64,000 nucleotides of DNA from a virus. This document shows, piece by piece, positions 1-64,000 of this stretch. Both the position numbers and the translations under genes were made by a program. Numbering within the stretch: the first letter of the stretch is position 1; every line of letters starts with the position of its first letter. The stretch spans positions 1 through 64,000 of the IMG/VR virus record IMGVR_UViG_3300028392_002058. One strand, given 5' to 3'. The notes under the pieces were generated by a model. It did not search any database and was not told where the DNA came from. It saw only the letters and a program-made list of their open reading frames with translations.

Positions 1-403
1 GTCCAAAGGGCTGGCCGTCTGTGATCATGATCTGTCCTGCATACTTGCTCATTGCGCCAGCCCGGTTAAACACCACAGACTGACCGTCAGCTGTCTGCAA
101 GCGGACTTTAATGCGCTTCATAGTCTTGCTGGCCACATCAAACAGATCCTGGATGGCCTTGAAGTCCACAGTCACATACGCAACCGGAGCAGGTTTAGGA
201 GTCGTGGCCCGCTGAGTCAGTGTATCAACCCAAGGCAACTGTTTGTCGCTGAGTTTGCCAAAGCGATTAAAGCCAGCAATCAGCGAACCAGCAAAGTTAC
301 GATCGCTTTGTCCCAGTTGATCCACCACAGCCGCCAAGGCATCAACAGCAACTTTTTGGGTGACATCAACAGCAACTGAAGTACGGATTTTGTGTGCAAA
401 CAT
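1..403 (-). CDS. Small early protein, function unknown, C terminus beyond window
   Basis: The frame opens at an ATG at 403 and runs off the left edge, leaving about 134 codons visible and the C terminus missing. An AGGA ribosome site sits just upstream of the ATG, and a near-consensus sigma70 promoter precedes it. The visible protein starts MFAHKIRTSVAVDVT and is mixed alpha/beta with no motif I recognise. It is the first of a block of small minus-strand genes that each own a strong promoter, the usual layout of phage early genes. The start is well supported; the function is unknown. Confidence 0.75.
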   Translation of the reverse strand, partial: MFAHKIRTSVAVDVTQKVAVDALAAVVDQLGQSDRNFAGSLIAGFNRFGKLSDKQLPWVDTLTQRATTPKPAPVAYVTVDFKAIQDLFDVASKTMKRIKVRLQTADGQSVVFNRAGAMSKYAGQIMITDGQPFG

Positions 404-431
404 TTTGTTTCCTTTTTGCTAGTATGTAAAT

Positions 432-460
432 ATTATACTGTATTGGGCCGTTTTGGTCAA
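432..460 (-). promoter_or_regulatory. Sigma70-type early promoter
   Basis: On the minus strand TTGACC (455-460) and TATAAT (432-437) are separated by 17 bp. It drives the gene starting at 403, leaving a leader of about 25 bases with an AGGA ribosome site. Confidence 0.8.
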
Positions 461-465
461 CCAGT

Positions 466-744
466 TTACATGCTCCAATAAGTTTCTGAAGCAGGATTGC
501 AACACCAAGGAGTGTCAGCATCAATTGTCACAGGCTTACCTGACATCAAATTCTTAACAGTGATCTTGGGTGCCGTGTAGGTAGCACGGTCTACAATGTT
601 CAGTTGGTTTTCTGTCCAACCTGCTTTGCGGCACAAACGAGTTCTGGTAGCACGAGCGGCACCAAAAGTTTTGTATGCACGAGTCCGGTTAGGACCGTCT
701 GTTACAATTAAACCAGTACCTTTAGCAACGATTACATAACTCAT
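466..744 (-). CDS. Small early protein, function unknown
   Basis: A 92-residue protein starting MSYVIVAKGTGLIV. An AAAGGAG ribosome site about 6 bases before the ATG and a consensus promoter upstream fix the start. The sequence has an N-terminal beta strand, an Arg-rich middle (about residues 18-40, RTRAYKTFGAARATRTRL) and a C terminus with adjacent cysteines. The basic middle could bind nucleic acid, but I recognise no family. It lies between two other promoter-owning early genes. Confidence 0.75.
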   Translation of the reverse strand: MSYVIVAKGTGLIVTDGPNRTRAYKTFGAARATRTRLCRKAGWTENQLNIVDRATYTAPKITVKNLMSGKPVTIDADTPWCCNPASETYWSM

Positions 745-774
745 TTAGAACTCCTTTTTGCTGTCTATGTGTAT

Positions 775-803
775 ATTATACTGTGGATTGGACCTGATGT
801 CAA
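775..803 (-). promoter_or_regulatory. Sigma70-type early promoter
   Basis: TTGACA (798-803) and TATAAT (775-780) with a 17 bp spacer, both hexamers perfect consensus. It drives the 466-744 gene. The palindrome at 814-829 begins 11 bp upstream of the -35 box. Confidence 0.85.
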
Positions 804-813
804 CCAAAATTGT

Positions 814-829
814 GTTGTATTTTTACAAC
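814..829. repeat. Palindromic element upstream of an early promoter
   Basis: GTTGTA-TTTT-TACAAC inverted repeat, 16 bp. An identical 16-mer lies at 58795-58810, also 11 bp upstream of a -35 box, and close variants occur at 1232-1247 and 48348-48363. It overlaps the stop codon of the GIY-YIG gene. It may be an activator/UP-like element or a weak terminator. Confidence 0.55.
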
Positions 830-1155
830 GAATTTAGCACTGGTTGCAGTACTGCAATCAGTTCACGCTCGCGAGCATGAGCCGCTGTTTTGCCACGCAC
901 AACTTCTAACAGGTAAGGCGTAAAGCCTTCACGACCGTATGTGCGAAGTGCTTCGCACAGATTCCAGTTCTTGCTTTCAGTATTGGCACGGCTCAAATGA
1001 CGGTTAAAGCGTCCACGAACTGAGCTTAATGCAGAGCCATCAACTACAGTGATACCAATGTAGCTGTCACCAGTCGCTTCGCAGAACAGCTCGTATATCG
1101 CATGGTTGCGATCGGTACGGCGCTTGCGTTGTGTTGGAGTGTTTTTGCAGTTCAT
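823..1155 (-). CDS. GIY-YIG family nuclease
   Basis: A 110-residue protein matching a single GIY-YIG catalytic domain. YELFCEATGDSYIGIT (about residues 21-36) carries the two-strand signature with YEL in place of GIY, followed by an Arg in RGRFNRHL and a conserved Glu in the RERELI segment. Free-standing GIY-YIG proteins in T4-like phages act as homing or DNA-cleaving endonucleases. No DNA-binding tail is visible, so specificity is unclear. The promoter -10 box ends 6 bp before the ATG, predicting a leaderless mRNA; no ribosome site is present. Confidence 0.8.
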   Translation of the reverse strand: MNCKNTPTQRKRRTDRNHAIYELFCEATGDSYIGITVVDGSALSSVRGRFNRHLSRANTESKNWNLCEALRTYGREGFTPYLLEVVRGKTAAHARERELIAVLQPVLNSL

Positions 1156-1161
1156 GTTATT

Positions 1162-1190
1162 ATTATAGCCGATCTAGGCCCAGAAGTCAA
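1162..1190 (-). promoter_or_regulatory. Sigma70-type promoter predicting a leaderless transcript
   Basis: TTGACT (1185-1190), 17 bp, TATAAT (1162-1167). Only 6 bp separate the -10 box from the ATG at 1155, so transcription should start at or next to the A of the start codon. Confidence 0.8.
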
Positions 1191-1231
1191 CCGTTTTCTG
1201 GGCTTTTTTTGACTTTTTTGGGCCTATTTTT

Positions 1232-1310
1232 GTTGTATTTTTGCAACAATAAACTAGTACTTTTTGTTGTGTTTTTACCACATAAAAACCCGCTATTTTT
1301 ACGGGTTTTT
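1232..1310. terminator. AT-rich intergenic region with palindrome and bidirectional terminator-like hairpin
   Basis: The stretch 1191-1342 holds no gene. It contains a GTTGTATTTTTGCAAC palindrome (1232-1247) and a hairpin at 1284-1310 with arms AAAAACCCG and CGGGTTTTT, which has a U-run on either strand and would act as a terminator in both directions. Confidence 0.5.
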
Positions 1311-1342
1311 GACCCTAATTTAGACAAAAAGTAGGGTTTTAC

Positions 1343-1348
1343 TAAATA
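1343..1348 (+). promoter_or_regulatory. T4-type late promoter box
   Basis: CTAAATA (1342-1348) is followed 4 bases later by an ATG at 1353 in frame with the downstream gene, whose better start is 1395. Confidence 0.5.
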
Positions 1349-1394
1349 AAGTATGCAGATGATTTTGCATAAACATTTAAGGAGCCACACTATT

Positions 1395-1703
1395 ATGGCC
1401 TGCAAATTAGTAATTATGAAAACAAAACGAGCTGATACAACGAAAGCATTCTTTGTACCAACAGTGGAAATGAAAGCTTCAGTAGATGCACAACCAAGTG
1501 CAACTGTCGTTGGAGAAAGAAATATTGGTCACGGACTTGTCAAGATCCGTACATTATTTTTCCCTAACCCAGAGCGTTATGCTGAATGGCAAGCAAATGC
1601 AACTATTCAAGCAATGTTGGCCGCTCGCGATGCATACAATGTCGCAAACGGTATTACCACTACCACAGCAGTAATTGATTTACCAAACTACAACGCATAT
1701 TAA
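1395..1703 (+). CDS. Small late protein of a four-member phage family
   Basis: A 102-residue protein. The start at 1395 has an AAGGAG ribosome site 10 bases upstream and aligns with paralogs at 52024 and 52336; an in-frame ATG at 1353 would add 14 residues. The family pattern is TT-[AP]-[FW] near the N terminus, a beta strand (IRTLFFPNPERYAEWQ), then a helix ending in Y/C-x-x-A-N-G-I-T. Related copies are 52024-52320, 52336-52659 and part of 9574-10065. Each follows late-promoter boxes, so a virion or late role is likely. The fold may resemble a small ferredoxin-like alpha/beta barrel, but that is inference. Confidence 0.7.
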   Translation: MACKLVIMKTKRADTTKAFFVPTVEMKASVDAQPSATVVGERNIGHGLVKIRTLFFPNPERYAEWQANATIQAMLAARDAYNVANGITTTTAVIDLPNYNAY

Positions 1704-1720
1704 TTTTTAATAAGCAATAA

Positions 1721-1749
1721 AGAAACGCCCTTTAGGGGCGTTTCTTTTT
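1721..1749. terminator. Convergent rho-independent terminator
   Basis: GAAACGCCC, a short loop, and GGGCGTTTC followed by TTTTT. It lies between the convergent genes ending at 1703 (+) and 1754 (-), and the symmetry suits both directions. Confidence 0.85.
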
Positions 1750-1753
1750 GAGT

Positions 1754-2584
1754 TTAAATATTAAAGGTCAATCTTTTTAACAACCTGTCTTTTTCATTTT
1801 CTTCAAGCTTTACAGATTCTCGTCGATGTACACTAAACCAATTGTCATATACCAACATATCACCATTCTCCCAATGATGTGTATAGTAAACATCTTTCTT
1901 GGCTTCGCATTGACGGTAAACTGTTTCAATAAATTGACCGCTGTTTGGCAATGCCCGACCATTCTTTTCAACATGATGCACCCAGGCGGTACTGTTCTTT
2001 CCTGGTGTGATATAGCAATTAATTCTAGGGCTTGGTTTATTAGAGTAGGGGCTAATCTTTAAGAATGGAAATTTTTCTAAGCGAGTTCCAGGCTCGTACA
2101 TGTACTGCTGTACAATTTCAATGTCATCAAAATACCGTTGTTCTTCTTGGGTAAATTGTTCCCAAGCCAACTCCAAATTCAACCAAGATGTAGCACCGGA
2201 ATTATTATTTGCTGTTTTAACCATGTACAACGACCGACCAGGAAAACTCTGCTCATCCATGTGTGCTTGGTCAGCATGATATTTCATATCTCTGGCGCCC
2301 CACATGTTGTTTGTTTGGAAATAGCTGACCGGAGTTGTGTCTATATTTTTAACTGTCTTATCAGTTGGGGTTTTACGATAATCTTCTTTGTCCCAAATAC
2401 GACCAAAGTTAGTGCCCGTTTCATGATACTCTGCGTCAGTGAGTTCTGGGCCAAATCCTTTGAGTACTAGAAATTTACGATCAATTAATAGTTGTCGCCA
2501 ATATGCAGAACCCTGACTTCTAAATTCGTCCAGTGTTAATTTGACTATTGAACCCCAGGAATCAAAGATGTTTGATACTTGCAC
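1754..2584 (-). CDS. TauD/TfdA-like 2-oxoglutarate Fe(II) oxygenase
   Basis: A 276-residue non-heme iron oxygenase. The Fe-binding H-x-D is in KYHADQAHM (about residues 101-109), and the distal His and the 2OG-binding Arg lie in the C-terminal SVHRRES segment. The start is a GTG directly after the stop of the lipoprotein gene; it is supported by alignment with the paralog at 53524-54396, which shares the N-terminal NIFD-x-WG and LLxDRKxLV. The family hydroxylates small molecules, amino acids or side chains; the substrate here is unknown. Part of a set of eight putative 2OG enzymes in this window. Confidence 0.85.
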   Translation of the reverse strand: MQVSNIFDSWGSIVKLTLDEFRSQGSAYWRQLLIDRKFLVLKGFGPELTDAEYHETGTNFGRIWDKEDYRKTPTDKTVKNIDTTPVSYFQTNNMWGARDMKYHADQAHMDEQSFPGRSLYMVKTANNNSGATSWLNLELAWEQFTQEEQRYFDDIEIVQQYMYEPGTRLEKFPFLKISPYSNKPSPRINCYITPGKNSTAWVHHVEKNGRALPNSGQFIETVYRQCEAKKDVYYTHHWENGDMLVYDNWFSVHRRESVKLEENEKDRLLKRLTFNI

Positions 2585-2881
2585 TTATCGTCCTAGACCT
2601 TGACGATATGCCTGATCTTCTCTTTGACGCTGTTGTTCTACTTGACGTTGATGAACGCCACGCATGCACGATTCTTTTTCACCGTGTGAAACATAACGAG
2701 CACACTCTTCGGTAATGACAACAATTCGATCAGTGACTGGAGCAGGCTGTCTGACAACAACAGTTTGATTGGCCGATCCAAGGGCATAACCAACTACACC
2801 ACCTGCAACTGCGGGTACAAGTTGTCTGCTAGAACATCCTGCCAATGCCAAAATTGATAAAGCTAAAATTAATTTTTTCAT
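2585..2881 (-). CDS. Glycine-zipper lipoprotein
   Basis: A 98-residue protein with a classic lipoprotein signal (MKKLILALSILALAGCSS, Cys at residue 16), then a glycine-zipper segment GGVVGYALGS and a Gln/Arg-rich tail. It should be lipidated and held in the cell envelope. A CAGGAG ribosome site fixes the start, and a weak late box (GTAAATA, 2900-2906) lies upstream. The lipoprotein at 47694-47972 has the same plan. Envelope roles in lysis or superinfection exclusion are possible but unproven. Confidence 0.75.
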   Translation of the reverse strand: MKKLILALSILALAGCSSRQLVPAVAGGVVGYALGSANQTVVVRQPAPVTDRIVVITEECARYVSHGEKESCMRGVHQRQVEQQRQREDQAYRQGLGR

Positions 2882-2902
2882 AATAAACTCCTGAGTTAAT
2901 AT

Positions 2903-3301
2903 TTACCTACGCATGCGACTGATATCTATGGCCTCTTCATCACTGAAAACAGGTACTGCATTGCTTTTATGCATGGTTGCAATACCTTTTACTTTGTCTC
3001 CAGTATACACCTTGGCTGGTGCCAATGTAGCAGATCCTTGACCACTGTTGAGACTTTTGATATGGGCAGTGGTATTTCGACCTTCTGGAATTGTTAGTTT
3101 ATACACAGAGCTCAGGCCTGGCGCTGACATGGCTCGCCGGCGCTTGCGTTCTTCTTGCTCCACACCCTGTCGCTTGAGTAGTTCTAGCCAGCTTTCTTCC
3201 AATTCCCTAGCCTTTCGTGCATGTTCTGCACTGGCAAATTTCTTTTTGCCTTTTCGTTTACCGGTGGTGTTGAGCCACGGGCCTTCTAAATGCATGCTCA
3301 T
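2903..3301 (-). CDS. Conserved T4-like phage protein, basic, function unknown
   Basis: A 132-residue protein starting MSMHLEGPWLNTTGKRK. It has a Lys-rich N terminus (GKRKGKKKF), a charged helix (ARKARELEESWLELLKR), and the C-terminal IATMHKSNAVPVFSDEEA followed by ISRMRR. I recall this N- and C-terminal signature as a conserved hypothetical of T4-like marine phages, often near structural genes. The start at 3301 is chosen to keep MSMHLEGPW; an upstream in-frame ATG at 3340 overlaps the promoter region. No catalytic motif is seen. Confidence 0.7.
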   Translation of the reverse strand: MSMHLEGPWLNTTGKRKGKKKFASAEHARKARELEESWLELLKRQGVEQEERKRRRAMSAPGLSSVYKLTIPEGRNTTAHIKSLNSGQGSATLAPAKVYTGDKVKGIATMHKSNAVPVFSDEEAIDISRMRR

Positions 3302-3330
3302 CGAAACACTTTCTAGAGTTAAGTTTGTAC

Positions 3331-3359
3331 AGTATAGCAAAGAATGCCCAGCTTGTCAA
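3331..3359 (-). promoter_or_regulatory. Sigma70-type early promoter
   Basis: TTGACA (3354-3359), 17 bp, TATACT (3331-3336). It drives the 2903-3301 gene with a leader of about 24 bases. Confidence 0.8.
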
Positions 3360-3649
3360 CGGATAAAATATTCATCTAACGGTCCACGGGGTCCTACTTT
3401 GTCAAAGGATTTTAGGTAGATCCAGCCAGCTGGTTTTGCGCTTTGCTTATATACAGGGGTCCTGCCTTGTGTTTGTACTGTGGCCCAAGCAGGATCACTG
3501 TCCAGTGGGCAGACAACAACACCGATTATGTTATGGTCTGCTGGATCAAGTGCTAGATCAATCTTGTCTTCAACCAATCGTACACTACAACCTGCCCAAT
3601 CCTCATGGTCAGTGTTTCTATCTAGCCATTCAAACTGTTCTGTGTTCAT
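3356..3649 (-). CDS. Peptidase-G2-like (intramolecular chaperone) domain protein
   Basis: A 97-residue protein. MNTEQFEWLDRN (residues 1-12) followed by a Glu-Asp-rich turn and a strand ending IIGVVVCPL resembles the auto-cleaving Peptidase_G2 / tailspike intramolecular-chaperone domain, normally fused to fibre C termini. Here it stands alone. The better-preserved relative is 54701-55324. Start: a late box TTAAATA lies 5 bp before the ATG at 3649, predicting a leaderless transcript; an in-frame ATG at 3694 falls inside the preceding terminator and is rejected. Assignment rests on motif resemblance. Confidence 0.5.
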   Translation of the reverse strand: MNTEQFEWLDRNTDHEDWAGCSVRLVEDKIDLALDPADHNIIGVVVCPLDSDPAWATVQTQGRTPVYKQSAKPAGWIYLKSFDKVGPRGPLDEYFIR

Positions 3650-3654
3650 GCTTC

Positions 3655-3702
3655 TATTTAATAGGTCAAGAAAAAAGGGTATGACCGAAGCCATACCCTT
3701 TG
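3655..3702 (-). terminator. Terminator hairpin followed directly by a late promoter
   Basis: Read on the minus strand, AAAGGGTATG, loop, CATACCCTTTTTT (3672-3702) ends the DctP-like gene. Directly below it is ATTAAATA (3655-3662), a T4-type late box 5 bp before the ATG at 3649. Confidence 0.8.
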
Positions 3703-3718
3703 AATCACCTAATAGATA

Positions 3719-4663
3719 TTAGGCTAGTTTGATTTTACCGATCAAACCTTGTGTAAAGATACTGTCGTACTTGACATGCAATGGAGCAGTCGCAGACTTG
3801 AACTCTGCTTGCTCTTCTGCTGTCAGGTGAACAACATTAATACCTTCTGAAACTGCACGAGCTTGTGTTTGTGCAATGTCAGCGATACTTTCTTGACGTT
3901 CGATACGAGCGGCGCTTAATGCGGCATCAGCAAAAATCTGCTGAGTTGCTGTATCAAATGTGTTCCATAGATCCTTGTTGATGATCAAGCTTGTCAAGAA
4001 CAAGCTGTGCTCACTGTGAACTAGGCTCTTGGCGTGTTGAGCTTGCTTCATACCATAAATGCGTGGGTATGTGCTTTCACCAGCATCGACTTCTTTAGAA
4101 GCCAAAGCGTCTGCTAATTGTTCGATGGCCATTTCAACTGGTTGTGCACCGATTGCTTCGAATGTATCTTTGGCAACTGGGCTAGCTGGAATACGCACAC
4201 GCATACCGCGTAGGTCTTCTAACTTTTCAACAGCTTCGGTAGCTGGGATGATACGGAAACCGCCTGAGTATGTGAAAGCTAAACCTTGAACTTTTGATTC
4301 TTCGGCTAACTTGGCAAATAACTGTTGACCAATAGCACCATCTAATACACGCTCTGCGTGATCGTGACCTTCGAAAAGGAATGGTAAGTCAAGTACAAAC
4401 ATGTCTTGGCTTAATTGACCCAATGTAGTAGTATACATCTGGCTCAATTGTACTTCACCGCTTTCTAGCATGTCGAGCAATTCGAAGCGGTTGTTAATTG
4501 TTTTACCTGCTTGGTATTTGTCAGCGTATTCTTGTAGACCAAGAATTTCGATTTCAAATGCGCCAGCAGTTTTTTCGTTAACTTCCTTTGAGAATTTCTC
4601 AGCGGCTCTTAAAAATAAATCATACGGTTCATGTGCTAGAACCCATGTTAATTTTGTTGTCAT
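3719..4663 (-). CDS. TRAP-transporter DctP-like substrate-binding protein lacking a signal peptide
   Basis: A 314-residue protein with the DctP fold: AEKFSKEVNEKTAG near residue 25, LPFLFEGHDHAERVL near 98, and LRGMRVRIPASPVAKD near 160 with the ligand-carboxylate Arg of the family. DctP proteins bind organic acids in the periplasm. This one starts MTTKLTWVLAHEPYD, directly at the mature fold, with no signal peptide, and no DctQ/DctM membrane partners are nearby, so it may stay in the cytosol or be packaged in the virion. Its ribosome site is held in a hairpin next to a late promoter, so late expression is predicted. Confidence 0.85.
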   Translation of the reverse strand: MTTKLTWVLAHEPYDLFLRAAEKFSKEVNEKTAGAFEIEILGLQEYADKYQAGKTINNRFELLDMLESGEVQLSQMYTTTLGQLSQDMFVLDLPFLFEGHDHAERVLDGAIGQQLFAKLAEESKVQGLAFTYSGGFRIIPATEAVEKLEDLRGMRVRIPASPVAKDTFEAIGAQPVEMAIEQLADALASKEVDAGESTYPRIYGMKQAQHAKSLVHSEHSLFLTSLIINKDLWNTFDTATQQIFADAALSAARIERQESIADIAQTQARAVSEGINVVHLTAEEQAEFKSATAPLHVKYDSIFTQGLIGKIKLA

Positions 4664-4668
4664 TATAA

Positions 4669-4737
4669 TGTCCTCTGTTTTATCTAAATTTTAGATGAGC
4701 TTGTCGGCTCAAGTTTATTTATACAAAATAGAGGACA
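4669..4737 (-). promoter_or_regulatory. Hairpin-gated late promoter
   Basis: TGTCCTCT (4730-4737 read on minus) pairs perfectly with AGAGGACA (4669-4676), which contains the GAGGA ribosome site of the 4663 start. The late box TATAAATA (4716-4723) lies between the arms. A read-through RNA contains both arms and should hide the ribosome site; a transcript started at the late promoter lacks the 5' arm. Confidence 0.7.
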
Positions 4738-4752
4738 GGGTATTCAAACGGA

Positions 4753-5223
4753 TTATAATTTAGCGGCTTCGGGTACTTGATCAATTAGAGTTACATCTTT
4801 ACCCCAAGAAATTCTGTTCCATATTCTTTCGTGAAAGTAAAAGATAGCTATATTGACCACTATAGCAATAGTCATAAAGGCCGCGGCTTGGCCCAGCGAA
4901 CCGGTTAAAAACCAAGGTATCACAAAATTACTTCCAGTAATGACAGCTCTCCATGTTATAATTTTGCTAATGGTACGCGGTTGACCATCAACAAACATTA
5001 GTCCGTCTTTGCCCTGTCGATTCCATTGTGCATAATTCCAGCATCTTTCATGTGCCCAATATAAAACAGAATTGATAACTGCACTAAGTCCAGCTATGGC
5101 CGCGGCACTGACTATACTACCTGTAACAATAAATCCGTTAATAAAATGACTCATTGTTAAAATTACTCGCCAGGACAAGGTCTTGGCCAGTGAACGCGGA
5201 TGTTTTTCCTGAAATTTTTCCAT
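4753..5223 (-). CDS. DUF2061-type membrane protein, two repeats
   Basis: A 156-residue integral membrane protein made of two similar halves, each with KxxxWRxxxT (TLSWRVILTMSHF near 15; IITWRAVITGSNF near 88) and a C-terminal helix ending in H-E-R-x-W-N (WAHERCWNYAQW near 56; YFHERIWNRISW near 129). This is the DUF2061 pattern, seen in bacteria and T4-like marine phages, function unknown. Four membrane helices are predicted by eye. It sits directly between the DctP-like and TctC genes, without a gap to the latter. Confidence 0.8.
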   Translation of the reverse strand: MEKFQEKHPRSLAKTLSWRVILTMSHFINGFIVTGSIVSAAAIAGLSAVINSVLYWAHERCWNYAQWNRQGKDGLMFVDGQPRTISKIITWRAVITGSNFVIPWFLTGSLGQAAAFMTIAIVVNIAIFYFHERIWNRISWGKDVTLIDQVPEAAKL

Positions 5224-6138
5224 TTAATTTACCTTTACGCCCTCACTTAATTTTTTCCAATAATCAGTATGGAAATTAAAAAACTTAGGTAGATCATTGT
5301 AGTTCACGCTGGCTGGCTCACAGAAATCAACAGCATAGGCATTGCGAACACTTTCTGCTCGTGCGGCTTGAACAAAGATATCATAAAATTCTTTTGCTCG
5401 AGCATCATCATATCGTGCTGGAAGTACCAAATGATGTCCAACATTCATTGATGCAAACGACTGATCAAATCCTTCCTTAGTCAATGGCTGATAACCATTG
5501 ACCACTCGGTTTCCAGTGATGCCAAGCACATTCACAGTGACTTTGGCAGTTTTATTTTCTTTTGTCCATTGTTCAGCTTCACTGATGAATCCAATGTGAA
5601 AGTCTGTTTGTCCACTGACCATTGACAACATAGATTCTGTAGTTGACTTGAATGGAATAATATTCATCTTTGGATATTTCTTTTGTACTTGTAATGCCGC
5701 AAGATGCGTTGTGACACCAAGCCCACTGATTCCAATTGTCACTTCTTTGTCAACTGCTACTTCTCGCCAATTCTTGAATTTTGAACTGGTAATTGCCATA
5801 GGAGCGGTACAATGTACAAATTGTTCCTTAAATTGTGTTAGATCATAACTTTCATTGGGATACACATTTGGACGAATAAAAAATGCAGTACTGTGTGCAA
5901 GAATTGTATTGGCGTCTCTTAGCACTTGATTGCTTGCAATAGAGCCACCAGCACCAGGTTTGGCATCAAATATAAAGTTGTATTTGTTTTGGATTTTGTT
6001 TGCTTCGTTAGCAAGTGTACGATGATAATTTGCCACGCTGTCAGCAGGACCGTAAGCGTACATAATTGTAATGGTGTCTTTAGCCTGTGCGCCGATAGAG
6101 GCCATGGCTAAACACAAGATTGAAATGAATTTTTTCAT
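5224..6138 (-). CDS. TctC/Bug-family tripartite tricarboxylate-type binding protein
   Basis: A 304-residue periplasmic binding protein. The start at 6138 (MKKFISILCLAMASIGAQAKD) gives a clear cleavable signal peptide and has an AGGAG ribosome site. PGAGGSIASNQV (near residue 60) is the Bug/TctC loop that grips a carboxylate ligand. This family is greatly expanded in Burkholderiales, which points to the host. No TctA/TctB membrane parts are present, so it would have to work with host permeases or as a free binder. A TATAAGTA late-type box (6159-6166) lies upstream. Confidence 0.85.
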   Translation of the reverse strand: MKKFISILCLAMASIGAQAKDTITIMYAYGPADSVANYHRTLANEANKIQNKYNFIFDAKPGAGGSIASNQVLRDANTILAHSTAFFIRPNVYPNESYDLTQFKEQFVHCTAPMAITSSKFKNWREVAVDKEVTIGISGLGVTTHLAALQVQKKYPKMNIIPFKSTTESMLSMVSGQTDFHIGFISEAEQWTKENKTAKVTVNVLGITGNRVVNGYQPLTKEGFDQSFASMNVGHHLVLPARYDDARAKEFYDIFVQAARAESVRNAYAVDFCEPASVNYNDLPKFFNFHTDYWKKLSEGVKVN

Positions 6139-6158
6139 TAATTGTTCTCCTATGCCAA

Positions 6159-6166
6159 TACTTATA
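6159..6166 (-). promoter_or_regulatory. Late-type promoter box TATAAGTA
   Basis: TATAAGTA, a one-base variant of the T4 late box, 20 bp upstream of the TctC ATG with an AGGAG ribosome site between. The same variant precedes the nitroreductase start at 13764. Confidence 0.5.
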
Positions 6167-6180
6167 GCGTATACACTGAC

Positions 6181-6205
6181 AGATTGTCCAGAATCTGGAC
6201 AATCT
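6181..6205. repeat. Perfect 11-bp inverted repeat
   Basis: AGATTGTCCAG, AAT, CTGGACAATCT: a perfect hairpin between the radical SAM gene end (6215) and the TctC promoter. There is no U-run, so it is more like an operator or RNA-stabilising hairpin than a terminator. Confidence 0.7.
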
Positions 6206-6214
6206 GGACGAATG

Positions 6215-7078
6215 TTAAAACATTGTCTTAGAGATTCGTATTTTTTCACGATCGTTCTTGCTTCTACATTGACCCATGGTACAAGCAAAATGATTGCCGG
6301 GTGCTTGCCATGCTGTATCAAATGCATTAAAGTGTTCATTGCGGCCGCCACATTCGCTGTAAGATACAAATCCTTTGGGATTTATATGAATCCAATCAAC
6401 GCCTGCATAACATGGAAGTCCAGTATATACTGGATCCACTGAATTTATAATTCTCAAATCAGTGTAGCCAGGAACAGCGGCTTCTGTGGTTGCGTCATCA
6501 CTGCGCCTGAAAATTCTATTAAGGTCAACTTCACTGTACGACTTGATAAATCTTCCATCTGGCTCGTATAATATTTGTTCCTTACATTCAAGCCCTTGTT
6601 GTTGATAGTAATTTATTTTTTCTCTAGTTTCGTTAATGCGTCCTGGAAGCAAAGGAAACTCCATGGTCACTTTCTTTTGCTTGACCTTACATTCGTCTAG
6701 TATAAATCCAACCACATCATCGTTTTGCCATTCATGGTATGTCAAATGTACCCAGTTGACCAAATGCAATACCCTATACAATGCAAAGTAGGTGTCATCA
6801 CCACTGGTATCTAGTCTGATCCACGATGGCCAGGCCCGCATTGCCTGTAATACCTCAGTGAGATATGGAAAGTGCAACGGCTCTCCTCCACCAATTCTCC
6901 AAAGTATTTTGGGGTGGTGACAATAGCGTGTTCGTTGAAGTTTTTTAATAACCTCTAGATAATCGTTTAAGGGTCTGTCAGCTGTACCGTTTTTCCATTC
7001 TGGTCGGCAGTATGAACATTGAAGTTTGCAATGTGCGTTTAATAACCAATCAATTTGGGCATATTCTAATTTTATCAT
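6215..7078 (-). CDS. Radical SAM protein with C-terminal cysteine cluster
   Basis: A 287-residue enzyme. CKLQCSYC (about residues 18-25) is the CxxxCxxC [4Fe-4S]/SAM motif, GGGEPLHFP (near 65) is the GGE SAM-binding strand, and the C terminus carries a twitch/SPASM-like set (LPCYAGVDWIHINPKG, then SECGG and TMGQC). Such enzymes often modify peptides; the substrate is unknown. The same architecture recurs at 59509-60471. The start at 7078 (MIKLEYAQIDWLLN) lies 5 bp below a TTAAATA late box; there is no proper ribosome site, suggesting a leaderless late mRNA. Confidence 0.85.
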   Translation of the reverse strand: MIKLEYAQIDWLLNAHCKLQCSYCRPEWKNGTADRPLNDYLEVIKKLQRTRYCHHPKILWRIGGGEPLHFPYLTEVLQAMRAWPSWIRLDTSGDDTYFALYRVLHLVNWVHLTYHEWQNDDVVGFILDECKVKQKKVTMEFPLLPGRINETREKINYYQQQGLECKEQILYEPDGRFIKSYSEVDLNRIFRRSDDATTEAAVPGYTDLRIINSVDPVYTGLPCYAGVDWIHINPKGFVSYSECGGRNEHFNAFDTAWQAPGNHFACTMGQCRSKNDREKIRISKTMF

Positions 7079-7083
7079 GCCCT

Positions 7084-7089
7084 TATTTA
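7084..7089 (-). promoter_or_regulatory. Late promoter box predicting a leaderless transcript
   Basis: TTAAATA with 5 bp to the ATG at 7078. A T-rich stretch lies just upstream. Confidence 0.6.
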
Positions 7090-7109
7090 ACAAAAAGAAA
7101 ATGCACACT

Positions 7110-7196
7110 TTAGGAACTTTCGGGCACGACTCCTACTTGTTCCAGGGCAGTAGCCGCCCCACACTGAAAACCATAAGGTCCTAAGGTAGTGTGTTC
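7110..7196 (-). other. In-frame 28-codon extension after the stop of the 2OG gene
   Basis: Directly after the TAA at 7197-7199 the same frame stays open for 28 codons (it includes LGPYGFQCGAATALEQ) up to a TAA at 7110. It fills almost the whole gap before the radical SAM gene. It has no ATG of its own. It could be a read-through extension, a small peptide from a non-standard start, or chance. Confidence 0.25.
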
Positions 7197-7805
7197 TTAT
7201 ACAGGACTGTAGGGATTTCGTGGTCGATCCGTACCATCGTCTGGTGGGTATACTGGGTATTGATTTGGGTCTAAATTTTCTAGTAGTGCAACCATGTCGT
7301 TATATATCATTTTTGTCTGATCTCTTTTAACAGAATATTGTAATATGTACTGCGGCTCATTGCTAGTATTTAATGTAGTATGGGGAATTTGTGCATTAAA
7401 TGCAGTCCATTGCAATGCCATCAGGTCCATCTTAATCAAAGGGGTTAATGGTTTCATGTCTTTGATGTCAATCCCGCAGGATGTAAACTTGTAATGTGCT
7501 GATTCAAAAGCAGTTATTTTGCCAATCACAGAGTTATAAAGATTTAAATTAAAAATGTTTTGTTTGTCAATATGCCATTTGTACATGGTCATTGGCGGCA
7601 TCATTATAATATTCAACATGCCCTGTGCTTCGTTGTGTATTGCTGAAAGCAATTTGTCTTTGTTAATTAAGTTTTGTCCCAACTCAGCTTGATAGTTATC
7701 AAAGTCTGGCCCCACAGTCCAAAAATAGCCTTTGACTTGATCAAATACTTGTGTTGAAATAGCACTGGCTATTTTTGAATTGTAATAGTATTTCTTAGGT
7801 ACCAT
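7197..7805 (-). CDS. Putative 2OG-Fe(II) oxygenase-like protein
   Basis: A 202-residue protein starting MVPKKYYYNSK. KWHIDKQNIF (near residue 80) gives an H-x-D iron motif and IPHTTLN (near 150) the distal His, with the strand QYILQYSVKR following as in the 2OG double-stranded beta-helix. It is divergent, so the call depends on these motifs and spacing. The ATG at 7805 overlaps the end of the upstream gene. The C terminus is Pro/Asp-rich (PVYPPDDGTDRPRNPYSPV). Confidence 0.55.
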   Translation of the reverse strand: MVPKKYYYNSKIASAISTQVFDQVKGYFWTVGPDFDNYQAELGQNLINKDKLLSAIHNEAQGMLNIIMMPPMTMYKWHIDKQNIFNLNLYNSVIGKITAFESAHYKFTSCGIDIKDMKPLTPLIKMDLMALQWTAFNAQIPHTTLNTSNEPQYILQYSVKRDQTKMIYNDMVALLENLDPNQYPVYPPDDGTDRPRNPYSPV

Positions 7806-8133
7806 ACGGATTTTCACCGGTCATTCTTGGCCTGGCAAACCATAATTGGAACCAAGCTTCTGTGCCTGGCTCAATGTGATTCTTGCGTTGATATTCAGCC
7901 CGTTCAGTGCCACCGTGTGTGAGTGGACTGTCAATGCCACTTTGGTCCTTGCCTGTGCCCAATGTCAGGCCAGCCAGTCTACGCAGGTCATCAATGTATG
8001 ATTGGTCTACATCATCTGCTTGATGGTATTTTTTACCATCAATTCTATTGCCTGGTGCAACTTTATCATACTGATCTGCATCAACTGGCAGTTGAGTAAT
8101 TAAAGTTTTACTACCAAGCTCGCTTATTTTCAT
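7795..8133 (-). CDS. Phage protein with LRRLAGL motif, function unknown
   Basis: A 112-residue polar protein starting MKISELGSKTLITQLP. It contains DDLRRLAGL, a short motif also found as SRIQKLAGI in the adjacent upstream gene and typical of small T4-like virion or prohead-associated proteins. It overlaps both neighbours by a few bases, so it is translated as part of this late run. Confidence 0.6.
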   Translation of the reverse strand: MKISELGSKTLITQLPVDADQYDKVAPGNRIDGKKYHQADDVDQSYIDDLRRLAGLTLGTGKDQSGIDSPLTHGGTERAEYQRKNHIEPGTEAWFQLWFARPRMTGENPYGT

Positions 8134-8720
8134 TCTTGGTCGTCTTCGTAACCGTGTTCGTTTAGGTCTTCAATCAGGCCGGCAAAAGATTTTGACATGC
8201 GATTCTCTGCATAACCAAACCCACCAATTGCGGCCTTGATATGTGCAATGGTATAATCCTTCATATTGGCATATTCTTTTGGCAAGTGGAATTTGATAGT
8301 CTGTTCAATTTCATCCAAGGCCCGTGTCAATTGCTCAACTTGTTGTTCTAGTTCAGCCGCTATTTCTGTGGCTTTTTCGCTGTAAATATCGTCGTTGATG
8401 CGTTCAGCAACAGGAGTGCCTGCCACTGTTGTGGAATTCTGAATTCCAGCAAGCTTTTGAATGCGACTGACATCATATTCTTGCGGAACATTGATGCTGG
8501 CTTGGCCTTCTTGTAATTGTTTGTTTTTCATTGTTTTTGCTTCTTTGACTTGAACTTGTCCATCAGCTGGCGCAGATGTAGGATAAAATGTGCCCAGTTG
8601 CTTACGCATGGTATCTGTGCGTACATCCACAGTCAAACTAGTACTCCAGCGTGGGTCCACAGCTTCCTTGCGGTTTTTAGCAATGTATCCTGACGCCTCG
8701 ACTATTTCTCTAAAGTTCAT
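8130..8720 (-). CDS. Probable virion- or prohead-associated protein
   Basis: A 196-residue protein starting MNFREIVEASGYIAK. It contains SRIQKLAGI (near residue 84) and a long charged helix (near 113-150) with coiled-coil character. Its ribosome site (GGAGG) lies in the 3' arm of a hairpin that surrounds a late promoter, so it should be made only from late transcripts. N-termini of the MxFRE(I/L)(V/M)EA kind are common among T4-like structural accessory proteins. Function not assigned. Confidence 0.6.
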   Translation of the reverse strand: MNFREIVEASGYIAKNRKEAVDPRWSTSLTVDVRTDTMRKQLGTFYPTSAPADGQVQVKEAKTMKNKQLQEGQASINVPQEYDVSRIQKLAGIQNSTTVAGTPVAERINDDIYSEKATEIAAELEQQVEQLTRALDEIEQTIKFHLPKEYANMKDYTIAHIKAAIGGFGYAENRMSKSFAGLIEDLNEHGYEDDQE

Positions 8721-8754
8721 AAAAAAGCCTCCAGTATATTTAGCAGAGGCTTTT
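8721..8754 (-). promoter_or_regulatory. Hairpin-gated late promoter and terminator
   Basis: On the minus strand AAAGCCTC (8746-8753) pairs with GAGGCTTT, followed by a T-run, so it can end transcription from upstream. CTAAATA (8737-8743) is in the loop. The 3' arm is also the GGAGG ribosome site of the gene starting at 8720. Confidence 0.75.
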
Positions 8755-8758
8755 ACTA

Positions 8759-8875
8759 TTACTTGTAAACTGCTTTAGCTTCAGCAGTCTTACCCTGACG
8801 AGCAAGACTTGCGGCGGCACGGGCCTGGCCAAATGCTTCTAAAAATGACCAGATTGAGTTGACGATTGTTTTCAT
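8759..8875 (-). CDS. Small conserved phage protein, 38 residues
   Basis: MKTIVNSIWSFLEAFGQARA then a basic Ala-rich tail; a short amphipathic helix. Its ATG overlaps the TGA of the preceding gene (ATGA), and the coding stretch ends just before the 8721-8754 element. Small proteins of this type are common in T4-like genomes. Confidence 0.65.
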   Translation of the reverse strand: MKTIVNSIWSFLEAFGQARAAASLARQGKTAEAKAVYK

Positions 8876-9033
8876 AGATATTTTTCCTTTTGATAGTTAA
8901 ACTGACGGATATAGTTTTCCAACTGTGCGGCATCGGTAATGCCTTTGTCTGCTAGATAAGCATCTAGGCGGCTTTGATAGTTAGAGCCAGGGAACATTTC
9001 TGCTAACCTTTCTAACATTCTTTCTAATAACAT
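8872..9033 (-). CDS. Small conserved phage protein, 53 residues
   Basis: Starts MLLERMLERLAEMFPG and continues with a helical segment ending NYQKEKYL. It has an AAGGA ribosome site 8 bases before the ATG and an ATGA overlap with the next gene, forming a two-gene unit with 8759-8875. Function unknown. Confidence 0.65.
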   Translation of the reverse strand: MLLERMLERLAEMFPGSNYQSRLDAYLADKGITDAAQLENYIRQFNYQKEKYL

Positions 9034-9051
9034 TTTGTGTCCTTATAAGTG

Positions 9052-9081
9052 AAAAACGGCATCGGCTTTTGGCCGACACCG
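9052..9081 (-). terminator. Rho-independent terminator after the phasin gene
   Basis: CGGTGTCGGC, loop, GCCGATGCCG with TTTTT on the minus strand. The stem is complete if two G-U pairs are allowed. Confidence 0.8.
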
Positions 9082-9104
9082 TAGTTGTATCTGCTTGGAG
9101 TTAA

Positions 9105-9332
9105 TTACTCGGCTGATTTTTTGCTTTTAGCAACGGTGTCAAAGCCAGGAACTTTGAATGCTTCCAAGTTCTTGTAAGCTTCTACAGCCTGTGTTTTGAA
9201 TGTTTCAGCCAATTGCGTATTGACATCTAGTAATGTCTTTGCAAATGCTGTTGACGCACCTGTTAGTTGTGCGGCCAATTCTTTGGCCAATTTTTGGTTT
9301 GATTCAAAAGTTTTTGTGATTTCAGTGAACAT
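9105..9332 (-). CDS. Phasin-like polyhydroxyalkanoate granule protein
   Basis: A 75-residue protein, MFTEITKTFESNQKLAKEL, with the Phasin_2-type amphipathic helix containing FAKTLLDVNTQLAETFKTQ and a Lys-rich tail. Full bacterial phasins are about 110-190 residues, so this is a short form holding the core helix. Phasins coat PHA granules and control their number and breakdown. The start is set by AAAGGAG 7 bases upstream. The promoter carries a palindrome matching the PhbF/PhaR operator type, so the gene may respond to host PHA regulation. It is flanked by its own terminator. Unusual cargo for a phage. Confidence 0.7.
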   Translation of the reverse strand: MFTEITKTFESNQKLAKELAAQLTGASTAFAKTLLDVNTQLAETFKTQAVEAYKNLEAFKVPGFDTVAKSKKSAE

Positions 9333-9396
9333 GCTTATATCTCCTTTGTTTAAGCGAGTAGTACAGTAGCCTCTAATGAGCACTACTACTAAGTAG

Positions 9397-9450
9397 AAAC
9401 GCTATTAGCGTTTTCACTAGTATAACACTATATATGTTGCACCGCAACAT
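9397..9450 (-). promoter_or_regulatory. Phasin promoter with two operator-like palindromes
   Basis: TTGCGG (9442-9447), 17 bp, TATACT (9419-9424). The -35 box lies inside a perfect palindrome ATGTTGC-GGT-GCAACAT (9434-9450), which fits TG[N]TGC[N]3GCAA, the motif I recall for the Herbaspirillum PHB regulator PhbF. A second palindrome AAACGCTA-T-TAGCGTTT (9397-9413) lies just below the -10 box. Confidence 0.7.
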
Positions 9451-9507
9451 GGTTATCACCCGTTTTAACAAAAATCATACCAAATTGGATATATTGATAT
9501 GCCGACG

Positions 9508-9514
9508 CTAAATA
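9508..9514 (+). promoter_or_regulatory. Late promoter box
   Basis: CTAAATA, about 60 bp upstream of the gene at 9574 on the plus strand. The rest of 9451-9573 holds no gene. Confidence 0.5.
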
Positions 9515-9573
9515 CTAGGATGGCATAACGCCAATGACTTATAATAGTCGCAATGAAAAGGAAACAATAAATC

Positions 9574-10065
9574 ATGACAGCACCAGTACCAGCATACAGC
9601 GGTAGTCCTTTACTTTTTAGCTTTTTAGAAGTTAAAAAAGGTCCGAATTCCGACCTACCTGCACATGCACCGCACAAGGAAGTTAACTCAACATGGTGGA
9701 ATTATATTACAACCACCTACCTGAATACAGGTAAGTTATTAGAAATGTCCAATACCTCTTCAGCTAATACTGTTAATCGTGTATTATTCTTTAAATTTAA
9801 TACATTGGCTGATAGAATAGAATTTTTTACAGATGCCCAAGCCTTGGCTGGCTTCGACGAATTATCAGAGTACGATAATCTCAACGCATTTAGATTGGTA
9901 CAGGTAGATGAAGATAGATCATATCCATTGAAAGGTGCACCTTTAAACTTTCCATTTACTCAATTTGTTAATAAACACCAAAATACTCTAAAACCAAACA
10001 CAGTTGAAATTGGTGGAATTGTTACTATATCGGGCGGAGTAGGTGTAAATCGTATTTCAGCGTAA
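9574..10065 (+). CDS. Late protein with a domain of the small late-protein family
   Basis: A 163-residue protein starting MTAPVPAYSGSPLLF. Its middle (NTGKLLEMSNTSS then LFFKFNTLADRIEFFTDAQAL) matches the domain in 52336-52659 (DTGKLMAVYSTLS then WKSKADFDLFAADAVAI). The C terminus is rich in Gly/Val and may be beta-structured. AAAAGGAAA is the ribosome site. It is on the plus strand between two minus-strand blocks and ends at a strong bidirectional terminator. Likely a late virion-associated protein; function unknown. Confidence 0.65.
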   Translation: MTAPVPAYSGSPLLFSFLEVKKGPNSDLPAHAPHKEVNSTWWNYITTTYLNTGKLLEMSNTSSANTVNRVLFFKFNTLADRIEFFTDAQALAGFDELSEYDNLNAFRLVQVDEDRSYPLKGAPLNFPFTQFVNKHQNTLKPNTVEIGGIVTISGGVGVNRISA

Positions 10066-10080
10066 TAGTTTTTAACCAAT

Positions 10081-10108
10081 AAAAAGCGACCAAATTGGTC
10101 GCTTTTTT
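10081..10108. terminator. Convergent rho-independent terminator
   Basis: AAAAAGCGACCAAATTGGTCGCTTTTTT: stem AAAAAGCGACCA with a matching 3' arm and a T-run on both strands, between convergent genes. Confidence 0.85.
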
Positions 10109-11123
10109 AATTTGTAGAATTTATTGAATTCACAAACCCTGCACTGGCCAAGTTCTTGCCTTTGCTTTCACATTGTATATCAAAATCACGGGTGAAACCA
10201 CCGGCCCAAATGTTGACTGCATCATTCCAGTAGAAGTCGCTGTGTGCTCGTAACTTTTGTTTTTTATAGCCTTGAGCCAGCAAACTGTTCATATCCGGCA
10301 GGACATCAGTGGCATGACCGACCAAATAATCTTCTCTGCTGACTGAATAGTGCATGGCAGGCCGTACTCCGCGCCAGCTATCAATTACACGCCGAACTCT
10401 GTCGTCGGTGGGTTGAATGTATTCTCCTGTGCGTATCCAGTGATGGTGTATGTCCAACACCAAAGCACAATGTTCTGCAAGTTCTAGACTGCTGTCAATG
10501 CCCCATGAGTTTTCGTCATTCTCGATAGTGATGCAGTTGCGGGCTTCTGGGCTCAGATGTTGTAGAGCTTTGACAATGCCTGCTGGACCTTGCTTGCCTG
10601 AAATATGCACATTGATCTTGAAGTCCTGAAAAGTTTTACCATAGCCCATCCAGCGAACCATGTCTGCATGATATTCAAACTCCTGTATGCTTCTTTCTAC
10701 AATGCCTGGATTCTCACTGGCCAACACACAAAACTGTCCAGGATGAAAGCTTAACCGTACATCTAAGCGCCTGGCAGTTTCGCCGATGGGTGCAAAGATA
10801 CGAGCCAAATGATCTTGAATTTCTGTGCGTTGCCACCAATTGATCCATGACGCTTCAGTATAGCCTTGCAACATCTCCGAACCCAATCGCACCATTCTTC
10901 GATTGGCTGGTAAGGTAGCCACACGCTCAATCATGCGTACAGCGGCCGTGGCATTATGGTTCATAATGTCCCACTGACGTTGCTCAGCTTCAAGTGGATG
11001 CTCACGCAACCAACGCATGGTGGTTGATCGGCCGTTTAGTTCTCGATCCACTGCATTAACTTTCATGCCGCTACACTCGCTCGGATCATTGAGCCACTTG
11101 CAACAAAAACCAATACGACCCAT
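10107..11123 (-). CDS. uvdE: UV-damage endonuclease (UvdE family)
   Basis: A 338-residue TIM-barrel repair nuclease that nicks DNA 5' to UV photoproducts. The start at 11123 (MGRIGFCCKWLN) has AGGAG upstream and gives the typical UvdE N terminus. Metal-ligand segments are visible: FHPGQFCVLAS (near residue 128), ITIENDENSWG (near 200), LVLDIHHHWI (near 225), MHYSVSRED and AHSDFYWND. Length is normal for the family. The gene could repair phage DNA in sunlit water. The 52-residue membrane protein gene ends directly upstream. Confidence 0.9.
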   Translation of the reverse strand: MGRIGFCCKWLNDPSECSGMKVNAVDRELNGRSTTMRWLREHPLEAEQRQWDIMNHNATAAVRMIERVATLPANRRMVRLGSEMLQGYTEASWINWWQRTEIQDHLARIFAPIGETARRLDVRLSFHPGQFCVLASENPGIVERSIQEFEYHADMVRWMGYGKTFQDFKINVHISGKQGPAGIVKALQHLSPEARNCITIENDENSWGIDSSLELAEHCALVLDIHHHWIRTGEYIQPTDDRVRRVIDSWRGVRPAMHYSVSREDYLVGHATDVLPDMNSLLAQGYKKQKLRAHSDFYWNDAVNIWAGGFTRDFDIQCESKGKNLASAGFVNSINSTN

Positions 11124-11131
11124 ATCAGCTC

Positions 11132-11290
11132 CTACCAATGCCGAACTACTCCGGCTATAATGAAAAAATTTGCAATAATGTATGTTAACACAATTGCAGT
11201 ACGAATGCAAGCAATACGATCAGCTTCCTGATCAGTTGAACCTGCCTTTTCTCCCAGGGCTTTGGCCCAAATACGCCATAGTTTTTTCAT
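11132..11290 (-). CDS. Small conserved phage membrane protein
   Basis: A 52-residue protein, MKKLWRIWAKALGEKAG, then a charged turn and one membrane helix (TAIVLTYIIANFFIIAGVV) ending RHW. I recall near-identical small membrane proteins in many T4-like marine phages; the role is unknown. Its TAG stop lies 8 bases before the UvdE ATG, with the UvdE ribosome site overlapping the stop. No clear ribosome site for this gene. Confidence 0.7.
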   Translation of the reverse strand: MKKLWRIWAKALGEKAGSTDQEADRIACIRTAIVLTYIIANFFIIAGVVRHW

Positions 11291-11517
11291 ATTAATAGTG
11301 CCACAAAGCAGGGACGAAATGAAAATAGTCAAACAGCAAAGATCAAATAGCTAATATCAAACATGGGCCTTTTGCTTGGGCATCACATCAAATATCAATA
11401 TAATTTTTGATGCCCAAGCAAGACAATTTTGGAATTAGTTTTTCAGACTAAGCCAGTAGGTTTTCATCAATTAAGATGAAGTATTTTCATCTCCTACCCC
11501 GGACCAAGTGTGGCGGC
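11291..11517. other. Structured intergenic region
   Basis: No gene longer than ten codons is visible. It contains a perfect 13-bp inverted repeat (TTGCTTGGGCATC at 11372-11384 and its complement at 11409-11421, loop 24 bases) and a smaller TTCATC/GATGAA hairpin near 11460-11480. A ten-codon frame MKTYWLSLKN lies on the minus strand near 11430-11462. It may be a structured leader or small RNA. Confidence 0.35.
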
Positions 11518-12093
11518 TTAGTCTAGACCGAGGTCAGTCAGCACAAGTGCTACCTGTTCGGCTACTTCAAACTCTGTACGGACATTGATGGTGACCATCT
11601 CGTCCTTGATCTTGCGTCGACGCCGTTGAATACGAGCCAGTTCTGCTTTGGCTTCTGCTACAGTTTCGGGCAAGGCAACATGCACTTCAATGTTGTAGTC
11701 ACGACCGTATATGCTACGCTCGTTGCCAGTATTGGCACTACGAGCTTGAATTTCTTTTTCAAGTGCAGACAGGTCAGGACGAACTTCAAGTTCAGCAATC
11801 TGACGCACACGACTTTCGGCACTGGCCAAGAATGCATCTTCTGCCAGATAGTCAGTGATGCCAACTTCGGCATTTTTCTTTGCCACTGTGGCACGAAGGT
11901 AACGATTTGCATCCAACAAACGGCCAACTCGCTGGTTATTGGCAATCACTTTTTCCAACTGTGCATTCAGTAGATTTGCCACATTGTCAGCAAACAGGCT
12001 GACACTGATGGTTGTTTTTTCATTGCCCAGACGTTTAATTTCGTCCATGATTGTTTGCTGGACCACACTGGCCTTGCGTAGGTTAATTTTCAT
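11518..12093 (-). CDS. Coiled-coil phage protein, function unknown
   Basis: A 191-residue, highly charged helical protein starting MKINLRKASVVQQTIMDEIK. It has coiled-coil-like stretches (LLNAQLEKVIANNQRV near 41; EAKAELARIQRRRRKIKDEM near 148). An AAGGA ribosome site precedes the ATG and a sigma70 promoter lies about 35 bp upstream. I recognise it only as a T4-like hypothetical. Confidence 0.7.
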   Translation of the reverse strand: MKINLRKASVVQQTIMDEIKRLGNEKTTISVSLFADNVANLLNAQLEKVIANNQRVGRLLDANRYLRATVAKKNAEVGITDYLAEDAFLASAESRVRQIAELEVRPDLSALEKEIQARSANTGNERSIYGRDYNIEVHVALPETVAEAKAELARIQRRRRKIKDEMVTINVRTEFEVAEQVALVLTDLGLD

Positions 12094-12127
12094 ATTGTTC
12101 CTTAGAAGTTTAAATGTCTATACAGCT

Positions 12128-12155
12128 ATTATAGCAGTTTAAATTAGAATGTCAA
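12128..12155 (-). promoter_or_regulatory. Sigma70-type promoter
   Basis: TTGACA (12150-12155), 16 bp, TATAAT (12128-12133), upstream of the 12093 start. It lies over the end of the thioesterase gene. Confidence 0.75.
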
Positions 12156-12597
12156 GTCTTTCTGTTGATTTTGGTAAAACAAATTCACCTTGGCAGTCTA
12201 GAATTAACATGCCATCAGGATCATTGGCGTGAACCTCTCCATGTAAACTGATGGTGTCATTGTGTTCAACCAGTTGGACCCGGCCAAACAACCATCTTCC
12301 AATCCTGGCAGGACGAATAAATTTATTTGACATTTGTGTAGTGACTGCCTGCTTGCCACCAGTCAGGTCCCAAATATGGGCCGCCATACAATAGTCCATG
12401 TATGTCATCAAGGCGCCACCATGTGTGAGGTTTAGTGCGTTTTTATGCAAGTTGAGCGTGTACCATGCAAAATTGCTTTCAACATGATCAGTACTAAATT
12501 TAAACCAAGTCTGCATGGTGTTTGCAACAAAATCCTCCCACACATGACTTCTTAAATTGTAACCCAATAATCTCAACGCCGCTGGCGAATATTTCAT
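12139..12597 (-). CDS. Hotdog-fold acyl-CoA thioesterase, PaaI-like
   Basis: A 152-residue protein. NALNLTHGGALMTYMDYCMA (near residues 52-71) is the hotdog central helix with the H-G-G catalytic turn of the 4HBT/PaaI family; the later strand SNKFIRPARIGRWLFGRVQL is typical of acyl-CoA thioesterases. It would hydrolyse an acyl- or aryl-CoA. Unusual phage cargo; with the phasin and BKACE it hints at effects on CoA and storage metabolism. The ATG overlaps the next upstream stop. Confidence 0.8.
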   Translation of the reverse strand: MKYSPAALRLLGYNLRSHVWEDFVANTMQTWFKFSTDHVESNFAWYTLNLHKNALNLTHGGALMTYMDYCMAAHIWDLTGGKQAVTTQMSNKFIRPARIGRWLFGRVQLVEHNDTISLHGEVHANDPDGMLILDCQGEFVLPKSTERLDILI

Positions 12598-12875
12598 TGC
12601 GACTCAATGTCCCATTTGACACGGTCGGGCAACATTTGATCAATTTCAAACTGCACAATCTCAAACGCACTTGGACCGTTTTCACAATTCTCTATTGCAG
12701 TTCCTAACTCAAACAGATAACAAATTTGTCTGTTGTCGTCAGGATATTCATGCACATCATCACTGGCAACAATGTCACCAACTTCGTCTTCAATGATATC
12801 TGTCAGCTCTTCAAATTCTTTGTCGGTTAGTTCTCTGGACACACTAACTTTGATGTAATGTTTCATATTTTCCAT
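12594..12875 (-). CDS. Small acidic protein, function unknown
   Basis: A 93-residue acidic protein starting MENMKHYIKVSVSREL, with a beta strand and then Glu/Asp-rich helices (DKEFEELTDIIEDEVGDIV). The ATG at 12875 lies 5 bases after the nitroreductase stop and the gene overlaps the thioesterase start, so it is co-transcribed with both. No family recognised. Confidence 0.6.
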   Translation of the reverse strand: MENMKHYIKVSVSRELTDKEFEELTDIIEDEVGDIVASDDVHEYPDDNRQICYLFELGTAIENCENGPSAFEIVQFEIDQMLPDRVKWDIESQ

Positions 12876-12879
12876 GATG

Positions 12880-13764
12880 TTATTCAAAAGTAAAACCCAT
12901 TTGTTTAAGGCTATCACCAATCCAGGCTTTGGCCATGCTTGGTTTTAATCGTTCAGCTACCCTGCTGACAAAGCCGCCTGATACAGTTGATTGTGGCATA
13001 CCTTTTTGCATTTCGGCATGTATTCTATTGTATTCATCAAATTGTGAGTTATCTGTTATTGGAGTATATTTAGAATGATGTAATACCAAGTCTTGTCCCA
13101 TCCTCCAGCGCACTCCATTTTTACCTTGAGTAATTGCCTCTGCTGAAATTCCATGTACTGTTGCAAAAAGCGGAAAGGTGTGTGGTGGAAGATTAAAGTA
13201 AGTCTTTAAAAAATCAATGGGCAATTGTCGAACAGCACCAATGTATGTTCCGGATATGCCCATGGATTCAGCCGCCCCAAAAAATGTTTGGGCCGCAATA
13301 GTTGCATCAACTATTGCTTTGAGATGGTACTCAGCAGTATTGGTTGCGTTTTTGATTTCTTCGTCTATGTTGTTATTCTGTAGAATAAAATCTAATTTAC
13401 TCAAATCTGCTAACCAGATTAAAAATATTTTTGAAGTGCCTATTGCAGTATAATTGGCAGTATCTACACCACCTAAAATGCCGGCATGACCTGGGGTCTC
13501 CCATAGCGCATTGATAAAGTTTTCTTTAGCTTTTTGATCCAATGAAATAACACTCCATGTCTGCAACATACCACTAGTAGGGGCGCTCTGAGCGGCCGCT
13601 ACCAGTAATTCAAGTGTGCCATTGGGCAGTTCTCTATTAGAGAACCTTCTAACAGAACGCCTAGTCAACAGTTTTGTTATATGTGCAGTTGGTTGCTGTT
13701 CAGGTAATGGAATATCGTCTCGTCCATACCTGGCATGAAACGGATTAACTTTTTCAAACGTCAT
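12880..13764 (-). CDS. Nitroreductase-family flavoprotein, copy 2
   Basis: A 294-residue FMN-type nitroreductase. RRSVRRFSNREL (near residue 34) is the FMN-binding N terminus, then AAAQSAPTSGMLQTWSVI and the late GISGTYIGAVR segment. It is a paralog of 13797-14663, sharing NPFHARYGRDDIPLPEQQ and two long identical DNA blocks. The start at 13764 (MTFEKVNPFHARYG) matches the paralog and lies 5 bp below TATAAGTA; 13788 would add 8 residues. The family reduces quinones, nitro compounds or flavins with NAD(P)H. Possible redox or prodrug role; substrate unknown. Confidence 0.8.
   Translation of the reverse strand: MTFEKVNPFHARYGRDDIPLPEQQPTAHITKLLTRRSVRRFSNRELPNGTLELLVAAAQSAPTSGMLQTWSVISLDQKAKENFINALWETPGHAGILGGVDTANYTAIGTSKIFLIWLADLSKLDFILQNNNIDEEIKNATNTAEYHLKAIVDATIAAQTFFGAAESMGISGTYIGAVRQLPIDFLKTYFNLPPHTFPLFATVHGISAEAITQGKNGVRWRMGQDLVLHHSKYTPITDNSQFDEYNRIHAEMQKGMPQSTVSGGFVSRVAERLKPSMAKAWIGDSLKQMGFTFE
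13544..13628. repeat. 85-bp block identical to 14449-14533
   Basis: Identical over 85 bp to 14449-14533 in the neighbouring nitroreductase gene; a second 58-bp identical pair is 13689-13746 and 14594-14651. The rest of the two genes differs clearly, which suggests recent gene conversion after an older duplication. Confidence 0.9.
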
Positions 13765-13769
13765 ACATT

Positions 13770-13777
13770 TACTTATA
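13770..13777 (-). promoter_or_regulatory. Late-type promoter box TATAAGTA
   Basis: TATAAGTA with 5 bp to the ATG at 13764, predicting a leaderless transcript. Confidence 0.5.
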
Positions 13778-13796
13778 GGTACATACATTGGATTTG

Positions 13797-14663
13797 CTAT
13801 TCAAATCCAAAACCCATTTGTTTTAAAAATTCTCCAGTTTGTTGTTTTGATTCACTTGGATCTAATCTTTCAACTACCCGACTTTCAAATGTTGAAACTC
13901 CTCGACGACTAATCTGTTGATGTACCGTATTATAATCTGTTAATTCTTTTAGTGAACTCATGGGTTTATAAGTTGAATGATGTAGTATAAAATCTTGAGA
14001 CAGTCTGGGACGGGGCTTCGCAACTGGCTCTGTTGGCAAACGGCTTAATATTTGCATTGATGGATACCCTATAGCCATTCCAAACAAAGGAAATGTGTAC
14101 TTTGGAAGATTAAAAGTATCTTGTAAAAAAGTTGTTGGTAGCTGTCTAATTGCACCCATGTATGTTCCACCCAAGCCCATGGATTCTGCTGTTATGAAAA
14201 GAGTCTGCGCCGCAATCGACGCATCAACAACTGCTTTGAGATTAAACTCTGCTTTATTTACTTGTAGTTTAGTTTCAGGTGGCGCATTGGTATTTTGTAA
14301 AATAAAATTTGTTCTATTTAAATCTGCTAACCAAATTAGAAAAATTGAGCAAGTTTCAATGGCTGTAAAATTGGCAGTATCTACACCACCAATGATATAA
14401 CGGCACTCAGGTGATGACAGTAAGGTTTTTCGGTCTTCTGCATTTAAAGAAATAACACTCCATGTCTGCAACATACCACTAGTAGGGGCGCTCTGAGCGG
14501 CCGCTACCAGTAATTCAAGTGTGCCATTGGGCAATGCAGTGGGGAAAAAATTCCTACATGATGTTCTTGCTAACAGAGTTTTTGTGAAAGAATTTGGTTG
14601 CTGTTCAGGTAATGGAATATCGTCTCGTCCATACCTGGCATGAAACGGATTGGTAAATGTCAT
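13797..14663 (-). CDS. Nitroreductase-family flavoprotein, copy 1
   Basis: A 288-residue paralog of the downstream gene, with RTSCRNFFPTALPNG (FMN phosphate region), AAAQSAPTSGMLQTWSVI and GLGGTYMGAIRQLP. The start codon is part of a perfect 24-bp palindrome that also contains the late box TATAAATA, with 5 bp from box to ATG. Two tandem phage nitroreductases are unusual; they may differ in substrate, since the regions outside the identical blocks have diverged. Confidence 0.8.
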   Translation of the reverse strand: MTFTNPFHARYGRDDIPLPEQQPNSFTKTLLARTSCRNFFPTALPNGTLELLVAAAQSAPTSGMLQTWSVISLNAEDRKTLLSSPECRYIIGGVDTANFTAIETCSIFLIWLADLNRTNFILQNTNAPPETKLQVNKAEFNLKAVVDASIAAQTLFITAESMGLGGTYMGAIRQLPTTFLQDTFNLPKYTFPLFGMAIGYPSMQILSRLPTEPVAKPRPRLSQDFILHHSTYKPMSSLKELTDYNTVHQQISRRGVSTFESRVVERLDPSESKQQTGEFLKQMGFGFE

Positions 14664-14684
14664 GCGTCTATTTATAGACGCATG
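14661..14684 (-). promoter_or_regulatory. Palindromic late promoter including the start codon
   Basis: CATGCGTCTAT-AA-ATAGACGCATG on the minus strand, an 11-bp perfect stem. It holds TATAAATA (14669-14676) and the ATG of the 14663 start. A read-through RNA would bury the start codon; a late transcript would start at or next to it. Confidence 0.75.
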
Positions 14685-14686
14685 TG

Positions 14687-16216
14687 TTAGCTGGTAATGC
14701 CGCCTCGGTTGGGACTGGTAAATGGAGAATTCAATCTACGGTTCTCTCCACCTTGCAATCCATTCGGATTGGCATATCCAGCCGCAACATAGCCTTCATT
14801 GAGTTCACCAGGCACAGCAAAATCTTTGATGAATCGTCTGGCATCTTCGGCCCGCATGCTGGGTCTTGCCTGGGCCACACATGCCAGATAGCCAGCAACC
14901 TGTGGTGTGGCCTGACTTGTACCAGAAATCTTGTTTAGATAAAAACTTGTATCTCTTGGATCCGCCACAGCATAGGTCTGATATGGTGAATTTGCATAGG
15001 CGCCCATGATCATTACCCCTGGGGAATATACATCAACTCGTGGACCACTTTCACTAAAGTAAACCTTTTGCGGTGTAACAGAATTATCCAATGCACCTAC
15101 CGTGATCATGCTGGCCGCACATGTTGGGCTACTGCCTCGGTGATAATAAGTTGACTGGCCCCAGCTGGTTGACCAACGGTTATCATAATCAACACCACCT
15201 GGCACATCTATCTTGTGATAGTAGTTGCCGGCCGCACCAACCATAATGACACCGGCCGCAGACGCATTGTCAACACTTTGATTTAGATATGTAATTTCAC
15301 TGTAGCCATGATAAGAATTTACCTGACCATATGTTGTATTTCTACTATATGTTGAATATGTGTTTCCACGATATACTGTAGAGCTCATACTGGAGTAGCT
15401 GGTTCTATAACCCCATGAGTTGGTGCAGATGGTTGGCCTCGGATTGCCATCTGCTATTTTTTTTAAATGAAATGCGCGAACCAAATCATACGCAATATCA
15501 GAATTGATTGTGCCTAGATAGCCACCGGGTGCATGTATTCTGTAACCAGCATTTAAAATACGAATACTATAAAGTCTAGCACCTGGTGCCCATCCACAGG
15601 TATTACCAGCGGCAATACTTGCACAGTTGCTTCCATGTCCATCAGCATCTCCTAGGTATCCACCAATGCTTGCACCAGTAGGACAATTGGCAACACCTAG
15701 ACTGTGCCAATCAAAATCAACCACACGACTTCCACCTGTGCCATCAGCATTGACAGCAAACTCTGGATGACCGGGTTCAATGCCTGTATCAACCACAACA
15801 ATATCAACGCCTGTACCATCCAAGTTATATGTAAAGGCCGCATCAACTGAGTTACTTGAATTGAATACATCAGTTGGATGTGTGCATCTCCATAGACCCC
15901 AATTTTTCATAGCGGCAGTTGTTCTTGTTTCTCTGTTGTAATTGTATGTTAAACGAGTTCCTGTATGGTGTTTACTCACTCCTGGTCGTAGGTCAGCTTG
16001 TAGTTCAACGTCTAGAACTCTAGCGTCTTGTTTTAATTTTTCTGCTTCCTCATCTGACAAGTTAAAGTGTGCCAGGTAATCGTTGAATGGTCGTTCGTTT
16101 AAAATTTCAACAGGACGCTGTGGAATAAATTCACCGCCACCTTGGGTAATAATTTCATTCCAAAGTCCTGCATCCCATACTGCTGGGTCTGCTACTTGTA
16201 CAATATATTCACGCAT
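14687..16216 (-). CDS. Subtilisin-like serine protease (S8 family)
   Basis: A 509-residue subtilase with the full triad: Asp143 in VVVDTGIEPGHPEF, His194 in DADGHGSNCAS, and Ser near 434 in SGTSQATPQVAGYLAC. The first 120 residues look like a propeptide or virion-docking part. There is no signal peptide, and it lies at the end of the tail-fibre cluster, so it may ride on the particle or process structural proteins. The start has an AAGGA ribosome site and a late-type TAAATA (16228-16233). Subtilases are rare but known in large phages. Confidence 0.9.
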   Translation of the reverse strand: MREYIVQVADPAVWDAGLWNEIITQGGGEFIPQRPVEILNERPFNDYLAHFNLSDEEAEKLKQDARVLDVELQADLRPGVSKHHTGTRLTYNYNRETRTTAAMKNWGLWRCTHPTDVFNSSNSVDAAFTYNLDGTGVDIVVVDTGIEPGHPEFAVNADGTGGSRVVDFDWHSLGVANCPTGASIGGYLGDADGHGSNCASIAAGNTCGWAPGARLYSIRILNAGYRIHAPGGYLGTINSDIAYDLVRAFHLKKIADGNPRPTICTNSWGYRTSYSSMSSTVYRGNTYSTYSRNTTYGQVNSYHGYSEITYLNQSVDNASAAGVIMVGAAGNYYHKIDVPGGVDYDNRWSTSWGQSTYYHRGSSPTCAASMITVGALDNSVTPQKVYFSESGPRVDVYSPGVMIMGAYANSPYQTYAVADPRDTSFYLNKISGTSQATPQVAGYLACVAQARPSMRAEDARRFIKDFAVPGELNEGYVAAGYANPNGLQGGENRRLNSPFTSPNRGGITS

Positions 16217-16227
16217 TTCTTATTCCT

Positions 16228-16233
16228 TATTTA
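16228..16233 (-). promoter_or_regulatory. Late promoter-like box
   Basis: TTTAAATA immediately followed by the AAGGAA ribosome site of the subtilase gene. Confidence 0.4.
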
Positions 16234-16244
16234 AAAGCGGCCAC

Positions 16245-19058
16245 TTACCAATTTCCTGAACTATTAAGAGCAATTCTTCTCCATATAGTTGCTCGCCCGG
16301 TTAAGATACATACTTTACTTCCTAATTCGTAATATGTACCACCAGGATTAAAATTAGGGAGATTGTTTATTCTATTTTGATCAAAGTTAATACCGATTTG
16401 TTTTTGTGATCCACTATTCACTCTTGACAAGGTTACAGTTAATACAGGAATATTTTGTATTGTTATCGTATGTCCCTGAGCATCAATAAAAGTATCAAAG
16501 CTAAATTTCCACTGTCCAACTGTTGGATTTAGCATTTTAATCCAACTTTGAAAGTCTTGTTCTGTTACAACTGTTCCCGCTGGATTACCTTCCAGTTTTT
16601 GGAATTGGCCCGCACCAGTACCAGCCGAACCAAATGTAATATTGATTGTTGTTAATTGAGCAGAATAGTCACTGTGGCAGTAGTATAGATAGCTTTCGTC
16701 AATTGCCCAATCACCTGCCCTGTCACCAGTGGCACCCACTGAGGATGTTGGGGGTAATGTTTTTCTACCAGGAAGGTATGGCGTGTTCAATAAGTCATTG
16801 TAAGATGTTACAAGTTGTTTGCCATTAAATGTAATGTCCCCAGCAGCCACAAAGTTTAAATCATTCCCGCTGGTAAATGTACATGGGCCACCGCCGGTCA
16901 GCGTAACATTTTGTACATTTAAGTCTGTTGTTGTTACTGTGGTAAATGTTGGAGCAGTTGGCTTGTTGGTCAAGTCATTGTATGATCCACTGAACAGCGT
17001 AGGCTTGTTGGTCAAGTCATTGTATGATCCACTGAACAGCGTAGGCTTGTTGGTCAAGTCAGCATAACTGCCTGAGAATAATACAGGCTTGTTGATTAAG
17101 TCAGCATAACTGCCACTTGTGGCAACAGTGGCAAAGCTGGGCTTGCCTGTAACGCTGGTCCATGCAGTGGGGCCTCCGCCAGATCCACCACCTAATACAC
17201 TAGCGCCGGTGCTATCTACAATATCTCCACCTGCTGGTAATGTTAATTTACCATCAGTGCCAAAGGTCCATAAAGATAGATTAGATAACACATCAATGTT
17301 ATTGGCACTTTGTATGCGGGCGTTACTGCTTTCAGTATTAGCCGCTCCAGGTAGATTTAACTGTCCTGTGGTGGACAATGCCACTGTGTATGTGCCGTTG
17401 ACTAATGTACTTGTTGAACCGGTATATGCTGTTGTTTGTACTGTATAGTCCGGGAATAATAAACTACCATCTGTGCGAAAGATCCAATTTTTATAAATTA
17501 AATTGTTAGGATCTGTTTCATCAATTGCTCGTATATTAACACCTTCACCACTTGTAATATGGAAACCTTGACCAACTCTTATCGAAGTATGAGCACGATC
17601 AAATACTAGACCACTTGGCAATGTTAAATCACCGTCTGTGCCAAATGTCCAATGGTTAGTATTTGCGTCAGTACCAATGACAACCGCGCCACCCGCCTTT
17701 TCAATCTTGACATACTGGTCATCATCACCTAGGTATAGGTCAGTTGTTGTAGGATCTCCTGCTACTAAGTGAATGTGACTTGCTTCAAAGTTAGACATGC
17801 CATTGCTGGTCACTGTAACATAATAACCTGTGGGCATCGCATTGTATTCAAAGTTATAATACAATGCTGGATCGGTTTCGTTGACAATATCGTTACTGCG
17901 TGTACCGTCAACAGTGGTCAGGGTAAATGTAAACTCAGTGATATTACTGTTGGCAGGTATAGTCCAAGTAACTGGTTGTGAAGACTGTCCTTCAGCTCTT
18001 GTGATCACTACATGACCAGTTAGTGGTCTACCTAGTGATTGTTCAGTTACACCAACTCCAGCAATTACATAGTTAATCGTGCCAAAATAATAACCGACTT
18101 GGGTTTGACTAACTGTTACTGTAATTGGGCTACCATATGTAATGTAGTCACTGGCGGTTACACTCCATGTAGAAGAAGTTGGACGAATAACCAAACTCTG
18201 TCCGGCACTGGCTCCAGGTGGTGTTATAACTGTTGTAGTGGCTGTTTCACCTATAGTACCACCTTCTGGTAATGTCAAGTTACCATCTGTGCCAAATGTC
18301 CAAGTTGCTGGTGCGCCAGAATCATACGCACTTAATTGTATATTCTTATTGGCATCAAATCTTAATGCACCACCATCATCGTAAATGTTACTGCCACTTG
18401 TCAATGTTACAGTACCATCGGCACCAAGCACCACTTCATATTCGCCATTCACTAATCTATTAGGCAGTGGAGGTGGTGGAATAGAATCCAACACATCATG
18501 TACACGCTGTTCTGTGGTTTTGCCATTGATAAAGATTTCACCAGCGGCATTTAGTTGTAGGTCATTACCACTGTTGATATCTACAATACCTGTACCAGTG
18601 AATACAATATCTTTGACATTCAATGTCTCAGTGGTAATCTGTGGTGCCAGTAAATCTAGCACACGCTGTGGTGTATAATATAAGTTACTGCCTTCAGTTA
18701 AATGATATGTATTCTTACCAGCAAATGAGCTATCAAAGTATGTTTGGAAACTTGAATCGTTCAATTTATTATTCAATGCCGCCATCAAGTCATTGTAGAA
18801 ATTTGAATCATTACCAATGGCATCTGCCAGCTCTTTAAGAGTATCTAGCATCTGCGGTGCGCCATCAATCAAATTGGCAATGGCCGTTGCAATAGATGTA
18901 TCAACATAAACTTTATCTGTCAAGTTTGCAATTGACTTAACGCTGAAGGCAACTTCGTTGCCAGTAATTTTAGATGTTACGCCATCCTGGACAGTTGCAA
19001 GAAAGTCTGCATTCTGAAGTGTGGTTACTAAATCTAATTCTGAGATTCTGATTTCCAT
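16245..19058 (-). CDS. Large tail-fibre or adhesin protein with NDLTNKPT repeats
   Basis: A 937-residue protein. The N-terminal region (ISELDLVTTLQNADFLATVQ) resembles phage fibre attachment modules; several copies of WTFGTDGxLTLP alternate with Gly/Asn-rich segments; four near-identical 14-residue repeats of the LFSGSYNDLTNKPT type lie near 665-725. The C terminus is a beta-rich knob candidate. Such repeat patterns are typical of trimeric phage fibres that touch the host. It is translated with the three following genes; the stop-start gap to the upstream gene is only 1 base. Confidence 0.8.
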   Translation of the reverse strand: MEIRISELDLVTTLQNADFLATVQDGVTSKITGNEVAFSVKSIANLTDKVYVDTSIATAIANLIDGAPQMLDTLKELADAIGNDSNFYNDLMAALNNKLNDSSFQTYFDSSFAGKNTYHLTEGSNLYYTPQRVLDLLAPQITTETLNVKDIVFTGTGIVDINSGNDLQLNAAGEIFINGKTTEQRVHDVLDSIPPPPLPNRLVNGEYEVVLGADGTVTLTSGSNIYDDGGALRFDANKNIQLSAYDSGAPATWTFGTDGNLTLPEGGTIGETATTTVITPPGASAGQSLVIRPTSSTWSVTASDYITYGSPITVTVSQTQVGYYFGTINYVIAGVGVTEQSLGRPLTGHVVITRAEGQSSQPVTWTIPANSNITEFTFTLTTVDGTRSNDIVNETDPALYYNFEYNAMPTGYYVTVTSNGMSNFEASHIHLVAGDPTTTDLYLGDDDQYVKIEKAGGAVVIGTDANTNHWTFGTDGDLTLPSGLVFDRAHTSIRVGQGFHITSGEGVNIRAIDETDPNNLIYKNWIFRTDGSLLFPDYTVQTTAYTGSTSTLVNGTYTVALSTTGQLNLPGAANTESSNARIQSANNIDVLSNLSLWTFGTDGKLTLPAGGDIVDSTGASVLGGGSGGGPTAWTSVTGKPSFATVATSGSYADLINKPVLFSGSYADLTNKPTLFSGSYNDLTNKPTLFSGSYNDLTNKPTAPTFTTVTTTDLNVQNVTLTGGGPCTFTSGNDLNFVAAGDITFNGKQLVTSYNDLLNTPYLPGRKTLPPTSSVGATGDRAGDWAIDESYLYYCHSDYSAQLTTINITFGSAGTGAGQFQKLEGNPAGTVVTEQDFQSWIKMLNPTVGQWKFSFDTFIDAQGHTITIQNIPVLTVTLSRVNSGSQKQIGINFDQNRINNLPNFNPGGTYYELGSKVCILTGRATIWRRIALNSSGNW
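16957..17085 (-). repeat. Tandem 42-bp coding repeats
   Basis: A 42-bp unit (14 codons, LFSGSYNDLTNKPT) recurs about three times in a row with very few changes inside the fibre gene; two diverged copies follow to 17110. Recombination between copies could change fibre length. Confidence 0.85.
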
Positions 19059-19059
19059 T

Positions 19060-19464
19060 TTATCCTGCCCTTAATAACGAAATGTAAATGTTGTAAGTCA
19101 AAGGAACCAGTCCTTTGGCACATGTTATATTTAAGACATTTCCGGCTATTACTAATTCTACATCTGCTTCAGCAGTTTCTTGAAATATATCTTCTACTTT
19201 GTAAACTGTTCCACCAGGCGAAACTGTACCTCTAATTTGTTTAGTGGCAATATTTCCGTCTGAATCAGTTGCAAGCATTCTCAGATCAAAAAATTCAACA
19301 CCTGTCAGCTCAATGGCATCTTCAAATCTATCACCGGCCACAATTGGATTTACGCCATTGCTTTCGGCAAATAGCACATAGCTTCTTAAATTTGTGCCAA
19401 AACCAACACCAAGATTAAATTCACTTGATGTGGTTCCATGTGCGTTATTAAATTGCTTAGACAT
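19060..19464 (-). CDS. Tail-fibre cluster protein, function unknown
   Basis: A 134-residue, beta-rich protein starting MSKQFNNAHGTTSSEF. It lies between two large fibre genes and overlaps the upstream one by 8 bases. The strands LRSYVLFAESNG and VELVIAGNVLNITC suggest a small beta-sandwich. It may be a fibre hinge or connector; that is an inference from position. Confidence 0.6.
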   Translation of the reverse strand: MSKQFNNAHGTTSSEFNLGVGFGTNLRSYVLFAESNGVNPIVAGDRFEDAIELTGVEFFDLRMLATDSDGNIATKQIRGTVSPGGTVYKVEDIFQETAEADVELVIAGNVLNITCAKGLVPLTYNIYISLLRAG

Positions 19465-21442
19465 AGGTCACCTCAACCTTAAATGTTCCTGTGGCAGTAT
19501 TGCTTGGAATAGCTACCACTACATCAGACCTTGCTGATGTGACCAATTCTGATTCAACTGTGTATGTTCCAACACCAGTGGCACCATTATGGATATATTG
19601 CCAAACACTTGCGCCATCGACAGTGATGTCAAACGCTGGTGCATCAACCAATGCTGTTGTAACTGCTACGCTGACATTCAGTATTCTTCTACCTTCTGTA
19701 ATTGTACCAATTGTTGCAGTTGAGCTAGGCAAAGTGATTTCCTGGCTGATGGTTCTTGCATCAGTTTCTTTACTGCGCTGGTTTGTCACTTCTTGCCAGG
19801 CATTGCCATCCCATAGATACAATGCCCATTCGCCATGGCCTGAATCTAATACCCAGGCTTGATCACCAGGTAAAGTGCTCAATGCATCTCTGGCCGCAAT
19901 TGTAGGAACAGTTGTTGTTGAGTTGGCTCGTAAGCCCTGTTCAACATTTAAACCAATTGCATAGCGACCTGTTTGTCCACTCATTACACCAGCGGTGCTA
20001 AAAAATTGTCCTTGATTATCCACCAGAGTCATTGGACCACCATCATCTCGGTACAAGCGCAATGCACTGGTTGTTGTATTTGGTGGTGTAGTTTCTGGCA
20101 ATGCACTCACACTATTTGCACCGGCAAAGGGATTGCTGTTTGCATCATTTGTAATATTAACGATTGTAATTGCACCACCTGCTGTTTCTGTTATAACAAT
20201 ATTTCCGTTTGCATCAATGGCAGTTGAAATATCTGGAATCCTGGCTGAATTGATGTCTTGTATCATATCAACACCAATTGCAATTCCTGGACCGTATTGC
20301 ACAGATCCAGACGCTGTTGTTGTAAAATTCACAGTGATGCCATTGATACTGGCACTAAAAGGAACATAACCAGCAATCAATCCATACGGAGTTGGATTTG
20401 TGACTGTGTCACTTACAATTTGGTTTGCCGCACCTACTTTAATTGCTGTGATATTTGTATCCACTGTGGCCACATTGATCAGCGCAATTGCTTCATCTAG
20501 GTTGTATGTTCCGCTACCACTGCCTTGTAATGTCAATGGTACACGATTAATTAATACTGTATCTCCATCTGTTCCAGTCGGATCAATACCTGTACCTGTT
20601 GTTATGGTTTGAATGGCATTGGATAGTTTGATAAAAATAGGTCTGTTACTTGCTGGGTCATTGGTAAGAGCGCCTGAACCATCAGCGGCAGGATATACAA
20701 AGTCACCAATGCCTCCCGGAAGCCCTGGAGCAAAGTCAATAATACCATTGCTTGGCCTTAAAATAAATTGATGTGGGCCAGGGCCTGGATATATCACTGT
20801 GCCAATATACTTTTTAGCATTGTCTGCGTTGGTAATCTCAAATGTTCCATTGACAATACTGATTGGCTGTCCTATTTTCAACCCATGATTTTCTTTTTCT
20901 AGTGTGTAGTTGGTCAAAGGATTCATATATTGGAATCTACTTTGCACATCACTAAAAAAGTTAACACTGGCCTGACCCGGTAATGGATCCAGCATTGGCA
21001 AGCCAAGTTCATTGATTTGGAAGAAAATAACAGCGCCAGGGCATCCAAATAAGCCAAAGCCTGTTGGATCACGGAATGTATTATAACGCAATCTATCTTC
21101 TACAATTGCAGTTATAGTAGAATCTGTTTTTGCCAAGATACTGATGATTTCAACTACCTTGCCATCTTGTGTGCCAGCAACAAAGTCACCAACTTCAATG
21201 TCTTGTGCAGTGAATGTAAAAGGAGTTCTAGTTAAGTTACTGCCTTGACTGGTTGAACTGACTGTAAAGTCAACTTGCCACCTATAAGCTTGCGGATTAG
21301 AACCACCTGACCAATAAGGATCAGTTGGATCATTGGCATGAGGCCAAAGCGAGACTGGAATAAATGCATCAGCTGTGGCTGGCATAACCTTGGGAGGTTT
21401 ATTAATTCCAATGAAGCTGGTTTTCCATGCATTAATTGACAT
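19457..21442 (-). CDS. Large structural protein of the tail-fibre cluster
   Basis: A 661-residue protein starting MSINAWKTSFIGINKPP with AGGAG upstream (an in-frame ATG at 21487 would overlap the preceding gene). It has repeated beta-rich segments and WVLDSGHGEWALYLWDGNAW near residue 540, a short motif I recall from T4-like fibre or baseplate-wedge-associated proteins. Likely a fibre or baseplate component; the exact role cannot be read. Confidence 0.7.
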   Translation of the reverse strand: MSINAWKTSFIGINKPPKVMPATADAFIPVSLWPHANDPTDPYWSGGSNPQAYRWQVDFTVSSTSQGSNLTRTPFTFTAQDIEVGDFVAGTQDGKVVEIISILAKTDSTITAIVEDRLRYNTFRDPTGFGLFGCPGAVIFFQINELGLPMLDPLPGQASVNFFSDVQSRFQYMNPLTNYTLEKENHGLKIGQPISIVNGTFEITNADNAKKYIGTVIYPGPGPHQFILRPSNGIIDFAPGLPGGIGDFVYPAADGSGALTNDPASNRPIFIKLSNAIQTITTGTGIDPTGTDGDTVLINRVPLTLQGSGSGTYNLDEAIALINVATVDTNITAIKVGAANQIVSDTVTNPTPYGLIAGYVPFSASINGITVNFTTTASGSVQYGPGIAIGVDMIQDINSARIPDISTAIDANGNIVITETAGGAITIVNITNDANSNPFAGANSVSALPETTPPNTTTSALRLYRDDGGPMTLVDNQGQFFSTAGVMSGQTGRYAIGLNVEQGLRANSTTTVPTIAARDALSTLPGDQAWVLDSGHGEWALYLWDGNAWQEVTNQRSKETDARTISQEITLPSSTATIGTITEGRRILNVSVAVTTALVDAPAFDITVDGASVWQYIHNGATGVGTYTVESELVTSARSDVVVAIPSNTATGTFKVEVTYV

Positions 21443-21453
21443 TGCTACTCCTA

Positions 21454-24400
21454 TTAAGCATTTGCCAACACAAATTGCACAACGCAATGTGTTATTTGGC
21501 CTAGACTCGCACTGGCTCCTGATAATGCCTTGGTCAAGCTAATTGTCATTTGGTGTGTGCTTGAACTGAATGATGAGAATGCTGTTGGACTACCAGCAGT
21601 TCCACCACCAGCTACTGTTCTCACAGTATAATCACTTGAAATAGCACGAGTAACATAAATGTTAGCGGCCTGTTGGTAACCGTAAACTTGTACGCCTAGT
21701 GGTAAACATACACTTCCTGTGAATGTAAATGTAACTGTGGCTGTTGCCGCGGCCGCTGTTGCTAATGCGGCACTAATGCCACCATTTAATACGCTGACGC
21801 TTGATAGGTTACCAGAAGCATCATAGTTGACTTGAACGGCGGCCCGGAATATACCCGAGCTTGCGCCGCCACCACCACCACCACCACTGCTGACAGTACT
21901 TGGTGCCCATTGTCCACCATCCCAAACAAGTGCTTGACCTGTTGTAGGAGTTGTATCTGCAACATCTGCATGTTGAGCTAGATTACTTTGTCCTAATCGA
22001 GTATCAAATCTTGTGTTGGTGTAGTATAAGTTACTGCCTTCTGTAACATTGCTAGTTGTAGCATTGATACTGAATGTACCACTGGCACTATTGTAACTTA
22101 GACCAGTTCCAGCGGCCAATGCGTTACGAGCAAGACTATCGCTGAAATATTTGTTAGTTACACCTTGGTTTAGGTTGTCGGTTGTTTTTGTTGCTAATCT
22201 TGTATCCCATCGACTGGTAGTATAATATAAATTGGCAGAACCTTCGCTGATATCATCTGTGTTTAAAACAACAATACCAGTTTTGGCATTAACACTAGAT
22301 ATAGCACTTGATCCACCACCACTTGATGTGGCAGGAGTCCATGCACTACCCGTCCAAGTCAGTACCTGTCCATTGGTTGGCGCCGCTGTGACTGTGTCAA
22401 CATCTGACAATGCATTAATACTTGAAGCACCAATACGCACATCTGCACGAGCATCAGCTCTAGTATTTGTAAAGTATAGGTTACTGCCTTCTGTAATATA
22501 ACTTGTGTTGGAACGATACTTGATTTGACCAGTCGAGTTGTCATAGCTGATCAAACTGGTAATGTTGCTGTCACTTATAGAACTAATTGCCAATCTAGAA
22601 CGAGCATCTGTATGATACTGGTTTGTACCTTCCGTGACATCACTGGTTGTAACACCACTGATGGCAGTTGTCATGCTTACATTAGCACTACCATCAAAAC
22701 TTACTAAACCAGTAACTTTACCTGTTAATGCAATATTTCTTGCAGTTGTTAGTTTGTTTGCCTTGTTAGACAAATCAACTTCTAAATCATATCCGCCTTG
22801 TGTAGTGTTACCTAGTCCGTAAACTTGCACACTACCAACTTTGCCATTGACTGTGTAGCTGGTTCCTGTGGCACCAGTTGCGCCTGTGGCACCAATGACA
22901 CCTTGTATACCTTGTGCGCCTGTGGCACCTGTAGCGCCTGTGCTACCTTGTGGACCAACAACTTTGCCTGCGTTGATTGTTGTTCCATCGGTCAATGTAA
23001 CTTGCAAATTGCCGCCAGCGTCAACAACTACACCACCATTGGCAATTGCACGGCCTGCAGGGCCTGCGGCACCTTGTGGTCCTTGTGGTCCTACAGTACT
23101 GCCAGCATTGACTGTGGTAGCGTCAGTTAATGTAACTTGTAAATTGCCCGACCCGTCAACTACTACGCTGTAAATTCCAAGTCCTGTAGCACCAGTTGCG
23201 CCTTGTGGGCCTTGAGCACCAGTTGCGCCTGTAGCGCCAGTTGGTCCAACTACGCTACCAGCATCTACTGTTGTGCTGTCTGTTTTTGTAATTATTAGTT
23301 TACCGGTGCCATTTACTGTGGCAGTTGTAATGCCTACACCATTTGCACCAGCAGGTCCAGTTGCACCAGCGGTTCCTGTGGCACCAGTTGCGCCTTGTAT
23401 TCCCTGGGCACCTACAGCACCTGTGGCTCCTGTAGCACCTGTGGCTCCTACAGCACCTGTGGCTCCTGTATCACCTTTGATACCCTGTATACCTTGTGGT
23501 CCAACTACGCTACCAGCATCTACTGTAGAACTATCTGATCTAACAATTAACAGACGACCTGCAACATTGACACTTGCTGATGTTACACTTAAACCAGCAG
23601 GTCCTTGAACGCCTGTGGAGCCTGTAATACCTTGTATACCTTGGGCACCTGTTGCACCCTGTGGGCCAACTACACTACCGGCGTCAATGGTTGAATTATC
23701 TTGTTTTGTTAAGATTAAATTGCCACTGCCATTTACAGTGGCACTCTTGATGCCTGATACATTACCAGCATCAACTACGCTGTTGTCTGTTAATGTTAAT
23801 TGTAAACGACCTGCTAATGTTACTGTGGCGGCGCTGATTGACAAGCCTGCAACACCTGCGGCACCAGCTGGTCCTACGGCACCAGTATCACCTTTAGCAC
23901 CACTGTTGGCCACTGGCACAAATTCTGTACCGTTGAATCCTAAAATTTGTCCTGCGGTAATAGCACTTACACTTACACCAGCAAGTGAGTTCAATGATAC
24001 CTGACTGGCCACAGCACTAGCAAAGCTAGGGCTAACTGATGCAGAAGCATTAACTGTAAATTTGTCATCAACATATTTCTTAGTTGCGGCTTGTAAATCT
24101 ACAGCCGGCGCTCCTGACAAGATCAATGCACCTGTCATTGTGCCACCTGATAAGTTTACCTTACCAGCTAGGCTGTTTGTAATTGTTGTGGCAAAACTGG
24201 CATCATTGTTTAATGCTGTTGCCAATTCATTCAATGTGTTTAACGCACCAGGGGCACCGTTAACCAAATTGGTTACTTGACCTTGAACATAAGTTTGTGT
24301 GGCATAGCCATTGTTGTTTAAGTATGTGCCTACATCGCCTAATGTTACGCCACCACCAGATCCACCACCTACAGAACTGATAACACCATTATTGATTAAG

Positions 24401-25176
24401 ATAGTTGTACCGTCAACTCGAACACCACCAAGTACACTTGTACTTGCTGTTGGCAATGTATAACTGCCACCACCACTGCCCAATAAATGTTGTGTATCTG
24501 TCAGTTGACTTACATCAGTAGGTACAGTTGGCTTACCAGATAAATCACTGTAATTGCCACTGAATAGAGTCGGCTTGTTGGTCAAGTCATTGTAATTGCC
24601 ACTGAAGTTACTACTGCCACCACCACTACCACCACTGACACTAACAACTCCGTTGCCATCAATACTTAAACCAGAGCCTAATTTAATACCACCAAGTGTA
24701 GTTGCACTTGCCATGGGCAATGTGTATGAATTGCCGCCACCGGAAACAGTAACATTGGCCACGCCATTGGCCACACTAACACTTGCACCACTTACAAAAT
24801 TAAGACTTGTAAAATTTCCACGGTTCGCAGTATTTTCATAAATTGTGATGTTGTCAAGTCCGCCAGTGATTGTGGCAACATTGTTTGTTAGATCAACACT
24901 CGGCCCAACAAAATTCAATGTTGTTGCGGTTCCTCGAGCAGTCCCATTTTCTTTTACAATAATGTTTGTTCCACTGCCGCCGCCACCGGTCGCGCCGGCT
25001 AGACTTAGAATAAGTTTACCAGTTTGGTCATCATAGGTAGCTTGTAGGCCGATGTTGATATCGTTGCCTACTTCAATTTGGTCGGCTACAATGTCTTGGA
25101 CGTCTTCTTGTGTAAGACCTGAGCCTCCACCTGATCCACCTTGTAGTTGTCCTCCCGAAGATGCGTTAATCGCCAT
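21454..25176 (-). CDS. Tail fibre with collagen-like Gly-X-Y modules
   Basis: A 1240-residue fibre. From about residue 425 to 770, collagen-like Gly-X-Y runs (GATGAQGIQG type) alternate with about six beta modules of the GxLxxTxxDxSTxxAGxVVGPQG pattern. NDLTNKPT repeats lie near 190-215, and segments with EGSNLYYTNTRFDTRL near 900-1070 are a common fibre motif. The C terminus is a beta-rich domain. Collagen-like repeats form trimeric stalks and vary easily in number. AGGAG precedes the ATG. This is probably the main receptor-contact fibre. Confidence 0.85.
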   Translation of the reverse strand: MAINASSGGQLQGGSGGGSGLTQEDVQDIVADQIEVGNDINIGLQATYDDQTGKLILSLAGATGGGGSGTNIIVKENGTARGTATTLNFVGPSVDLTNNVATITGGLDNITIYENTANRGNFTSLNFVSGASVSVANGVANVTVSGGGNSYTLPMASATTLGGIKLGSGLSIDGNGVVSVSGGSGGGSSNFSGNYNDLTNKPTLFSGNYSDLSGKPTVPTDVSQLTDTQHLLGSGGGSYTLPTASTSVLGGVRVDGTTILINNGVISSVGGGSGGGVTLGDVGTYLNNNGYATQTYVQGQVTNLVNGAPGALNTLNELATALNNDASFATTITNSLAGKVNLSGGTMTGALILSGAPAVDLQAATKKYVDDKFTVNASASVSPSFASAVASQVSLNSLAGVSVSAITAGQILGFNGTEFVPVANSGAKGDTGAVGPAGAAGVAGLSISAATVTLAGRLQLTLTDNSVVDAGNVSGIKSATVNGSGNLILTKQDNSTIDAGSVVGPQGATGAQGIQGITGSTGVQGPAGLSVTSASVNVAGRLLIVRSDSSTVDAGSVVGPQGIQGIKGDTGATGAVGATGATGATGAVGAQGIQGATGATGTAGATGPAGANGVGITTATVNGTGKLIITKTDSTTVDAGSVVGPTGATGATGAQGPQGATGATGLGIYSVVVDGSGNLQVTLTDATTVNAGSTVGPQGPQGAAGPAGRAIANGGVVVDAGGNLQVTLTDGTTINAGKVVGPQGSTGATGATGAQGIQGVIGATGATGATGTSYTVNGKVGSVQVYGLGNTTQGGYDLEVDLSNKANKLTTARNIALTGKVTGLVSFDGSANVSMTTAISGVTTSDVTEGTNQYHTDARSRLAISSISDSNITSLISYDNSTGQIKYRSNTSYITEGSNLYFTNTRADARADVRIGASSINALSDVDTVTAAPTNGQVLTWTGSAWTPATSSGGGSSAISSVNAKTGIVVLNTDDISEGSANLYYTTSRWDTRLATKTTDNLNQGVTNKYFSDSLARNALAAGTGLSYNSASGTFSINATTSNVTEGSNLYYTNTRFDTRLGQSNLAQHADVADTTPTTGQALVWDGGQWAPSTVSSGGGGGGGASSGIFRAAVQVNYDASGNLSSVSVLNGGISAALATAAAATATVTFTFTGSVCLPLGVQVYGYQQAANIYVTRAISSDYTVRTVAGGGTAGSPTAFSSFSSSTHQMTISLTKALSGASASLGQITHCVVQFVLANA

Positions 25177-25197
25177 TTTATTTCTCCTGTTATTCCC

Positions 25198-25563
25198 TTA
25201 TAGGCTGAGAACTACTCGTTCACAAGTGCCTACTTGCGGGACATTTAGTCCCAGATGACTTCTATGTATTCTAGCTCTTAGATATACGAAATTTCCAACA
25301 ATGTTGAAGCTTTCAACCCTGGTTTCTGGCCCGTCAACACTATAAAATGTTGTTCCGTTTGGACCTAGTCCAATTGGAAACCAATCACTTTCTTGTGGTT
25401 TATCACTCAATGATGCTTCTATAATTAAATTTCCTTTGAAATTTTTAATATAGAATGCAACGGTATGCATACCATCAGCATACCCATAATATCCGTCAGC
25501 ACGAACTGCTGGCCCAGTTTGATCCAACTGTGCATTGTCAATGAGCATGTTATGTGTACCCAT
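25198..25563 (-). CDS. Tail-cluster beta-sandwich protein
   Basis: A 121-residue protein starting MGTHNMLIDNAQLDQTG. Alternating strands (HTVAFYIKNFKGNLIIEASL, FNIVGNFVYLRARIHRSH) suggest a jelly-roll fold typical of phage connector or decoration proteins. It lies 2 bases from the upstream small gene's stop and just before the main fibre gene. Function inferred only from location. Confidence 0.6.
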   Translation of the reverse strand: MGTHNMLIDNAQLDQTGPAVRADGYYGYADGMHTVAFYIKNFKGNLIIEASLSDKPQESDWFPIGLGPNGTTFYSVDGPETRVESFNIVGNFVYLRARIHRSHLGLNVPQVGTCERVVLSL

Positions 25564-25565
25564 TG

Positions 25566-25733
25566 TTACTCCTGAATAATTTCAACAATCACATCTTTAC
25601 CAACCAGCTCTTGTGCCACTTGTTCTAAACCTGCAACAATTTCAGCGCCAGCAATCACTGGTGCATCTGCATTGCTGTCCTTGTGTAGCTTGCTTAATTT
25701 GATAACGATGAGTTCTTCTTGTATTTTAGCCAT
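25566..25733 (-). CDS. Small late protein, 55 residues
   Basis: Starts MAKIQEELIVIKLSKLHKDS and ends VGKDVIVEIIQE; a strand-helix-strand pattern. Its GGAGG ribosome site and start follow a late promoter set in a hairpin, the same leader as at 8720. It begins the tail-fibre transcription unit. No family recognised. Confidence 0.65.
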   Translation of the reverse strand: MAKIQEELIVIKLSKLHKDSNADAPVIAGAEIVAGLEQVAQELVGKDVIVEIIQE

Positions 25734-25738
25734 TAAAA

Positions 25739-25765
25739 AGCCTCCAGCTGTATTTAGCGGAGGCT
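25739..25765 (-). promoter_or_regulatory. Hairpin-gated late promoter
   Basis: AGCCTCC (25759-25765 read on minus) pairs with GGAGGCT (25739-25745), which is the ribosome site and is followed by TTTTT. CTAAATA (25751-25757) is in the loop. Its layout and leader match 8721-8754 almost exactly. Confidence 0.8.
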
Positions 25766-25787
25766 CATGATTTAGCTTAGTACTTTT

Positions 25788-26426
25788 CTAGTCTGGTGCC
25801 CTAATTCTTTCAAATCTTGTGATATAATCACCCAGTTGTAGGCGTAGCATTGCGGCATCATCCTGGCTTGTAAGGTATAAATGAAGGGGTTGTCCCCATC
25901 CATATGTCCTTGGCAATACTTCACTGTAAATTAGTTTCTTCAACAGTCCGGCACAAAACCAATTGCTGTTGTCCAATGATAACACCGCAGATCTAAAGTT
26001 ATCTACTGCTTTTAATCTAAAGTTGTCATCGTAATTGATACGGGCTCTAATAGGAAATTTACCGTACCAAGGCCTAGCTCTGACAACATCATAGGTATGT
26101 GTTTTAAGCAAGTCCAATGCTGATTCGCTTTCTGGAGACCAAGTTGCAATGACTCGGTCTTTCCAGGATTCAACTACGTCATTCATTTGTTGTTCGGTAT
26201 CTAGAAAAACACTTAAATTACCTTCACGACGAAGACCGGCTTCGGGAAATCTTGCTTTGCACCACTTGCTGATCATGTTAATATCTTTGGCTCGTTCTTG
26301 TCTTTCTTCGTCGGTCATTCTGAACGAATGATTCATATAGGTAGTTTTACGAGCTGGCGTAATTGCAATAATTACCTTGTAAGGCCAGCGTTTCCAGAAC
26401 AATTTTTGTGTGTAATTTTGTTTCAT
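25788..26426 (-). CDS. Phage protein downstream of clpA, function unknown
   Basis: A 212-residue protein starting MKQNYTQKLFWKRWPYKVII. It is mixed alpha/beta and rich in Arg and Trp, with WPYKVIIAITPA at the N terminus and YITRFERIRAPD at the C terminus. Its ATG overlaps the clpA stop (TAATG), so the two are translationally coupled. I know no family; a ClpA adaptor role is possible only by position. Confidence 0.6.
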   Translation of the reverse strand: MKQNYTQKLFWKRWPYKVIIAITPARKTTYMNHSFRMTDEERQERAKDINMISKWCKARFPEAGLRREGNLSVFLDTEQQMNDVVESWKDRVIATWSPESESALDLLKTHTYDVVRARPWYGKFPIRARINYDDNFRLKAVDNFRSAVLSLDNSNWFCAGLLKKLIYSEVLPRTYGWGQPLHLYLTSQDDAAMLRLQLGDYITRFERIRAPD

Positions 26427-28639
26427 TAACTAATAACTAAACTGTCATCTTTGGCACCAATGTGATGAAGATCCAGTCCTTCCTTGATAATCCGTTTGGC
26501 AATTGGCAAACGAATTTCTTCGTTGATCAATCGCTTCATTGGTCTAGCACCCATTGTTTCACTGTAGCCATGCTCAGCAAGATAATCCAATGCACTATCA
26601 TCATACACAATTGATTGCCCTTGTGTTTCCAACTGCTCACGAATCTGTGTCATAAATTTATCAGCAATCCTACGGATAATATCTCGCTCTAAGCGATTAA
26701 ATTTAACAACTGCATCTAAACGATTACGGAACTCTGGTGCAAAGAATTTCTTCACTGCTTCTTCACTGGCATCGTTGTTTAGGCCGCCACCAAATCCAAT
26801 CACTTGTCGCTCGCTGTCAACAGCACCCAAGTTTGATGTCATAATAACAAAGGCATTACGAGCACTGGCTTGTTTGTTATCAGATCCTGTAACAATACCA
26901 TTGTCCATCAAGCCCAACAAGACTTGGATAACATCTGGGTGTGCTTTTTCAATTTCGTCAAATAGCAATACGCAGTTGGGCACACGCTCAAGTTCGTTGA
27001 TCAATTTACCTGAACCTGCTTTGCCTTCACCATAACCTACATAACCCGGAGGGCTACCAATCAAGCTGGCAATCTTGTGTGGCTCACGATATTCACTCAT
27101 ATCAAATCGCACAAGTTCCATTCCTAGGCCAATTGCCAGCTGTTGTGCAAGTTCAGTTTTACCTGTGCCAGTTGGTCCAACAAACAAGAAGTTGGCCATT
27201 GGCCTGTTTACTTCTTTCAATCCTGACTTGGCAATATAAACCATGTTCATCAGGCGTTCAATTGCATTGTCCTGACCGAATACATTTGTACGCATACGGC
27301 TTTCTAAATCAGCAACTGCAACATTCTTCTGTTCACCCAGCTGTTCAATTGGCACACGAGTAATATCGCTAATTTCCTGTCGAATGTTGTCTTTGGTAGT
27401 TTCAGTACCTTCTGGCGTATTTGTAACACGCAGTCGTGCCATGGCGGCATCAATGATATCAATTGCTTTGTCAGGCAGTTTCTTGTCCAGCATGTATTTC
27501 ATTGACAAATCAATTGCCAAATCAATTGCACCTTCATTGATATCAAGTTTATGGTATTTGGCATACAATGGCGCAACTCGACGCAACATCAGTTTGGTTT
27601 CTTCCACTGAAGGTTCGTTAATGTCAACTTTGGTAAAGCGGCGCAGTAGGGCACGATCTTTCTCAAAGTTCTCACGGAACTCTTCATATGTCGTACTACC
27701 AATACAACGCAGTTTGCCTTTTTCTAAACTGGGCTTGAGCATGTTTGCCACATCCATGCTACCTTGGCCACCTGCACCTGCACCCATGATCATGTGTATT
27801 TCATCAATGAACAAAATGGCATCGTCTCGTTCTTCCAGGGCTTCTAGCACATGTTGCATGCGTTCTTCAAAGTCACCTCGGTAGCGTGTACCTGCCAACA
27901 ACTTGCCAAGGTCTAAACTGTAAATTGTTTTTTTCTTTAATACTTCTGGCACTTCGTTGCGAATTATGGCCACTGCAAGACCTTCTACAATGGCAGTTTT
28001 ACCTACACCAGGCTCACCTACCATGATAGCATTGTTTTTCTTTTTACGAGTAAGTGTCTGTGCCAAACGGAACACTTCTTTCTCTCGACCAATTAAGGGA
28101 TCAATCAGTTGCTTCTCGGCACTCTTGTTCAAGTTGGTGGTGTACTTGGTTAGAATCTTTTCACCGTCACGCTTCTTTGCAACTTTACTTTCTTTGCTTC
28201 TGCCATCTTTAAGGCGCCCAACATATCCAATTAGGGCTTCTTTGTTGATGCCATTCTTGGCTAGGAAGAAGTTGGCATGGCTGTTCTTTTCACTGGTAAT
28301 ACTGATCAACAGATCAATTGGCTCCATATGGCCTCGGCCTGTGAAGATGGCCTGTGTGTATGCACGATTAAAACAACGCTCTAAGGTTGCAGTTTTGCGT
28401 GGCTTGGTAATTCCATCCACACGAATATCTTCTTGGTCTCTTAGCCAAAGATCAATTTCTTCTTTCAATGCAGGAACATCCATTTGCAATTCGCTAAGGA
28501 TATCTCGAACTTCGTCTTCATCCAGCATCACACGAAGAATATGTTCTAATGTAACATACTCATGCTCACGACTCAGTGCTTCTTGAAATGCACGAGCAAT
28601 GACTTCGTTAATGCGACTGTTGTTCTCTTCTTGACTCAT
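26426..28639 (-). CDS. clpA: ClpA-like AAA+ unfoldase
   Basis: A 737-residue Clp ATPase with two Clp-N repeats (residues about 8-145) and two AAA+ modules: Walker A GEPGVGKT (near 210) and GPTGTGKT (near 490), Walker B ILFIDEIHM, sensor and Arg-finger segments present. Near residue 613, RQVIGFGGG matches the IGL/IGF loop that docks ClpA or ClpX onto ClpP. No phage ClpP is seen, so it could redirect host ClpP to chosen proteins. It overlaps the deformylase gene by 4 bases (ATGA). Length is close to bacterial ClpA. Confidence 0.92.
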   Translation of the reverse strand: MSQEENNSRINEVIARAFQEALSREHEYVTLEHILRVMLDEDEVRDILSELQMDVPALKEEIDLWLRDQEDIRVDGITKPRKTATLERCFNRAYTQAIFTGRGHMEPIDLLISITSEKNSHANFFLAKNGINKEALIGYVGRLKDGRSKESKVAKKRDGEKILTKYTTNLNKSAEKQLIDPLIGREKEVFRLAQTLTRKKKNNAIMVGEPGVGKTAIVEGLAVAIIRNEVPEVLKKKTIYSLDLGKLLAGTRYRGDFEERMQHVLEALEERDDAILFIDEIHMIMGAGAGGQGSMDVANMLKPSLEKGKLRCIGSTTYEEFRENFEKDRALLRRFTKVDINEPSVEETKLMLRRVAPLYAKYHKLDINEGAIDLAIDLSMKYMLDKKLPDKAIDIIDAAMARLRVTNTPEGTETTKDNIRQEISDITRVPIEQLGEQKNVAVADLESRMRTNVFGQDNAIERLMNMVYIAKSGLKEVNRPMANFLFVGPTGTGKTELAQQLAIGLGMELVRFDMSEYREPHKIASLIGSPPGYVGYGEGKAGSGKLINELERVPNCVLLFDEIEKAHPDVIQVLLGLMDNGIVTGSDNKQASARNAFVIMTSNLGAVDSERQVIGFGGGLNNDASEEAVKKFFAPEFRNRLDAVVKFNRLERDIIRRIADKFMTQIREQLETQGQSIVYDDSALDYLAEHGYSETMGARPMKRLINEEIRLPIAKRIIKEGLDLHHIGAKDDSLVIS

Positions 28640-29133
28640 AATACCCTTTTTTGTTTACGCAATTCTTTTCGCTGTCTTTCTTTGGCAAGCCGCAAGCTGA
28701 GTGGCTTGGCCTTGCTTACAAATGTCACACCATTTAAATGGTCTAACTCATGTATATAACATCTTGCCAGCAGTCCATCGAACCGTTGTTCCACTGTTTC
28801 CCCATTGAGTGTACGGTATCTAGCATGCACCCACGCTGGTCTCTTTATATTTAACCACAATCCGGGGAAAGATAAACACCCTTCTGGACTCATAACATCT
28901 GGACCATGCTCGACAATTTCAGGATTGATACAAACATAATTTGGGCCCTGCTGTGAGCCCATTACAAACATTCGTACAGCCATGCCAACTTGTGGAGCCG
29001 CTAGTCCGATACCGCCACTGCTCCACATCAGTAAGAACATGTCTTTGCTGAGTGATTCTAAATTTAATTCGTCACTGACTTTTGGCATTAAAACTGCCAA
29101 AATTGGATGGTCATCATTTACTAATTCTATCAT
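28636..29133 (-). CDS. def: Peptide deformylase
   Basis: A 165-residue deformylase with all three motifs: GGIGLAAPQVG (near 41), EGCLSFPG (near 85) and HELDHLNG (near 126), giving the Cys and two His metal ligands and the catalytic Glu. It removes the formyl group from nascent proteins. Phage deformylases are known in cyanophages; here it sits between dnaJ and clpA. The -10 box TAAAAT ends 6 bp before the ATG and there is no ribosome site, so a leaderless mRNA is predicted. Confidence 0.93.
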   Translation of the reverse strand: MIELVNDDHPILAVLMPKVSDELNLESLSKDMFLLMWSSGGIGLAAPQVGMAVRMFVMGSQQGPNYVCINPEIVEHGPDVMSPEGCLSFPGLWLNIKRPAWVHARYRTLNGETVEQRFDGLLARCYIHELDHLNGVTFVSKAKPLSLRLAKERQRKELRKQKRVL

Positions 29134-29139
29134 ATGATT

Positions 29140-29168
29140 ATTTTACTATGTTTTATTAATAAAGTCAA
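29140..29168 (-). promoter_or_regulatory. Sigma70-type promoter predicting a leaderless transcript
   Basis: TTGACT (29163-29168), 17 bp, TAAAAT (29140-29145), then 6 bp to the deformylase ATG. Confidence 0.75.
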
Positions 29169-29964
29169 CGATGGGTCGTTGTTTATCATCTTCGTTTAAC
29201 TTAGGTAGCTCAACCTTTATTTCAATAAAAGCATTGCCTCTTGCATCTGTGCCTCTGGCTCTAAATCCCTTGCCTCGTAAGCGCAATTGCGATCCAGGTT
29301 GTGTACCAGCAGGAACTGTAACTTCAATGGCAGTTCCGTCAATTTCCGTCAAGTTGATAGTAGTGCCAAACATTGCTTGCCAGACTGAAATTTTGATAGT
29401 TCCAATCAAATCAACCCTATCCAATCTCCAAAATGCATGATCATTGATGTTTAGTTTAACATACAAGTCACCGGCAGGCAACCTATCAGATATTCGACCG
29501 CCTTCACCAGTGAAACGAATCTTGACATCTTTTGTACAGCCTGGCGGAAATGTCACTTGTAATTCTCTAAACTCTCCACTTGGCGCTTGAAAGTTGATGA
29601 CCTTGGTAAATCCATGAAAGGCCTCTTCCAGTGTGCATGGCATGCCAACTGTTATATCTGGATTTTTTACAGCGCCTGGTTCAAAATTAAAGTTGAAGCC
29701 TCCAGGACCTCTCCTCATGTTGCTGAACATGTTGCCAAAGTCACGAAAACCTGTGCTGTCTGGATCAAAGTGTTGATCATTGAATCCAAAGGGTGTTGAT
29801 CCACCGCTGTTGATCAAAGTTTCGTAGGCTTCTTTTATTTTTTTAAATTCAGCTTCGTCACCACCGCGATCAGGATGGTGCTTCATTGCCAGTTTGCGAT
29901 AGGACTTTTTAATATCGTCATCGCTGGCACCGGGTTTAAGGCCTAAAATTTGATAGGGATTCAT
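29146..29964 (-). CDS. DnaJ/CbpA-like co-chaperone
   Basis: A 272-residue J protein. The J domain (residues 1-62) has the MKHHPDRGG loop with HPD; it is followed by a Gly/Phe linker with FGFNDQHFDP and the substrate-binding C-terminal domain (GKGFRARGTDARG near 230). The zinc-finger region of DnaJ is missing, as in CbpA. It should feed clients to host DnaK. The gene starts the dnaJ-def-clpA run. The -10 box is 7 bp from the ATG and 4 bp from an in-frame GTG, so the mRNA is probably leaderless. Confidence 0.9.
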   Translation of the reverse strand: MNPYQILGLKPGASDDDIKKSYRKLAMKHHPDRGGDEAEFKKIKEAYETLINSGGSTPFGFNDQHFDPDSTGFRDFGNMFSNMRRGPGGFNFNFEPGAVKNPDITVGMPCTLEEAFHGFTKVINFQAPSGEFRELQVTFPPGCTKDVKIRFTGEGGRISDRLPAGDLYVKLNINDHAFWRLDRVDLIGTIKISVWQAMFGTTINLTEIDGTAIEVTVPAGTQPGSQLRLRGKGFRARGTDARGNAFIEIKVELPKLNEDDKQRPIVDFINKT

Positions 29965-29971
29965 CACTTAC

Positions 29972-30000
29972 AGTTTAACACCTTTTTGGGTCGCTGTCAA
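29972..30000 (-). promoter_or_regulatory. Sigma70-type promoter for the chaperone run
   Basis: TTGACA (29995-30000), 17 bp, TAAACT (29972-29977), then 7 bp to the dnaJ ATG. Confidence 0.75.
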
Positions 30001-30004
30001 GTGT

Positions 30005-30292
30005 TTATTTAATGCTGTCGAAGATCTTCTTTTGAGTATTGTGCCACTCAATCCAATTTTCGACTTTGAGTTGGCATTGATAGAATAGACTGTAGTTGTC
30101 TGCAACAACTGCCAGTGCTGAACTCAGTTTGGTTGTACCTGGTTCAATTAATTTTAAATCTGGACATGCTTCCATTAGTTCTGCTGGAGCATTTGGAAAC
30201 TTTGCAACCACTGGTGTAGTAGTTGAACAACCGGAGATTACTATTAAAAATAACAAAATGAGAAGCATGGCTAATATTGACGGCAATCTCAT
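30005..30292 (-). CDS. Outer-membrane spanin-like lipoprotein (Rz1-like)
   Basis: A 95-residue lipoprotein: signal MRLPSILAMLLILLFLIV then lipobox ISGC, followed by a Pro-containing linker and two helices ending YQCQLKVENWIEWHNTQKK. Its ATG overlaps the end of the inner-membrane partner gene by 4 bases. The two-gene arrangement is that of an Rz/Rz1 pair, which fuses inner and outer membranes at lysis. Assignment is by architecture. Confidence 0.65.
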   Translation of the reverse strand: MRLPSILAMLLILLFLIVISGCSTTTPVVAKFPNAPAELMEACPDLKLIEPGTTKLSSALAVVADNYSLFYQCQLKVENWIEWHNTQKKIFDSIK

Positions 30293-30765
30293 TTCTTAAC
30301 CCCTGTGGCTTTGATTGGATTGGTGGCCGCGTCATTGAACAATTGCACAGCATCCGGTGATAATTTGCACTCTGCATCGATTATTTTTTCCTTCACTACA
30401 ATACGCTCTTTGACGGTGACTGCATACTCAGTGATTACCTTCTGCTTCTTCTTGCGTTCAGCCACCAACAGCACATTGGCATCCACCGACTTCTTTTCAG
30501 CTTCTGCTACTTTGGCTTCTGTTTCTTCAACCCGTTTACGCCAAGTCATTTCAGTGTCATATGCGCCATAGAAATATACGCCGGCTACCATGAGCACAAC
30601 TGATAGTACACTTATGGCACCCTTGTAAGGTGCCAGTTGATAAATGAGGGGAGGTGGAATAAACCTAAAGAAAAAGGTGAGAGCATAAAGGCCAGCACCA
30701 GCAAACAATATCACCAATATTGAAAAATGTAAAAACGAATCAGGTATAAAACTTAGTATCCACAT
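30289..30765 (-). CDS. Inner-membrane spanin-like protein (Rz-like)
   Basis: A 158-residue protein with two membrane helices (FSILVILFAGAGLYALTFFF; ISVLSVVLMVAGVYFYGAYD) followed by a long coiled coil (about residues 68-120, MTWRKRVEETEAKVAEAEKK). The coiled-coil periplasmic part fits an inner-membrane spanin, although two helices rather than one is atypical. It overlaps the lipoprotein gene. No holin or lysozyme is seen nearby. Confidence 0.6.
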   Translation of the reverse strand: MWILSFIPDSFLHFSILVILFAGAGLYALTFFFRFIPPPLIYQLAPYKGAISVLSVVLMVAGVYFYGAYDTEMTWRKRVEETEAKVAEAEKKSVDANVLLVAERKKKQKVITEYAVTVKERIVVKEKIIDAECKLSPDAVQLFNDAATNPIKATGVKK

Positions 30766-30773
30766 ATAATTGT

Positions 30774-30995
30774 TTATCCCTTGTGCCTGTATACGATCCT
30801 TCCTTTTGTTGTGTCGTACACACTTACTTCTACATCAACTTTATCACCAATAATTATGGTGATTCTATTCACACGCAGTCGACCTGCCAAGTGACCCATT
30901 AACATTTGCCCAGAATCAAGGGTTATTCTAAACATTGCATTTGGTAGAGTCTCGGTAACAACACCGGCTACTGTAAAACTATCTTCTCGGGCCAC
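30774..30995 (-). CDS. infA: Translation initiation factor IF-1 homolog
   Basis: A 73-residue S1-type OB-fold protein, the length of bacterial IF-1. MAREDSFTVAG, VTETLPNAMFRITLDSGQ, IIGDKVDVEVSVYD and KGRIVYRHKG align along the whole of IF-1. IF-1 binds the 30S A site and tunes start-codon choice with IF-2 and IF-3. It lies 3 bases after one T4-type gene and 8 bases before the spanin gene, so it is phage-borne, not host DNA. In this genome many genes look leaderless, which makes an own IF-1 notable. Confidence 0.88.
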   Translation of the reverse strand: MAREDSFTVAGVVTETLPNAMFRITLDSGQMLMGHLAGRLRVNRITIIIGDKVDVEVSVYDTTKGRIVYRHKG

Positions 30996-30998
30996 TGA

Positions 30999-31481
30999 TT
31001 AATAATTTGTTAAATTTTTCATTCGCAAATAATATGCACGGCTCTCTGGCGGTAGTGCATACATCTTTGGATCTTGTACGATTTCTTGGTTTAAATTTCC
31101 AATATCAAGATCTTTTCTAAGTCCGTCCATACCCACAAACTTCCATTCTAGCTTACCTGTTGCATGCTCGACATCTTTGATAATTTCAATAATCTTTTCG
31201 TTTATGCCTGGCATTCTTTTTATTTCAATATAAACATGAAACTTGCCATCTTTATCACTTGCATCACTGACTTCTACATCTTCAATCTTTTGCGAACTCC
31301 ACTCCAAGTATGCACCTAAATCTCCAGCGGCGTCTTTGGTATTGGCCTTGAGTGCAACTACAACAGTATCTGCATCATCACCAATTTTGGGCTTGTAACG
31401 ATCAATCTCAATGAGACTGTCGATTGTGTCTCTTAGGTCGCCTGAGCGAAGACTTTCTTTAAGCTTGTACTTTTTGATCAT
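30999..31481 (-). CDS. Conserved T4-like phage protein, function unknown
   Basis: A 160-residue protein starting MIKKYKLKESLRSGDLRDTI. The N-terminal DTIDSLIEIDRYKPKIG and the central FHVYIEIKR strand match, as I recall, a protein conserved in T4-like cyanophages. Mixed alpha/beta; no catalytic motif. It overlaps the preceding gene by 23 bases. Confidence 0.65.
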   Translation of the reverse strand: MIKKYKLKESLRSGDLRDTIDSLIEIDRYKPKIGDDADTVVVALKANTKDAAGDLGAYLEWSSQKIEDVEVSDASDKDGKFHVYIEIKRMPGINEKIIEIIKDVEHATGKLEWKFVGMDGLRKDLDIGNLNQEIVQDPKMYALPPESRAYYLRMKNLTNY

Positions 31482-32013
31482 CTTGGCCTTCTACCTCTGA
31501 ACTATCTGCATCATCTTGCTGTAGACCCTGCTCACCATCTAACTCTTCATCATATGCGGCTTCTACACTCTCATAGTCCACATCATCCATGTCTTTGATG
31601 TCTTCGCTTACATCAAGCAATTGCTTTGGAATACGCAAGGTGACCAACCAGACTGTTTTTTCCACTGGTCTAGGAATTCGTTGTCCATCTTCTGTTGTGA
31701 TAACATCTTCAGGATTTTTAACTTTGACAAAAGTTTTAAATTTGCTCTTGCCAAAAGATACTTTGCAACCATTTTTAATCAGGCGCATGGCGGCATCGGG
31801 GTTTGGCATCATCTTTGCAGGGTACATCAGTGTTAGTTCCACCCAATGGCGTTCTACAAAAGGCCCGTCAACAATTTCACCGTTGATCCAATTTTCATAG
31901 GCATATACATCCATGCGATCCAATACACGATCTACTTCGACTAGTGTATCGATGACATTGGGGCTGTTGTGGATATTACCCAGGTTTTTATAAATTGCGT
32001 CTTGTGTTTGCAT
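31459..32013 (-). CDS. Conserved T4-like phage protein, function unknown
   Basis: A 184-residue protein. YKNLGNIHNSPNVIDTLVEV (near residues 8-27), MDVYAYENWINGEIVDGP and the Trp-rich WVELTLMYPAKMMPNP segment are the signature of a T4-like marine phage core protein of unknown function, often in the structural region. The C terminus is highly acidic (DDADSSEVEGQDDQ). A late box CTAAATA lies 7 bp upstream of the ATG. Confidence 0.7.
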   Translation of the reverse strand: MQTQDAIYKNLGNIHNSPNVIDTLVEVDRVLDRMDVYAYENWINGEIVDGPFVERHWVELTLMYPAKMMPNPDAAMRLIKNGCKVSFGKSKFKTFVKVKNPEDVITTEDGQRIPRPVEKTVWLVTLRIPKQLLDVSEDIKDMDDVDYESVEAAYDEELDGEQGLQQDDADSSEVEGQDDQKVQA

Positions 32014-32020
32014 AGATAGA

Positions 32021-32027
32021 TATTTAG
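32021..32027 (-). promoter_or_regulatory. Late promoter box
   Basis: CTAAATA with 7 bp to the ATG at 32013. The rest of 32028-32183 holds no gene; it has a TCAGCC/GGCTGA hairpin near 32093-32115 and repeated CAGCC words, possibly a phoH regulatory region. Confidence 0.5.
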
Positions 32028-32183
32028 TCTATTATTGCCATTACCCTACCCAACTTGCCGATCATCATTAAATAACTTTGGTTCAGCGATGAATCAGCCT
32101 GACTAACCCGGGCTGAAAACTAAATTTTCACAAAAATCAATGAAATCAGCCCGACAATACAACATATATTGTAAAGGAGCAAG

Positions 32184-32945
32184 ATGAGAAAACAGCAAAA
32201 ACGAGTCCACCAGGACCGTAAAGCGGCGTTTGATGGTAACGCTGTCATCGATTTAAATCATTATAGAGATACAGATCCGAGAGATTTGAAACCTTCCAAG
32301 TATAAACGAGTTGAAATAGTACCTCGAAATTTACGACAAGAAGATTATCTAGCACACTTAGAAAACCCCGGTAAAGATATGGTATTTGCATTAGGGCCTG
32401 CGGGCACTGGCAAAACACTTATTGCTACATTGTGGGCAGTTAAGCAGTTGAAGGCAGGTGCAGTAGAGCGCATAGTTATTACCAGACCAGCGGTTAGTGT
32501 TGATGAACAACACGGCTTCTTACCAGGTGATTTGATGAGCAAAATGGCACCATGGACCCGTCCTGTGTTTGATGTGTTTCGAGAGTATTGGAATACAAAA
32601 CAAATAGAAGGTATGATAAACGAAGGCACAATAGAAGTTGCTCCTCTAGCCTACATGCGTGGTCGTACATTTAAAGATAGCGTTATCATTGCAGACGAAA
32701 TGCAAAACGCTACACAAAGCCAGATGAAAATGCTGTTGACTCGTATCGGAGATAATAGTAAGTTTGTAATAACCGGAGATCTTGAACAACACGATCGTGG
32801 TTATGAAAACAATGGTCTAAAAGACTTTATGGAAAAGATACTTGACGGTAACAAATCCAATAGGCTTGCCATCGTTAAATTTGAGATTGGCCATGTTGAA
32901 AGACATCCGGCTGTTGCTCAAGTATTAAGAATATACGGAGATTAA
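32184..32945 (+). CDS. phoH: PhoH-family ATPase
   Basis: A 253-residue PhoH-like protein. Walker A is GPAGTGKTLIATLWAV (near residue 72), Walker B VIIADEMQNAT, followed by FVITGDLEQHDRG and the C-terminal HPAVAQVLRIYGD. AAAGGAG precedes the ATG. PhoH proteins are RNA-associated ATPases common in marine phages, often linked to phosphate stress or RNA handling. It is a plus-strand single gene between minus-strand blocks. Confidence 0.92.
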   Translation: MRKQQKRVHQDRKAAFDGNAVIDLNHYRDTDPRDLKPSKYKRVEIVPRNLRQEDYLAHLENPGKDMVFALGPAGTGKTLIATLWAVKQLKAGAVERIVITRPAVSVDEQHGFLPGDLMSKMAPWTRPVFDVFREYWNTKQIEGMINEGTIEVAPLAYMRGRTFKDSVIIADEMQNATQSQMKMLLTRIGDNSKFVITGDLEQHDRGYENNGLKDFMEKILDGNKSNRLAIVKFEIGHVERHPAVAQVLRIYGD

Positions 32946-32966
32946 GAATAGGGGGAGAAATCCCCC

Positions 32967-33782
32967 TTACCACCAGATAGCGTAGTCTTTGTACTTTTCT
33001 ACACTACGGGCCAGTAGCTCTGCGTATTCTTTTGGACGAACTCGGCAAATAACAAATCCAGTTACCCTACTATCAATGGATCCTTCTGGAACTGCTTCAA
33101 CACCGTGTGCGGCATGGGTAGTTGTTAAGTGGAATGGAAAGCAAGGTTGTGGATATTTTGCATAGATTTTTTCATCTTCTACAAAGTCTGACCATGGCAA
33201 CTGCTTGACAGATCCGTCCTTGTTCCTGGTCAAGTTAAGCAGGCGTTTTGCTGATGGATTCTTTGCTTTCTGAAAGAAGATTTTAGCATTGCTACGATTG
33301 ACTGCGTAGAATCGCAAACCAAACCATACATCTGGATCGGTGTGTATGCCAACATCTGTTCCTGCTTTTTGATTCAGCAAGCTCATTGTGTAAAATTCAC
33401 TAACAGGTAAACTTTCAAAGTAGGCGGCCAATTCTGGCAACCATTCTTTGAACTCTGGGTAGTATTCCCATCCATCATTGGCAAAGTCACTACGCATCAA
33501 ATGCAACAGGCGCCATGGGTAGGTGTCTTTTTCTTTACTCCAACTTGCTGTATATCTTAGCCAAGGGTGATCTAAAGGAATAGGACCGGTTGCTCCAGAC
33601 ACAGATCCAGCCAGTGTGCCCCGATCTCTTTCGTCACGCATGGCAATATACGCAAACAGGCGTGCCTCATCAATTTCTGGAGGTGGTGGCAAGTCTAGCG
33701 GACAAAAGATCAAGCCCTTGTAGGGTTCAAGTTCTGCTGGAAACTCTTGCAGTAGCGATGGGTCTCTAAACTGTTGTGCCAT
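32967..33782 (-). CDS. Putative 2OG-Fe(II) oxygenase
   Basis: A 271-residue protein. GIHTDPDVWFGLRFYAVNRS (near residue 145) carries the H-x-D iron motif, THAAHGVE (near 220) the distal His, and SRVTGFVICR the 2OG Arg strand, like aspartyl/asparaginyl or prolyl hydroxylases. The N-terminal part is Pro-rich with no known domain. The start overlaps the HAD gene. Substrate unknown; protein hydroxylation is possible. Confidence 0.65.
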   Translation of the reverse strand: MAQQFRDPSLLQEFPAELEPYKGLIFCPLDLPPPPEIDEARLFAYIAMRDERDRGTLAGSVSGATGPIPLDHPWLRYTASWSKEKDTYPWRLLHLMRSDFANDGWEYYPEFKEWLPELAAYFESLPVSEFYTMSLLNQKAGTDVGIHTDPDVWFGLRFYAVNRSNAKIFFQKAKNPSAKRLLNLTRNKDGSVKQLPWSDFVEDEKIYAKYPQPCFPFHLTTTHAAHGVEAVPEGSIDSRVTGFVICRVRPKEYAELLARSVEKYKDYAIWW

Positions 33783-34350
33783 TTATAATTTTGTATACCT
33801 CGTTCCAAGTATTTACCCTGACTACTGATCCTATGTAAGACATATTATGATTGTTTGTCATGATTAACGGGCGTAATCCATACTTAAATCCAAGCTCAGC
33901 ATTGCTGGGTTTGTCTTCAATCCAATGCAAGTTTGAATCCGCATAGTCAACCAACTTTAGACCCTTATCGCCATGTAAAGGTAAAATGTGTAGCTCGTCA
34001 ACGGCATCTTGTCCAAATACACGGTCTAAATTACTCTTCCGAAGGCCATAAGTCCAAGGATGGTCGCCGGCGGTTGTAATCACAACGATCTTCCAATTCT
34101 CATTTTTCAATTGTGTAATATATTCAACACTATCTTTGAATGGAGTCAATGCCTCAAAGTCACTGGAAGCATTGAACTTGGCAATCAATGCAGATCCTGC
34201 CGCTGGACTAATGTTGTACTGCTCACTGGTACTGTAAGCATTGACCGCAGTATCTCTCAATTGATAGCCTAGTCTTTTTGCAAATGCTCTAAACTTGGTT
34301 TCCCAGTCTAACAGCACACCATCACAGTCTGTCAGCAGTATCTTATCCAC
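33766..34350 (-). CDS. HAD-superfamily phosphatase-like protein
   Basis: A 194-residue HAD hydrolase. LLTDCDGVLLDW (residues 5-16) is motif I with D-x-D; VVITTAGDHP is motif II; HWIEDKPSNAEL carries the distal acidic residue. The substrate could be a nucleotide, sugar phosphate or nucleic acid 3' end. It overlaps the clamp-loader gene at its start, which suggests a link to nucleotide or DNA metabolism. Confidence 0.75.
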   Translation of the reverse strand: MDKILLTDCDGVLLDWETKFRAFAKRLGYQLRDTAVNAYSTSEQYNISPAAGSALIAKFNASSDFEALTPFKDSVEYITQLKNENWKIVVITTAGDHPWTYGLRKSNLDRVFGQDAVDELHILPLHGDKGLKLVDYADSNLHWIEDKPSNAELGFKYGLRPLIMTNNHNMSYIGSVVRVNTWNEVYKIINGTTV

Positions 34351-35269
34351 GTCTCGACAATCTCTCTAGTTCTACAAATGTTGCGCTCAAGTTGATCTCT
34401 GGATCAGCAACTAATCCGTGATTGACCAGGCCTTTGCGAATTAACAACAACGCTTCATCTTGTGTGTCTACATCGTTGCCCCAGAAGTCCAAGTTGCGGT
34501 ACATGAAGCGATACATGTCCTGATACTCTTCTAAACTAATTTGTTTAATGATCAGTTGACGAGCTTCTTTGATCCTGCCCTGTCGGAACAGATCAACCAT
34601 TGCAATTTTGTAATCACTCTCTGCATCTTCTTGTTTGGGTGATTCAAGACGACCACTGGTACTACGCATCTGTACAGTATTAATTGCCTTACGCAAATCT
34701 GGATAGCAGGTCTTTACATAAGTTTGCAAAGTTTCCGCATCTAGTTCAACACCCTCACCCACTAGAATCTCTGCCAGTCTACGAGTAAATTGCGTTTCAT
34801 CCAGTGTTCTAAATGTAATTGTTTGCAAGCGACTGTGCAGGGCTGGAATAATCTTGTTGGGATAGTTGCAGGTTAGAATAAATCTAACGCCTTCATGATA
34901 CTGTTCTAGCATGCCACGCAAGATGCCCTGTGCTGGTGGCGTAATGTAATCAGCTTCATCCAACAACACAACCTTGAATGGACCATTGGCCATTGTGCTA
35001 CAGAAATTGGCAATCTTGTTTCTTAAGAAGTCAACACCATTGTCTCTACTTGCGTTAATGTGCATGAACTCACTGGGATCTACACCTAGCTCATTGACTA
35101 AAACTTTTGCCAGTGTGGTCTTGCCTGCGCCAGCATTGCCTGCCAACAACAAATGCGGGATATACTGATCTTTGACCCAGGTCTCTACCATGTGCTTGGT
35201 ATCTCGATCGATCCATACATAGTCTTTGATTGATACTGGTCGGTATTTCTCTACCCATAATTCTTTCAT
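34343..35269 (-). CDS. Clamp-loader large subunit (T4 gp44-like AAA+)
   Basis: A 308-residue RFC-type AAA+ ATPase. WVEKYRP (residues 5-11), Walker A GNAGAGKTT (near 44), Walker B VVLLDEADYI (near 100) and the Arg-finger region ALHSRLQTITF are as in T4 gp44. It loads the sliding clamp onto phage replication forks. No small subunit (gp62) or clamp is in the window. It overlaps the next small membrane gene by 4 bases. Confidence 0.92.
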   Translation of the reverse strand: MKELWVEKYRPVSIKDYVWIDRDTKHMVETWVKDQYIPHLLLAGNAGAGKTTLAKVLVNELGVDPSEFMHINASRDNGVDFLRNKIANFCSTMANGPFKVVLLDEADYITPPAQGILRGMLEQYHEGVRFILTCNYPNKIIPALHSRLQTITFRTLDETQFTRRLAEILVGEGVELDAETLQTYVKTCYPDLRKAINTVQMRSTSGRLESPKQEDAESDYKIAMVDLFRQGRIKEARQLIIKQISLEEYQDMYRFMYRNLDFWGNDVDTQDEALLLIRKGLVNHGLVADPEINLSATFVELERLSRRG

Positions 35270-35505
35270 TTGGTTTCCTTTGGTACCTTGGTCACTGTAG
35301 TCTTTAACGGTTCTTCAATCGACGGCTCGATGAAAGTTGGACTTGACCCAGTCATTGATGGAAACAAGTATTGTGTGAAAGTAACTGGTTTCCAGTACTT
35401 TGCAAATAAATTGTTAACTACCAAGATGGTCATTACAATTAAAATTAAGCCAATTCCTGTTAGAATTGTACACGCTAAAAATACGCCTGCTGATTCTACT
35501 GTCAT
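35266..35505 (-). CDS. Small single-helix membrane protein
   Basis: A 79-residue protein with one membrane helix (GVFLACTILTGIGLILIVMT) and a Pro/Thr-rich cytosolic tail. It overlaps the clamp-loader start. Its N-terminal half resembles small OadG-like proteins, but no partners are present. Function unknown. Confidence 0.6.
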   Translation of the reverse strand: MTVESAGVFLACTILTGIGLILIVMTILVVNNLFAKYWKPVTFTQYLFPSMTGSSPTFIEPSIEEPLKTTVTKVPKETK

Positions 35506-35526
35506 ATTAGTCTCTTTCTTTGTTGA

Positions 35527-35730
35527 TTACCAATTGCTCACATCTGTAATATCAATTACTGTGTCCTCTGGATCAAAGGTTTGAAATTTTACTAACAGGC
35601 CCAATCCAATTCCAGATTGTTCATGCATCCAACTAAGTTTAAAATCTTGAACCGCTGGATGCAACTGCAATAATTCGTTTAACTTTTCAATTTGTTCTCT
35701 AGTCAAAACAATTGAGTCTCTCATGCTCAT
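35527..35730 (-). CDS. Small early-region protein, function unknown
   Basis: 67 residues starting MSMRDSIVLTREQIEKLNEL; a helix followed by strands GLGLLVKFQTFD and ending ITDVSNW. It overlaps its upstream neighbour by 4 bases (ATGA), so the pair is co-translated. Confidence 0.6.
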   Translation of the reverse strand: MSMRDSIVLTREQIEKLNELLQLHPAVQDFKLSWMHEQSGIGLGLLVKFQTFDPEDTVIDITDVSNW

Positions 35731-35951
35731 AATGTCTCCTTATTGTTGTTTTCTTTTGCGGCCTCTAGCATGCGGATAAGCGAGTCTACGCCAGAATCTG
35801 ACATGGTCAATGTGGTATATCCAACACGCAGGGTGACAGAACCATCAAGTGTTTTACCAACTTGGTATACCGGGCCTTCGTCAGACTTGGGCGGTTCAAC
35901 TGGCTTGATCTCTGGCATGATATATTCTGGCTTTTTAAAAAAATCAAACAT
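35727..35951 (-). CDS. Small early-region protein, function unknown
   Basis: 74 residues starting MFDFFKKPEYIMPEIKPVE, a Pro-rich N terminus, then strands VTLRVGYTTLTMS and a C-terminal helix. A possible promoter (TTGCAA, 17 bp, TATACT near 35980) lies within the end of the upstream gene. Confidence 0.6.
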   Translation of the reverse strand: MFDFFKKPEYIMPEIKPVEPPKSDEGPVYQVGKTLDGSVTLRVGYTTLTMSDSGVDSLIRMLEAAKENNNKETL

Positions 35952-35955
35952 TGAA

Positions 35956-36189
35956 TTAGTATCCCTGTAACTTGTTTAGTATAACAGTTTCTTTGTGTTC
36001 TTGCAACCAGACATCCTCACCATAGAACTCCGAACACTTGTTTAACTGTCGCTGTGCTTCCCAAAGTATCTCGTATAGTTTTTGTTTTTGTCCCCATTGG
36101 TAATAACCATCCATATGTGGATCTGTACACCTGCATCCGAGTTTCTGGATATCCCAGATTATGTCATTAAGGCTTACTTCTGAAGACAT
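35956..36189 (-). CDS. Small phage protein with conserved Cys, function unknown
   Basis: 77 residues starting MSSEVSLNDIIWDIQKLGCR, with GCRCTDPHMDGYYQWGQKQK near 18 and a helix. The Trp/Cys pattern suggests a compact fold; no family recognised. It overlaps the upstream zinc-ribbon-like gene. Confidence 0.6.
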   Translation of the reverse strand: MSSEVSLNDIIWDIQKLGCRCTDPHMDGYYQWGQKQKLYEILWEAQRQLNKCSEFYGEDVWLQEHKETVILNKLQGY

Positions 36190-36349
36190 TTTTAAATGAA
36201 TTGAAAAGATTAAGAAACCTGGCCTTGTAAGGATCGTTTATAATTTGATCTGCTAGACTAGGGTGATGGGGACAGCGTCCTTGCCGCCAATTGCATTGCG
36301 GCGAATATATGTCACCGCATGTTGTACAACGAGTAGTTTTAGTATCCAT
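36167..36349 (-). CDS. Small zinc-ribbon-like protein
   Basis: 60 residues. CTTCGDIYSPQCNWRQGRCP (near 8-27) plus a nearby HH gives a Cys4/His zinc-binding pattern, followed by a helix. Possible nucleic-acid or protein binder. The -10 box TATACT ends 6 bp before the ATG and no ribosome site is present, so a leaderless transcript is expected. Confidence 0.65.
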   Translation of the reverse strand: MDTKTTRCTTCGDIYSPQCNWRQGRCPHHPSLADQIINDPYKARFLNLFNSFKNVFRSKP

Positions 36350-36355
36350 GTTAAC

Positions 36356-36385
36356 AGTATAACACAGATACTAAACTGATGTCAA
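36356..36385 (-). promoter_or_regulatory. Sigma70-type promoter predicting a leaderless transcript
   Basis: TTGACA (36380-36385), 18 bp, TATACT (36356-36361), 6 bp to the ATG at 36349. Confidence 0.75.
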
Positions 36386-36387
36386 CT

Positions 36388-36762
36388 TTAATTTGCGCCG
36401 AAATCTTCTGCGCGGTGCATGGTTGGAGCAGTATCGATTCCAACTCCAACAAATTCATCTTGTGGATCTTCATCGGACACTAGCAAAACTTCTTTGTTGT
36501 CCAAGTGGACCAATTTCATTGTTTCACCGTTGTGCTCACATTCGAACTGTCGGCTCCATCTGCCATGTGACACCAATACATACTGTCCGGGTGAGACCCA
36601 ATCAATACCTTCACCCACTAAACGAACTCTAGCCCAGCGAGGACGGATGCCTCGGTCCTTGCCATTTTCACCTTGAATAATAATGCCACTAGCAGTTACT
36701 CGTTGTTCCAATCCCAGCAACTCGGCCAAGATGCGTTCTTTCAATGGTCTAATAGTTTTCAT
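36388..36762 (-). CDS. GroES/gp31-like co-chaperonin
   Basis: A 124-residue GroES-fold protein starting MKTIRPLKERILAELLG, with SGIIIQGENG in place of the GroES mobile-loop region, then VRLVGEGIDWVSPGQYVLVS typical of the Cpn10 barrel. T4 gp31 replaces GroES to help fold the large capsid protein; this may do the same with host GroEL. It has a C-terminal extension of about 25 residues. It overlaps the next gene by 1 base. Confidence 0.8.
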   Translation of the reverse strand: MKTIRPLKERILAELLGLEQRVTASGIIIQGENGKDRGIRPRWARVRLVGEGIDWVSPGQYVLVSHGRWSRQFECEHNGETMKLVHLDNKEVLLVSDEDPQDEFVGVGIDTAPTMHRAEDFGAN

Positions 36763-37160
36763 TATAGGCTTGTTGGAGTTGGTTGTGCTTTTGGAGTTAC
36801 CTGTATACTTCCGTCACTGTATTCAGTTTCAACTGATTCAAATCCGTCAATTGATGTAATATTTCTAGTGCCAACTACTGTTGGTGTATAGTCGGCTGTC
36901 ACTGGTGAATTCCTAACCGGATTGATGGTATCGTCAGCTTTTAGGCTGACCTGCTTTTCTTGGTTATTTTGTAGGTTTGATACTGCTCTTGAAATACTCT
37001 GGCTTGGTATTTTTATATTGCCTCTGGAGTCGACAACATCGCCACGCCCATTTAAATTACCGTTGCCAACTGCTGGAGTATCACCGTGCTTGTCTGCAAA
37101 AGCACTCATGTTAAACTCTCGACCCTTGTGGGTCTTGTATCTTGGCGTGTGTTGACTCAT
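36762..37160 (-). CDS. Low-complexity phage protein, function unknown
   Basis: A 132-residue polar protein starting MSQHTPRYKTHKGREFNMSA. It is rich in Asn, Ser, Gln and Thr with few hydrophobic runs, so it is probably unstructured. Co-translated with the DnaE-like fragment (4-base overlap) and the GroES gene. Confidence 0.55.
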   Translation of the reverse strand: MSQHTPRYKTHKGREFNMSAFADKHGDTPAVGNGNLNGRGDVVDSRGNIKIPSQSISRAVSNLQNNQEKQVSLKADDTINPVRNSPVTADYTPTVVGTRNITSIDGFESVETEYSDGSIQVTPKAQPTPTSL

Positions 37161-37678
37161 CTAATAAACTCCTTAATATCTAAATTGTACTTAATTGGAT
37201 TGATCTGGTGCAGTTCGACCAAGTACAACAAGAACGAACTGACGGAACTGCCTCTGCCTACTCCCCAAATAATGTTATTCTCTTTCATTACTTGAACCAG
37301 ATAAATCATAAAACGAAGCATAGGTTCTAAACCACGACTTCTAAATAATTCTAATTCTTCCATTACCCTATGCGCTTCTTCAATTGTACTAATCTTTTCA
37401 GCAAAGTATATATCTAAATCCAAATTGGTGATATTACCAGGAAGGTTCCAATTTTTTAATGCTTCTTCTACTGTCATTGGCAATGGTTGAGAATAAAATG
37501 ATGGTGCTTGTCCAAGATCGTTACATCCGTTTATGTAGCGATCGAGTATGCTGGAATTTACAGTCAACTGTCCAGCCTTGTCTTGGTACAGTAATTCTAC
37601 CAAATCTTGTTCGTTGATGGTTGTAGTGGGCATGTCAAGCAATGCTGTCTTTGAATTGATCATTGTCTTTGTTTTCAC
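37157..37678 (-). CDS. Short DNA polymerase III alpha (DnaE)-like fragment
   Basis: A 173-residue protein whose last third matches the start of the DnaE palm: NNIIWGVGRGSSVSSFLLYL (GRGSxxxS) then the DxxxFxR-like end YNLDIKEFIR. In DnaE this is followed by the catalytic Asp residues, which are missing. The frame ends in a proper stop, so this is a compact stand-alone version rather than an edge effect. I recall similar proteins in T4-like marine phages; function unclear. Confidence 0.65.
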   Translation of the reverse strand: MKTKTMINSKTALLDMPTTTINEQDLVELLYQDKAGQLTVNSSILDRYINGCNDLGQAPSFYSQPLPMTVEEALKNWNLPGNITNLDLDIYFAEKISTIEEAHRVMEELELFRSRGLEPMLRFMIYLVQVMKENNIIWGVGRGSSVSSFLLYLVELHQINPIKYNLDIKEFIR

Positions 37679-37865
37679 TGGCCGCGTAGCTTTGTTTGTA
37701 ACCCATTTCCCAGATTGCCTGTTTGATTGCTTCCATGTGACCCAGTAGTTGCGATAGGACTTCTTGACTTGCTCCGCCCTGGTAGGCAGAGTTGTATTTT
37801 TTACTAATCAAAGTTTGTTGAACCATAAGCTCTTCAAATTTCATAGAATAGTATTTGGAATACAT
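37635..37865 (-). CDS. Small helical phage protein, function unknown
   Basis: 76 residues starting MYSKYYSMKFEELMVQQTLI; a helical pair with SQEVLSQLLGHMEAIKQAIW. It overlaps the DnaE-like gene at its end and lies 4 bases from the Fe-S carrier stop. An upstream in-frame ATG at 37928 overlaps that gene and is less likely. Confidence 0.5.
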   Translation of the reverse strand: MYSKYYSMKFEELMVQQTLISKKYNSAYQGGASQEVLSQLLGHMEAIKQAIWEMGYKQSYAASENKDNDQFKDSIA

Positions 37866-37869
37866 GCTA

Positions 37870-38208
37870 TTAACCTGGATTGAAACTGCTACCACAACCA
37901 CAAGTGGACTGGGCCGCTGGATTATCAATTACAAAACTTGAACCAGCAAGATCTTCTTTGTAGTTGATGGTGGCACCAGACAGATAAGAAATACTCATTG
38001 AGTCAATTAGTACCTTGACTCCGTTCTTTTCAAATTGGAAATCGTCCTCATTCTGTTCTTCGTCGAATGTAAATCCATACTGCATTCCACTGCAACCACC
38101 ACCTTGTACAAATACTCGCAATGCCACATTTTCACTGACATCTGCTGTTTCTAGCATGATGTCCTTGATCTTTGCATAAGCATCATCTGTAATATTAACT
38201 TGTTCCAT
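37870..38208 (-). CDS. A-type iron-sulfur carrier (IscA/ErpA/HesB family)
   Basis: A 112-residue protein with the three family cysteines: [13 protein letters not shown] (near residue 38) and [12 protein letters not shown] at the end. A-type carriers pass Fe-S clusters to target enzymes. They are known in cyanophages. Here the phage also encodes radical SAM and Rieske enzymes that need clusters, which may be the reason for keeping it. It lies 1 base from the gene upstream. Confidence 0.92.
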
Positions 38209-38209
38209 A

Positions 38210-38419
38210 TTATGACCTCACAATGAGTTCGATTAGCTCTTCCTTCTTCTTCCTAGAATTGATGGAAATATTATGCTTTTGAGCATAAGCTACCACTTGT
38301 CTTTTAGTTAGCTGATCTAGCTCTTCCCTGTGATGCCGTGCAGACACAATCAATGGCTCGCTGATCAACGATGCGTTTTCATCCACTTGCTTGCCTAAAA
38401 ATGATTTAATTGTACTCAT
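38210..38419 (-). CDS. Small SAP-like domain protein
   Basis: 69 residues starting [11 protein letters not shown]. The C-terminal [19 protein letters not shown] plus the Lys-rich helix resembles a SAP/LEM-type DNA-binding helix pair. GGAG lies 10 bases upstream of the chosen ATG; 38428 is an alternative start. It overlaps the preceding gene. Possible DNA binding, unproven. Confidence 0.6.
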
Positions 38420-38696
38420 TGCTGACATTTTCTCCAACATGTATTTTTGCAAATAGAGCATCTTCCTTGTCCTCAAATAGTAAAAAGGCCCGTTCTCGAC
38501 CAATCATTCCAAATCCCCAACCACACCAATAATTTGATAACTCTACCATTTTATTCAATACATCATGTGGAATGCCTTGTACTGCTTCCAACTGTCCGTC
38601 TTCTCTTAGCACTGGGATTGCCCAAAACTGTTCAGGTTTTTTGTCCTGACTATGACTGTAAACTTGATGAAGATCAGCATGTGTTAGTAGACGCAT
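38406..38696 (-). CDS. Phage protein of unknown function
   Basis: 96 residues starting MRLLTHADLHQVYSHSQDKK, with FWAIPVLREDGQ and a Trp-rich center WCGWGFGMIGRERAFLLF. The beta pattern suggests a small alpha/beta fold. Upstream in-frame starts up to 38780 overlap the PTPS gene. Start uncertain; no strong ribosome site. Confidence 0.55.
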   Translation of the reverse strand: MRLLTHADLHQVYSHSQDKKPEQFWAIPVLREDGQLEAVQGIPHDVLNKMVELSNYWCGWGFGMIGRERAFLLFEDKEDALFAKIHVGENVSNEYN

Positions 38697-38739
38697 TACA
38701 AATGTGATCGTGATGCCAGTACTCTTCTGTCTTTTAACA

Positions 38740-39249
38740 TTATGCAAACAAGTCCTCATTCCATTCACGGTGTCCTTCACGGAACGCCATGTTAGCCTGT
38801 GTTTCTCTAACCTCTACACGATAGCACCAAAGTCTGGCCGCTTCACCGGGGCCCCACATCTCTGGAATGTACACAGCATTCACATACTTGTACAGCATGT
38901 CACTGAGCCCTTCGCATCCTAACTTGGGTAGCACTACAATCTTGGCCATGTTCTTTTCTTGTAGCAGTTTGAATGTGGCCATTTCTGGATCATCTTGTGC
39001 CACAATAAGTGTATGGTCGAATTGGTCTTCTAATGTCTTTTTAAGTTCTTTGAGACCACCATAGTCTGCGGCCCAGTTACGCACATCCAGTTCGTTAGTT
39101 CCAAAATAGAACTTCATTGAGAATGAGTAGCCATGAATCAAATTACAATGGCTGTCACTCCTCCACTGTCTGTACGCACATGGAAATGCGTCATGATACT
39201 CTTTGGTGCTGGTGTACTTGTACAGTACGGGTTGTAATAAATTTGCCAT
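38740..39249 (-). CDS. 6-pyruvoyl-tetrahydropterin synthase / QueD-like protein
   Basis: A 169-residue PTPS-family protein. HCNLIHGYSFSMKF (near residue 34) has the zinc-binding His region, YGGLKELKKTLEDQFDHTLI the central DHxxL signature, and YRVEVRET the C-terminal Glu. QueD makes 6-carboxytetrahydropterin for 7-deazaguanine (queuosine or archaeosine-type) synthesis; phages use it for modified guanines in DNA. The start at 39249 has AAAGGAG; an in-frame ATG at 39279 lies 6 bp below a TTTAAATA late box. A QueC-like gene is at 60449. Confidence 0.8.
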   Translation of the reverse strand: MANLLQPVLYKYTSTKEYHDAFPCAYRQWRSDSHCNLIHGYSFSMKFYFGTNELDVRNWAADYGGLKELKKTLEDQFDHTLIVAQDDPEMATFKLLQEKNMAKIVVLPKLGCEGLSDMLYKYVNAVYIPEMWGPGEAARLWCYRVEVRETQANMAFREGHREWNEDLFA

Positions 39250-39285
39250 TGTTATCTCCTTTAGATTTAGCAATGACATGCAGAA

Positions 39286-39291
39286 TATTTA
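39286..39291 (-). promoter_or_regulatory. Late promoter-like box above the PTPS gene
   Basis: TTTAAATA with 6 bp to the in-frame ATG at 39279; the ribosome-site start is 30 bp further on. An imperfect hairpin (AGAGG/CCTCT) lies just upstream. Confidence 0.4.
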
Positions 39292-39338
39292 AAGAGGGAT
39301 GAATGCCGAAAAGTCCTCTAACTATACTTATCAAAGCG

Positions 39339-39923
39339 TTATCGTGTCTTCAACTCTTTAATACCTAGTTTGGAAAAGGATCGTTGTACTCCAATGAGTT
39401 GACTCCAACAATCCCATAGCGCATGGTGTGCCGCACCCTGTGGTCTCTCAAGTCCGGGTACCAATGCGTATAGTGTACGAGCGTCACGAGCCTGCCAGTA
39501 ACTCCAGGCCACTCCTCGCTTGAGTTCACGACTAAAGTGTTCAAGTATGTTCAAGTCAAAGCCTGTTCCGTTGGCCCAGATGGCGTCAACACCACCACAC
39601 CATTTGTGGAAGTCTCGTAGCACATCACGAATATCATGCCTGTCATCTTCTGCAAATGCTTCAGCACGAACTTCTTCGTTTTGTTGACCCCACCATGCTA
39701 AGGTAGCGTCATCCACAATGTGGTCAAGACCTTCAAAGCTTTCTAAGCTGACACGACGATAGAATGTGTCCATTTTTTCCATTGGGTTGTCAATGTCGTC
39801 GGCCCAAGGATTAAATCGTATTGCGCCAATGGTAAGCATTAGGCTGTTTGGCTTGGTGCCAAGTGTCTCAAGGTCAACCATGATGTGGTTACCTGGGGTA
39901 TTGTAGTTAAATGCTGTTGCCAT
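39339..39923 (-). CDS. DexA-like 3'-5' exonuclease
   Basis: A 194-residue DEDDh exonuclease. IMVDLETLGTKPNSLMLTIG (near residue 14) holds motif I (D-x-E), GFDLNILEHF motif II Asp, and AAHHALWDCWSQLIGV the His and Asp of motif III. It resembles T4 DexA and the Rv2179c family, which degrade DNA or RNA from 3' ends. Length normal. It overlaps the upstream gene by 17 bases. Confidence 0.85.
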   Translation of the reverse strand: MATAFNYNTPGNHIMVDLETLGTKPNSLMLTIGAIRFNPWADDIDNPMEKMDTFYRRVSLESFEGLDHIVDDATLAWWGQQNEEVRAEAFAEDDRHDIRDVLRDFHKWCGGVDAIWANGTGFDLNILEHFSRELKRGVAWSYWQARDARTLYALVPGLERPQGAAHHALWDCWSQLIGVQRSFSKLGIKELKTR

Positions 39924-40089
39924 CGGTAACTTCCTTTTTCTTTAAAACCCAAGAACCGTCTTTGTTGTCGTGCCACTCAAGTGTGTCACCTTCTTTCCAA
40001 CCAGCCTGTGCCAACAGATCCTCAGGGAACTGCAGAATGCATTCGCCTGTGGCAGGATCTTCTTGAACTGTTAATGTCCAGGTTGTCAT
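39907..40089 (-). CDS. Small AbrB/SpoVT-like protein
   Basis: 60 residues, MTTWTLTVQEDPATGECILQ, then FPEDLLAQAGWKEGDTLEW and a Lys-rich end. This is the swapped-hairpin AbrB-like pattern, common in phage small proteins and antitoxins. No toxin partner is adjacent. Possible DNA binding. Confidence 0.7.
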   Translation of the reverse strand: MTTWTLTVQEDPATGECILQFPEDLLAQAGWKEGDTLEWHDNKDGSWVLKKKEVTDGNSI

Positions 40090-40328
40090 TACACTAGGCT
40101 TAATAGTTGTGCTGAAAGAGATTTGATATCTTTGTCAGATAAAAAGAAGTTGTAAGTGCTGGTGTCTGCCACTGTACCATCTGCCCGCAATGATTCATTG
40201 ATAAACTCAATCGAATTGATATCCTTGGGAGACAACGGCTTCCAGCTTCGAATACGCAAGCGATAACCGGTGTCTTCTTTTGCAACAAATTCTTTGACTT
40301 CAAGGTCAGGGTGTAAAGTATTACTCAT
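40089..40328 (-). CDS. Small phage protein, function unknown
   Basis: 79 residues starting MSNTLHPDLEVKEFVAKEDT, beta strands then a helix ending LSAQLLSLV. One-base overlap with the AbrB-like gene and four-base overlap with the next upstream gene, so it is part of one early operon. Confidence 0.6.
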   Translation of the reverse strand: MSNTLHPDLEVKEFVAKEDTGYRLRIRSWKPLSPKDINSIEFINESLRADGTVADTSTYNFFLSDKDIKSLSAQLLSLV

Positions 40329-40546
40329 TTTATTTTGTTTCCGTTAAAATCTTTAGTTGAAAGTTGATCTGGTGCTTTTTGTGCTAGTCGCTCAAAGTCA
40401 GATGCATCTGGATAATGGCGCATGATCCAACGAGCCCGTTCCCTAATAGGTCCAGGTACCCTCGGTGTCACCTGCGGTATTAAAAGGTCTTCGATAAGAC
40501 GCATGCCTTCGACCAGGGCACGGTATCTCTCATCAGGCATTGTCAT
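40325..40546 (-). CDS. BPSL0761-like small protein
   Basis: 73 residues, MTMPDERYRALVEGMRLIED, then LIPQVTPRVPGPIRERARWI and MRHYPDASDFERL. This matches, as I recall, the BPSL0761 family common in Betaproteobacteria and their mobile DNA, which supports a beta host. Function unknown. Confidence 0.65.
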   Translation of the reverse strand: MTMPDERYRALVEGMRLIEDLLIPQVTPRVPGPIRERARWIMRHYPDASDFERLAQKAPDQLSTKDFNGNKIK

Positions 40547-40600
40547 AATTTTGTTCCATATTCAAATTTTAACATCTCTTAGAAGTAAATGCAACCACTG

Positions 40601-41434
40601 TTATGTCCAAAGTGATTGACGAATCTTAATAAGACGGATCATCATCGCTTCATCTTCTTTTTCGTAAGCGGCTTCTATTTTCTGCAACAGCTTGTGAGCC
40701 TTGTCACTCTGCTTTTTCATTTCGGGTGTCTTGTCAGCACTGAAACTTAGTTTACCACCATTGGCAATACGGCTGGCTTCACAGTATTCGGTCCAACCGC
40801 TGGCATCATATGCATCAGGACGAGCAGGATAGGTCACAGTCCACCATGTGTACAGCTCTTTGATTTCTTTTGCGGCCAGGGCTTGACGGGTTGGTACTGC
40901 TTCACCTTTTTTATCTTCTTCCAAGAACTCTTCGTTGGTCAGAGTCATTGCCCAATCAAGATGGTCGAGCCCGGCGGCCGGACTGCGCCAGGTTCTCCAA
41001 CGCCACCATCCTGAGGCCCAGAAGGGTGGGTTGTACTTTGCACGGTCTTCTGCAGATCCCCAAGCGACATGGGACCAAGCGGTTTCAATCTCAACGAAAT
41101 CAACAAGCTCATTGAAGAGGCAAGGTAAAAAGCGATTACCAACATCCTGCCACTGTCCAGGCTTAATGTCCCTGGCATGAGCAGTAAGAGCATGGCTACG
41201 AGTAACATAGCGATTATTAATATAGTACTTAAGATCATGGATTCTATCGGTGGGGTAGTAGACAATTGTTTGCAGGATGTCTAGTCCTTCTTCAGCCAAC
41301 CAGTAGCGGAAGTTGTGTTTCATTTGAGCTTGAGTGGTCCACTCATCCCATTCTTCGCTGGTACCTGCACCAAGCTTGGCAGTTCCTCGAATCCAATCGG
41401 CAAATTTGCTACATGTCCAATAATGACTTCTCAT
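40601..41434 (-). CDS. Conserved phage protein rich in Trp, function unknown
   Basis: A 277-residue protein starting MRSHYWTCSKFADWIRGTAK. Many Trp and charged residues; GWWRWRTWRSPAAGLDHLDW near 145. The last third is a charged helix (KQSDKAHKLLQKIEAAYEKE). I know similar full-length proteins only as phage hypotheticals. The ATG overlaps the TGA of the 48-residue gene upstream. Confidence 0.65.
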   Translation of the reverse strand: MRSHYWTCSKFADWIRGTAKLGAGTSEEWDEWTTQAQMKHNFRYWLAEEGLDILQTIVYYPTDRIHDLKYYINNRYVTRSHALTAHARDIKPGQWQDVGNRFLPCLFNELVDFVEIETAWSHVAWGSAEDRAKYNPPFWASGWWRWRTWRSPAAGLDHLDWAMTLTNEEFLEEDKKGEAVPTRQALAAKEIKELYTWWTVTYPARPDAYDASGWTEYCEASRIANGGKLSFSADKTPEMKKQSDKAHKLLQKIEAAYEKEDEAMMIRLIKIRQSLWT

Positions 41435-41577
41435 TCTTCAACTCCGGTTAATGGTTTGCTGGGTCTGTCGATACAGTACTCGCAAGCAGGATCGTCACAC
41501 TTGTCTTCCACCCATTCATTGGTTTTGGCATTGTAATAAGCATCGTATTCTTCAGAGTACACAATATCTTTGTTCAT
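41431..41577 (-). CDS. Small acidic protein with CxxC, 48 residues
   Basis: Starts MNKDIVYSEEYDAYYNAKTN, with CDDPACEYC near residue 27 (a CxxxxCxxC cluster) and ends GVEE. It is joined by ATGA overlaps to both the dCMP deaminase and the downstream gene. Possibly a tiny zinc-binding protein. Confidence 0.7.
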   Translation of the reverse strand: MNKDIVYSEEYDAYYNAKTNEWVEDKCDDPACEYCIDRPSKPLTGVEE

Positions 41578-42059
41578 TCTTCTATTTGGTTAACAATTAC
41601 ACCAGCTTGTTTTAGGAAATCAGTTCCTGCTGTATTTCTATAGTTATCACGATAAAACACTTGTTTAATACCGCTTTGGAATACCAATTTGGCACACTCA
41701 ATACAGGGTGCATGAGTAATAAAAATTACAGCACCTTCTGAACTTTCTGGACTGCGGGCCACCTTGGCAATGGCATTGGCCTCTGCGTGAAGTACTTCAG
41801 GTTTGGTTTTCAATCGAGAGTACTGTTTCTTTACTTCATCAAATTTCCAATCTGGTGAATGATATGTATCTCTTTCATCAAATGTAGTTTCAATATCTTC
41901 GCAGTTGTTGTCCCAACCACCAGGCATACCATTATAGCCAATGCTGATGATACGGTCCTCTTTCACAATAAGGGCACCAACTTGCAGTCTACGAGCTGTG
42001 CTTAACTTGGCATAGGTCTCTGCAACCTGCATGTGGGCCTTAATATACTTTGGTTTCAT
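41574..42059 (-). CDS. dCMP deaminase
   Basis: A 161-residue zinc deaminase: HAEANAIAK (near residue 91) gives the His and catalytic Glu, APCIECAKLV (near 117) the two Cys ligands. It turns dCMP into dUMP for dTTP supply, as T4 gene cd. The -10 box TATACT ends 6 bp before the ATG; no ribosome site is present, so a leaderless mRNA is likely. Confidence 0.92.
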   Translation of the reverse strand: MKPKYIKAHMQVAETYAKLSTARRLQVGALIVKEDRIISIGYNGMPGGWDNNCEDIETTFDERDTYHSPDWKFDEVKKQYSRLKTKPEVLHAEANAIAKVARSPESSEGAVIFITHAPCIECAKLVFQSGIKQVFYRDNYRNTAGTDFLKQAGVIVNQIEE

Positions 42060-42065
42060 GATATA

Positions 42066-42094
42066 AGTATAACATAATGATTAACAAGTGTCAA
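42066..42094 (-). promoter_or_regulatory. Sigma70-type promoter predicting a leaderless transcript
   Basis: TTGACA (42089-42094), 17 bp, TATACT (42066-42071), 6 bp to the ATG at 42059. It sits in a 45-bp divergent gap. Confidence 0.8.
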
Positions 42095-42104
42095 TAGGAA
42101 AATT

Positions 42105-42695
42105 ATGATAATTTATATTCACGGTGCCAGTGCCACCGGTGAAAGTTTCACTCACATTAGAGAGCATGTTGGAGGTCCTGACCGAGTTTTGGAATATTCA
42201 AGTGCCAACGGATTTTCTAACAACCTGGAAATGATGATGGAAGAACTTGAGACTGTGGACCGGTTATTTTTTGTGGCTCATAGCCTGGGTGGCATCTATG
42301 CCTTACATCTGGCCAACCATTATCGAAATCGAGTGCAGGGTGGAGTAACTCTTAGCACTCCATATGGTGGTTGCATACAGGCCGACTATGCCAAATACTT
42401 CTTGCCATTCAGCAGACTAATGCGTGATGTTGGTACAATGAGCAAGCCCATGACTGATGCGGCTAAAATACCAGCACCGCGGAACTGGACCAACATTGTT
42501 ACCACAGTGGGTGACAGTCCTTGGATTCACGAACCAAACGATGGTGTGGTTACAATTGAAAGTATGCGTTCAAAAACAGATATGGAACTGATTGAAATTG
42601 ACCTAAACCATTACGAAGTTGTTATTAGCAATCGTGTAGTTGACATTATTAAAGAACGAACTAGACAATTATCGCCTTTTCCTTCGCGTATTTAA
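42105..42695 (+). CDS. Alpha/beta hydrolase (lipase/esterase-like)
   Basis: A 196-residue hydrolase starting MIIYIHGASATGES (oxyanion HG). AHSLGGIYAL (near residue 60) holds the nucleophile Ser, PNDGVVT (near 145) the acid Asp and LNHYEVV the catalytic His. A single plus-strand gene divergent from dCMP deaminase. Ribosome site AGGA. The substrate is unknown; a role in lipid breakdown at lysis or in host metabolism is possible. Confidence 0.85.
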   Translation: MIIYIHGASATGESFTHIREHVGGPDRVLEYSSANGFSNNLEMMMEELETVDRLFFVAHSLGGIYALHLANHYRNRVQGGVTLSTPYGGCIQADYAKYFLPFSRLMRDVGTMSKPMTDAAKIPAPRNWTNIVTTVGDSPWIHEPNDGVVTIESMRSKTDMELIEIDLNHYEVVISNRVVDIIKERTRQLSPFPSRI

Positions 42696-42990
42696 AAAGA
42701 CTGGTTCCTCGCTCTCTGACTGAGTCAGCAACCACTTGCGGTGAATCCTCCCACATCTTTCTCATTTCTTCGTATTCATAATCCTCAGCAGTATCATATG
42801 CCCATACTTCTGGAAAGCGTTGGTGGTTGGCCTGTGCTCGTATCACCATAAGACTGACACGCTGACCGACACGGTCCTTTGGCTTTTTACCCGACAGCAC
42901 AGTCAACATATCTTCTCCCCTGAGGTCATCCCAAGGTAATAGTGTGTCAACCCCCAATGTATCAAATAAGACTACCCATTGCTTGGCCAT
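42661..42990 (-). CDS. Small phage protein, function unknown
   Basis: A 109-residue protein starting MAKQWVVLFDTLGVDTLLPW. The central part (VLSGKKPKDRVGQRVSLMVI) is beta-rich and the end charged. It overlaps the convergent hydrolase gene by 35 bases at its 3' end. It abuts the stop of the next gene in the operon. Confidence 0.6.
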   Translation of the reverse strand: MAKQWVVLFDTLGVDTLLPWDDLRGEDMLTVLSGKKPKDRVGQRVSLMVIRAQANHQRFPEVWAYDTAEDYEYEEMRKMWEDSPQVVADSVRERGTSLFKYAKEKAIIV

Positions 42991-43191
42991 TTAAAAATCT
43001 CCTGTGCGTTGATCTTTTAAAATATCAATTGCCCGCTCAAGATTTTCCAGTGTTGGATCAGTCATACGCATCAATGTATTTCCAGTGTGCTCGTTGTAGA
43101 TTGCAAGGCCAAAACTGCCGTCGGCCTGTGTGATCAACAGCAATTGTTTATCGTTATGCGCTACTACTTTATATACAGTATAACTGGTCAT
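42991..43191 (-). CDS. Small phage protein, function unknown
   Basis: 66 residues, MTSYTVYKVVAHNDKQLLLI, a beta-hairpin region and then a helix (LENLERAIDILKDQ). Four-base overlap with the membrane protein gene upstream. Confidence 0.6.
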   Translation of the reverse strand: MTSYTVYKVVAHNDKQLLLITQADGSFGLAIYNEHTGNTLMRMTDPTLENLERAIDILKDQRTGDF

Positions 43192-43481
43192 GCTACATTC
43201 TCCTCGTCTGGTTTAACTATGATACCTTTGCAATTTGGGAAACGAAGTCCAAATTGCTGATTTAATTCATCCATGTCCTTGCCTTGGCAAATGAATTCTT
43301 CATTGACTGCATTGTAAGCAAAGACTTTATTGTTATGTGTTTCAATTTTCATAAAAACAATTTTAGACAACAACTGCTGTACATCTTTATGTACTTCATT
43401 TATTTCCTTTGACACTTTCCTACTCCATAGCCACACTACTAATAGCAGGGCAACACCAACTATCAAGTAGACATCTTCCAT
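43188..43481 (-). CDS. Small single-helix membrane protein
   Basis: 97 residues starting MEDVYLIVGVALLLVVWLW; one membrane helix, then a helix (EINEVHKDVQQLLSKIV) and a small beta part. GGAG precedes the 43481 start. It could be an envelope-anchored early protein; function unknown. Confidence 0.6.
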   Translation of the reverse strand: MEDVYLIVGVALLLVVWLWSRKVSKEINEVHKDVQQLLSKIVFMKIETHNNKVFAYNAVNEEFICQGKDMDELNQQFGLRFPNCKGIIVKPDEENVA

Positions 43482-43482
43482 A

Positions 43483-43797
43483 TTACTCTCCAACCAATGG
43501 CAATGGTACTACACTGATAACATTCTCAACACGGAAGCTTCTCCACTCCTGCTTGTCTGTGCAAAATACACTCATAACCGTAGGATTGAATTTTTTAACT
43601 TTGGGAAAGTCCACAGGATTATCTGTATTGGTTTCATGCACAGGTGCCGGCGGCAAAATTGTTGCATCCAAGGTACAAGGCATTGTGCGTAAGGTACCGT
43701 CAACCTTGGTAAAGGTAATTTCTGAGATACCTTTACCCAAGGCCTCAGTCAGCATATCTCTGCGTTGCTGTAAACTTTCTTTGTCAAATTCAATCAT
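43483..43797 (-). CDS. DUF2693-like small SH3-barrel protein
   Basis: 104 residues. ITFTKVDGTLRTMPCTLD (near 27) and FCTDKQEWRSFRVENVISV (near 77) match the DUF2693 signature (TFxKxDGTxRxMxCTL and WRSFRxxxV), a short phage-borne beta-barrel of unknown role. N-terminal helix LQQRRDMLTEALGKG. Confidence 0.75.
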   Translation of the reverse strand: MIEFDKESLQQRRDMLTEALGKGISEITFTKVDGTLRTMPCTLDATILPPAPVHETNTDNPVDFPKVKKFNPTVMSVFCTDKQEWRSFRVENVISVVPLPLVGE

Positions 43798-44117
43798 TTC
43801 TGTTCCTTTACAATGTTATACAATACATCAAACTCTCGTTTTGCTTCTGCAAGATTTGGATAGTTTTTGCACAATTCAGCAACCTGTTGCTCCTCTGCTC
43901 GTTTGAGTTCAAACCAAGCAACCATTTCTTGTAATTTAGATCCAACTGTGATGCTGGCCGAGCTTTGTGGCACAGACTGAGCATTGCCATTAACATCAAC
44001 AATCTTGTGTTGTCTAGCGTTTGCATCCCAATAAAGTGCTCCACTGGTGTAGGCACCGTTGTTGTAATATGACACCGCAATGATATCTGGATCTGAACTT
44101 ACAATATTATCAATCAT
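43794..44117 (-). CDS. Phage protein, function unknown
   Basis: 107 residues, MIDNIVSSDPDIIAVSYYNN, beta hairpins, then a helix with KLQEMVAWFELKRAEEQQVA. Four-base overlaps with both neighbours. Confidence 0.6.
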   Translation of the reverse strand: MIDNIVSSDPDIIAVSYYNNGAYTSGALYWDANARQHKIVDVNGNAQSVPQSSASITVGSKLQEMVAWFELKRAEEQQVAELCKNYPNLAEAKREFDVLYNIVKEQK

Positions 44118-44656
44118 GATTTAAAATAGTCAAAGTGATCTTGTAATGTCCATGCAGTAGGATCAATTGCTTGTCCATCGTGCGTGGTAATTGCATCTGT
44201 GAAAATATTGTAGCGTTCAAAGAATATCCACAAGTTTGATGTTGAACTTACCCTGCCGCTCTTGTTAAGCGTCAAGTCTTGTTTCTTAGAAACAAAACAA
44301 GTGGGCATATTAATTGCCTGTTCTGCTGTCAGTATGCCTTGCAACAACAGGTCCCGAGTCTTGCTGGCTGGAATCACATGCTCAAAGATTTTGGCCTTTG
44401 AACTGGCACTTTCCTTGGTAGCATAATGGCTACCAATGCTACCACGAATTGCATAACCATGGTACCTGCGTAACCAATGATCAATTGCATCTCGGATCAA
44501 ACGCAGTCGTTGAGCGCCTGAGGTTGTCCGATACAAATCGATCAGTCGGTTCAATTCAATCACAGTAATCTCAATGGACTCTGTGTAACTGTCTGGGCCT
44601 CGCCGAACTTTTGTGTACGGCGTGGCCACATAGTTGGCAATGGTTTCTTTTAGCAT
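44114..44656 (-). CDS. Phage protein with degenerate nuclease-like HVIP segment
   Basis: A 180-residue protein. KAKIFEHVIPASKTRDLL (near residue 88) resembles the EHVIP/DHVIP strand of HNH nucleases, but the Cys pairs and second His are missing. The first 60 residues are helical. It could be a catalytically altered HNH-like protein; the match is weak. Its -10 box ends 6 bp before the ATG and no ribosome site exists, so the mRNA should be leaderless. Confidence 0.5.
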   Translation of the reverse strand: MLKETIANYVATPYTKVRRGPDSYTESIEITVIELNRLIDLYRTTSGAQRLRLIRDAIDHWLRRYHGYAIRGSIGSHYATKESASSKAKIFEHVIPASKTRDLLLQGILTAEQAINMPTCFVSKKQDLTLNKSGRVSSTSNLWIFFERYNIFTDAITTHDGQAIDPTAWTLQDHFDYFKS

Positions 44657-44662
44657 AATCTA

Positions 44663-44691
44663 ATTATACTACAAAATGGTCAAAGTGTCAA
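44663..44691 (-). promoter_or_regulatory. Sigma70-type promoter predicting a leaderless transcript
   Basis: TTGACA (44686-44691), 17 bp, TATAAT (44663-44668), 6 bp to the ATG at 44656. Confidence 0.85.
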
Positions 44692-45452
44692 ACAGGTTGT
44701 TGCGGAAATGCTACAAATTCTCTAGGCCAGTTTCGATAGGTATGAAACTGTGGTGTGTGATAAAGTTCACCATCTCCGGACCCTTTCATTTGTAAACTAA
44801 AAATCTTTTGATCCTCTGGTCCTACGCACCATATGTTGTAGTTGTGGCCAATCCTGCTCCGGCTCATGATCCAGTGACAGTTGGCAGTGATCCAGGTCAC
44901 ATACTGATTCACATCAACGATTTCAATATAGTTGGTTCTTTTATTGCGCCATATAAGATAGTCTACAGTATGCCGATCATTCAACGATTGCAACAACAAC
45001 TTTGGCAGGACCCCTGCGGCGGTAACTTCATTCAACCAGGTCAAAACTTCGTCCCATGCTGGAATATGATGACTACCAAACCGTTGTCTGCGTTGTTCAC
45101 TGTTGGCATGCAGATCAATTCCCATGGCCCATGTATTGAACTTGGTCAGATCCGATGTACCAAACCATTTCTCTAATTTTTCTATCACTGTCACAGGTGC
45201 ATTTAAAGTACTACACATGGCCTTGTGCGTTGTGCCGTGTACCTGTGTATTTCCACCACTGGCATTTTTAATACTAAAATAAAAAGTGCGATCACCGTAA
45301 CCCACTAGATCTACCTTGGTACCGGTACCACCTAGTGTATCAAAATTTTGTATGTTAAATCTTGTGCTTAATAATTGTTTAAGATCTTCGTTACTTTCGT
45401 AATCTCGACCTTCGTAGTATTGTTGTCTGGACATGCTCGTATATAAGCGCAT
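44688..45452 (-). CDS. Putative PD-(D/E)xK nuclease-like phage protein
   Basis: A 254-residue protein starting MRLYTSMSRQQYYEG with AGGAGG upstream. TKVDLVGYGDRTFYFSIKNA (near residue 43) looks like the Asp and (D/E)xK strands of restriction-type nucleases (VD...SIK). The rest is unknown. If real, it would be a DNA nuclease; the motif is short and the call tentative. Confidence 0.5.
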   Translation of the reverse strand: MRLYTSMSRQQYYEGRDYESNEDLKQLLSTRFNIQNFDTLGGTGTKVDLVGYGDRTFYFSIKNASGGNTQVHGTTHKAMCSTLNAPVTVIEKLEKWFGTSDLTKFNTWAMGIDLHANSEQRRQRFGSHHIPAWDEVLTWLNEVTAAGVLPKLLLQSLNDRHTVDYLIWRNKRTNYIEIVDVNQYVTWITANCHWIMSRSRIGHNYNIWCVGPEDQKIFSLQMKGSGDGELYHTPQFHTYRNWPREFVAFPQQPV

Positions 45453-45466
45453 GCCAGCCTCCTGTA

Positions 45467-45811
45467 TTACCAACTGGAATTGTAAAACACTCGTAGCCCA
45501 CAGAACAAGTCTGCACGAGCATGAGCAACAAAGTCTAAATCCTGTTGCTTGTAATGTTCATCTGCTTCGTTGCCAAAGAAGAATCCCGAAGTCGGCGGCA
45601 AGTGACCGTTAATAACGGCATCTTCCAAGTCAGCTAGATCTTCTTCAAACAGTTCTAACTCAATGCCATTGAACGAGCTGTATTCTAGATTTCTGTCCTC
45701 GGCCAGTTGTTCCATCCAACCATGCAGGTTAGGATGCTTGCGCCAATATGCAAGTTCTTTCTCTTGCTCATTGTCCTTGACCTTAGAGTATGCGTACATA
45801 TCCAAACCCAT
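45467..45811 (-). CDS. Conserved MGLDMYAY-type protein, function unknown
   Basis: 114 residues starting MGLDMYAYSKVKDNEQEKE, with YWRKHPNLHGWMEQL and TSGFFFGNEADEHY. I recall this N-terminal signature in many proteobacterial and phage hypotheticals. An in-frame upstream ATG at 45823 is less likely. It overlaps no neighbour; the next gene ends 1 base upstream of its ATG. Confidence 0.7.
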   Translation of the reverse strand: MGLDMYAYSKVKDNEQEKELAYWRKHPNLHGWMEQLAEDRNLEYSSFNGIELELFEEDLADLEDAVINGHLPPTSGFFFGNEADEHYKQQDLDFVAHARADLFCGLRVFYNSSW

Positions 45812-45812
45812 G

Positions 45813-45905
45813 TTATGCTCCAAAAAATAAAATTAAAAATGCCAGGAATAGTGCCATACCGGGATGACCTACCATCACCAACATCAGTACAGCAATCCAG
45901 GCCAT
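45813..45905 (-). CDS. Tiny hydrophobic membrane protein, 30 residues
   Basis: MAWIAVLMLVMVGHPGMALF then LAFLILFFGA: one or two short membrane helices. The ATG overlaps the TAA of the upstream gene (TAATG). Possible holin-like or membrane-active peptide; no evidence beyond hydrophobicity. Confidence 0.6.
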   Translation of the reverse strand: MAWIAVLMLVMVGHPGMALFLAFLILFFGA

Positions 45906-46078
45906 TATGAATTTACAGTTTCAAACGGACTGTACTGTTCACCACCTAAGCAAGTGGTCAAAATCCAGTTGTTCATAACACGCTGAAGTTCAGCATACTC
46001 ATAAGTTTTATTGGCTGGACGCAGAGCCTCTGACTGCTTGCGATCATATTCAGTGTTCAATTTGCGATTGGTTTTCAT
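45905..46078 (-). CDS. Small phage protein, 57 residues
   Basis: Starts MKTNRKLNTEYDRKQSEALR, contains YEYAELQRVMNNWILTTC, ends ETVNS. ATGA overlap with the upstream gene and TAATG with the downstream one, so it lies firmly within the operon. Function unknown. Confidence 0.65.
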   Translation of the reverse strand: MKTNRKLNTEYDRKQSEALRPANKTYEYAELQRVMNNWILTTCLGGEQYSPFETVNS

Positions 46079-46275
46079 TTGGAGTCCTTGAGTGATTTAA
46101 TGTGATTGATAACTTGGTTTGCTTCTTTGTATTGACTTTCTTCTAATTGCATGATGTCAAGCATTTCTGCTATCATTCGTTGTGCAATCAGTTCAGTGTC
46201 AATTTTGGTAGTGCCTGGCCATGGTTGTGTCCAACGGGCCTGCGCCAGTAGGCGTTTAGAACGGAATCCGCTCAT
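46075..46275 (-). CDS. Small helical phage protein
   Basis: 66 residues starting MSGFRSKRLLAQARWTQPWP, then a helix (LIAQRMIAEMLDIMQLEESQ). Joined to neighbours by ATGA overlaps. Confidence 0.6.
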   Translation of the reverse strand: MSGFRSKRLLAQARWTQPWPGTTKIDTELIAQRMIAEMLDIMQLEESQYKEANQVINHIKSLKDSK

Positions 46276-46718
46276 GCCGCCACCTTTAGGCCTTCGCTCA
46301 GCAAGCGAAGAGTCTTGTCACGACAGGTGCTGTAGTACCACACACTATCTCGCATGATATAGTAATATTCGGCACCAGCACCATCAAAGTAATCATAGAA
46401 CGAATCATAGTCGTGGAATACCTTCCAGCTGACATTTTCTTCGCCGCGATCACGACCATAAAAGGTAGTCATGTTGCCGTACAAGCGATCGTATTCTGCA
46501 GTGGTCATGCCACTGTCAAGAGGACTGAACGAATGTTTTTCGCCAATTTCTTCGCGCAAGGCACTGATGTCTCCCAGGGCCACTAGGTTGTTGGCCTTGC
46601 CGCTGTCATAGTGCTGTTGTAAAATAGCACCATTGTGTTCAAGGTAGCCGTCCCAATGACAGTATACTGCCTTGATCACATTACCGTGCATGACGCCAAT
46701 TGCTGAACGAGTTGCCAT
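46272..46718 (-). CDS. Conserved MATRSAIGV-type phage/bacterial protein
   Basis: 148 residues, MATRSAIGVMHGNVIKAVYC, then HWDGYLEHNGAILQQHYDS and a Tyr-rich C-terminal half. I recall this N terminus (HWDGY...HNG) as widespread in phages and proteobacteria, function unknown; the fold resembles Ntn-type proteins, but that is not shown. Confidence 0.7.
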   Translation of the reverse strand: MATRSAIGVMHGNVIKAVYCHWDGYLEHNGAILQQHYDSGKANNLVALGDISALREEIGEKHSFSPLDSGMTTAEYDRLYGNMTTFYGRDRGEENVSWKVFHDYDSFYDYFDGAGAEYYYIMRDSVWYYSTCRDKTLRLLSEGLKVAA

Positions 46719-46720
46719 GA

Positions 46721-46945
46721 TTAATCCTTGGTAGAAAGAGAAAGTTTAAAAAATATATTGACCAGTACCAACAGTCCCCAGGACTGTAGCCAACCAATTT
46801 CATGTACGCCATCTATGGCACCAACCAGGCAGGCATTCCATAGCCACATAACTGGCAGACTTGCTAGTAGGCCAAACAGCACACCAACAACAACCATACC
46901 GCCGACGAATCCTACAGTTTGTGCTTTACCATTGACTGTGAACAT
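46721..46945 (-). CDS. Small two-helix membrane protein
   Basis: 74 residues with two membrane helices (VGGMVVVGVLFGLLASLPVM; LQSWGLLVLVNIFFKL) joined by a short loop. I recall similar proteins in T4-like phages as hypotheticals. Possible envelope or exclusion role. Confidence 0.65.
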   Translation of the reverse strand: MFTVNGKAQTVGFVGGMVVVGVLFGLLASLPVMWLWNACLVGAIDGVHEIGWLQSWGLLVLVNIFFKLSLSTKD

Positions 46946-47217
46946 TATGCATTCTCCAACATTGAAGCAGGCACATTGTAACGACCTTGTGGTGTGTTTA
47001 CCAGCACAAATTTGATTTTGATTTTATCAACTGTGCCGGTGTAAGTCATACCATTTCGGTTGCTGGTGAACTTGACTCTGGAACCCAAGGTAATCGAACG
47101 CTTGGTCTGTTCTACTAGACGGGCACGAGCAAAGCGGATTGCATCACCAATGCTGGTCAATTGATCATTTGTAAAAGAGCCAGACATGATGGCTGAGTTG
47201 ATTTCTTGTATAGTCAT
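46945..47217 (-). CDS. Small KOW/SH3-like protein
   Basis: 90 residues starting MTIQEINSAIMSGSFTNDQL with AGGAG upstream. The C-terminal part GSRVKFTSNRNGMTYTGTV has the KOW-like beta barrel pattern, ending NVPASMLENA. Possible nucleic-acid binding. Co-translated with the HTH-like gene (ATGA overlap). Confidence 0.6.
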   Translation of the reverse strand: MTIQEINSAIMSGSFTNDQLTSIGDAIRFARARLVEQTKRSITLGSRVKFTSNRNGMTYTGTVDKIKIKFVLVNTPQGRYNVPASMLENA

Positions 47218-47375
47218 ACCGTTACTCCTGTTGTATCTTCTGCTACATTTTGGTCTTCCAACCAATCGTAAACTATGCCCAAAGGGCAATCCAAAAGTCG
47301 AGCAATCTTTGTAGGGTGGCACCCTTCAATGTACAGTTGCTCGATGTCGTATGCCAGTTCTGCCATTTTACTCAT
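47214..47375 (-). CDS. Small HTH-like phage protein, 53 residues
   Basis: Starts MSKMAELAYDIEQLYIEGCH. The span CHPTKIARLLDCPLGIVYDW is a helix-turn-helix-like segment; the end is acidic. AAGGA upstream. This short HTH protein type recurs in T4-like phages. It may be a small DNA-binding regulator. Confidence 0.65.
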   Translation of the reverse strand: MSKMAELAYDIEQLYIEGCHPTKIARLLDCPLGIVYDWLEDQNVAEDTTGVTV

Positions 47376-47384
47376 TTGTGGTCC

Positions 47385-47612
47385 TTAGATATAAAAGGTG
47401 GTTTTAAAATTACAACGACTGTAAACAACCTCGCGGACTTCTGTGTCCATTGCTTCGCCAAATTTGTCTTCGTTACTCAGTGCTTCGAGAGCCTTGTAAG
47501 TCTCAGGCCAAGTCCAGCGTTTGGCATGGGCTCGTTTCACAATGGTTGCCACCCGCTTGTTGCCTGCAACAGTAAACATACCAAAATCTTTGGAAAAATC
47601 TGTATCAAACAT
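47385..47612 (-). CDS. Small early protein, function unknown
   Basis: 75 residues starting MFDTDFSKDFGMFTVAGNKR with AAAGGAG upstream. Basic helix HAKRWTWPETYKALEAL and acidic end. It owns a consensus promoter, the layout of a lone early gene. Confidence 0.65.
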   Translation of the reverse strand: MFDTDFSKDFGMFTVAGNKRVATIVKRAHAKRWTWPETYKALEALSNEDKFGEAMDTEVREVVYSRCNFKTTFYI

Positions 47613-47642
47613 CGCCAACTCCTTTTTACTTACTATGCCACA

Positions 47643-47671
47643 ATTATAACGCAGAACCAATACCCTGTCAA
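47643..47671 (-). promoter_or_regulatory. Sigma70-type early promoter
   Basis: TTGACA (47666-47671), 17 bp, TATAAT (47643-47648); leader with AAAGGAG. Confidence 0.85.
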
Positions 47672-47693
47672 CCGGTCGGGTTATTGGTGTTGT

Positions 47694-47972
47694 TTATCTG
47701 CAACCTTGGTAAACATACGCACCAGTATGATTCATTTGATACACCGGTGTTGAGTACCCTGGACAAACATGACCCAAGTCACGAGTTGGACCGCTGTTAT
47801 ACTGATGATATCCGTAGTACGGAGCCGGAGCAGGTTGTGCATACACCACTCGCGGTTGGGCCAATGAGTAGCCAATCACGCCACCCAGCAGGGCTGAGCC
47901 TACTGGATTATGAGCACAGGCTGTGGTGCTAAGACTTACGACTACTGCAAGAGCAAGTGTTAATTTACGCAT
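47694..47972 (-). CDS. Glycine-zipper lipoprotein, second copy
   Basis: A 92-residue protein: signal peptide and lipobox (LSTTAC, Cys near residue 19), then GSALLGGVIGYSLAQ, a glycine-zipper, and a Tyr/Pro-rich tail with two Cys. It has the same plan as 2585-2881. AAGGAG ribosome site; a TTAAATA late box (47991-47996) is 18 bp upstream. Envelope-located; function unknown. Confidence 0.75.
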   Translation of the reverse strand: MRKLTLALAVVVSLSTTACAHNPVGSALLGGVIGYSLAQPRVVYAQPAPAPYYGYHQYNSGPTRDLGHVCPGYSTPVYQMNHTGAYVYQGCR

Positions 47973-47990
47973 GATTTTCTCCTTAGAAAA

Positions 47991-47996
47991 TATTTA
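47991..47996 (-). promoter_or_regulatory. Late promoter-like box
   Basis: TTAAATA, 18 bp upstream of the lipoprotein ATG with AAGGAG in between. It overlaps the end of the upstream gene. Confidence 0.45.
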
Positions 47997-48233
47997 AGCG
48001 GTTTGCCGAGCTTCCATCATCTCAGACAGTATGAACTTGGCAATGTTCATCTGTTTACGAACATACTCAACTGAGCGAGGACCTGTGCCCATCGACATCA
48101 TTTCTTGGCAATCGCTTAGGATGCCCATAGCAACCATTTCAAGTCCGGAGAACTTGGCAGTGATGCTGTTCATGTACTGTTCACGGATGGCTTGCTCGGA
48201 CATACCGTAGCAGTTCTTTTCAAATTCTGTCAT
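47994..48233 (-). CDS. Conserved phage early protein, function unknown
   Basis: 79 residues, MTEFEKNCYGMSEQAIREQY, then TAKFSGLEMVAMGILSDCQE and a C-terminal helix. I recall the pattern F-E-K-N-x-Y-G-M-S-E in T4-like phages. AAAGGAG and a consensus promoter upstream. Confidence 0.7.
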   Translation of the reverse strand: MTEFEKNCYGMSEQAIREQYMNSITAKFSGLEMVAMGILSDCQEMMSMGTGPRSVEYVRKQMNIAKFILSEMMEARQTA

Positions 48234-48263
48234 CTTTAACTCCTTTTCGTTTACTGTACATAC

Positions 48264-48292
48264 AGTATAAGCGATCTTGAGCCTGCTGTCAA
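48264..48292 (-). promoter_or_regulatory. Sigma70-type early promoter
   Basis: TTGACA (48287-48292), 17 bp, TATACT (48264-48269). The GTTGTTTTTTAGCAAC palindrome lies 55 bp upstream at 48348-48363; 48293-48347 is otherwise empty. Confidence 0.8.
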
Positions 48293-48367
48293 CCGTTATT
48301 TTGAGTCGCTAAGTCGTTGATTTCTAAGGAGATTTTGGGCTATTTTTGTTGTTTTTTAGCAACAGTT

Positions 48368-49228
48368 CTAAATTAGCCCAAAAATTTGACGAGTTTCTGC
48401 GGGTGTAGCAATTGCGCCGCCCAAAAGTTCAATAATTTTGACGGCTTTTTCTACCAGTTCGCAATTGGTTTTTGCCAGCACACCTCGTTCTAAATAGATG
48501 TTATCTTCGAGCCCTACACGAGCATGACCACCAGCAATTGTACTGAGTGCAACAAACGGCATTTGCTGGGCACCAATACCAAAGGCATACCATGTTGCAT
48601 CTCGGGGCAACAGATTACGAGCATAATTTAATGTTTCAGATGTGGCACTCCATCCCCATCTGACACCTGCGGCAATTTGCCAAATTGCTGGCTCAGTAAT
48701 TAGACCTTCTCGAATTAATTGTTGAGCAATATGAAAGTCACCAGAATCAAATAATTCAATTTCGGGTTTGACACCTGCTTCTCGAATCAAACGGGCCATG
48801 GTGCGGGCAGTGGTCAAGGTATTGATTGTGATATTTTCTGCGCCACGATTCATTGTGTTTAAATCTAAACTACAGATATCAGGCCTTAGAGCCAAGATAT
48901 GTTCTACACGAGCTTCGGCGCTGGCAAATGCTGGACTGCTCCCTACACGATCTGCAGGACCAGTAGCGCCTGCACCGGTGGTTAAATTAATAATCAATTG
49001 GTCATTGATATCTTTGATTCGTGCAACCACTTCATCATACAATTTTAGATCCATACTTGGGCGGCCCGACTCTGGGTCGCGCACATGTATATGAACTACG
49101 CTGGCACCAGCTTCTGCGGCTTCTAGTGCCGAATCAGCAATCTGTTTTGGAGTAACAGGTAGATAAGGTGTCTGTTCAGGTGTAGTCTGACCACCGGTAA
49201 TGGCACAGGTGATAACTGTCTTTTTCAT
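48368..49228 (-). CDS. Beta-keto acid cleavage enzyme (BKACE, DUF849 family)
   Basis: A 286-residue TIM-barrel enzyme. VVHIHVRDPESGRPS (near residue 44) holds the zinc-binding HxH, ITGGQTTPEQTPYLPVT the N-terminal signature, and GGHARVGLEDNIYL (near 225) a second conserved loop. The family splits beta-keto acids (for example 3-keto-5-aminohexanoate) with acetyl-CoA to give acetoacetate and a CoA ester. This links to CoA and PHB chemistry of the host. Length is near the family norm. A rare phage gene. It abuts the stop of the upstream small gene. Confidence 0.88.
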   Translation of the reverse strand: MKKTVITCAITGGQTTPEQTPYLPVTPKQIADSALEAAEAGASVVHIHVRDPESGRPSMDLKLYDEVVARIKDINDQLIINLTTGAGATGPADRVGSSPAFASAEARVEHILALRPDICSLDLNTMNRGAENITINTLTTARTMARLIREAGVKPEIELFDSGDFHIAQQLIREGLITEPAIWQIAAGVRWGWSATSETLNYARNLLPRDATWYAFGIGAQQMPFVALSTIAGGHARVGLEDNIYLERGVLAKTNCELVEKAVKIIELLGGAIATPAETRQIFGLI

Positions 49229-49513
49229 TTAATGTCTGCCGTTTACAGTTTTAATGTCTTTGATTTTGAGTACGGCTTTTGTAACTTTGGCAGTCTTTAC
49301 AGGACGGTCAAATTCTTTGGCCAAGTAGTAGGCAATTACTTTGTTGGCGATTGAATGTACCACTGATGTGCTGTCGTCATCTAAGGCCCATTGGTACGGA
49401 CTATGTTGCCAAGATTTGGTCTTTTGAAATGTATGGAAAATATCTCGATGCTCTGCTTTGGTTGCATCAAAAATTATAAAAGGCCTAGACCGCAATACAA
49501 ATGATCGTAACAT
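49229..49513 (-). CDS. Small phage protein upstream of BKACE
   Basis: 94 residues starting MLRSFVLRSRPFIIFDATKA with CAGGAG upstream. Contains FHTFQKTKSWQHSPYQWALD and a Lys-rich end. Its stop touches the BKACE start, so the two form one operon from the 49544-49572 promoter. Confidence 0.65.
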   Translation of the reverse strand: MLRSFVLRSRPFIIFDATKAEHRDIFHTFQKTKSWQHSPYQWALDDDSTSVVHSIANKVIAYYLAKEFDRPVKTAKVTKAVLKIKDIKTVNGRH

Positions 49514-49543
49514 TAAATGTCTCCTGATAGTGTTAGTTCTACT

Positions 49544-49572
49544 AGTATACCACAAATTTATCTAAATGTCAA
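49544..49572 (-). promoter_or_regulatory. Sigma70-type promoter for the BKACE operon
   Basis: TTGACA (49567-49572), 17 bp, TATACT (49544-49549), with CAGGAG in the leader. So the BKACE operon is predicted to be early. Confidence 0.8.
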
Positions 49573-49596
49573 TTGGTTAAGACATCCAAAAAAAGT

Positions 49597-50565
49597 ATGC
49601 TAACTAAGGATATGAAACAGTATTTAACTCGCGAAGAACTATCCGCCTGGCCTGGCGCTGGCAAGGATGGTTGGATCAAAATGCGATATAATCGAACCTA
49701 TGATGACCCGACTATTGAAAGCGATATGGATGCATATCTGGTACCCAATGGACCAAGTGAGATACGAGACATTACAACTGTCAGCAATGAAATTGCCCAA
49801 GAATTATATGAAACATACGGCAAGATATTTGTTGGAATGAGCGGCGGCATTGACAGTGAATGGGTTGCAAAAAGTTTCCATAGACAGGGAATTCCGTTTA
49901 CACCAATCATATACGAAGCGGAAGATTTACAGGCTGAAGATACCTGGTGGGCACACAAATGGTGTGCAGATAACAATGTTAAAGAAATTACATATAAAGA
50001 ATATATTTCACAATACATGCTTGGTATTACACAACTAGGAAGCCGTGACTGTTTGCGTACAGTTGGCGGCCCATATATCAGTGGTAGGCTGGCTAGATAT
50101 GCAGAAGATCAAGGTGGAGTATTGGTAATGGGAGCCGGATTTCCAGAAGTATTTCCAGATCCCAATATTGAATACATTGCAGGACGATTCTTTGACAATA
50201 AGTTTATGAATCCAGATGGTTCTTTAAAGCATGCTGGATGGTTGCTACACGAAGCAGATTTTACAATTAATAGATATTGTGGAAATCATCCTTGGAATTT
50301 TTTAAGCTGGCGCCCGGATATTGTTTTATCTTACATGGCATTGAGAACTGATGGCAGTACTGCATTTAATAAAGCCAAGATATTTGATTGCTTGCCCAGG
50401 CCAAAAAGTACTGGTGTTCCAGACATCTTCTGGAGAGCAAAATTTCCTCTAATAGAAAAGTGGACAAAAATTAGAAATCGTTGCGGTAAAAGCGAAGTAG
50501 ACTATCTCGGTACTACGGAACAATTAAAGGCAATTTTGACCACCGGAGACATCAATGCAGTCTGA
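49597..50565 (+). CDS. PP-loop ATP pyrophosphatase-like enzyme
   Basis: A 322-residue protein. IFVGMSGGIDSEWVAKSFHR (near residue 76) is the PP-loop (SGGxDS) of N-type ATP pyrophosphatases such as QueC, TilS and asparagine synthases. The C-terminal half is unfamiliar. The start is uncertain: 49597 (MLTKDMKQYL) is preferred; a TTG at 49573 or the ATG at 49612 are possible. It shares 11 bases with the next gene, a probable partner. It adenylates and activates an unknown carboxylate or amide. Confidence 0.7.
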   Translation: MLTKDMKQYLTREELSAWPGAGKDGWIKMRYNRTYDDPTIESDMDAYLVPNGPSEIRDITTVSNEIAQELYETYGKIFVGMSGGIDSEWVAKSFHRQGIPFTPIIYEAEDLQAEDTWWAHKWCADNNVKEITYKEYISQYMLGITQLGSRDCLRTVGGPYISGRLARYAEDQGGVLVMGAGFPEVFPDPNIEYIAGRFFDNKFMNPDGSLKHAGWLLHEADFTINRYCGNHPWNFLSWRPDIVLSYMALRTDGSTAFNKAKIFDCLPRPKSTGVPDIFWRAKFPLIEKWTKIRNRCGKSEVDYLGTTEQLKAILTTGDINAV

Positions 50566-51103
50566 AAGCATTGTGTTTACATTTAAATTGGGGTTGGTTA
50601 ACATTTATAATCCTGTGCCTGTTCAACTTACTTTGAACGATGCTGTAATAAATGAGCTAGAATTGACTGGTAACAGTAACAGTATCAATTATAAAATTTC
50701 ATTGGAAGACAACAAAAAGTATTGCCTGGGCTTTAAAGTTTTATCTATCAATAAACCAAGTAGGATAAATCTCAATAATTTAAATTTAAAATGGGTTGAC
50801 GATAATCGACAGTTTACTCCAGGCTGGCGGGCCTCTAGCCCAAATGAGATTTGGAATTATACAGATCCAGACGCAACCAAAAAACAAGAACAACTGATTC
50901 AACGATCACAAAATATAGACCTAGATTATTTTATGGGGCCAGCACCTGGTTATTTGAAAAAGTTTGGTACCTTTGAATTTGTATCAGGTGAAACCATAAA
51001 GTTTTCTAACTTAGAACGGCCATACACAATAACTGTTCCGGGCACATTTAAATTGAATTTTACTACGCCTATTAGTCATTGGTTATATCGTAACTTGATC
51101 TAA
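50555..51103 (+). CDS. Beta-rich partner protein of the PP-loop enzyme, function unknown
   Basis: A 182-residue protein with many strands (FTFKLGLVNIYNPVPVQLTL; YTITVPGTFKLNFTTPI) and a Tyr/Trp-rich middle (PGWRASSPNEIWNYTDPD). It overlaps the PP-loop gene by 11 bases and converges on the Rieske gene with a 21-base overlap. It may carry the modification target or be a carbohydrate-binding-like fold; unknown. Confidence 0.55.
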   Translation: MQSESIVFTFKLGLVNIYNPVPVQLTLNDAVINELELTGNSNSINYKISLEDNKKYCLGFKVLSINKPSRINLNNLNLKWVDDNRQFTPGWRASSPNEIWNYTDPDATKKQEQLIQRSQNIDLDYFMGPAPGYLKKFGTFEFVSGETIKFSNLERPYTITVPGTFKLNFTTPISHWLYRNLI

Positions 51104-51961
51104 CCAAGTGCGGAAATGCAATTTTTGCGCTTCTAGATGGGCAGGATCAATTTCAATATTGGTCAATTGTTCTGCTTGATTTTTATCCTGTGCCCAGGCA
51201 GTTTCCCAAACTTTGGAATTGATTTCCCAATTTTGTGAACCGTAACGAGTATCTTTGTACTTGTATACATTGACCTTGGTCAATGAGTCAGAGACCGGTA
51301 CGCATACAGTAATAAACCAAGCACCTGGTTGCCATTCTATCATGGTATATGGGAACACAGTGGTCCAAGCCGCAGAATAAGGCAGTGACTTATCTGCATC
51401 CAATAGTGTGCTATTAAATTCATTGTCTATTTCAACACGCGGCACCAACTGAATGCTGGCATTGTCTTTGTAATGCCATTTGATATTGTTGACATTGGGA
51501 GCACCAATTTCCTGATAGACACCGGGATGTACAATTGGAATATGATCCACGTCTAGAAATAAATCAATTACATTTTTCCAATGGGTATTTACAATGTCTA
51601 TTCTGTTTTCAACTAACACTAAATTTCGATTGTCAACAAAATTTAGCTCGGTGAGATCTACAGATTCTGAAAATACAAAATTGTTTGTAACAGTCACATC
51701 CTTTGCATCTAGCTGTGCAACATTTGCACATTTAGTATTGCCACTGCCCAATGGAGTACCTTGCAAATCATACCGCCATCCGTGAAATGGGCACATCCTA
51801 TCGCCTCGACCAGACTCACCCCGCAACCTACTGCCCTGATGTCGACATACATTACTGACCAGCGATAATTTGTGCTCGTTGTTAATCAACGCCCAATTTG
51901 GCAATTGCGGGTATACTCTCCAATGATTGTATTTGACGTCGGAAACATGGCTTAGGAACAT
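51083..51961 (-). CDS. Rieske-type non-heme iron oxygenase
   Basis: A 292-residue oxygenase. The Rieske cluster motifs are VCRHQGSRLRG (C-x-H, near residue 38) and MCPFHGWRYD (C-x2-H, near 57). The mononuclear iron motif is LDVDHIPIVHPG (D-x2-H-x4-H, near 141). Both halves are complete, so it should be an active alpha subunit; it needs a reductase from the host. Family enzymes oxidise aromatics, amines (including methylamines or choline) or sterols. A late box ATAAATA lies 5 bp before the ATG and a terminator just above. A rare phage gene. Confidence 0.9.
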   Translation of the reverse strand: MFLSHVSDVKYNHWRVYPQLPNWALINNEHKLSLVSNVCRHQGSRLRGESGRGDRMCPFHGWRYDLQGTPLGSGNTKCANVAQLDAKDVTVTNNFVFSESVDLTELNFVDNRNLVLVENRIDIVNTHWKNVIDLFLDVDHIPIVHPGVYQEIGAPNVNNIKWHYKDNASIQLVPRVEIDNEFNSTLLDADKSLPYSAAWTTVFPYTMIEWQPGAWFITVCVPVSDSLTKVNVYKYKDTRYGSQNWEINSKVWETAWAQDKNQAEQLTNIEIDPAHLEAQKLHFRTWLDQVTI

Positions 51962-51966
51962 GTAGA

Positions 51967-52004
51967 TATTTATTGAAAAAAATAAGGAACCGAGGTTCCT
52001 TATT
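51967..52004 (-). terminator. Terminator followed by late promoter above the Rieske gene
   Basis: A perfect 11-bp stem (AATAAGGAACC, GA, GGTTCCTTATT) with TTTTTT on the minus strand (51975-52004), then ATAAATA (51967-51973), 5 bp from the ATG at 51961. Confidence 0.8.
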
Positions 52005-52023
52005 TTGTATTAGCAGTTTTAGA

Positions 52024-52320
52024 TTAAACTACGGATTCGGCCGCTGTGATACCATTGGCTAAACAATGTGCTACTTTTGCGTCCTGGTCTGCAATTACCA
52101 AGGCTTCGGCTTGAAAAGCCGCACATGCTTCTGGAGTTGTAAAAACAAATATTTGAGCAAACACCAATCGGTCTGCTGAAAATTCCAAGTTGGATTGCAA
52201 TAAAGTTGCATTTGCACCTTGATATTTTTCAATAATAACTTGTCTGGCCGCGAACGGCATATTATAATAAAACGGAGTTGTAGTGTCTGTTCTTGTTTGA
52301 AGTCTGGTTAATGTTATCAT
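52024..52320 (-). CDS. Small late-family protein
   Basis: 98 residues, MITLTRLQTRTDTTTPFYYN, with IFVFTTPEACAAFQAEALVI and the ending CLANGITAAESVV. It belongs with 1395-1703 and 52336-52659, sharing TTxxF/W near residue 14 and the terminal NGIT/HNIT. AAGGA upstream; second gene of a two-gene late unit. Confidence 0.65.
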   Translation of the reverse strand: MITLTRLQTRTDTTTPFYYNMPFAARQVIIEKYQGANATLLQSNLEFSADRLVFAQIFVFTTPEACAAFQAEALVIADQDAKVAHCLANGITAAESVV

Positions 52321-52335
52321 TTTATTTAATGTCCT

Positions 52336-52659
52336 TTATGCTGGAATTGGATCGTTTTCATCGGCAATAAGTTCGCCGTGATAATCAAGTGTGATATTAT
52401 GATTGATACAATATAATAACCTATCTTCTTTCATGTCAATTGCGACTGCATCAGCCGCAAATAAATCAAAATCTGCTTTTGATTTCCAACGATTTACCAA
52501 ATTTAAAGTCAAACCATCATCACTTAAAGTGGAATAGACAGCCATAAGCTTTCCTGTATCCTGGTAAGCAGTGAAGTTTCTATCTCTAAATTGGTCTGTC
52601 AGACAATACCAAGCGGTTGTTGCACTTGGTCTCATAAATGTTACTGTTGTAATTAGCAT
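52336..52659 (-). CDS. Small late-family protein
   Basis: 107 residues, MLITTVTFMRPSATTAWYCL, then DTGKLMAVYSTLSDDGLTLN and WKSKADFDLFAADAVAI. It links the short members to the 163-residue protein at 9574, which shares the TGKL block. CGGAGA ribosome site; two late boxes lie upstream. Likely made in large amounts late. Confidence 0.65.
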   Translation of the reverse strand: MLITTVTFMRPSATTAWYCLTDQFRDRNFTAYQDTGKLMAVYSTLSDDGLTLNLVNRWKSKADFDLFAADAVAIDMKEDRLLYCINHNITLDYHGELIADENDPIPA

Positions 52660-52696
52660 GTGTTCTCCGATTATTTGACTTAAAAACGCTCTTGAC

Positions 52697-52734
52697 TATT
52701 TAGTCAAACAATATAATGTTCTACAGTTATTTAG
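52697..52734 (-). promoter_or_regulatory. Pair of late promoter boxes
   Basis: GCTAAATA (52728-52735) and GACTAAATAGTC (CTAAATA at 52697-52703), the latter inside a 16-bp palindrome TTGACTAAATAGTCAA. Both point to the 52659 start. Confidence 0.6.
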
Positions 52735-52736
52735 CT

Positions 52737-52937
52737 TCAGTTGTGATTGTTGTAGTCCGGATAGTTAAAAAACTGCTCTAAATAATTGCTGATATTTCCA
52801 TAGATTATTGCGTCAATGTGCTCTTGCTGTTCAGGCGTTAAACTGGTGTCGTTTTCAATGGCCTCGTGCAGAGTCAACAGCCACGAATTTATAGTGTCCA
52901 TACAAACCTGATCATGTTGTCTTTTTATCTTGCTCAT
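52737..52937 (-). CDS. Small acidic helical protein
   Basis: 66 residues starting MSKIKRQHDQVCMDTINSWL, then TLHEAIENDTSLTPEQQEHI and an Asn/Tyr-rich end. Its -10 box TAAAAT ends 6 bp before the ATG without a ribosome site (leaderless). Function unknown. Confidence 0.6.
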   Translation of the reverse strand: MSKIKRQHDQVCMDTINSWLLTLHEAIENDTSLTPEQQEHIDAIIYGNISNYLEQFFNYPDYNNHN

Positions 52938-52943
52938 TGTGCA

Positions 52944-52989
52944 ATTTTACGCTATACTAGTACAAATGTCAATCTTGTTACTATAAATA
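52944..52989. promoter_or_regulatory. Divergent promoter pair: sigma70 (-) and late (+)
   Basis: Minus: TTGACA (52967-52972), 17 bp, TAAAAT (52944-52949), 6 bp to the ATG at 52937. Plus: TATAAATA (52982-52989), 4 bp to the ATG at 52994. Both promoters predict leaderless mRNAs within a 56-bp gap. Confidence 0.75.
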
Positions 52990-52993
52990 TACC

Positions 52994-53551
52994 ATGCTAC
53001 TCGACAACCAATATCCTGCGCTGTTATTAAACGCAGACTTTCAACCATTTCATATCCATCCATTGAGCACGGTCAATTGGCAAGATGCAATCAAAGCCAT
53101 TGTGTCGGACCGAGTTACCATAGTTGAAGAATACGAATATGAAATACATAGTGCAAACCGCGCCTGGCGATTGCCCAGTGTGATTGCGCTCAAAGACTAT
53201 GTCAAGCGAGACCAAACGCCAACATTCAGCAGGTACAATGTTTACCTTCGTGACAATTTCACTTGCCAATATTGCGGTTGTGAATTTGAAACTCGTGCGC
53301 TGACCTTTGACCATGTGATTCCAAGGCATCACGGTGGTGTTAGTTCATGGACCAATGTGGTGGCCGCTTGTAGCCCATGCAATCATCGAAAGGGCAGTAA
53401 GTTACCAGCTGAAGCTAAAATGTTTCCAATGATCAAACCCAAGCAACCAACCAGTTGGGATTTACATGCTCGAGGAAAAAGAATTCCTCAAAAGTACCTG
53501 CACGAAACTTGGAGAGATTATCTTTATTGGGATGCTGAACTGGAAGCCTGA
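52994..53551 (+). CDS. HNH endonuclease with zinc-binding Cys pairs
   Basis: A 185-residue HNH protein. YNVYLRDNFTCQYCG (near residue 76) starts the zinc ribbon CxxC; RALTFDHVIPRHHGG (near 98) is the catalytic strand; CSPCNHRKGSKLP completes the second CxxC and the N-H of HNH. The N-terminal 70 residues match the common bacterial and phage HNH family that begins with PALLLNADFQP. A phage-late role (packaging-linked nicking or homing) is possible. The late promoter is 4 bp before the ATG. Confidence 0.9.
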   Translation: MLLDNQYPALLLNADFQPFHIHPLSTVNWQDAIKAIVSDRVTIVEEYEYEIHSANRAWRLPSVIALKDYVKRDQTPTFSRYNVYLRDNFTCQYCGCEFETRALTFDHVIPRHHGGVSSWTNVVAACSPCNHRKGSKLPAEAKMFPMIKPKQPTSWDLHARGKRIPQKYLHETWRDYLYWDAELEA

Positions 53552-54396
53552 TACTCTGTGGCCAGGTCTAGATCGTGCTCGACATTTGCTCTCCACATCA
53601 ATCTGATTGCACCTGTATCTAATCCTAGTTCACCGCGGCGGTGCACAAACGGCCAGTTGTCATATAAAACAATGTCATTAGGTGTCCAGTGATGTTCGTA
53701 CACACACTCTGGTATTTCTGCCATGGCTTCCATTAATTCTTCTACAATACCTGTGCCCATGCTAACACCATCACGCATGGTATCCAAGATCCAGGAATCT
53801 TTTATTCCGTGATAGTTGCAACGAGGACTCCATCGTTGTGTGACTGGGTGCTGTTTCATTGACGGCCATTCAATTATGTCTCGACCAGGGTGGTGCCAGT
53901 TTTGTTGCATGATTGTAATGCTTTCCCAGCGTTTTCGTAGAGTCGGATGCACTTCTGGGTAGGCCAATTCCATATCTAACCAATAGGTAAAACCAGCCTG
54001 GGCATTTGGGACTGTTTTCATATAAATGCAACGATGCGGGAAATTTGTCTTGCCATCGACTCTGTTGGCAATATCAGCATGCCAAGGCATTTCGTAGTCT
54101 ACCAGTCGCTTGCTGATTTTATTACTCATTTGAGTGATATATCTGATAGAACCGGTAGCAGGGTCTCTAATTGGTTCCCACTTCTCTGTGCTCTTTTGAT
54201 AATCTAGGGCATTCCACGGCTGACCCCATAAGGCCAGGAAATTCCAATATTCCAACTTGGTCCAATTTGGAGCATGAAATACCAACATCTTACGATCGTA
54301 CAACAGTTTTTTTAGTGCTTGAGGATCTTGTGCAGACAGATCACTCATGTCTGTAAACTCTGTTCCCCATGCATCAAATATATTCTTTATTTCCAT
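53524..54396 (-). CDS. TauD/TfdA-like 2OG-Fe(II) oxygenase
   Basis: A 290-residue paralog of 1754-2584, starting MEIKNIFDAWGTEFTDMSDL. H-x-D in MPWHADIANRV (near 118) and the distal His/Arg in WPFVHRRGELG (near 252). A substrate-loop stretch differs from the first copy, so the two may act on different compounds. The late box CATAAATA lies 4 bp before the ATG; the gene converges on the HNH gene with a 28-base overlap. Confidence 0.85.
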   Translation of the reverse strand: MEIKNIFDAWGTEFTDMSDLSAQDPQALKKLLYDRKMLVFHAPNWTKLEYWNFLALWGQPWNALDYQKSTEKWEPIRDPATGSIRYITQMSNKISKRLVDYEMPWHADIANRVDGKTNFPHRCIYMKTVPNAQAGFTYWLDMELAYPEVHPTLRKRWESITIMQQNWHHPGRDIIEWPSMKQHPVTQRWSPRCNYHGIKDSWILDTMRDGVSMGTGIVEELMEAMAEIPECVYEHHWTPNDIVLYDNWPFVHRRGELGLDTGAIRLMWRANVEHDLDLATEYQASSSASQ

Positions 54397-54400
54397 GTTC

Positions 54401-54406
54401 TATTTA
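54401..54406 (-). promoter_or_regulatory. Late promoter box predicting a leaderless transcript
   Basis: CATAAATA, 4 bp to the ATG at 54396. Confidence 0.6.
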
Positions 54407-54410
54407 TGTA

Positions 54411-54671
54411 TCATCGTGACAGCTGGTCAAGCATGTGTTTTTCAGCAAAATCCTTTAAGGATTCGTTGCGAGATTCTATTAGCTTGGGCAAAATACTTTG
54501 TATCAATGAAACAACATAGCGTTCGCCCGGTTCTTGCAATTCACTGTACCTGGGATTTGAACTGATGTAACAGTACTCTTTGTTGTTGAGCATCTCTTTT
54601 AGGCCACCCATGATCATATTACTGACCTGTGCATCAAGTTCGATGGCCTCAATGCTTTTTGTATTACTCAT
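54411..54671 (-). CDS. Small helical phage protein
   Basis: 86 residues starting MSNTKSIEAIELDAQVSNMI with AAAAGGAAA upstream; an upstream in-frame ATG at 54704 overlaps the previous gene. Contains YCYISSNPRYSELQEPGERY and a C-terminal helix. Function unknown. Confidence 0.6.
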   Translation of the reverse strand: MSNTKSIEAIELDAQVSNMIMGGLKEMLNNKEYCYISSNPRYSELQEPGERYVVSLIQSILPKLIESRNESLKDFAEKHMLDQLSR

Positions 54672-54700
54672 ATATTTCCTTTTAAACCGAGTCCAGACAC

Positions 54701-55324
54701 TCATTTTACTAAAAATTCGTACAAATTATTTTCAAACTCACCAATGGTCAAATCTTGCAATCCTAAATCAATCCAATTGGGGTGAAAAGGTTGCTGTCCC
54801 CGTAACAGAGCTCTGCCCATTATGACAACAATTGCCCATTCTTTTCTTTCAAACCTTGGAAGATATGGCAGTAGCGATCTTGTATTTTCACTGTATTCTT
54901 TGGTCTGCACTTGCCTTCGCAATGGAATCATCACAGTAAATTCTCCCTGTTTGGTGGGGTAATGATCGTATACTTTGGCATCTGCTGGCACCGTTATTCC
55001 GGCTGGAATTCTATCCTGTTCATACCAATGGCGGTAACCTTTTTCTATCCACTCAACCATGTATTGCTTTTCCCAGACTAATCTTTTTGCCGAGTCTCGA
55101 ACATGTTTGCCATGCCATTCGTCTGTGTTTGCTCCACTGATATGATGCACACTGGTATTATCACCTGCCACAATTCCAAACGGAATATCGCCGTGGCCTG
55201 CGATTCGAATTTTATCGTCATGATCAATTACTACAGAATAGGCGGCCCTGTCCTCACAGTCTGGGTTGCCATCAGCCCATTCAAACATTTCAGCATATCC
55301 AGTGGCAGTTGTATTATTTCGCAT
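54701..55324 (-). CDS. Peptidase-G2-type chaperone domain protein
   Basis: A 207-residue protein. GYAEMFEWADGNPDCEDRAA (near residue 9) and VVIDHDDKIRIAGHGDIPFG then GIVAGDNTSV are the start of the Peptidase_G2 intramolecular-chaperone domain that normally helps tailspikes or fibres trimerise and then self-cleaves. Here it is free-standing, so it may act in trans on the fibres at 16-25 kb. The start at 55324 lies 5 bp below a TTAAATA late box; an in-frame ATG at 55363 is upstream of the box. Confidence 0.7.
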   Translation of the reverse strand: MRNNTTATGYAEMFEWADGNPDCEDRAAYSVVIDHDDKIRIAGHGDIPFGIVAGDNTSVHHISGANTDEWHGKHVRDSAKRLVWEKQYMVEWIEKGYRHWYEQDRIPAGITVPADAKVYDHYPTKQGEFTVMIPLRRQVQTKEYSENTRSLLPYLPRFERKEWAIVVIMGRALLRGQQPFHPNWIDLGLQDLTIGEFENNLYEFLVK

Positions 55325-55329
55325 GCTGT

Positions 55330-55335
55330 TATTTA
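55330..55335 (-). promoter_or_regulatory. Late promoter box predicting a leaderless transcript
   Basis: TTAAATA, 5 bp to the ATG at 55324. Confidence 0.6.
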
Positions 55336-55359
55336 ATGGACTATGCTGTTGTATGTTGG

Positions 55360-56058
55360 TCACATTGTCAATTTAACTCTGGTCAATCGGGTTTCGGCAT
55401 TGCCATCTCTGTCTGTTTGATGTGTTTTAACCACGCCAACAATTTCAAATTCTTCTGGAGCATCAGGCCACATGTCAATCATTTTGCTACTGGTCCAAAA
55501 ATACAGGTTGGTACCGTCTGTGGCACGAACAACAGATCCAGGAAATGCCTTGCCTTCGAACTTGCTCATCACTTGCACTCGAAGACGCAGATGCTGATCT
55601 ATACTGCCTTGATGTATGCTGGTGCCACCAACTCGTAGCAGTACTTCATTTTTGATTTCCTTGGCCAGTTCACGCCGGTAACGAACTGCCATGCAGGCCA
55701 AGTAGGCCATGCCCATGGTGGTATCAACTTCGTCTTGAGTGATGAAGTTCATGATCTTTTGATCAAACTCATTCAGGCGCTCTGATAATGCTTTGAACGC
55801 AATACCTTGAAAGTGCTCGCCCATGGACTGGCCAAATTGACGATCTGTTTCGGTCACATTGGGGCATCCAAGTGCCAGTTGAGTTTTGATAAGTTCTCTA
55901 TTTGGATGCTTTGCTACAACGCCGGTGTCTTGGTCAAATTCAGGAAACTTGATATACTGTCCTTCGTTGACACGATCAGCCATGGCCACAAGAGCCCATG
56001 CCTCGGCGAGAGGAAGCTTTTTCTTTTTGATAAAGTTTTTCCGCTCTTCATTGTTCAC
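55360..56058 (-). CDS. Phage protein with C-terminal beta domain, function unknown
   Basis: A 232-residue protein starting MNNEERKNFIKKKKLPLAEA. The first part is helical; the last 60 residues (NLYFWTSSKMIDMWPDAPEE, then IVGVVKTHQTDRDGNAETRL and TRVKL) match a short OB-like module seen at the C termini of assorted phage proteins (GxVKxHxxxxGxxxTxLTR). Early operon with the KFAELIV proteins (4-base overlap). Confidence 0.65.
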   Translation of the reverse strand: MNNEERKNFIKKKKLPLAEAWALVAMADRVNEGQYIKFPEFDQDTGVVAKHPNRELIKTQLALGCPNVTETDRQFGQSMGEHFQGIAFKALSERLNEFDQKIMNFITQDEVDTTMGMAYLACMAVRYRRELAKEIKNEVLLRVGGTSIHQGSIDQHLRLRVQVMSKFEGKAFPGSVVRATDGTNLYFWTSSKMIDMWPDAPEEFEIVGVVKTHQTDRDGNAETRLTRVKLTM

Positions 56059-56267
56059 GGTTCAACTCCGAAATGTTTTTTAATCAAATCACCTTGTGTC
56101 TTTCCACCTTCAGCCATTATCCAATCAACCTGTTCAGCACATTCCTGAACAATCAACTCGGCGAACTTTTCTTTCAAAGGATTGGGAACAATGAAGGTAG
56201 CGTATTTGTGTTCGGCTGAGAATTCGTTAGAAGCCTGTTCAAATAGTTCATTAATTCGTTCGTTCAT
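56055..56267 (-). CDS. KFAELIV-family small protein, copy 1
   Basis: 70 residues, MNERINELFEQASNEFSAEH, then KEKFAELIVQECAEQVDWIM and HFGVEP at the end. One of three tandem paralogs sharing MNERI, KFAELIV-x-EC and HFGVE. This family is very common in myophages; function unknown. ATGA-type overlaps on both sides. Confidence 0.75.
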   Translation of the reverse strand: MNERINELFEQASNEFSAEHKYATFIVPNPLKEKFAELIVQECAEQVDWIMAEGGKTQGDLIKKHFGVEP

Positions 56268-56479
56268 TCTTCAACTCCGAAATGTTGTTCGATGGCAATG
56301 GCACAATTATCTCTATCTACTTTTAATGCATAGACATTGGGCTGGTTCCGACATATTTGGGCACATTCCCGAACAATCAACTCGGCGAACTTTTTACAAA
56401 ATTCATCAGGAATGTTCCAAGGACCAGAGGGCATGTCTTCAACAGCCTTATCAGCAAGTTCTAGAATTCGTTCGTTCAT
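56264..56479 (-). CDS. KFAELIV-family small protein, copy 2
   Basis: 71 residues, MNERILELADKAVEDMPSGP, KKFAELIVRECAQIC and HFGVEE. AAAGGA before the 56479 ATG fixes the start. Paralog of its neighbours. Confidence 0.75.
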   Translation of the reverse strand: MNERILELADKAVEDMPSGPWNIPDEFCKKFAELIVRECAQICRNQPNVYALKVDRDNCAIAIEQHFGVEE

Positions 56480-56672
56480 TGTTTGTCCTTTGTGGATAAT
56501 AATATGTACAGTCACTACGGCGTATGTCCCAACTGCTGGCTAGGCCACCCAGATGTTGTAAGGTCCATCTGGCACGGTCATGTGCTTGCGGTACAGCCAT
56601 GGGCCAGGGTGTGTTGTTGCGACATTGTATGTACTGCTTGAGATAAACATAACTTTGTTCACGAGCCCACAT
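56451..56672 (-). CDS. Small phage protein between the KFAELIV copies
   Basis: 73 residues starting MWAREQSYVYLKQYIQCRNN with AHDRARWTLQHLGGLASSWD. Its ATG overlaps the end of copy 3 and its end overlaps copy 2 by 29 bases in another frame. The overlap lowers confidence, but the gap it fills is otherwise empty. Confidence 0.45.
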   Translation of the reverse strand: MWAREQSYVYLKQYIQCRNNTPWPMAVPQAHDRARWTLQHLGGLASSWDIRRSDCTYYYPQRTNNERTNSRTC

Positions 56673-56931
56673 CTTCAACTCCAAAATGTTCTCGATACAA
56701 TGGTAGCAGGCGTTCAATGGCCGTGATTGACAATTCTTTCGAATTCAACTTCATACATTCCGCCACAATCAACTCGGCGAACTTTTCATAACTGAGTCCA
56801 AGTCCCACATGAATCTGTGTGCCGGGTATGGCATAACTAGGCGCATACTTTGCAAGTTCGGGCGTGTTCTTGACTTGCTCACGGGCCAAGGCCTGAGCCT
56901 CAACCAGTAGTTGTCGAATTCGTTCGTTCAT
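56659..56931 (-). CDS. KFAELIV-family small protein, copy 3
   Basis: 90 residues, MNERIRQLLVEAQALAREQV, with a longer middle, YEKFAELIVAECMKL and REHFGVED. First of the tandem copies in transcription order. Confidence 0.75.
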   Translation of the reverse strand: MNERIRQLLVEAQALAREQVKNTPELAKYAPSYAIPGTQIHVGLGLSYEKFAELIVAECMKLNSKELSITAIERLLPLYREHFGVEDVGS

Positions 56932-56934
56932 ATA

Positions 56935-57153
56935 CTACCTTGAAAGTCGGTCAACAATTCGTTGTTGGATAAGATCCATTTCATCTTGTTCCATATAAAA
57001 GTCTGTGGTTGGGTCATAGTATGCACCTTCTGCATTGTCATAGTATAACACACGACCGCTGAAATTAAAAGGCCCCTCTAGTCCTTTTCTAGGTCCATAC
57101 TTGACACGCATCTGATCCATCTGCGTCTTGTCTGCTAGCACGGCATAGCCCAT
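56935..57153 (-). CDS. Small phage protein, function unknown
   Basis: 72 residues starting MGYAVLADKTQMDQMRVKYG, then FNFSGRVLYYDNAEGAYYDP, a Tyr/Asp-rich beta hairpin, and a helix. Same early operon. Confidence 0.6.
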   Translation of the reverse strand: MGYAVLADKTQMDQMRVKYGPRKGLEGPFNFSGRVLYYDNAEGAYYDPTTDFYMEQDEMDLIQQRIVDRLSR

Positions 57154-57162
57154 ATCAACTCC

Positions 57163-57303
57163 TTAGATTGTATGCAAAGGATTGCGTCGACGCAGGTGAG
57201 CCAGTGCGGCTTCCTTTGAATCAAAGCGACCCGAGATGGGTGTTTGATGTGCGCCTCGCACAATGTACCAACCACCCAAAATACCGTTGTAGACGACTTT
57301 CAT
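57163..57303 (-). CDS. Small beta protein, 46 residues
   Basis: MKVVYNGILGGWYIVRGAHQ, then GRFDSKEAALAHLRRR; looks like a three-strand and helix mini-fold (a common phage and bacterial pattern). ATGA overlap with the upstream membrane gene. Confidence 0.6.
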   Translation of the reverse strand: MKVVYNGILGGWYIVRGAHQTPISGRFDSKEAALAHLRRRNPLHTI

Positions 57304-57503
57304 TTTAATACTCCAGTTGTATTCCAAATAGCAGGCTTGCCAAAAAATAAGTAATTTAATCCGGCAATACATGCATACCCAACAACCATTAATCCAACAC
57401 ATTCAATTTTATAATCATATCTCGGTAATACCAAGAGTCCAATACCTATACAAGTACCTAGGATTACTAGTAAATTTACGAATCTTTTAAAAAAATCTTT
57501 CAT
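57300..57503 (-). CDS. Small two-helix membrane protein
   Basis: 67 residues with two membrane helices (LLVILGTCIGIGLLVLP; CVGLMVVGYACIAGLNYLFF). Early operon; function unknown. Confidence 0.6.
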   Translation of the reverse strand: MKDFFKRFVNLLVILGTCIGIGLLVLPRYDYKIECVGLMVVGYACIAGLNYLFFGKPAIWNTTGVLK

Positions 57504-57512
57504 TGCAGTTCC

Positions 57513-57596
57513 TTAAATTTTAGTAAGAATCCAAACCTTGACAGCAAAAATAATTGCCACCACTGCCACTGTTATAAGAATTTCCAAGTCTGACAT
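57513..57596 (-). CDS. Tiny single-helix membrane protein, 27 residues
   Basis: MSDLEILITVAVVAIIFAVK then VWILTKI. AAGGA 7 bases before the ATG supports it. A lone membrane helix. Confidence 0.6.
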   Translation of the reverse strand: MSDLEILITVAVVAIIFAVKVWILTKI

Positions 57597-57605
57597 GATA
57601 ATTCC

Positions 57606-57881
57606 TTAGGCAAGACTGACTTGAACTTGAAACTTATTTACTGTGATGCCAATGCCCGTTGGTTCAGGCTTGTGCGTGGCCAATGCCATTTGACGATCGT
57701 AACTTAATCTTTCCAGAGCAGTCCAAACTGCCACACGAGCATTGGTAGTGGCCATTGATTCTGACATCTGCTGGATTGTCATATAAAGGCCAACATCAGT
57801 TTCGCTACCGCCAGCAGTATTCCAAATTACTCGAAACTTCTGGCTGTTCTTAAAACCGTCAATGATTGTTTTTGTACGCAT
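57606..57881 (-). CDS. Small phage protein, function unknown
   Basis: 91 residues starting MRTKTIIDGFKNSQKFRVIW, with LYMTIQQMSESMATTNARVA and a beta-rich C terminus. Early operon from the 58248-58276 promoter. Confidence 0.6.
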   Translation of the reverse strand: MRTKTIIDGFKNSQKFRVIWNTAGGSETDVGLYMTIQQMSESMATTNARVAVWTALERLSYDRQMALATHKPEPTGIGITVNKFQVQVSLA

Positions 57882-57890
57882 GGTCGCTCC

Positions 57891-58217
57891 TTAGTCTGCT
57901 CTTGAACTCATGTAGGCAGTGATGCCATGTGACTTGAGAACATCAGCGTAGGCCTGTGCGCCGGTTTCTTTGATGTCCATGCTTTGCGTGAAGCTACCAC
58001 CAGGATTCCAAAGTTGAAGTCCGCCACCATAAGCAGGCTTGAAGCCCACAGTTTTCAGCGCACGGCCCAATTTGGTTGATGCCTTTTCGCTCACATGCAC
58101 CCAGGCAAAACCGCAGTAGCCGGGCTCACCGTGACGAGTACGAAAGTCAGCTTCGGCTTTTTGGGCCGCCGCAGTAGCGGTGTTATGGATGGATTCGATA
58201 TTGTCTAGTGCAAACAT
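57891..58217 (-). CDS. Conserved phage early protein, function unknown
   Basis: 108 residues, MFALDNIESIHNTATAAAQK, then HGEPGYCGFAWVHVSEKAST and GFKPAYGGGLQLWNPGGSF. I recall close relatives in several large phages as hypotheticals. AAAGGAG and a consensus promoter upstream. Confidence 0.7.
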   Translation of the reverse strand: MFALDNIESIHNTATAAAQKAEADFRTRHGEPGYCGFAWVHVSEKASTKLGRALKTVGFKPAYGGGLQLWNPGGSFTQSMDIKETGAQAYADVLKSHGITAYMSSRAD

Positions 58218-58247
58218 TCTGAGCTCCTTTTTACTGTTTATGTGTTT

Positions 58248-58276
58248 ATTATACGGCCTATTGGACCACTTGTCAA
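58248..58276 (-). promoter_or_regulatory. Sigma70-type early promoter
   Basis: TTGACA (58271-58276), 17 bp, TATAAT (58248-58253), perfect hexamers. It heads the 56-58 kb early operon. Confidence 0.85.
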
Positions 58277-58722
58277 CCGTTTAGTTTGGCTTTTAACAAC
58301 TCTCCCAGGCTCAACTGTGGGTTTTCTGCCACAGTCACGCCCTCCACGAACAGGTCCACGCTCTCGCTGTAGTAGCCGTTGCTCTCGCCCAACCAACGCA
58401 CATCCACATAACCCCGGCGGGTAGCGAACTTGTAGAAAGTATAAGAATAGCTCTCATAGTGCTCTTCGTCTGGCTCTGTAGCGCCAGCCACTTCTTCGGC
58501 CATCAACAAAGGAGAGCCAACCAGGTCCTGCAGGTCACCAACAATGTCATTGATATCCACAGTCTCGCAACAATCCTGGCAATGAGCAAACATGAATCGC
58601 TCGCCTGAGGCTGTTTCAAACAGCATCTCATTGCCACCCACAGCACCAGTGACACGGACAAAGGTCCGACCCACCATCTGTGCCATGCCCTTTTGGGTGT
58701 TTACTATATTGTCATAATTCAT
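58273..58722 (-). CDS. DUF7448-like phage protein
   Basis: 149 residues starting MNYDNIVNTQKGMAQMVGRT with AAGGA upstream. HCQDCCETVDINDIVGDLQD (near residue 50), YSYTFYKFATRRGYVDVRWL and ESNGYYSESVDL match a family (DUF7448-type) widespread in phages, with a CxxCC that may bind metal. Function unknown. Confidence 0.7.
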   Translation of the reverse strand: MNYDNIVNTQKGMAQMVGRTFVRVTGAVGGNEMLFETASGERFMFAHCQDCCETVDINDIVGDLQDLVGSPLLMAEEVAGATEPDEEHYESYSYTFYKFATRRGYVDVRWLGESNGYYSESVDLFVEGVTVAENPQLSLGELLKAKLNG

Positions 58723-58755
58723 ATCGTGATCCTTGTTTTTTTGTTTCATGCCACT

Positions 58756-58784
58756 ATTGTAGCAAACTCTGGTCCACTTGTCAA
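58756..58784 (-). promoter_or_regulatory. Sigma70-type early promoter
   Basis: TTGACA (58779-58784), 17 bp, TACAAT (58756-58761). The palindrome at 58795-58810 lies 11 bp upstream, the same spacing as at 814. Confidence 0.8.
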
Positions 58785-58794
58785 CCGTTTTTGT

Positions 58795-58810
58795 GTTGTA
58801 TTTTTACAAC
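58795..58810. repeat. Palindromic element upstream of an early promoter
   Basis: GTTGTATTTTTACAAC, identical to 814-829. Confidence 0.6.
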
Positions 58811-58833
58811 GGAAAAGTAGTACTTTTAGTTGC

Positions 58834-58841
58834 AATAAATA
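58834..58841 (+). promoter_or_regulatory. Late promoter box predicting a leaderless transcript
   Basis: AATAAATA, 5 bp to the ATG at 58847. Confidence 0.55.
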
Positions 58842-58846
58842 ACCCT

Positions 58847-59512
58847 ATGAATCCCAGTACTTTACCTGCACTTACAGCAGAGCAAACACAGGCCCTGATT
58901 GATTGTTTTAAAACCAATAAGCAATTTATTGAATATCCAGGCAGGTGCTTTGGACTAGACATTGGCCCAGCACTAGAAATAGTTACACCGATCATTGACA
59001 GCGTACTGGGCACAGGCACTTGGGAACCAGCTGGTGGCAACTTTTTTGAAACAGATACCGGATATCGTGTTCATGCAGACACAGGTAAGGAAGGTCCAGA
59101 TCGTGTACTGCAAACTTTTGTGTTTCCCCTGAGCATTACAGCCAAGCCCGATGTTGTGCCAAATCTTGAAAGGGTTAGACTGCTTATACTAAATCAAACA
59201 TGGTCAGGTGATGCGGCATTCTTTTTGAGTGGCAGTCCAGACGAACCAAGTGAGTATAATATTGTAGTCAAAGACTATCAAGATGTTGGTAATCGTGATG
59301 ACGACTTGACAATTGATGGCATATTGATCAATGAATGCCCACATCTAATTCCCAGTAACTTTGTGGGACTATCGGTAGATAAAAACTTTCAATGGATACC
59401 GGGTGTACCAATCACATTCCCACGCAACAGACTTCATGTCAGTAGTGCATTTCCAAGACAAGGTGTTGCTAAAAAGCTTGGACTAAGTATTTTTACATCA
59501 AAGAAACTATGA
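58847..59512 (+). CDS. Putative 2OG-Fe(II) oxygenase
   Basis: A 221-residue protein starting MNPSTLPALTAEQ. TGYRVHADTGKEG (near residue 67) gives H-x-D and FPRNRLHVSSAFPRQG (near 190) the distal His and a basic residue, as in phytanoyl-CoA or prolyl-hydroxylase-like enzymes. It overlaps the radical SAM gene by 4 bases (ATGA), so the two are probably made together and may act on the same substrate. Confidence 0.6.
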   Translation: MNPSTLPALTAEQTQALIDCFKTNKQFIEYPGRCFGLDIGPALEIVTPIIDSVLGTGTWEPAGGNFFETDTGYRVHADTGKEGPDRVLQTFVFPLSITAKPDVVPNLERVRLLILNQTWSGDAAFFLSGSPDEPSEYNIVVKDYQDVGNRDDDLTIDGILINECPHLIPSNFVGLSVDKNFQWIPGVPITFPRNRLHVSSAFPRQGVAKKLGLSIFTSKKL

Positions 59513-60471
59513 AAAAATTTATCGAAATCAAGCGCACCGAAGATACAATTACTTTCTATTGGAAGCTGACAGATTATTGCAATTGGTCATGCAGTTATTG
59601 TAGTCCAACAGTACATGAAGGAAAATATTATCATGCCAATCAATTGTCCAGTGATCTGCGTGTTAGAGTATTTTTAAACCGTCTAGAATCTATCAAGGGA
59701 GACAAAAAATTAATTGTTTGCTTGACCGGTGGCGAGCCAACTATGCATCCGTTGTTTGGTGAAATAGTTGAAAGAATTCAAAGCATTGGTGGACATGTTG
59801 ATTTGATTACAAATGGTAGTCGACCAGTTGGGTGGTGGAAAAAATTACCTAGACTGCCAGGTTTTAACATTATATCTTTACACCCAGAATTTACAGACTT
59901 GGCAAAAATTAATGAGTTGGCATTGTACCTTGACAGTCAAAAAGTATCGTTGAGATTTAATTTATGTGCTGATCCTGCAAATTGGGATTGGGTCAAATCT
60001 GTCTACGACCATCTTGATCCATCCCTGCATGACGCTGTTATTTGTAAAATCTTGACAAGACACAGGAACGAAGTTGATCCACAATTTGTTGAAGGTCAGC
60101 TGTATGATTATACCGCTGAACAAATGGATTTTATCAAGAAAAGAAGTGCATATCAAAGAGAACAACGGCATCCCGGAGACAATTCTGTTGGGTATTACGA
60201 TGACGGTTCTTCATTTAATTTAAATCCAAATCGTTTAACAGCAAACAACAATCATAAATTTTATGGTTGGGAATGTACAGCTGGACAGACTGGATTTATG
60301 ATTGAGCCAGATGGAAAAATTTGGGCCGGACTTTGTGCAACCAAGTTCTTGGGACTCATTGATAGTTTTAGCATTTTGGAAGACCCGGTCAAATGCAAAA
60401 TTCCTTTTTGCAAATGTCCAGCTGACATCGCAATAAACAAAAAGAAAGTTACATTGTTCCAGGGTCAGTGA
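59509..60471 (+). CDS. Radical SAM protein with SPASM-like C terminus
   Basis: A 320-residue enzyme. CNWSCSYC (near residue 24, CxxxCxxC), LTGGEPTMHP (GGEP), and the C-terminal cluster WECTAGQTGFMIEPDGKIW, WAGLCATKF and KCKIPFCKC resemble SPASM/twitch domains of peptide-modifying radical SAM enzymes. Same layout as 6215-7078. Translationally coupled to the 2OG gene upstream. Confidence 0.85.
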   Translation: MKKFIEIKRTEDTITFYWKLTDYCNWSCSYCSPTVHEGKYYHANQLSSDLRVRVFLNRLESIKGDKKLIVCLTGGEPTMHPLFGEIVERIQSIGGHVDLITNGSRPVGWWKKLPRLPGFNIISLHPEFTDLAKINELALYLDSQKVSLRFNLCADPANWDWVKSVYDHLDPSLHDAVICKILTRHRNEVDPQFVEGQLYDYTAEQMDFIKKRSAYQREQRHPGDNSVGYYDDGSSFNLNPNRLTANNNHKFYGWECTAGQTGFMIEPDGKIWAGLCATKFLGLIDSFSILEDPVKCKIPFCKCPADIAINKKKVTLFQGQ

Positions 60472-61096
60472 AACCCATGTCTGCCAAAGCCCAGGCACGC
60501 TCTACACAATTGTAACATTCACCACAGCGACCTTTGGTCAATGCTGTGCAACTATGTGTAATTTCAATCAGTGACCATACATCAAATGCTTCATATAATG
60601 CCAATGTATGTCGCTTGTCCAACAAGGCAAATGGACAGGTTGTTGTAACTATGCCAACTTTATTAGTGTATTCAATCCGATCCGGTCTGCCTGGATATTC
60701 ACCGGGCATAGGTACAGGCGGATGCCGTTGACTACCATAAAAGATATGTTCAATGCCATGTTTAATTCTAGCATCTCGTTCACCAGTATTTGTTTGTTCG
60801 CTGTGGTGTACTGTTGGATCGCCTACCATAATTGGCTGAGGAATGTCTAAGCCCAGCATTTCGTTAACACGAGTAACAATTGGACCTGCGTAATCCCAGG
60901 CTCCATCTGTGCGTGGCACACATAGAGTAATTAACTCATGTTTGCTTTTTGCCAGCTTCCATTCTGTTGCCAACAGATACAGTAAAATAGCACTATCTGC
61001 ACCACCTGATACCATGACACCAATGCGTTGATGCTGTGGTGGCAATTCAATTTTAATCTCACGCTTGTCGTCTTTGGGGCCTGCTGTTATAATCAT
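60449..61096 (-). CDS. QueC-like PP-loop enzyme (7-cyano-7-deazaguanine synthase type)
   Basis: A 215-residue protein. VMVSGGADSAILLYLL (near residue 27) is the PP-loop and the C-terminal HSCTALTKGRCGECYNCVER has the four-Cys zinc site of QueC. QueC turns 7-carboxy-7-deazaguanine into preQ0. With the QueD-like gene at 38740 it suggests 7-deazaguanine synthesis, but FolE, QueE and a DNA transglycosylase are not in the window. A long insertion around GDPTVHHSEQTNTGERD is unlike E. coli QueC, so another substrate is possible. Confidence 0.75.
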   Translation of the reverse strand: MIITAGPKDDKREIKIELPPQHQRIGVMVSGGADSAILLYLLATEWKLAKSKHELITLCVPRTDGAWDYAGPIVTRVNEMLGLDIPQPIMVGDPTVHHSEQTNTGERDARIKHGIEHIFYGSQRHPPVPMPGEYPGRPDRIEYTNKVGIVTTTCPFALLDKRHTLALYEAFDVWSLIEITHSCTALTKGRCGECYNCVERAWALADMGFTDPGTM

Positions 61097-61097
61097 A

Positions 61098-61838
61098 TCA
61101 ATGTCTATGCTGTAAATGTTTTAATACCCGGTTTACATTTTCCGCTGTAAACGGTACATTAAGTATCAGGTGCCACGAATCGTTGGCCCATGAAATTGTT
61201 CTGTGTGTTTTACGAGTGTTTACATAGTAAACTCTTCCTAATTCAATATTTAATTTTTTATCATCCTGCCACCAATCATATTCCAATGGTCCACAATTCT
61301 TTAAGAATGCAACAAGACGAAAGCAAGGGCGAGGCATGCCAGGATGGTCGCGATGTGGCACAAAATATCCGCCAATTCCTGCATTGACAATAAATGTTCT
61401 ACCCAATGGATTCCATTCATCTAAGAAATCTTTTAAACTATCAAGTCCAGGATGTGCTTGATCACAATCTTGGTACAATTGCGTAGGAACACAAAACTCA
61501 TGCTCAAAGGGCACACGGCCTAATTTGTTTGTTGCTTCTGGAATGCTGGGAGGACTCTGGTGGTTCCACCCTGGAATAGTTGTCAATGACATTGACCGAC
61601 GATTATTTGGACGATCTGTCCTTGGAAGGTAATCTACCCAGTCGTTGCTGTATTTTTCAGTAATGACACGATCAATACTGTGTGCATCTAGGTGCCAGTC
61701 AAGTGGTTCAAAGTCGCCAAGTTGCAATAGTGCCAGTTCTGCGGCCATTGTATCAGGGCGCATTATTCCTAGTCCTTGACGGCTTCCACTAACTCCGTCT
61801 CCAACAACTGCGTTTGGATTATTTTGATTAAAGCTCAT
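61098..61838 (-). CDS. Putative 2OG-Fe(II) oxygenase, aspartyl-hydroxylase-like
   Basis: A 246-residue protein. GGYFVPHRDHPGMPRPCFRL (near residue 155) holds H-x-D; VYYVNTRKTHRTISWANDSW (near 209) the distal His. This matches the aspartyl/asparaginyl beta-hydroxylase-like group common in marine phages. The stop touches the QueC-like start. Substrate unknown. Confidence 0.7.
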   Translation of the reverse strand: MSFNQNNPNAVVGDGVSGSRQGLGIMRPDTMAAELALLQLGDFEPLDWHLDAHSIDRVITEKYSNDWVDYLPRTDRPNNRRSMSLTTIPGWNHQSPPSIPEATNKLGRVPFEHEFCVPTQLYQDCDQAHPGLDSLKDFLDEWNPLGRTFIVNAGIGGYFVPHRDHPGMPRPCFRLVAFLKNCGPLEYDWWQDDKKLNIELGRVYYVNTRKTHRTISWANDSWHLILNVPFTAENVNRVLKHLQHRH

Positions 61839-61886
61839 GTAAATAGTTATCTATTCTGCACAACCATGCAAGATCTAAATGTCTAC

Positions 61887-61894
61887 TATAAATA
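61887..61894 (+). promoter_or_regulatory. T4-type late promoter
   Basis: TATAAATA followed by ACTACTG, then a GGGAGGCTTTT leader to the ATG at 61914. This leader is the same as at 8720 and 25733, but here there is no hairpin arm. Confidence 0.75.
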
Positions 61895-61913
61895 CTACTG
61901 TTGGGAGGCTTTT

Positions 61914-62642
61914 ATGACACGTCAGGCTTTTAATTGGTCCGCGTTGGATCGAGATACATTATACTCAATGCTTTACAGCCTCAAACCAGAGATTGTAGAC
62001 AAACGCTTGCCTATAGGCGAAATTAGTCGTCAGTTAAGTAAGCATATTAAAACACACCTTCCAATCAAAGTGGTCAGTCATAAGCATAAGCTTGTTAAAT
62101 CAGGTGAAATTTGGATAGGTGGCGCCTATTACAGTGACGACGATAAACAAGGAAAGAAACGATTTATTGAAGTTGAATTGGCGTTCCCCACTGATGCTAA
62201 AACTATGAAAACCAGTTCATATCGTTGGGAGCGCATTTGCAGACTTTTTGCAGATACAATATTACACGAAATTATACACACACGTCAATATCGTGCTAGA
62301 AACTTCAAAGATCTCCCAGGTTATGAAAGCACAGCCTATTATGCCAAGGATCGTGCATGGCAAGAGTACTATGGCCACAGAGACGAAATAGGTGCCCACT
62401 CATTTAATCTTGCACAGGACATGATTGATAAGTTTGAATTTGATCCAACAGCCATACGAGAATACCTGGATTCAAAAGTTCCAAAACGAGTTTGCCCCAA
62501 CAGTTGGGGGCGATTTATGAAATCTTTTGAATACGATCATACCCATCCAAAAGTACGCCAAATGAAACATAAAATTATGACTCAATTGGAAAATGCTTAC
62601 CACGGCAAGCCATTTAAAACATCAAACTATTTGACTTATTGA
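61914..62642 (+). CDS. Zinc-metalloprotease-like protein (HExxH)
   Basis: A 242-residue protein starting MTRQAFNWSALDRDTLYSML with GGGAGG upstream; a longer frame from 61776 would overlap the promoter. ILHEIIHTRQYRARNFKDLP (near residue 120) is the HExxH zinc site and YYGHRDEIGAHSFNLAQD a likely third-ligand region. I recall the same HEIIHxRQ signature in T4-like cyanophages. Target unknown; a late virion-assembly protease is one possibility. Confidence 0.75.
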   Translation: MTRQAFNWSALDRDTLYSMLYSLKPEIVDKRLPIGEISRQLSKHIKTHLPIKVVSHKHKLVKSGEIWIGGAYYSDDDKQGKKRFIEVELAFPTDAKTMKTSSYRWERICRLFADTILHEIIHTRQYRARNFKDLPGYESTAYYAKDRAWQEYYGHRDEIGAHSFNLAQDMIDKFEFDPTAIREYLDSKVPKRVCPNSWGRFMKSFEYDHTHPKVRQMKHKIMTQLENAYHGKPFKTSNYLTY

Positions 62643-62648
62643 ATAAGT

Positions 62649-63554
62649 CTATGTTAATTCTAAGCCTGGAATTACATCACCGTCAACCAACATATCTAGC
62701 GGGTGTTTGCGACCGGTAAATTTGTTTGAACTCCAGGTCTGTGCTGTTTCATTAAAGTCCCACCAGCAACTGAATCCCAACATCAAGTGTATTCTTGGTG
62801 GTGCGGTGCGTGTTTTTGCATAGGCTCTATGTAATAAATTTGTATCCCAGGTATAGGCATGGCCTTGTTCCAGGTGAATTGGAGTATGCTCCTTTTGCTC
62901 TAGTACATAATCAGGATGTGTCACCAGTGGTATATTGACTCTTAGATTAATTGGCATTCTTTCGTCAATGTGCCAAGTTACTCCAGCAAACTTGTCATCA
63001 CCAACTGGCCCTTCATTTTCAGCATAAATGATTCGAACTGCTGTTCGTACCAGTGGACACTTAAAAGTATCTATAAATCTACCAAGTTCTCCAACGCGAC
63101 TGGCCGGAGTTCTATACACAAAACCATATGTGTCATAATGTGTATTTCTTTTATTTCTGGGCATTTCTTCTTTGTTCAGAAGTGAATATGGATTAGGTAC
63201 ATTATCTGCAGTACCTGGTGTATGGGTTCCTTGTATTTGTTCATGTATATCACCATCAGTGTAATTGACATTATATGTCAGTCCAATGCCACCATAGCTT
63301 TGATCTTTGCGATCACCTTCGCCACCATTTAATCTGTAATTCCAAGCGCCATATGTTTCCATTGCCAGTTTTGTATCTTCAACCAGTAATTTAAAATTTA
63401 AATCTTCTGGTAATTTAAATTTTAAAAAAGTTCCGTAATCCTTTGATGGTTCAGTCACTGCTTTGCCAAAAGTATTAAACTTGGTAACATATTGGTCAAC
63501 ATAATCATGTATTGTCATACGCGAAGGAATTGATTTAATTTTAATAGTAGACAT
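62649..63554 (-). CDS. 2OG-Fe(II) oxygenase
   Basis: A 301-residue protein. GVTWHIDERMPINLRVNIPL (near residue 190) holds H-x-D, HAYTWDTNLLHRAYAKT (near 232) the distal His, and RTAPPRIHLMLGFS the Arg strand. The beta-helix pattern is clear. The first half is novel with QSYGGIGLTYNVNY. One-base overlap with the next gene, another oxygenase-like protein. Confidence 0.75.
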   Translation of the reverse strand: MSTIKIKSIPSRMTIHDYVDQYVTKFNTFGKAVTEPSKDYGTFLKFKLPEDLNFKLLVEDTKLAMETYGAWNYRLNGGEGDRKDQSYGGIGLTYNVNYTDGDIHEQIQGTHTPGTADNVPNPYSLLNKEEMPRNKRNTHYDTYGFVYRTPASRVGELGRFIDTFKCPLVRTAVRIIYAENEGPVGDDKFAGVTWHIDERMPINLRVNIPLVTHPDYVLEQKEHTPIHLEQGHAYTWDTNLLHRAYAKTRTAPPRIHLMLGFSCWWDFNETAQTWSSNKFTGRKHPLDMLVDGDVIPGLELT

Positions 63555-64000
63555 TATAGGTTTGGAATAATAGATCGATACTTGTTGTAACTGGGCTCAA
63601 TGGCTTTGATCCACTGATAGAGTTTTGGTCGTCCTTTGACTGCCATGATAATTTTTGGTTTTGCCATGTCAGCACCGTGCAAGTATGCGCCATTGTTGAA
63701 TACAAATGTATTTGTTTCTGGCGGCAGATCAACATACATTCTTTTTTCCTGTGGAATAAGCTTTGGATCACATCCGTATTTGCCTTTGTTACGAACTACA
63801 ATTGGTTCTGGATTAAAATCATCTGTTCGTTTGGGCCAGCGACTCATCCAAAATGTTGCTCGCTCATTGGTGTCCCACAGCATGATCCGCAAGCTGTCTG
63901 GCCAAGGATATATCACTGCATCCGGATCAAAATGCGGACCTACTTCGTTGATGTTTGACCAAAGCACCACTTTTTCTAAGCTGTGAAAAGGCAAACAATT
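63554..64000 (-). CDS. 2OG-Fe(II) oxygenase-like protein, N terminus beyond window
   Basis: The frame is open to the right edge (about 148 codons visible). EVGPHFDPDAVIYPWPDSLR gives H-x-D, NGAYLHGADMAKPKIIMAV the distal His and a basic residue of the 2OG barrel. It overlaps the oxygenase at 62649 by one base. Start not visible. Confidence 0.6.
   Translation of the reverse strand, partial: NCLPFHSLEKVVLWSNINEVGPHFDPDAVIYPWPDSLRIMLWDTNERATFWMSRWPKRTDDFNPEPIVVRNKGKYGCDPKLIPQEKRMYVDLPPETNTFVFNNGAYLHGADMAKPKIIMAVKGRPKLYQWIKAIEPSYNKYRSIIPNL

Follow-up and report, generated by a model that had tools for sequence, protein, structure and literature searches.

Polyhydroxybutyrate (PHB) is one of the main carbon and energy reserves in many bacteria, and bacteria control the genes for their PHB-granule coat proteins through a short palindromic box. 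What appears to be this same box stands in the promoter of a small gene in a 64-kb stretch of viral DNA (the window, part of a 96.6-kb virus record). Does this phage gene answer to the PHB sensor of its host, and is its product a phasin? A first-pass annotation had proposed both, along with a betaproteobacterial host. The evidence proves uneven between the two halves of the proposal, being strong for the operator and indirect for the protein.

Gene, Promoter, and Terminator

The features of the locus are as follows.

9434 to 9450, minus strand: PhaR/PhbF-type operator (very probable), ATGTTGC-GGT-GCAACAT, unique in the window and supported by matrix score and a conserved core
9442 to 9447, minus strand: −35 hexamer TTGCGG, inside the operator, read from the sequence, with the same layout in one host-like genus
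9419 to 9424, minus strand: −10 hexamer TATACT, 17 nt past the −35, kept in relatives except L140
9397 to 9413, minus strand: leader hairpin 1, which is the second palindrome AAACGCT-AAT-AGCGTTT, with compensatory G-C/A-U changes
9363 to 9386 (limits approximate), minus strand: leader hairpin 2, AGUAGUGCUCAUUAGAGGCUACU, with three pairs changed on both sides
9105 to 9332, minus strand: gene for a phasin-like amphipathic helical protein, 75 codons with stop, supported by homologues, dN/dS, and one predicted helix
9056 to 9082, minus strand: terminator-like hairpin, then TTTT, with an 11-pair stem containing seven G-C pairs

The open reading frame begins with an ATG at 9332, preceded by AAAGGAG, and ends at 9105 with a 75-aa product. 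Comparison of its first 62 codons with those of relatives gives a dN/dS of 0.04–0.09, so this is a real, constrained gene, and strong purifying selection acts on it. Along the minus strand, the palindrome over the −35 is followed by a 17-nt spacer, the −10, a leader of about 80 nt, the reading frame, and the terminator-like hairpin with its T run. The −35 hexamer agrees with TTGACA at only three of six bases, and because of this weakness a stock promoter scan missed the promoter; the sigma-70-like assignment is made from geometry and conservation. Among the relatives that were folded, a similar hairpin follows the gene in L002, L003, L008, and L009 and was not seen in the rest. The first-pass claim that the gene has its own promoter and terminator thus holds up, given the geometry of box, −35, and −10, its conservation, and the hairpin with TTTT, and the −35 (9447–9442) does lie within the palindrome (9450–9434) as described. 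The label "phasin-like" is weaker than was claimed, with no library match for the window protein and sub-threshold matches only in relatives. As a separate observation, other phage genes also have TATACTAGT in the place of a −10, downstream of −35-like hexamers (in the window at 52952, plus strand, and 49549, minus strand; also G663 at 33543, minus strand), so it could be the usual promoter type of this phage.

The Candidate PhaR/PhbF Operator

The reported recognition motif of Herbaspirillum PhbF is TG[N]TGC[N]3GCAA (PMC3206438), as the first-pass annotation had stated. The palindrome reported for PhaR of R. eutropha is YTKNTGCRNYGCANMAR (PMC12849132), and the phage box agrees with it at 15 of 17 positions, the mismatches being solely at the outermost base of each side. 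A TGC-N3-GCA palindrome at the promoter, the mark of the PhaR/PhbF regulon, is present. The exact form ATGTTGCN3GCAACAT occurs once in the 64 kb and in none of 100 shuffles. With two mismatches allowed, matches to the published PhaR consensus are no rarity in the 64 kb (8 sites found versus 14 expected), so the weight of the argument rests on a position matrix and on conservation.

The matrix was made from bacterial phasin-promoter sites alone, with no phage sites. The sample consisted of 24 unique Burkholderiales phasin genes for which a script found a clear start, genes without a found start being excluded. Every one of the 24 has a TGC-N3-GCA within 220 bp upstream, versus 1.1 expected, and in leave-one-out scoring the upstream site beat the rest of its locus in 24 of 24 cases (median 22.0 versus 7.0 bits). 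The phage site scores 24.1 bits against the bacterial median of 22.0, and the runner-up in the 96.6-kb record reaches 13.2; in ten random genomes, the best scores ranged from 13.4 to 21.1, with one genome reaching the upper value. A 285-kb relative again has its top site at the same gene, at 24.1 versus 17.0 bits for the next. The TGC-RNY-GCA core is kept in 17 of 17 distinct phage leaders, in eight versions, even where identity to the window protein is down to 38–46%. The motif scan thus ranks the phage box first in its record and the core persists among relatives, which gives strong support to the proposed operator type; by these sequence criteria the box at 9434–9450 is very probably a PhaR/PhbF operator. 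In the bacterial loci (L103–L185), PhaR boxes before Burkholderiales phasin genes are frequently paired, 56–61 bp apart, and their central triplet is mostly R-N-Y; among the 24 sampled genes, the spacing of such pairs is often 58–61 bp.

Two Hairpins in the Leader

The second palindrome, which had been noted below the −10, is indeed present at 9413–9397. An RNA hairpin is a likelier role for it than a second operator, since compensatory changes and the presence of a second hairpin downstream favor RNA, on moderate evidence. Both-side changes occur at 5 of the 23 leader pairs, with nine compensatory cells versus 3.0 in shuffles, and 95.6% of cells are paired in the hairpins versus at most 52.5% when the structure is slid. 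The fold of the single sequence improves on shuffles only modestly (z −1.58). Both hairpins come after the predicted start. GUGCUC and GAGGC of hairpin 2 are invariant, and an Rfam search with the leader returned chance matches only, below the gathering score. Relative L030 carries the hairpin 1 palindrome in flipped form and the outer pairs may precede the transcript start, so a DNA role for hairpin 1, as an operator, is possible. The conserved two-hairpin leader probably stabilizes the mRNA or tunes its translation.

Is the Protein a Phasin?

Searches of the window protein against Pfam, NCBIfam, PHROGs, and PADLOC gave nothing above cut-off, and the profile check against Phasin_2 proposed by the first-pass annotation found no match. 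Among relatives, Phasin_2 (PF09361) reached 16.4 bits against a cut-off of 24.9 (E = 0.011, once), and TIGR01841 reached at most 15.5 bits against a cut-off of 30.2 among the members listed. Three of the listed relatives match TIGR01841 at E values of 0.018–0.07 in one common register (model positions 35/38 to 86/87), a span that covers only the second half of the model. In one search, 6 of 13 relatives gave sub-threshold phasin profile matches. All of these scores lie below the curated cut-offs for Phasin_2 and TIGR01841, and by these cut-offs the 75-aa protein is not a member of either family. Alignment of profiles with hhalign against bacterial phasins was insignificant (probabilities of 1.4% and 0.4%), and when an HMM of the protein family was run on bacterial phasin loci, the top matches were two short phasins at E values of 0.05 and 0.58. 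A pattern scan and an HMM search over 300 Burkholderiales genomes and 186 genomes of the likely host genus found no bacterial homologue; the best HMM matches among those examined were to proteins without a relation to this one, FlgD and chemotaxis receptors among them, and the likely host genus gave six weak matches. A PDB profile search with the 75-aa protein found nothing convincing.

The structural evidence is more suggestive. AlphaFold, run on a single chain, predicts one helix over residues 2–58 with a mean pLDDT of 81, and the hydrophobic moment peaks at 98–100 degrees (z 2.6–4.7, 17 members), as expected of an amphipathic helix. From the single helix and the moment peak, a surface-binding amphipathic helix is plausible for this product. 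As predicted, the product resembles phasins in being a small amphipathic helical protein, although the feature is not specific to them. Phasins have been called phylogenetically heterogeneous (PMC5658603), so missing homology leaves a phasin function possible. Together, the operator, the amphipathic helix, and the weak matches that share a register suggest a phasin, an identity that the profile searches did not establish. No other clear PHB gene was recognized near the gene. Farther away, 42105–42695 (plus strand) encodes a small alpha/beta-hydrolase-like protein for which an intracellular PHA depolymerase model is among the weak matches (E = 0.081), no better than other hydrolases.

The protein could instead be a PhaR-controlled phage regulator or anti-phasin, one that would leave the granule surface itself alone and, by binding a putative partner (PhaR, PhaP, or the machinery of polymerase and depolymerase), would block or speed PHB turnover. 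Such a protein would draw on the same matrix score and conserved core, an amphipathic helix is fit for pairing with helical phasins, and the restriction of the weak matches to the second half of TIGR01841 would agree with it. The structure prediction, however, is of a single chain only, and we consider this reading unlikely, though the best placed of the alternatives. A granule-surface protein remains our preferred assignment.

Virus Lineage and Conservation

A further 28 freshwater virus contigs, of up to 285 kb, contain homologues of the 75-aa gene, and the gene is single-copy in each of 15 records searched; none was found in cultured phages or plasmids. The clamp loader is nearest to those of PA5oct-like Pseudomonas jumbo phages, at 55% identity, so the window is probably from an uncultured jumbo-phage lineage related to the PA5oct-like phages. 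The neighborhood is largely syntenic among relatives, with UvdE, the phasin-like gene, and then genes for 196-aa and 112-aa proteins. Two tiny genes that follow the phasin-like gene in the window are both variable among relatives: 8872–9033 (minus strand), which is DUF3563-like (E = 0.00057, below cut-off), and 8759–8875 (minus strand), of 38 aa.

Across the relatives, the promoter and leader are almost invariant while the protein diverges. That the box and leader are better conserved than the protein would suit a role in which the operator outweighs the protein, with many phage genome copies titrating PhaR and derepressing host phasin and PHB genes while the reading frame is secondary. The low dN/dS and the one copy in each record instead show that the protein is selected, and one might expect a decoy to be repeated, whereas the 96.6 kb hold one strong site; we regard titration as improbable. 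Equally improbable is a gene unrelated to PHB whose box, with its TGC-N3-GCA palindrome, serves another regulator of phage or host. Loose consensus sites in the window are not rare, but the flanks and R-N-Y spacer also match, the matrix score is on a par with those at bacterial phasin genes and stands 11 bits over the next phage site (one of the ten random genomes reaching 21.1), and the promoter layout agrees with that of host-type phasin promoters.

The Likely Host

The operator type supports the earlier suggestion of a betaproteobacterial (Burkholderiales) host. From promoter layout and base composition, we infer that the host is most like a small-genome, Polynucleobacter-like Burkholderiales genus (that of G468). 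The 186 genomes searched in this genus are mostly about 2 Mb, with a GC content of 0.42–0.46 in measured loci; that of the phage is 0.42. In many of them the phasin promoter is laid out as in the phage, a lone box covering the −35 and a good −10 following after about 17 bp; elsewhere in the genus the box is closer to the start codon, and in five cases none was seen. The phasins of this genus, of about 180–200 aa, are clear Phasin_2/TIGR01841 members, unlike the phage protein, and the two-hairpin leader of the phage was not seen in the promoters examined there.

Attempts to assign a host through other genes failed, as the nearest relatives of the beta-keto acid cleavage enzyme (BKACE), the DctP-like protein, the DUF3563-like protein, and the 38-aa protein were distant or not found. 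The BKACE gene at 48368–49228 (minus strand) is complete (E = 6e-95); its nearest relatives among the genomes found share about 50% identity with it, and two of those loci lie in contigs of freshwater MAGs, which may be misbinned. The phage also carries solute-binding proteins of the TRAP type (DctP, 3719–4663, minus strand) and a TctC-like type (5224–6369, minus strand), the former only 23–30% identical to the Burkholderiaceae-type homologues found. Adjacent nitroreductase-family genes at 12880–13788 and 13797–14663 (both minus strand), about 54% identical to each other, have the look of a tandem duplication.

Proposed Mechanism and Known Systems

PhaR quits its operator and binds PHB once granules form (PMC3079617). 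Activation by PhaR is known too, at phaP3 (PMC12849132), but the position of the box over the −35 favors repression here. In a cell without PHB, host PhaR would repress the phage gene; once granules are present, PhaR would shift onto them and the phage promoter would open, by analogy with host phaP. The phage protein might then coat or remodel PHB granules, and the gain could be stored carbon and reducing power freed for phage growth, or granules kept from disturbing phage assembly. Our best explanation, which we hold to be probable, is that PhaR, the PHB sensor of the host itself, governs a phasin-like protein that the phage supplies and that acts at the granule surface; support is good for the operator, and granule binding is what we infer. 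The fuller proposal, put forward tentatively and at slightly less than even chances, is that a jumbo-phage lineage reads stored carbon via the granule-sensing repressor PhaR and responds by expressing a minimal phasin, one helix long and from a new sequence family, to remodel the PHB granules of the infected cell.

The PhaR/PhbF-repressed phaP1 genes of Cupriavidus necator (R. eutropha) and Herbaspirillum seropedicae likewise have a TGC-RNY-GCA in a sigma-70 promoter before a gene for a small amphipathic protein (PMC3206438, PMC12849132). C. necator phaP1 differs in having at least two boxes, of which one is placed around the start site, where in the phage a lone box covers the −35. The phage protein, at 75 aa, is also not significantly similar in sequence to phasins, which have about 110–190 aa. 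The closest analogue is found in cyanophages, whose pho-box genes respond to phosphate through PhoB; the corresponding signal in this phage would be stored PHB, read by PhaR. In both cases a phage gene would sit under a host nutrient-status regulator, as do pstS and other stress genes of cyanophages that are controlled by the pho box of the host (PMC10976474). Borg extrachromosomal elements also carry PHA metabolism on a nonchromosomal element (PMC11208441), but these are archaeal and hold a PHA pathway, whereas the phage has one PhaR-controlled small gene. In the open-access literature, we came across neither a phage phasin nor a phage with a PhaR operator, and little on phage dealings with PHB.

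That the phage may sense or rewire host PHB, as first suggested for this locus, is reasonable to suppose. At about 75 residues, the protein may represent a new family of minimal phasins, and the operator could help to assign hosts to uncultured jumbo phages. If the proposal is true, the gene would provide a direct, testable link between the storage state of the cell and the infection program, a counterpart for carbon of the cyanophage pho box.
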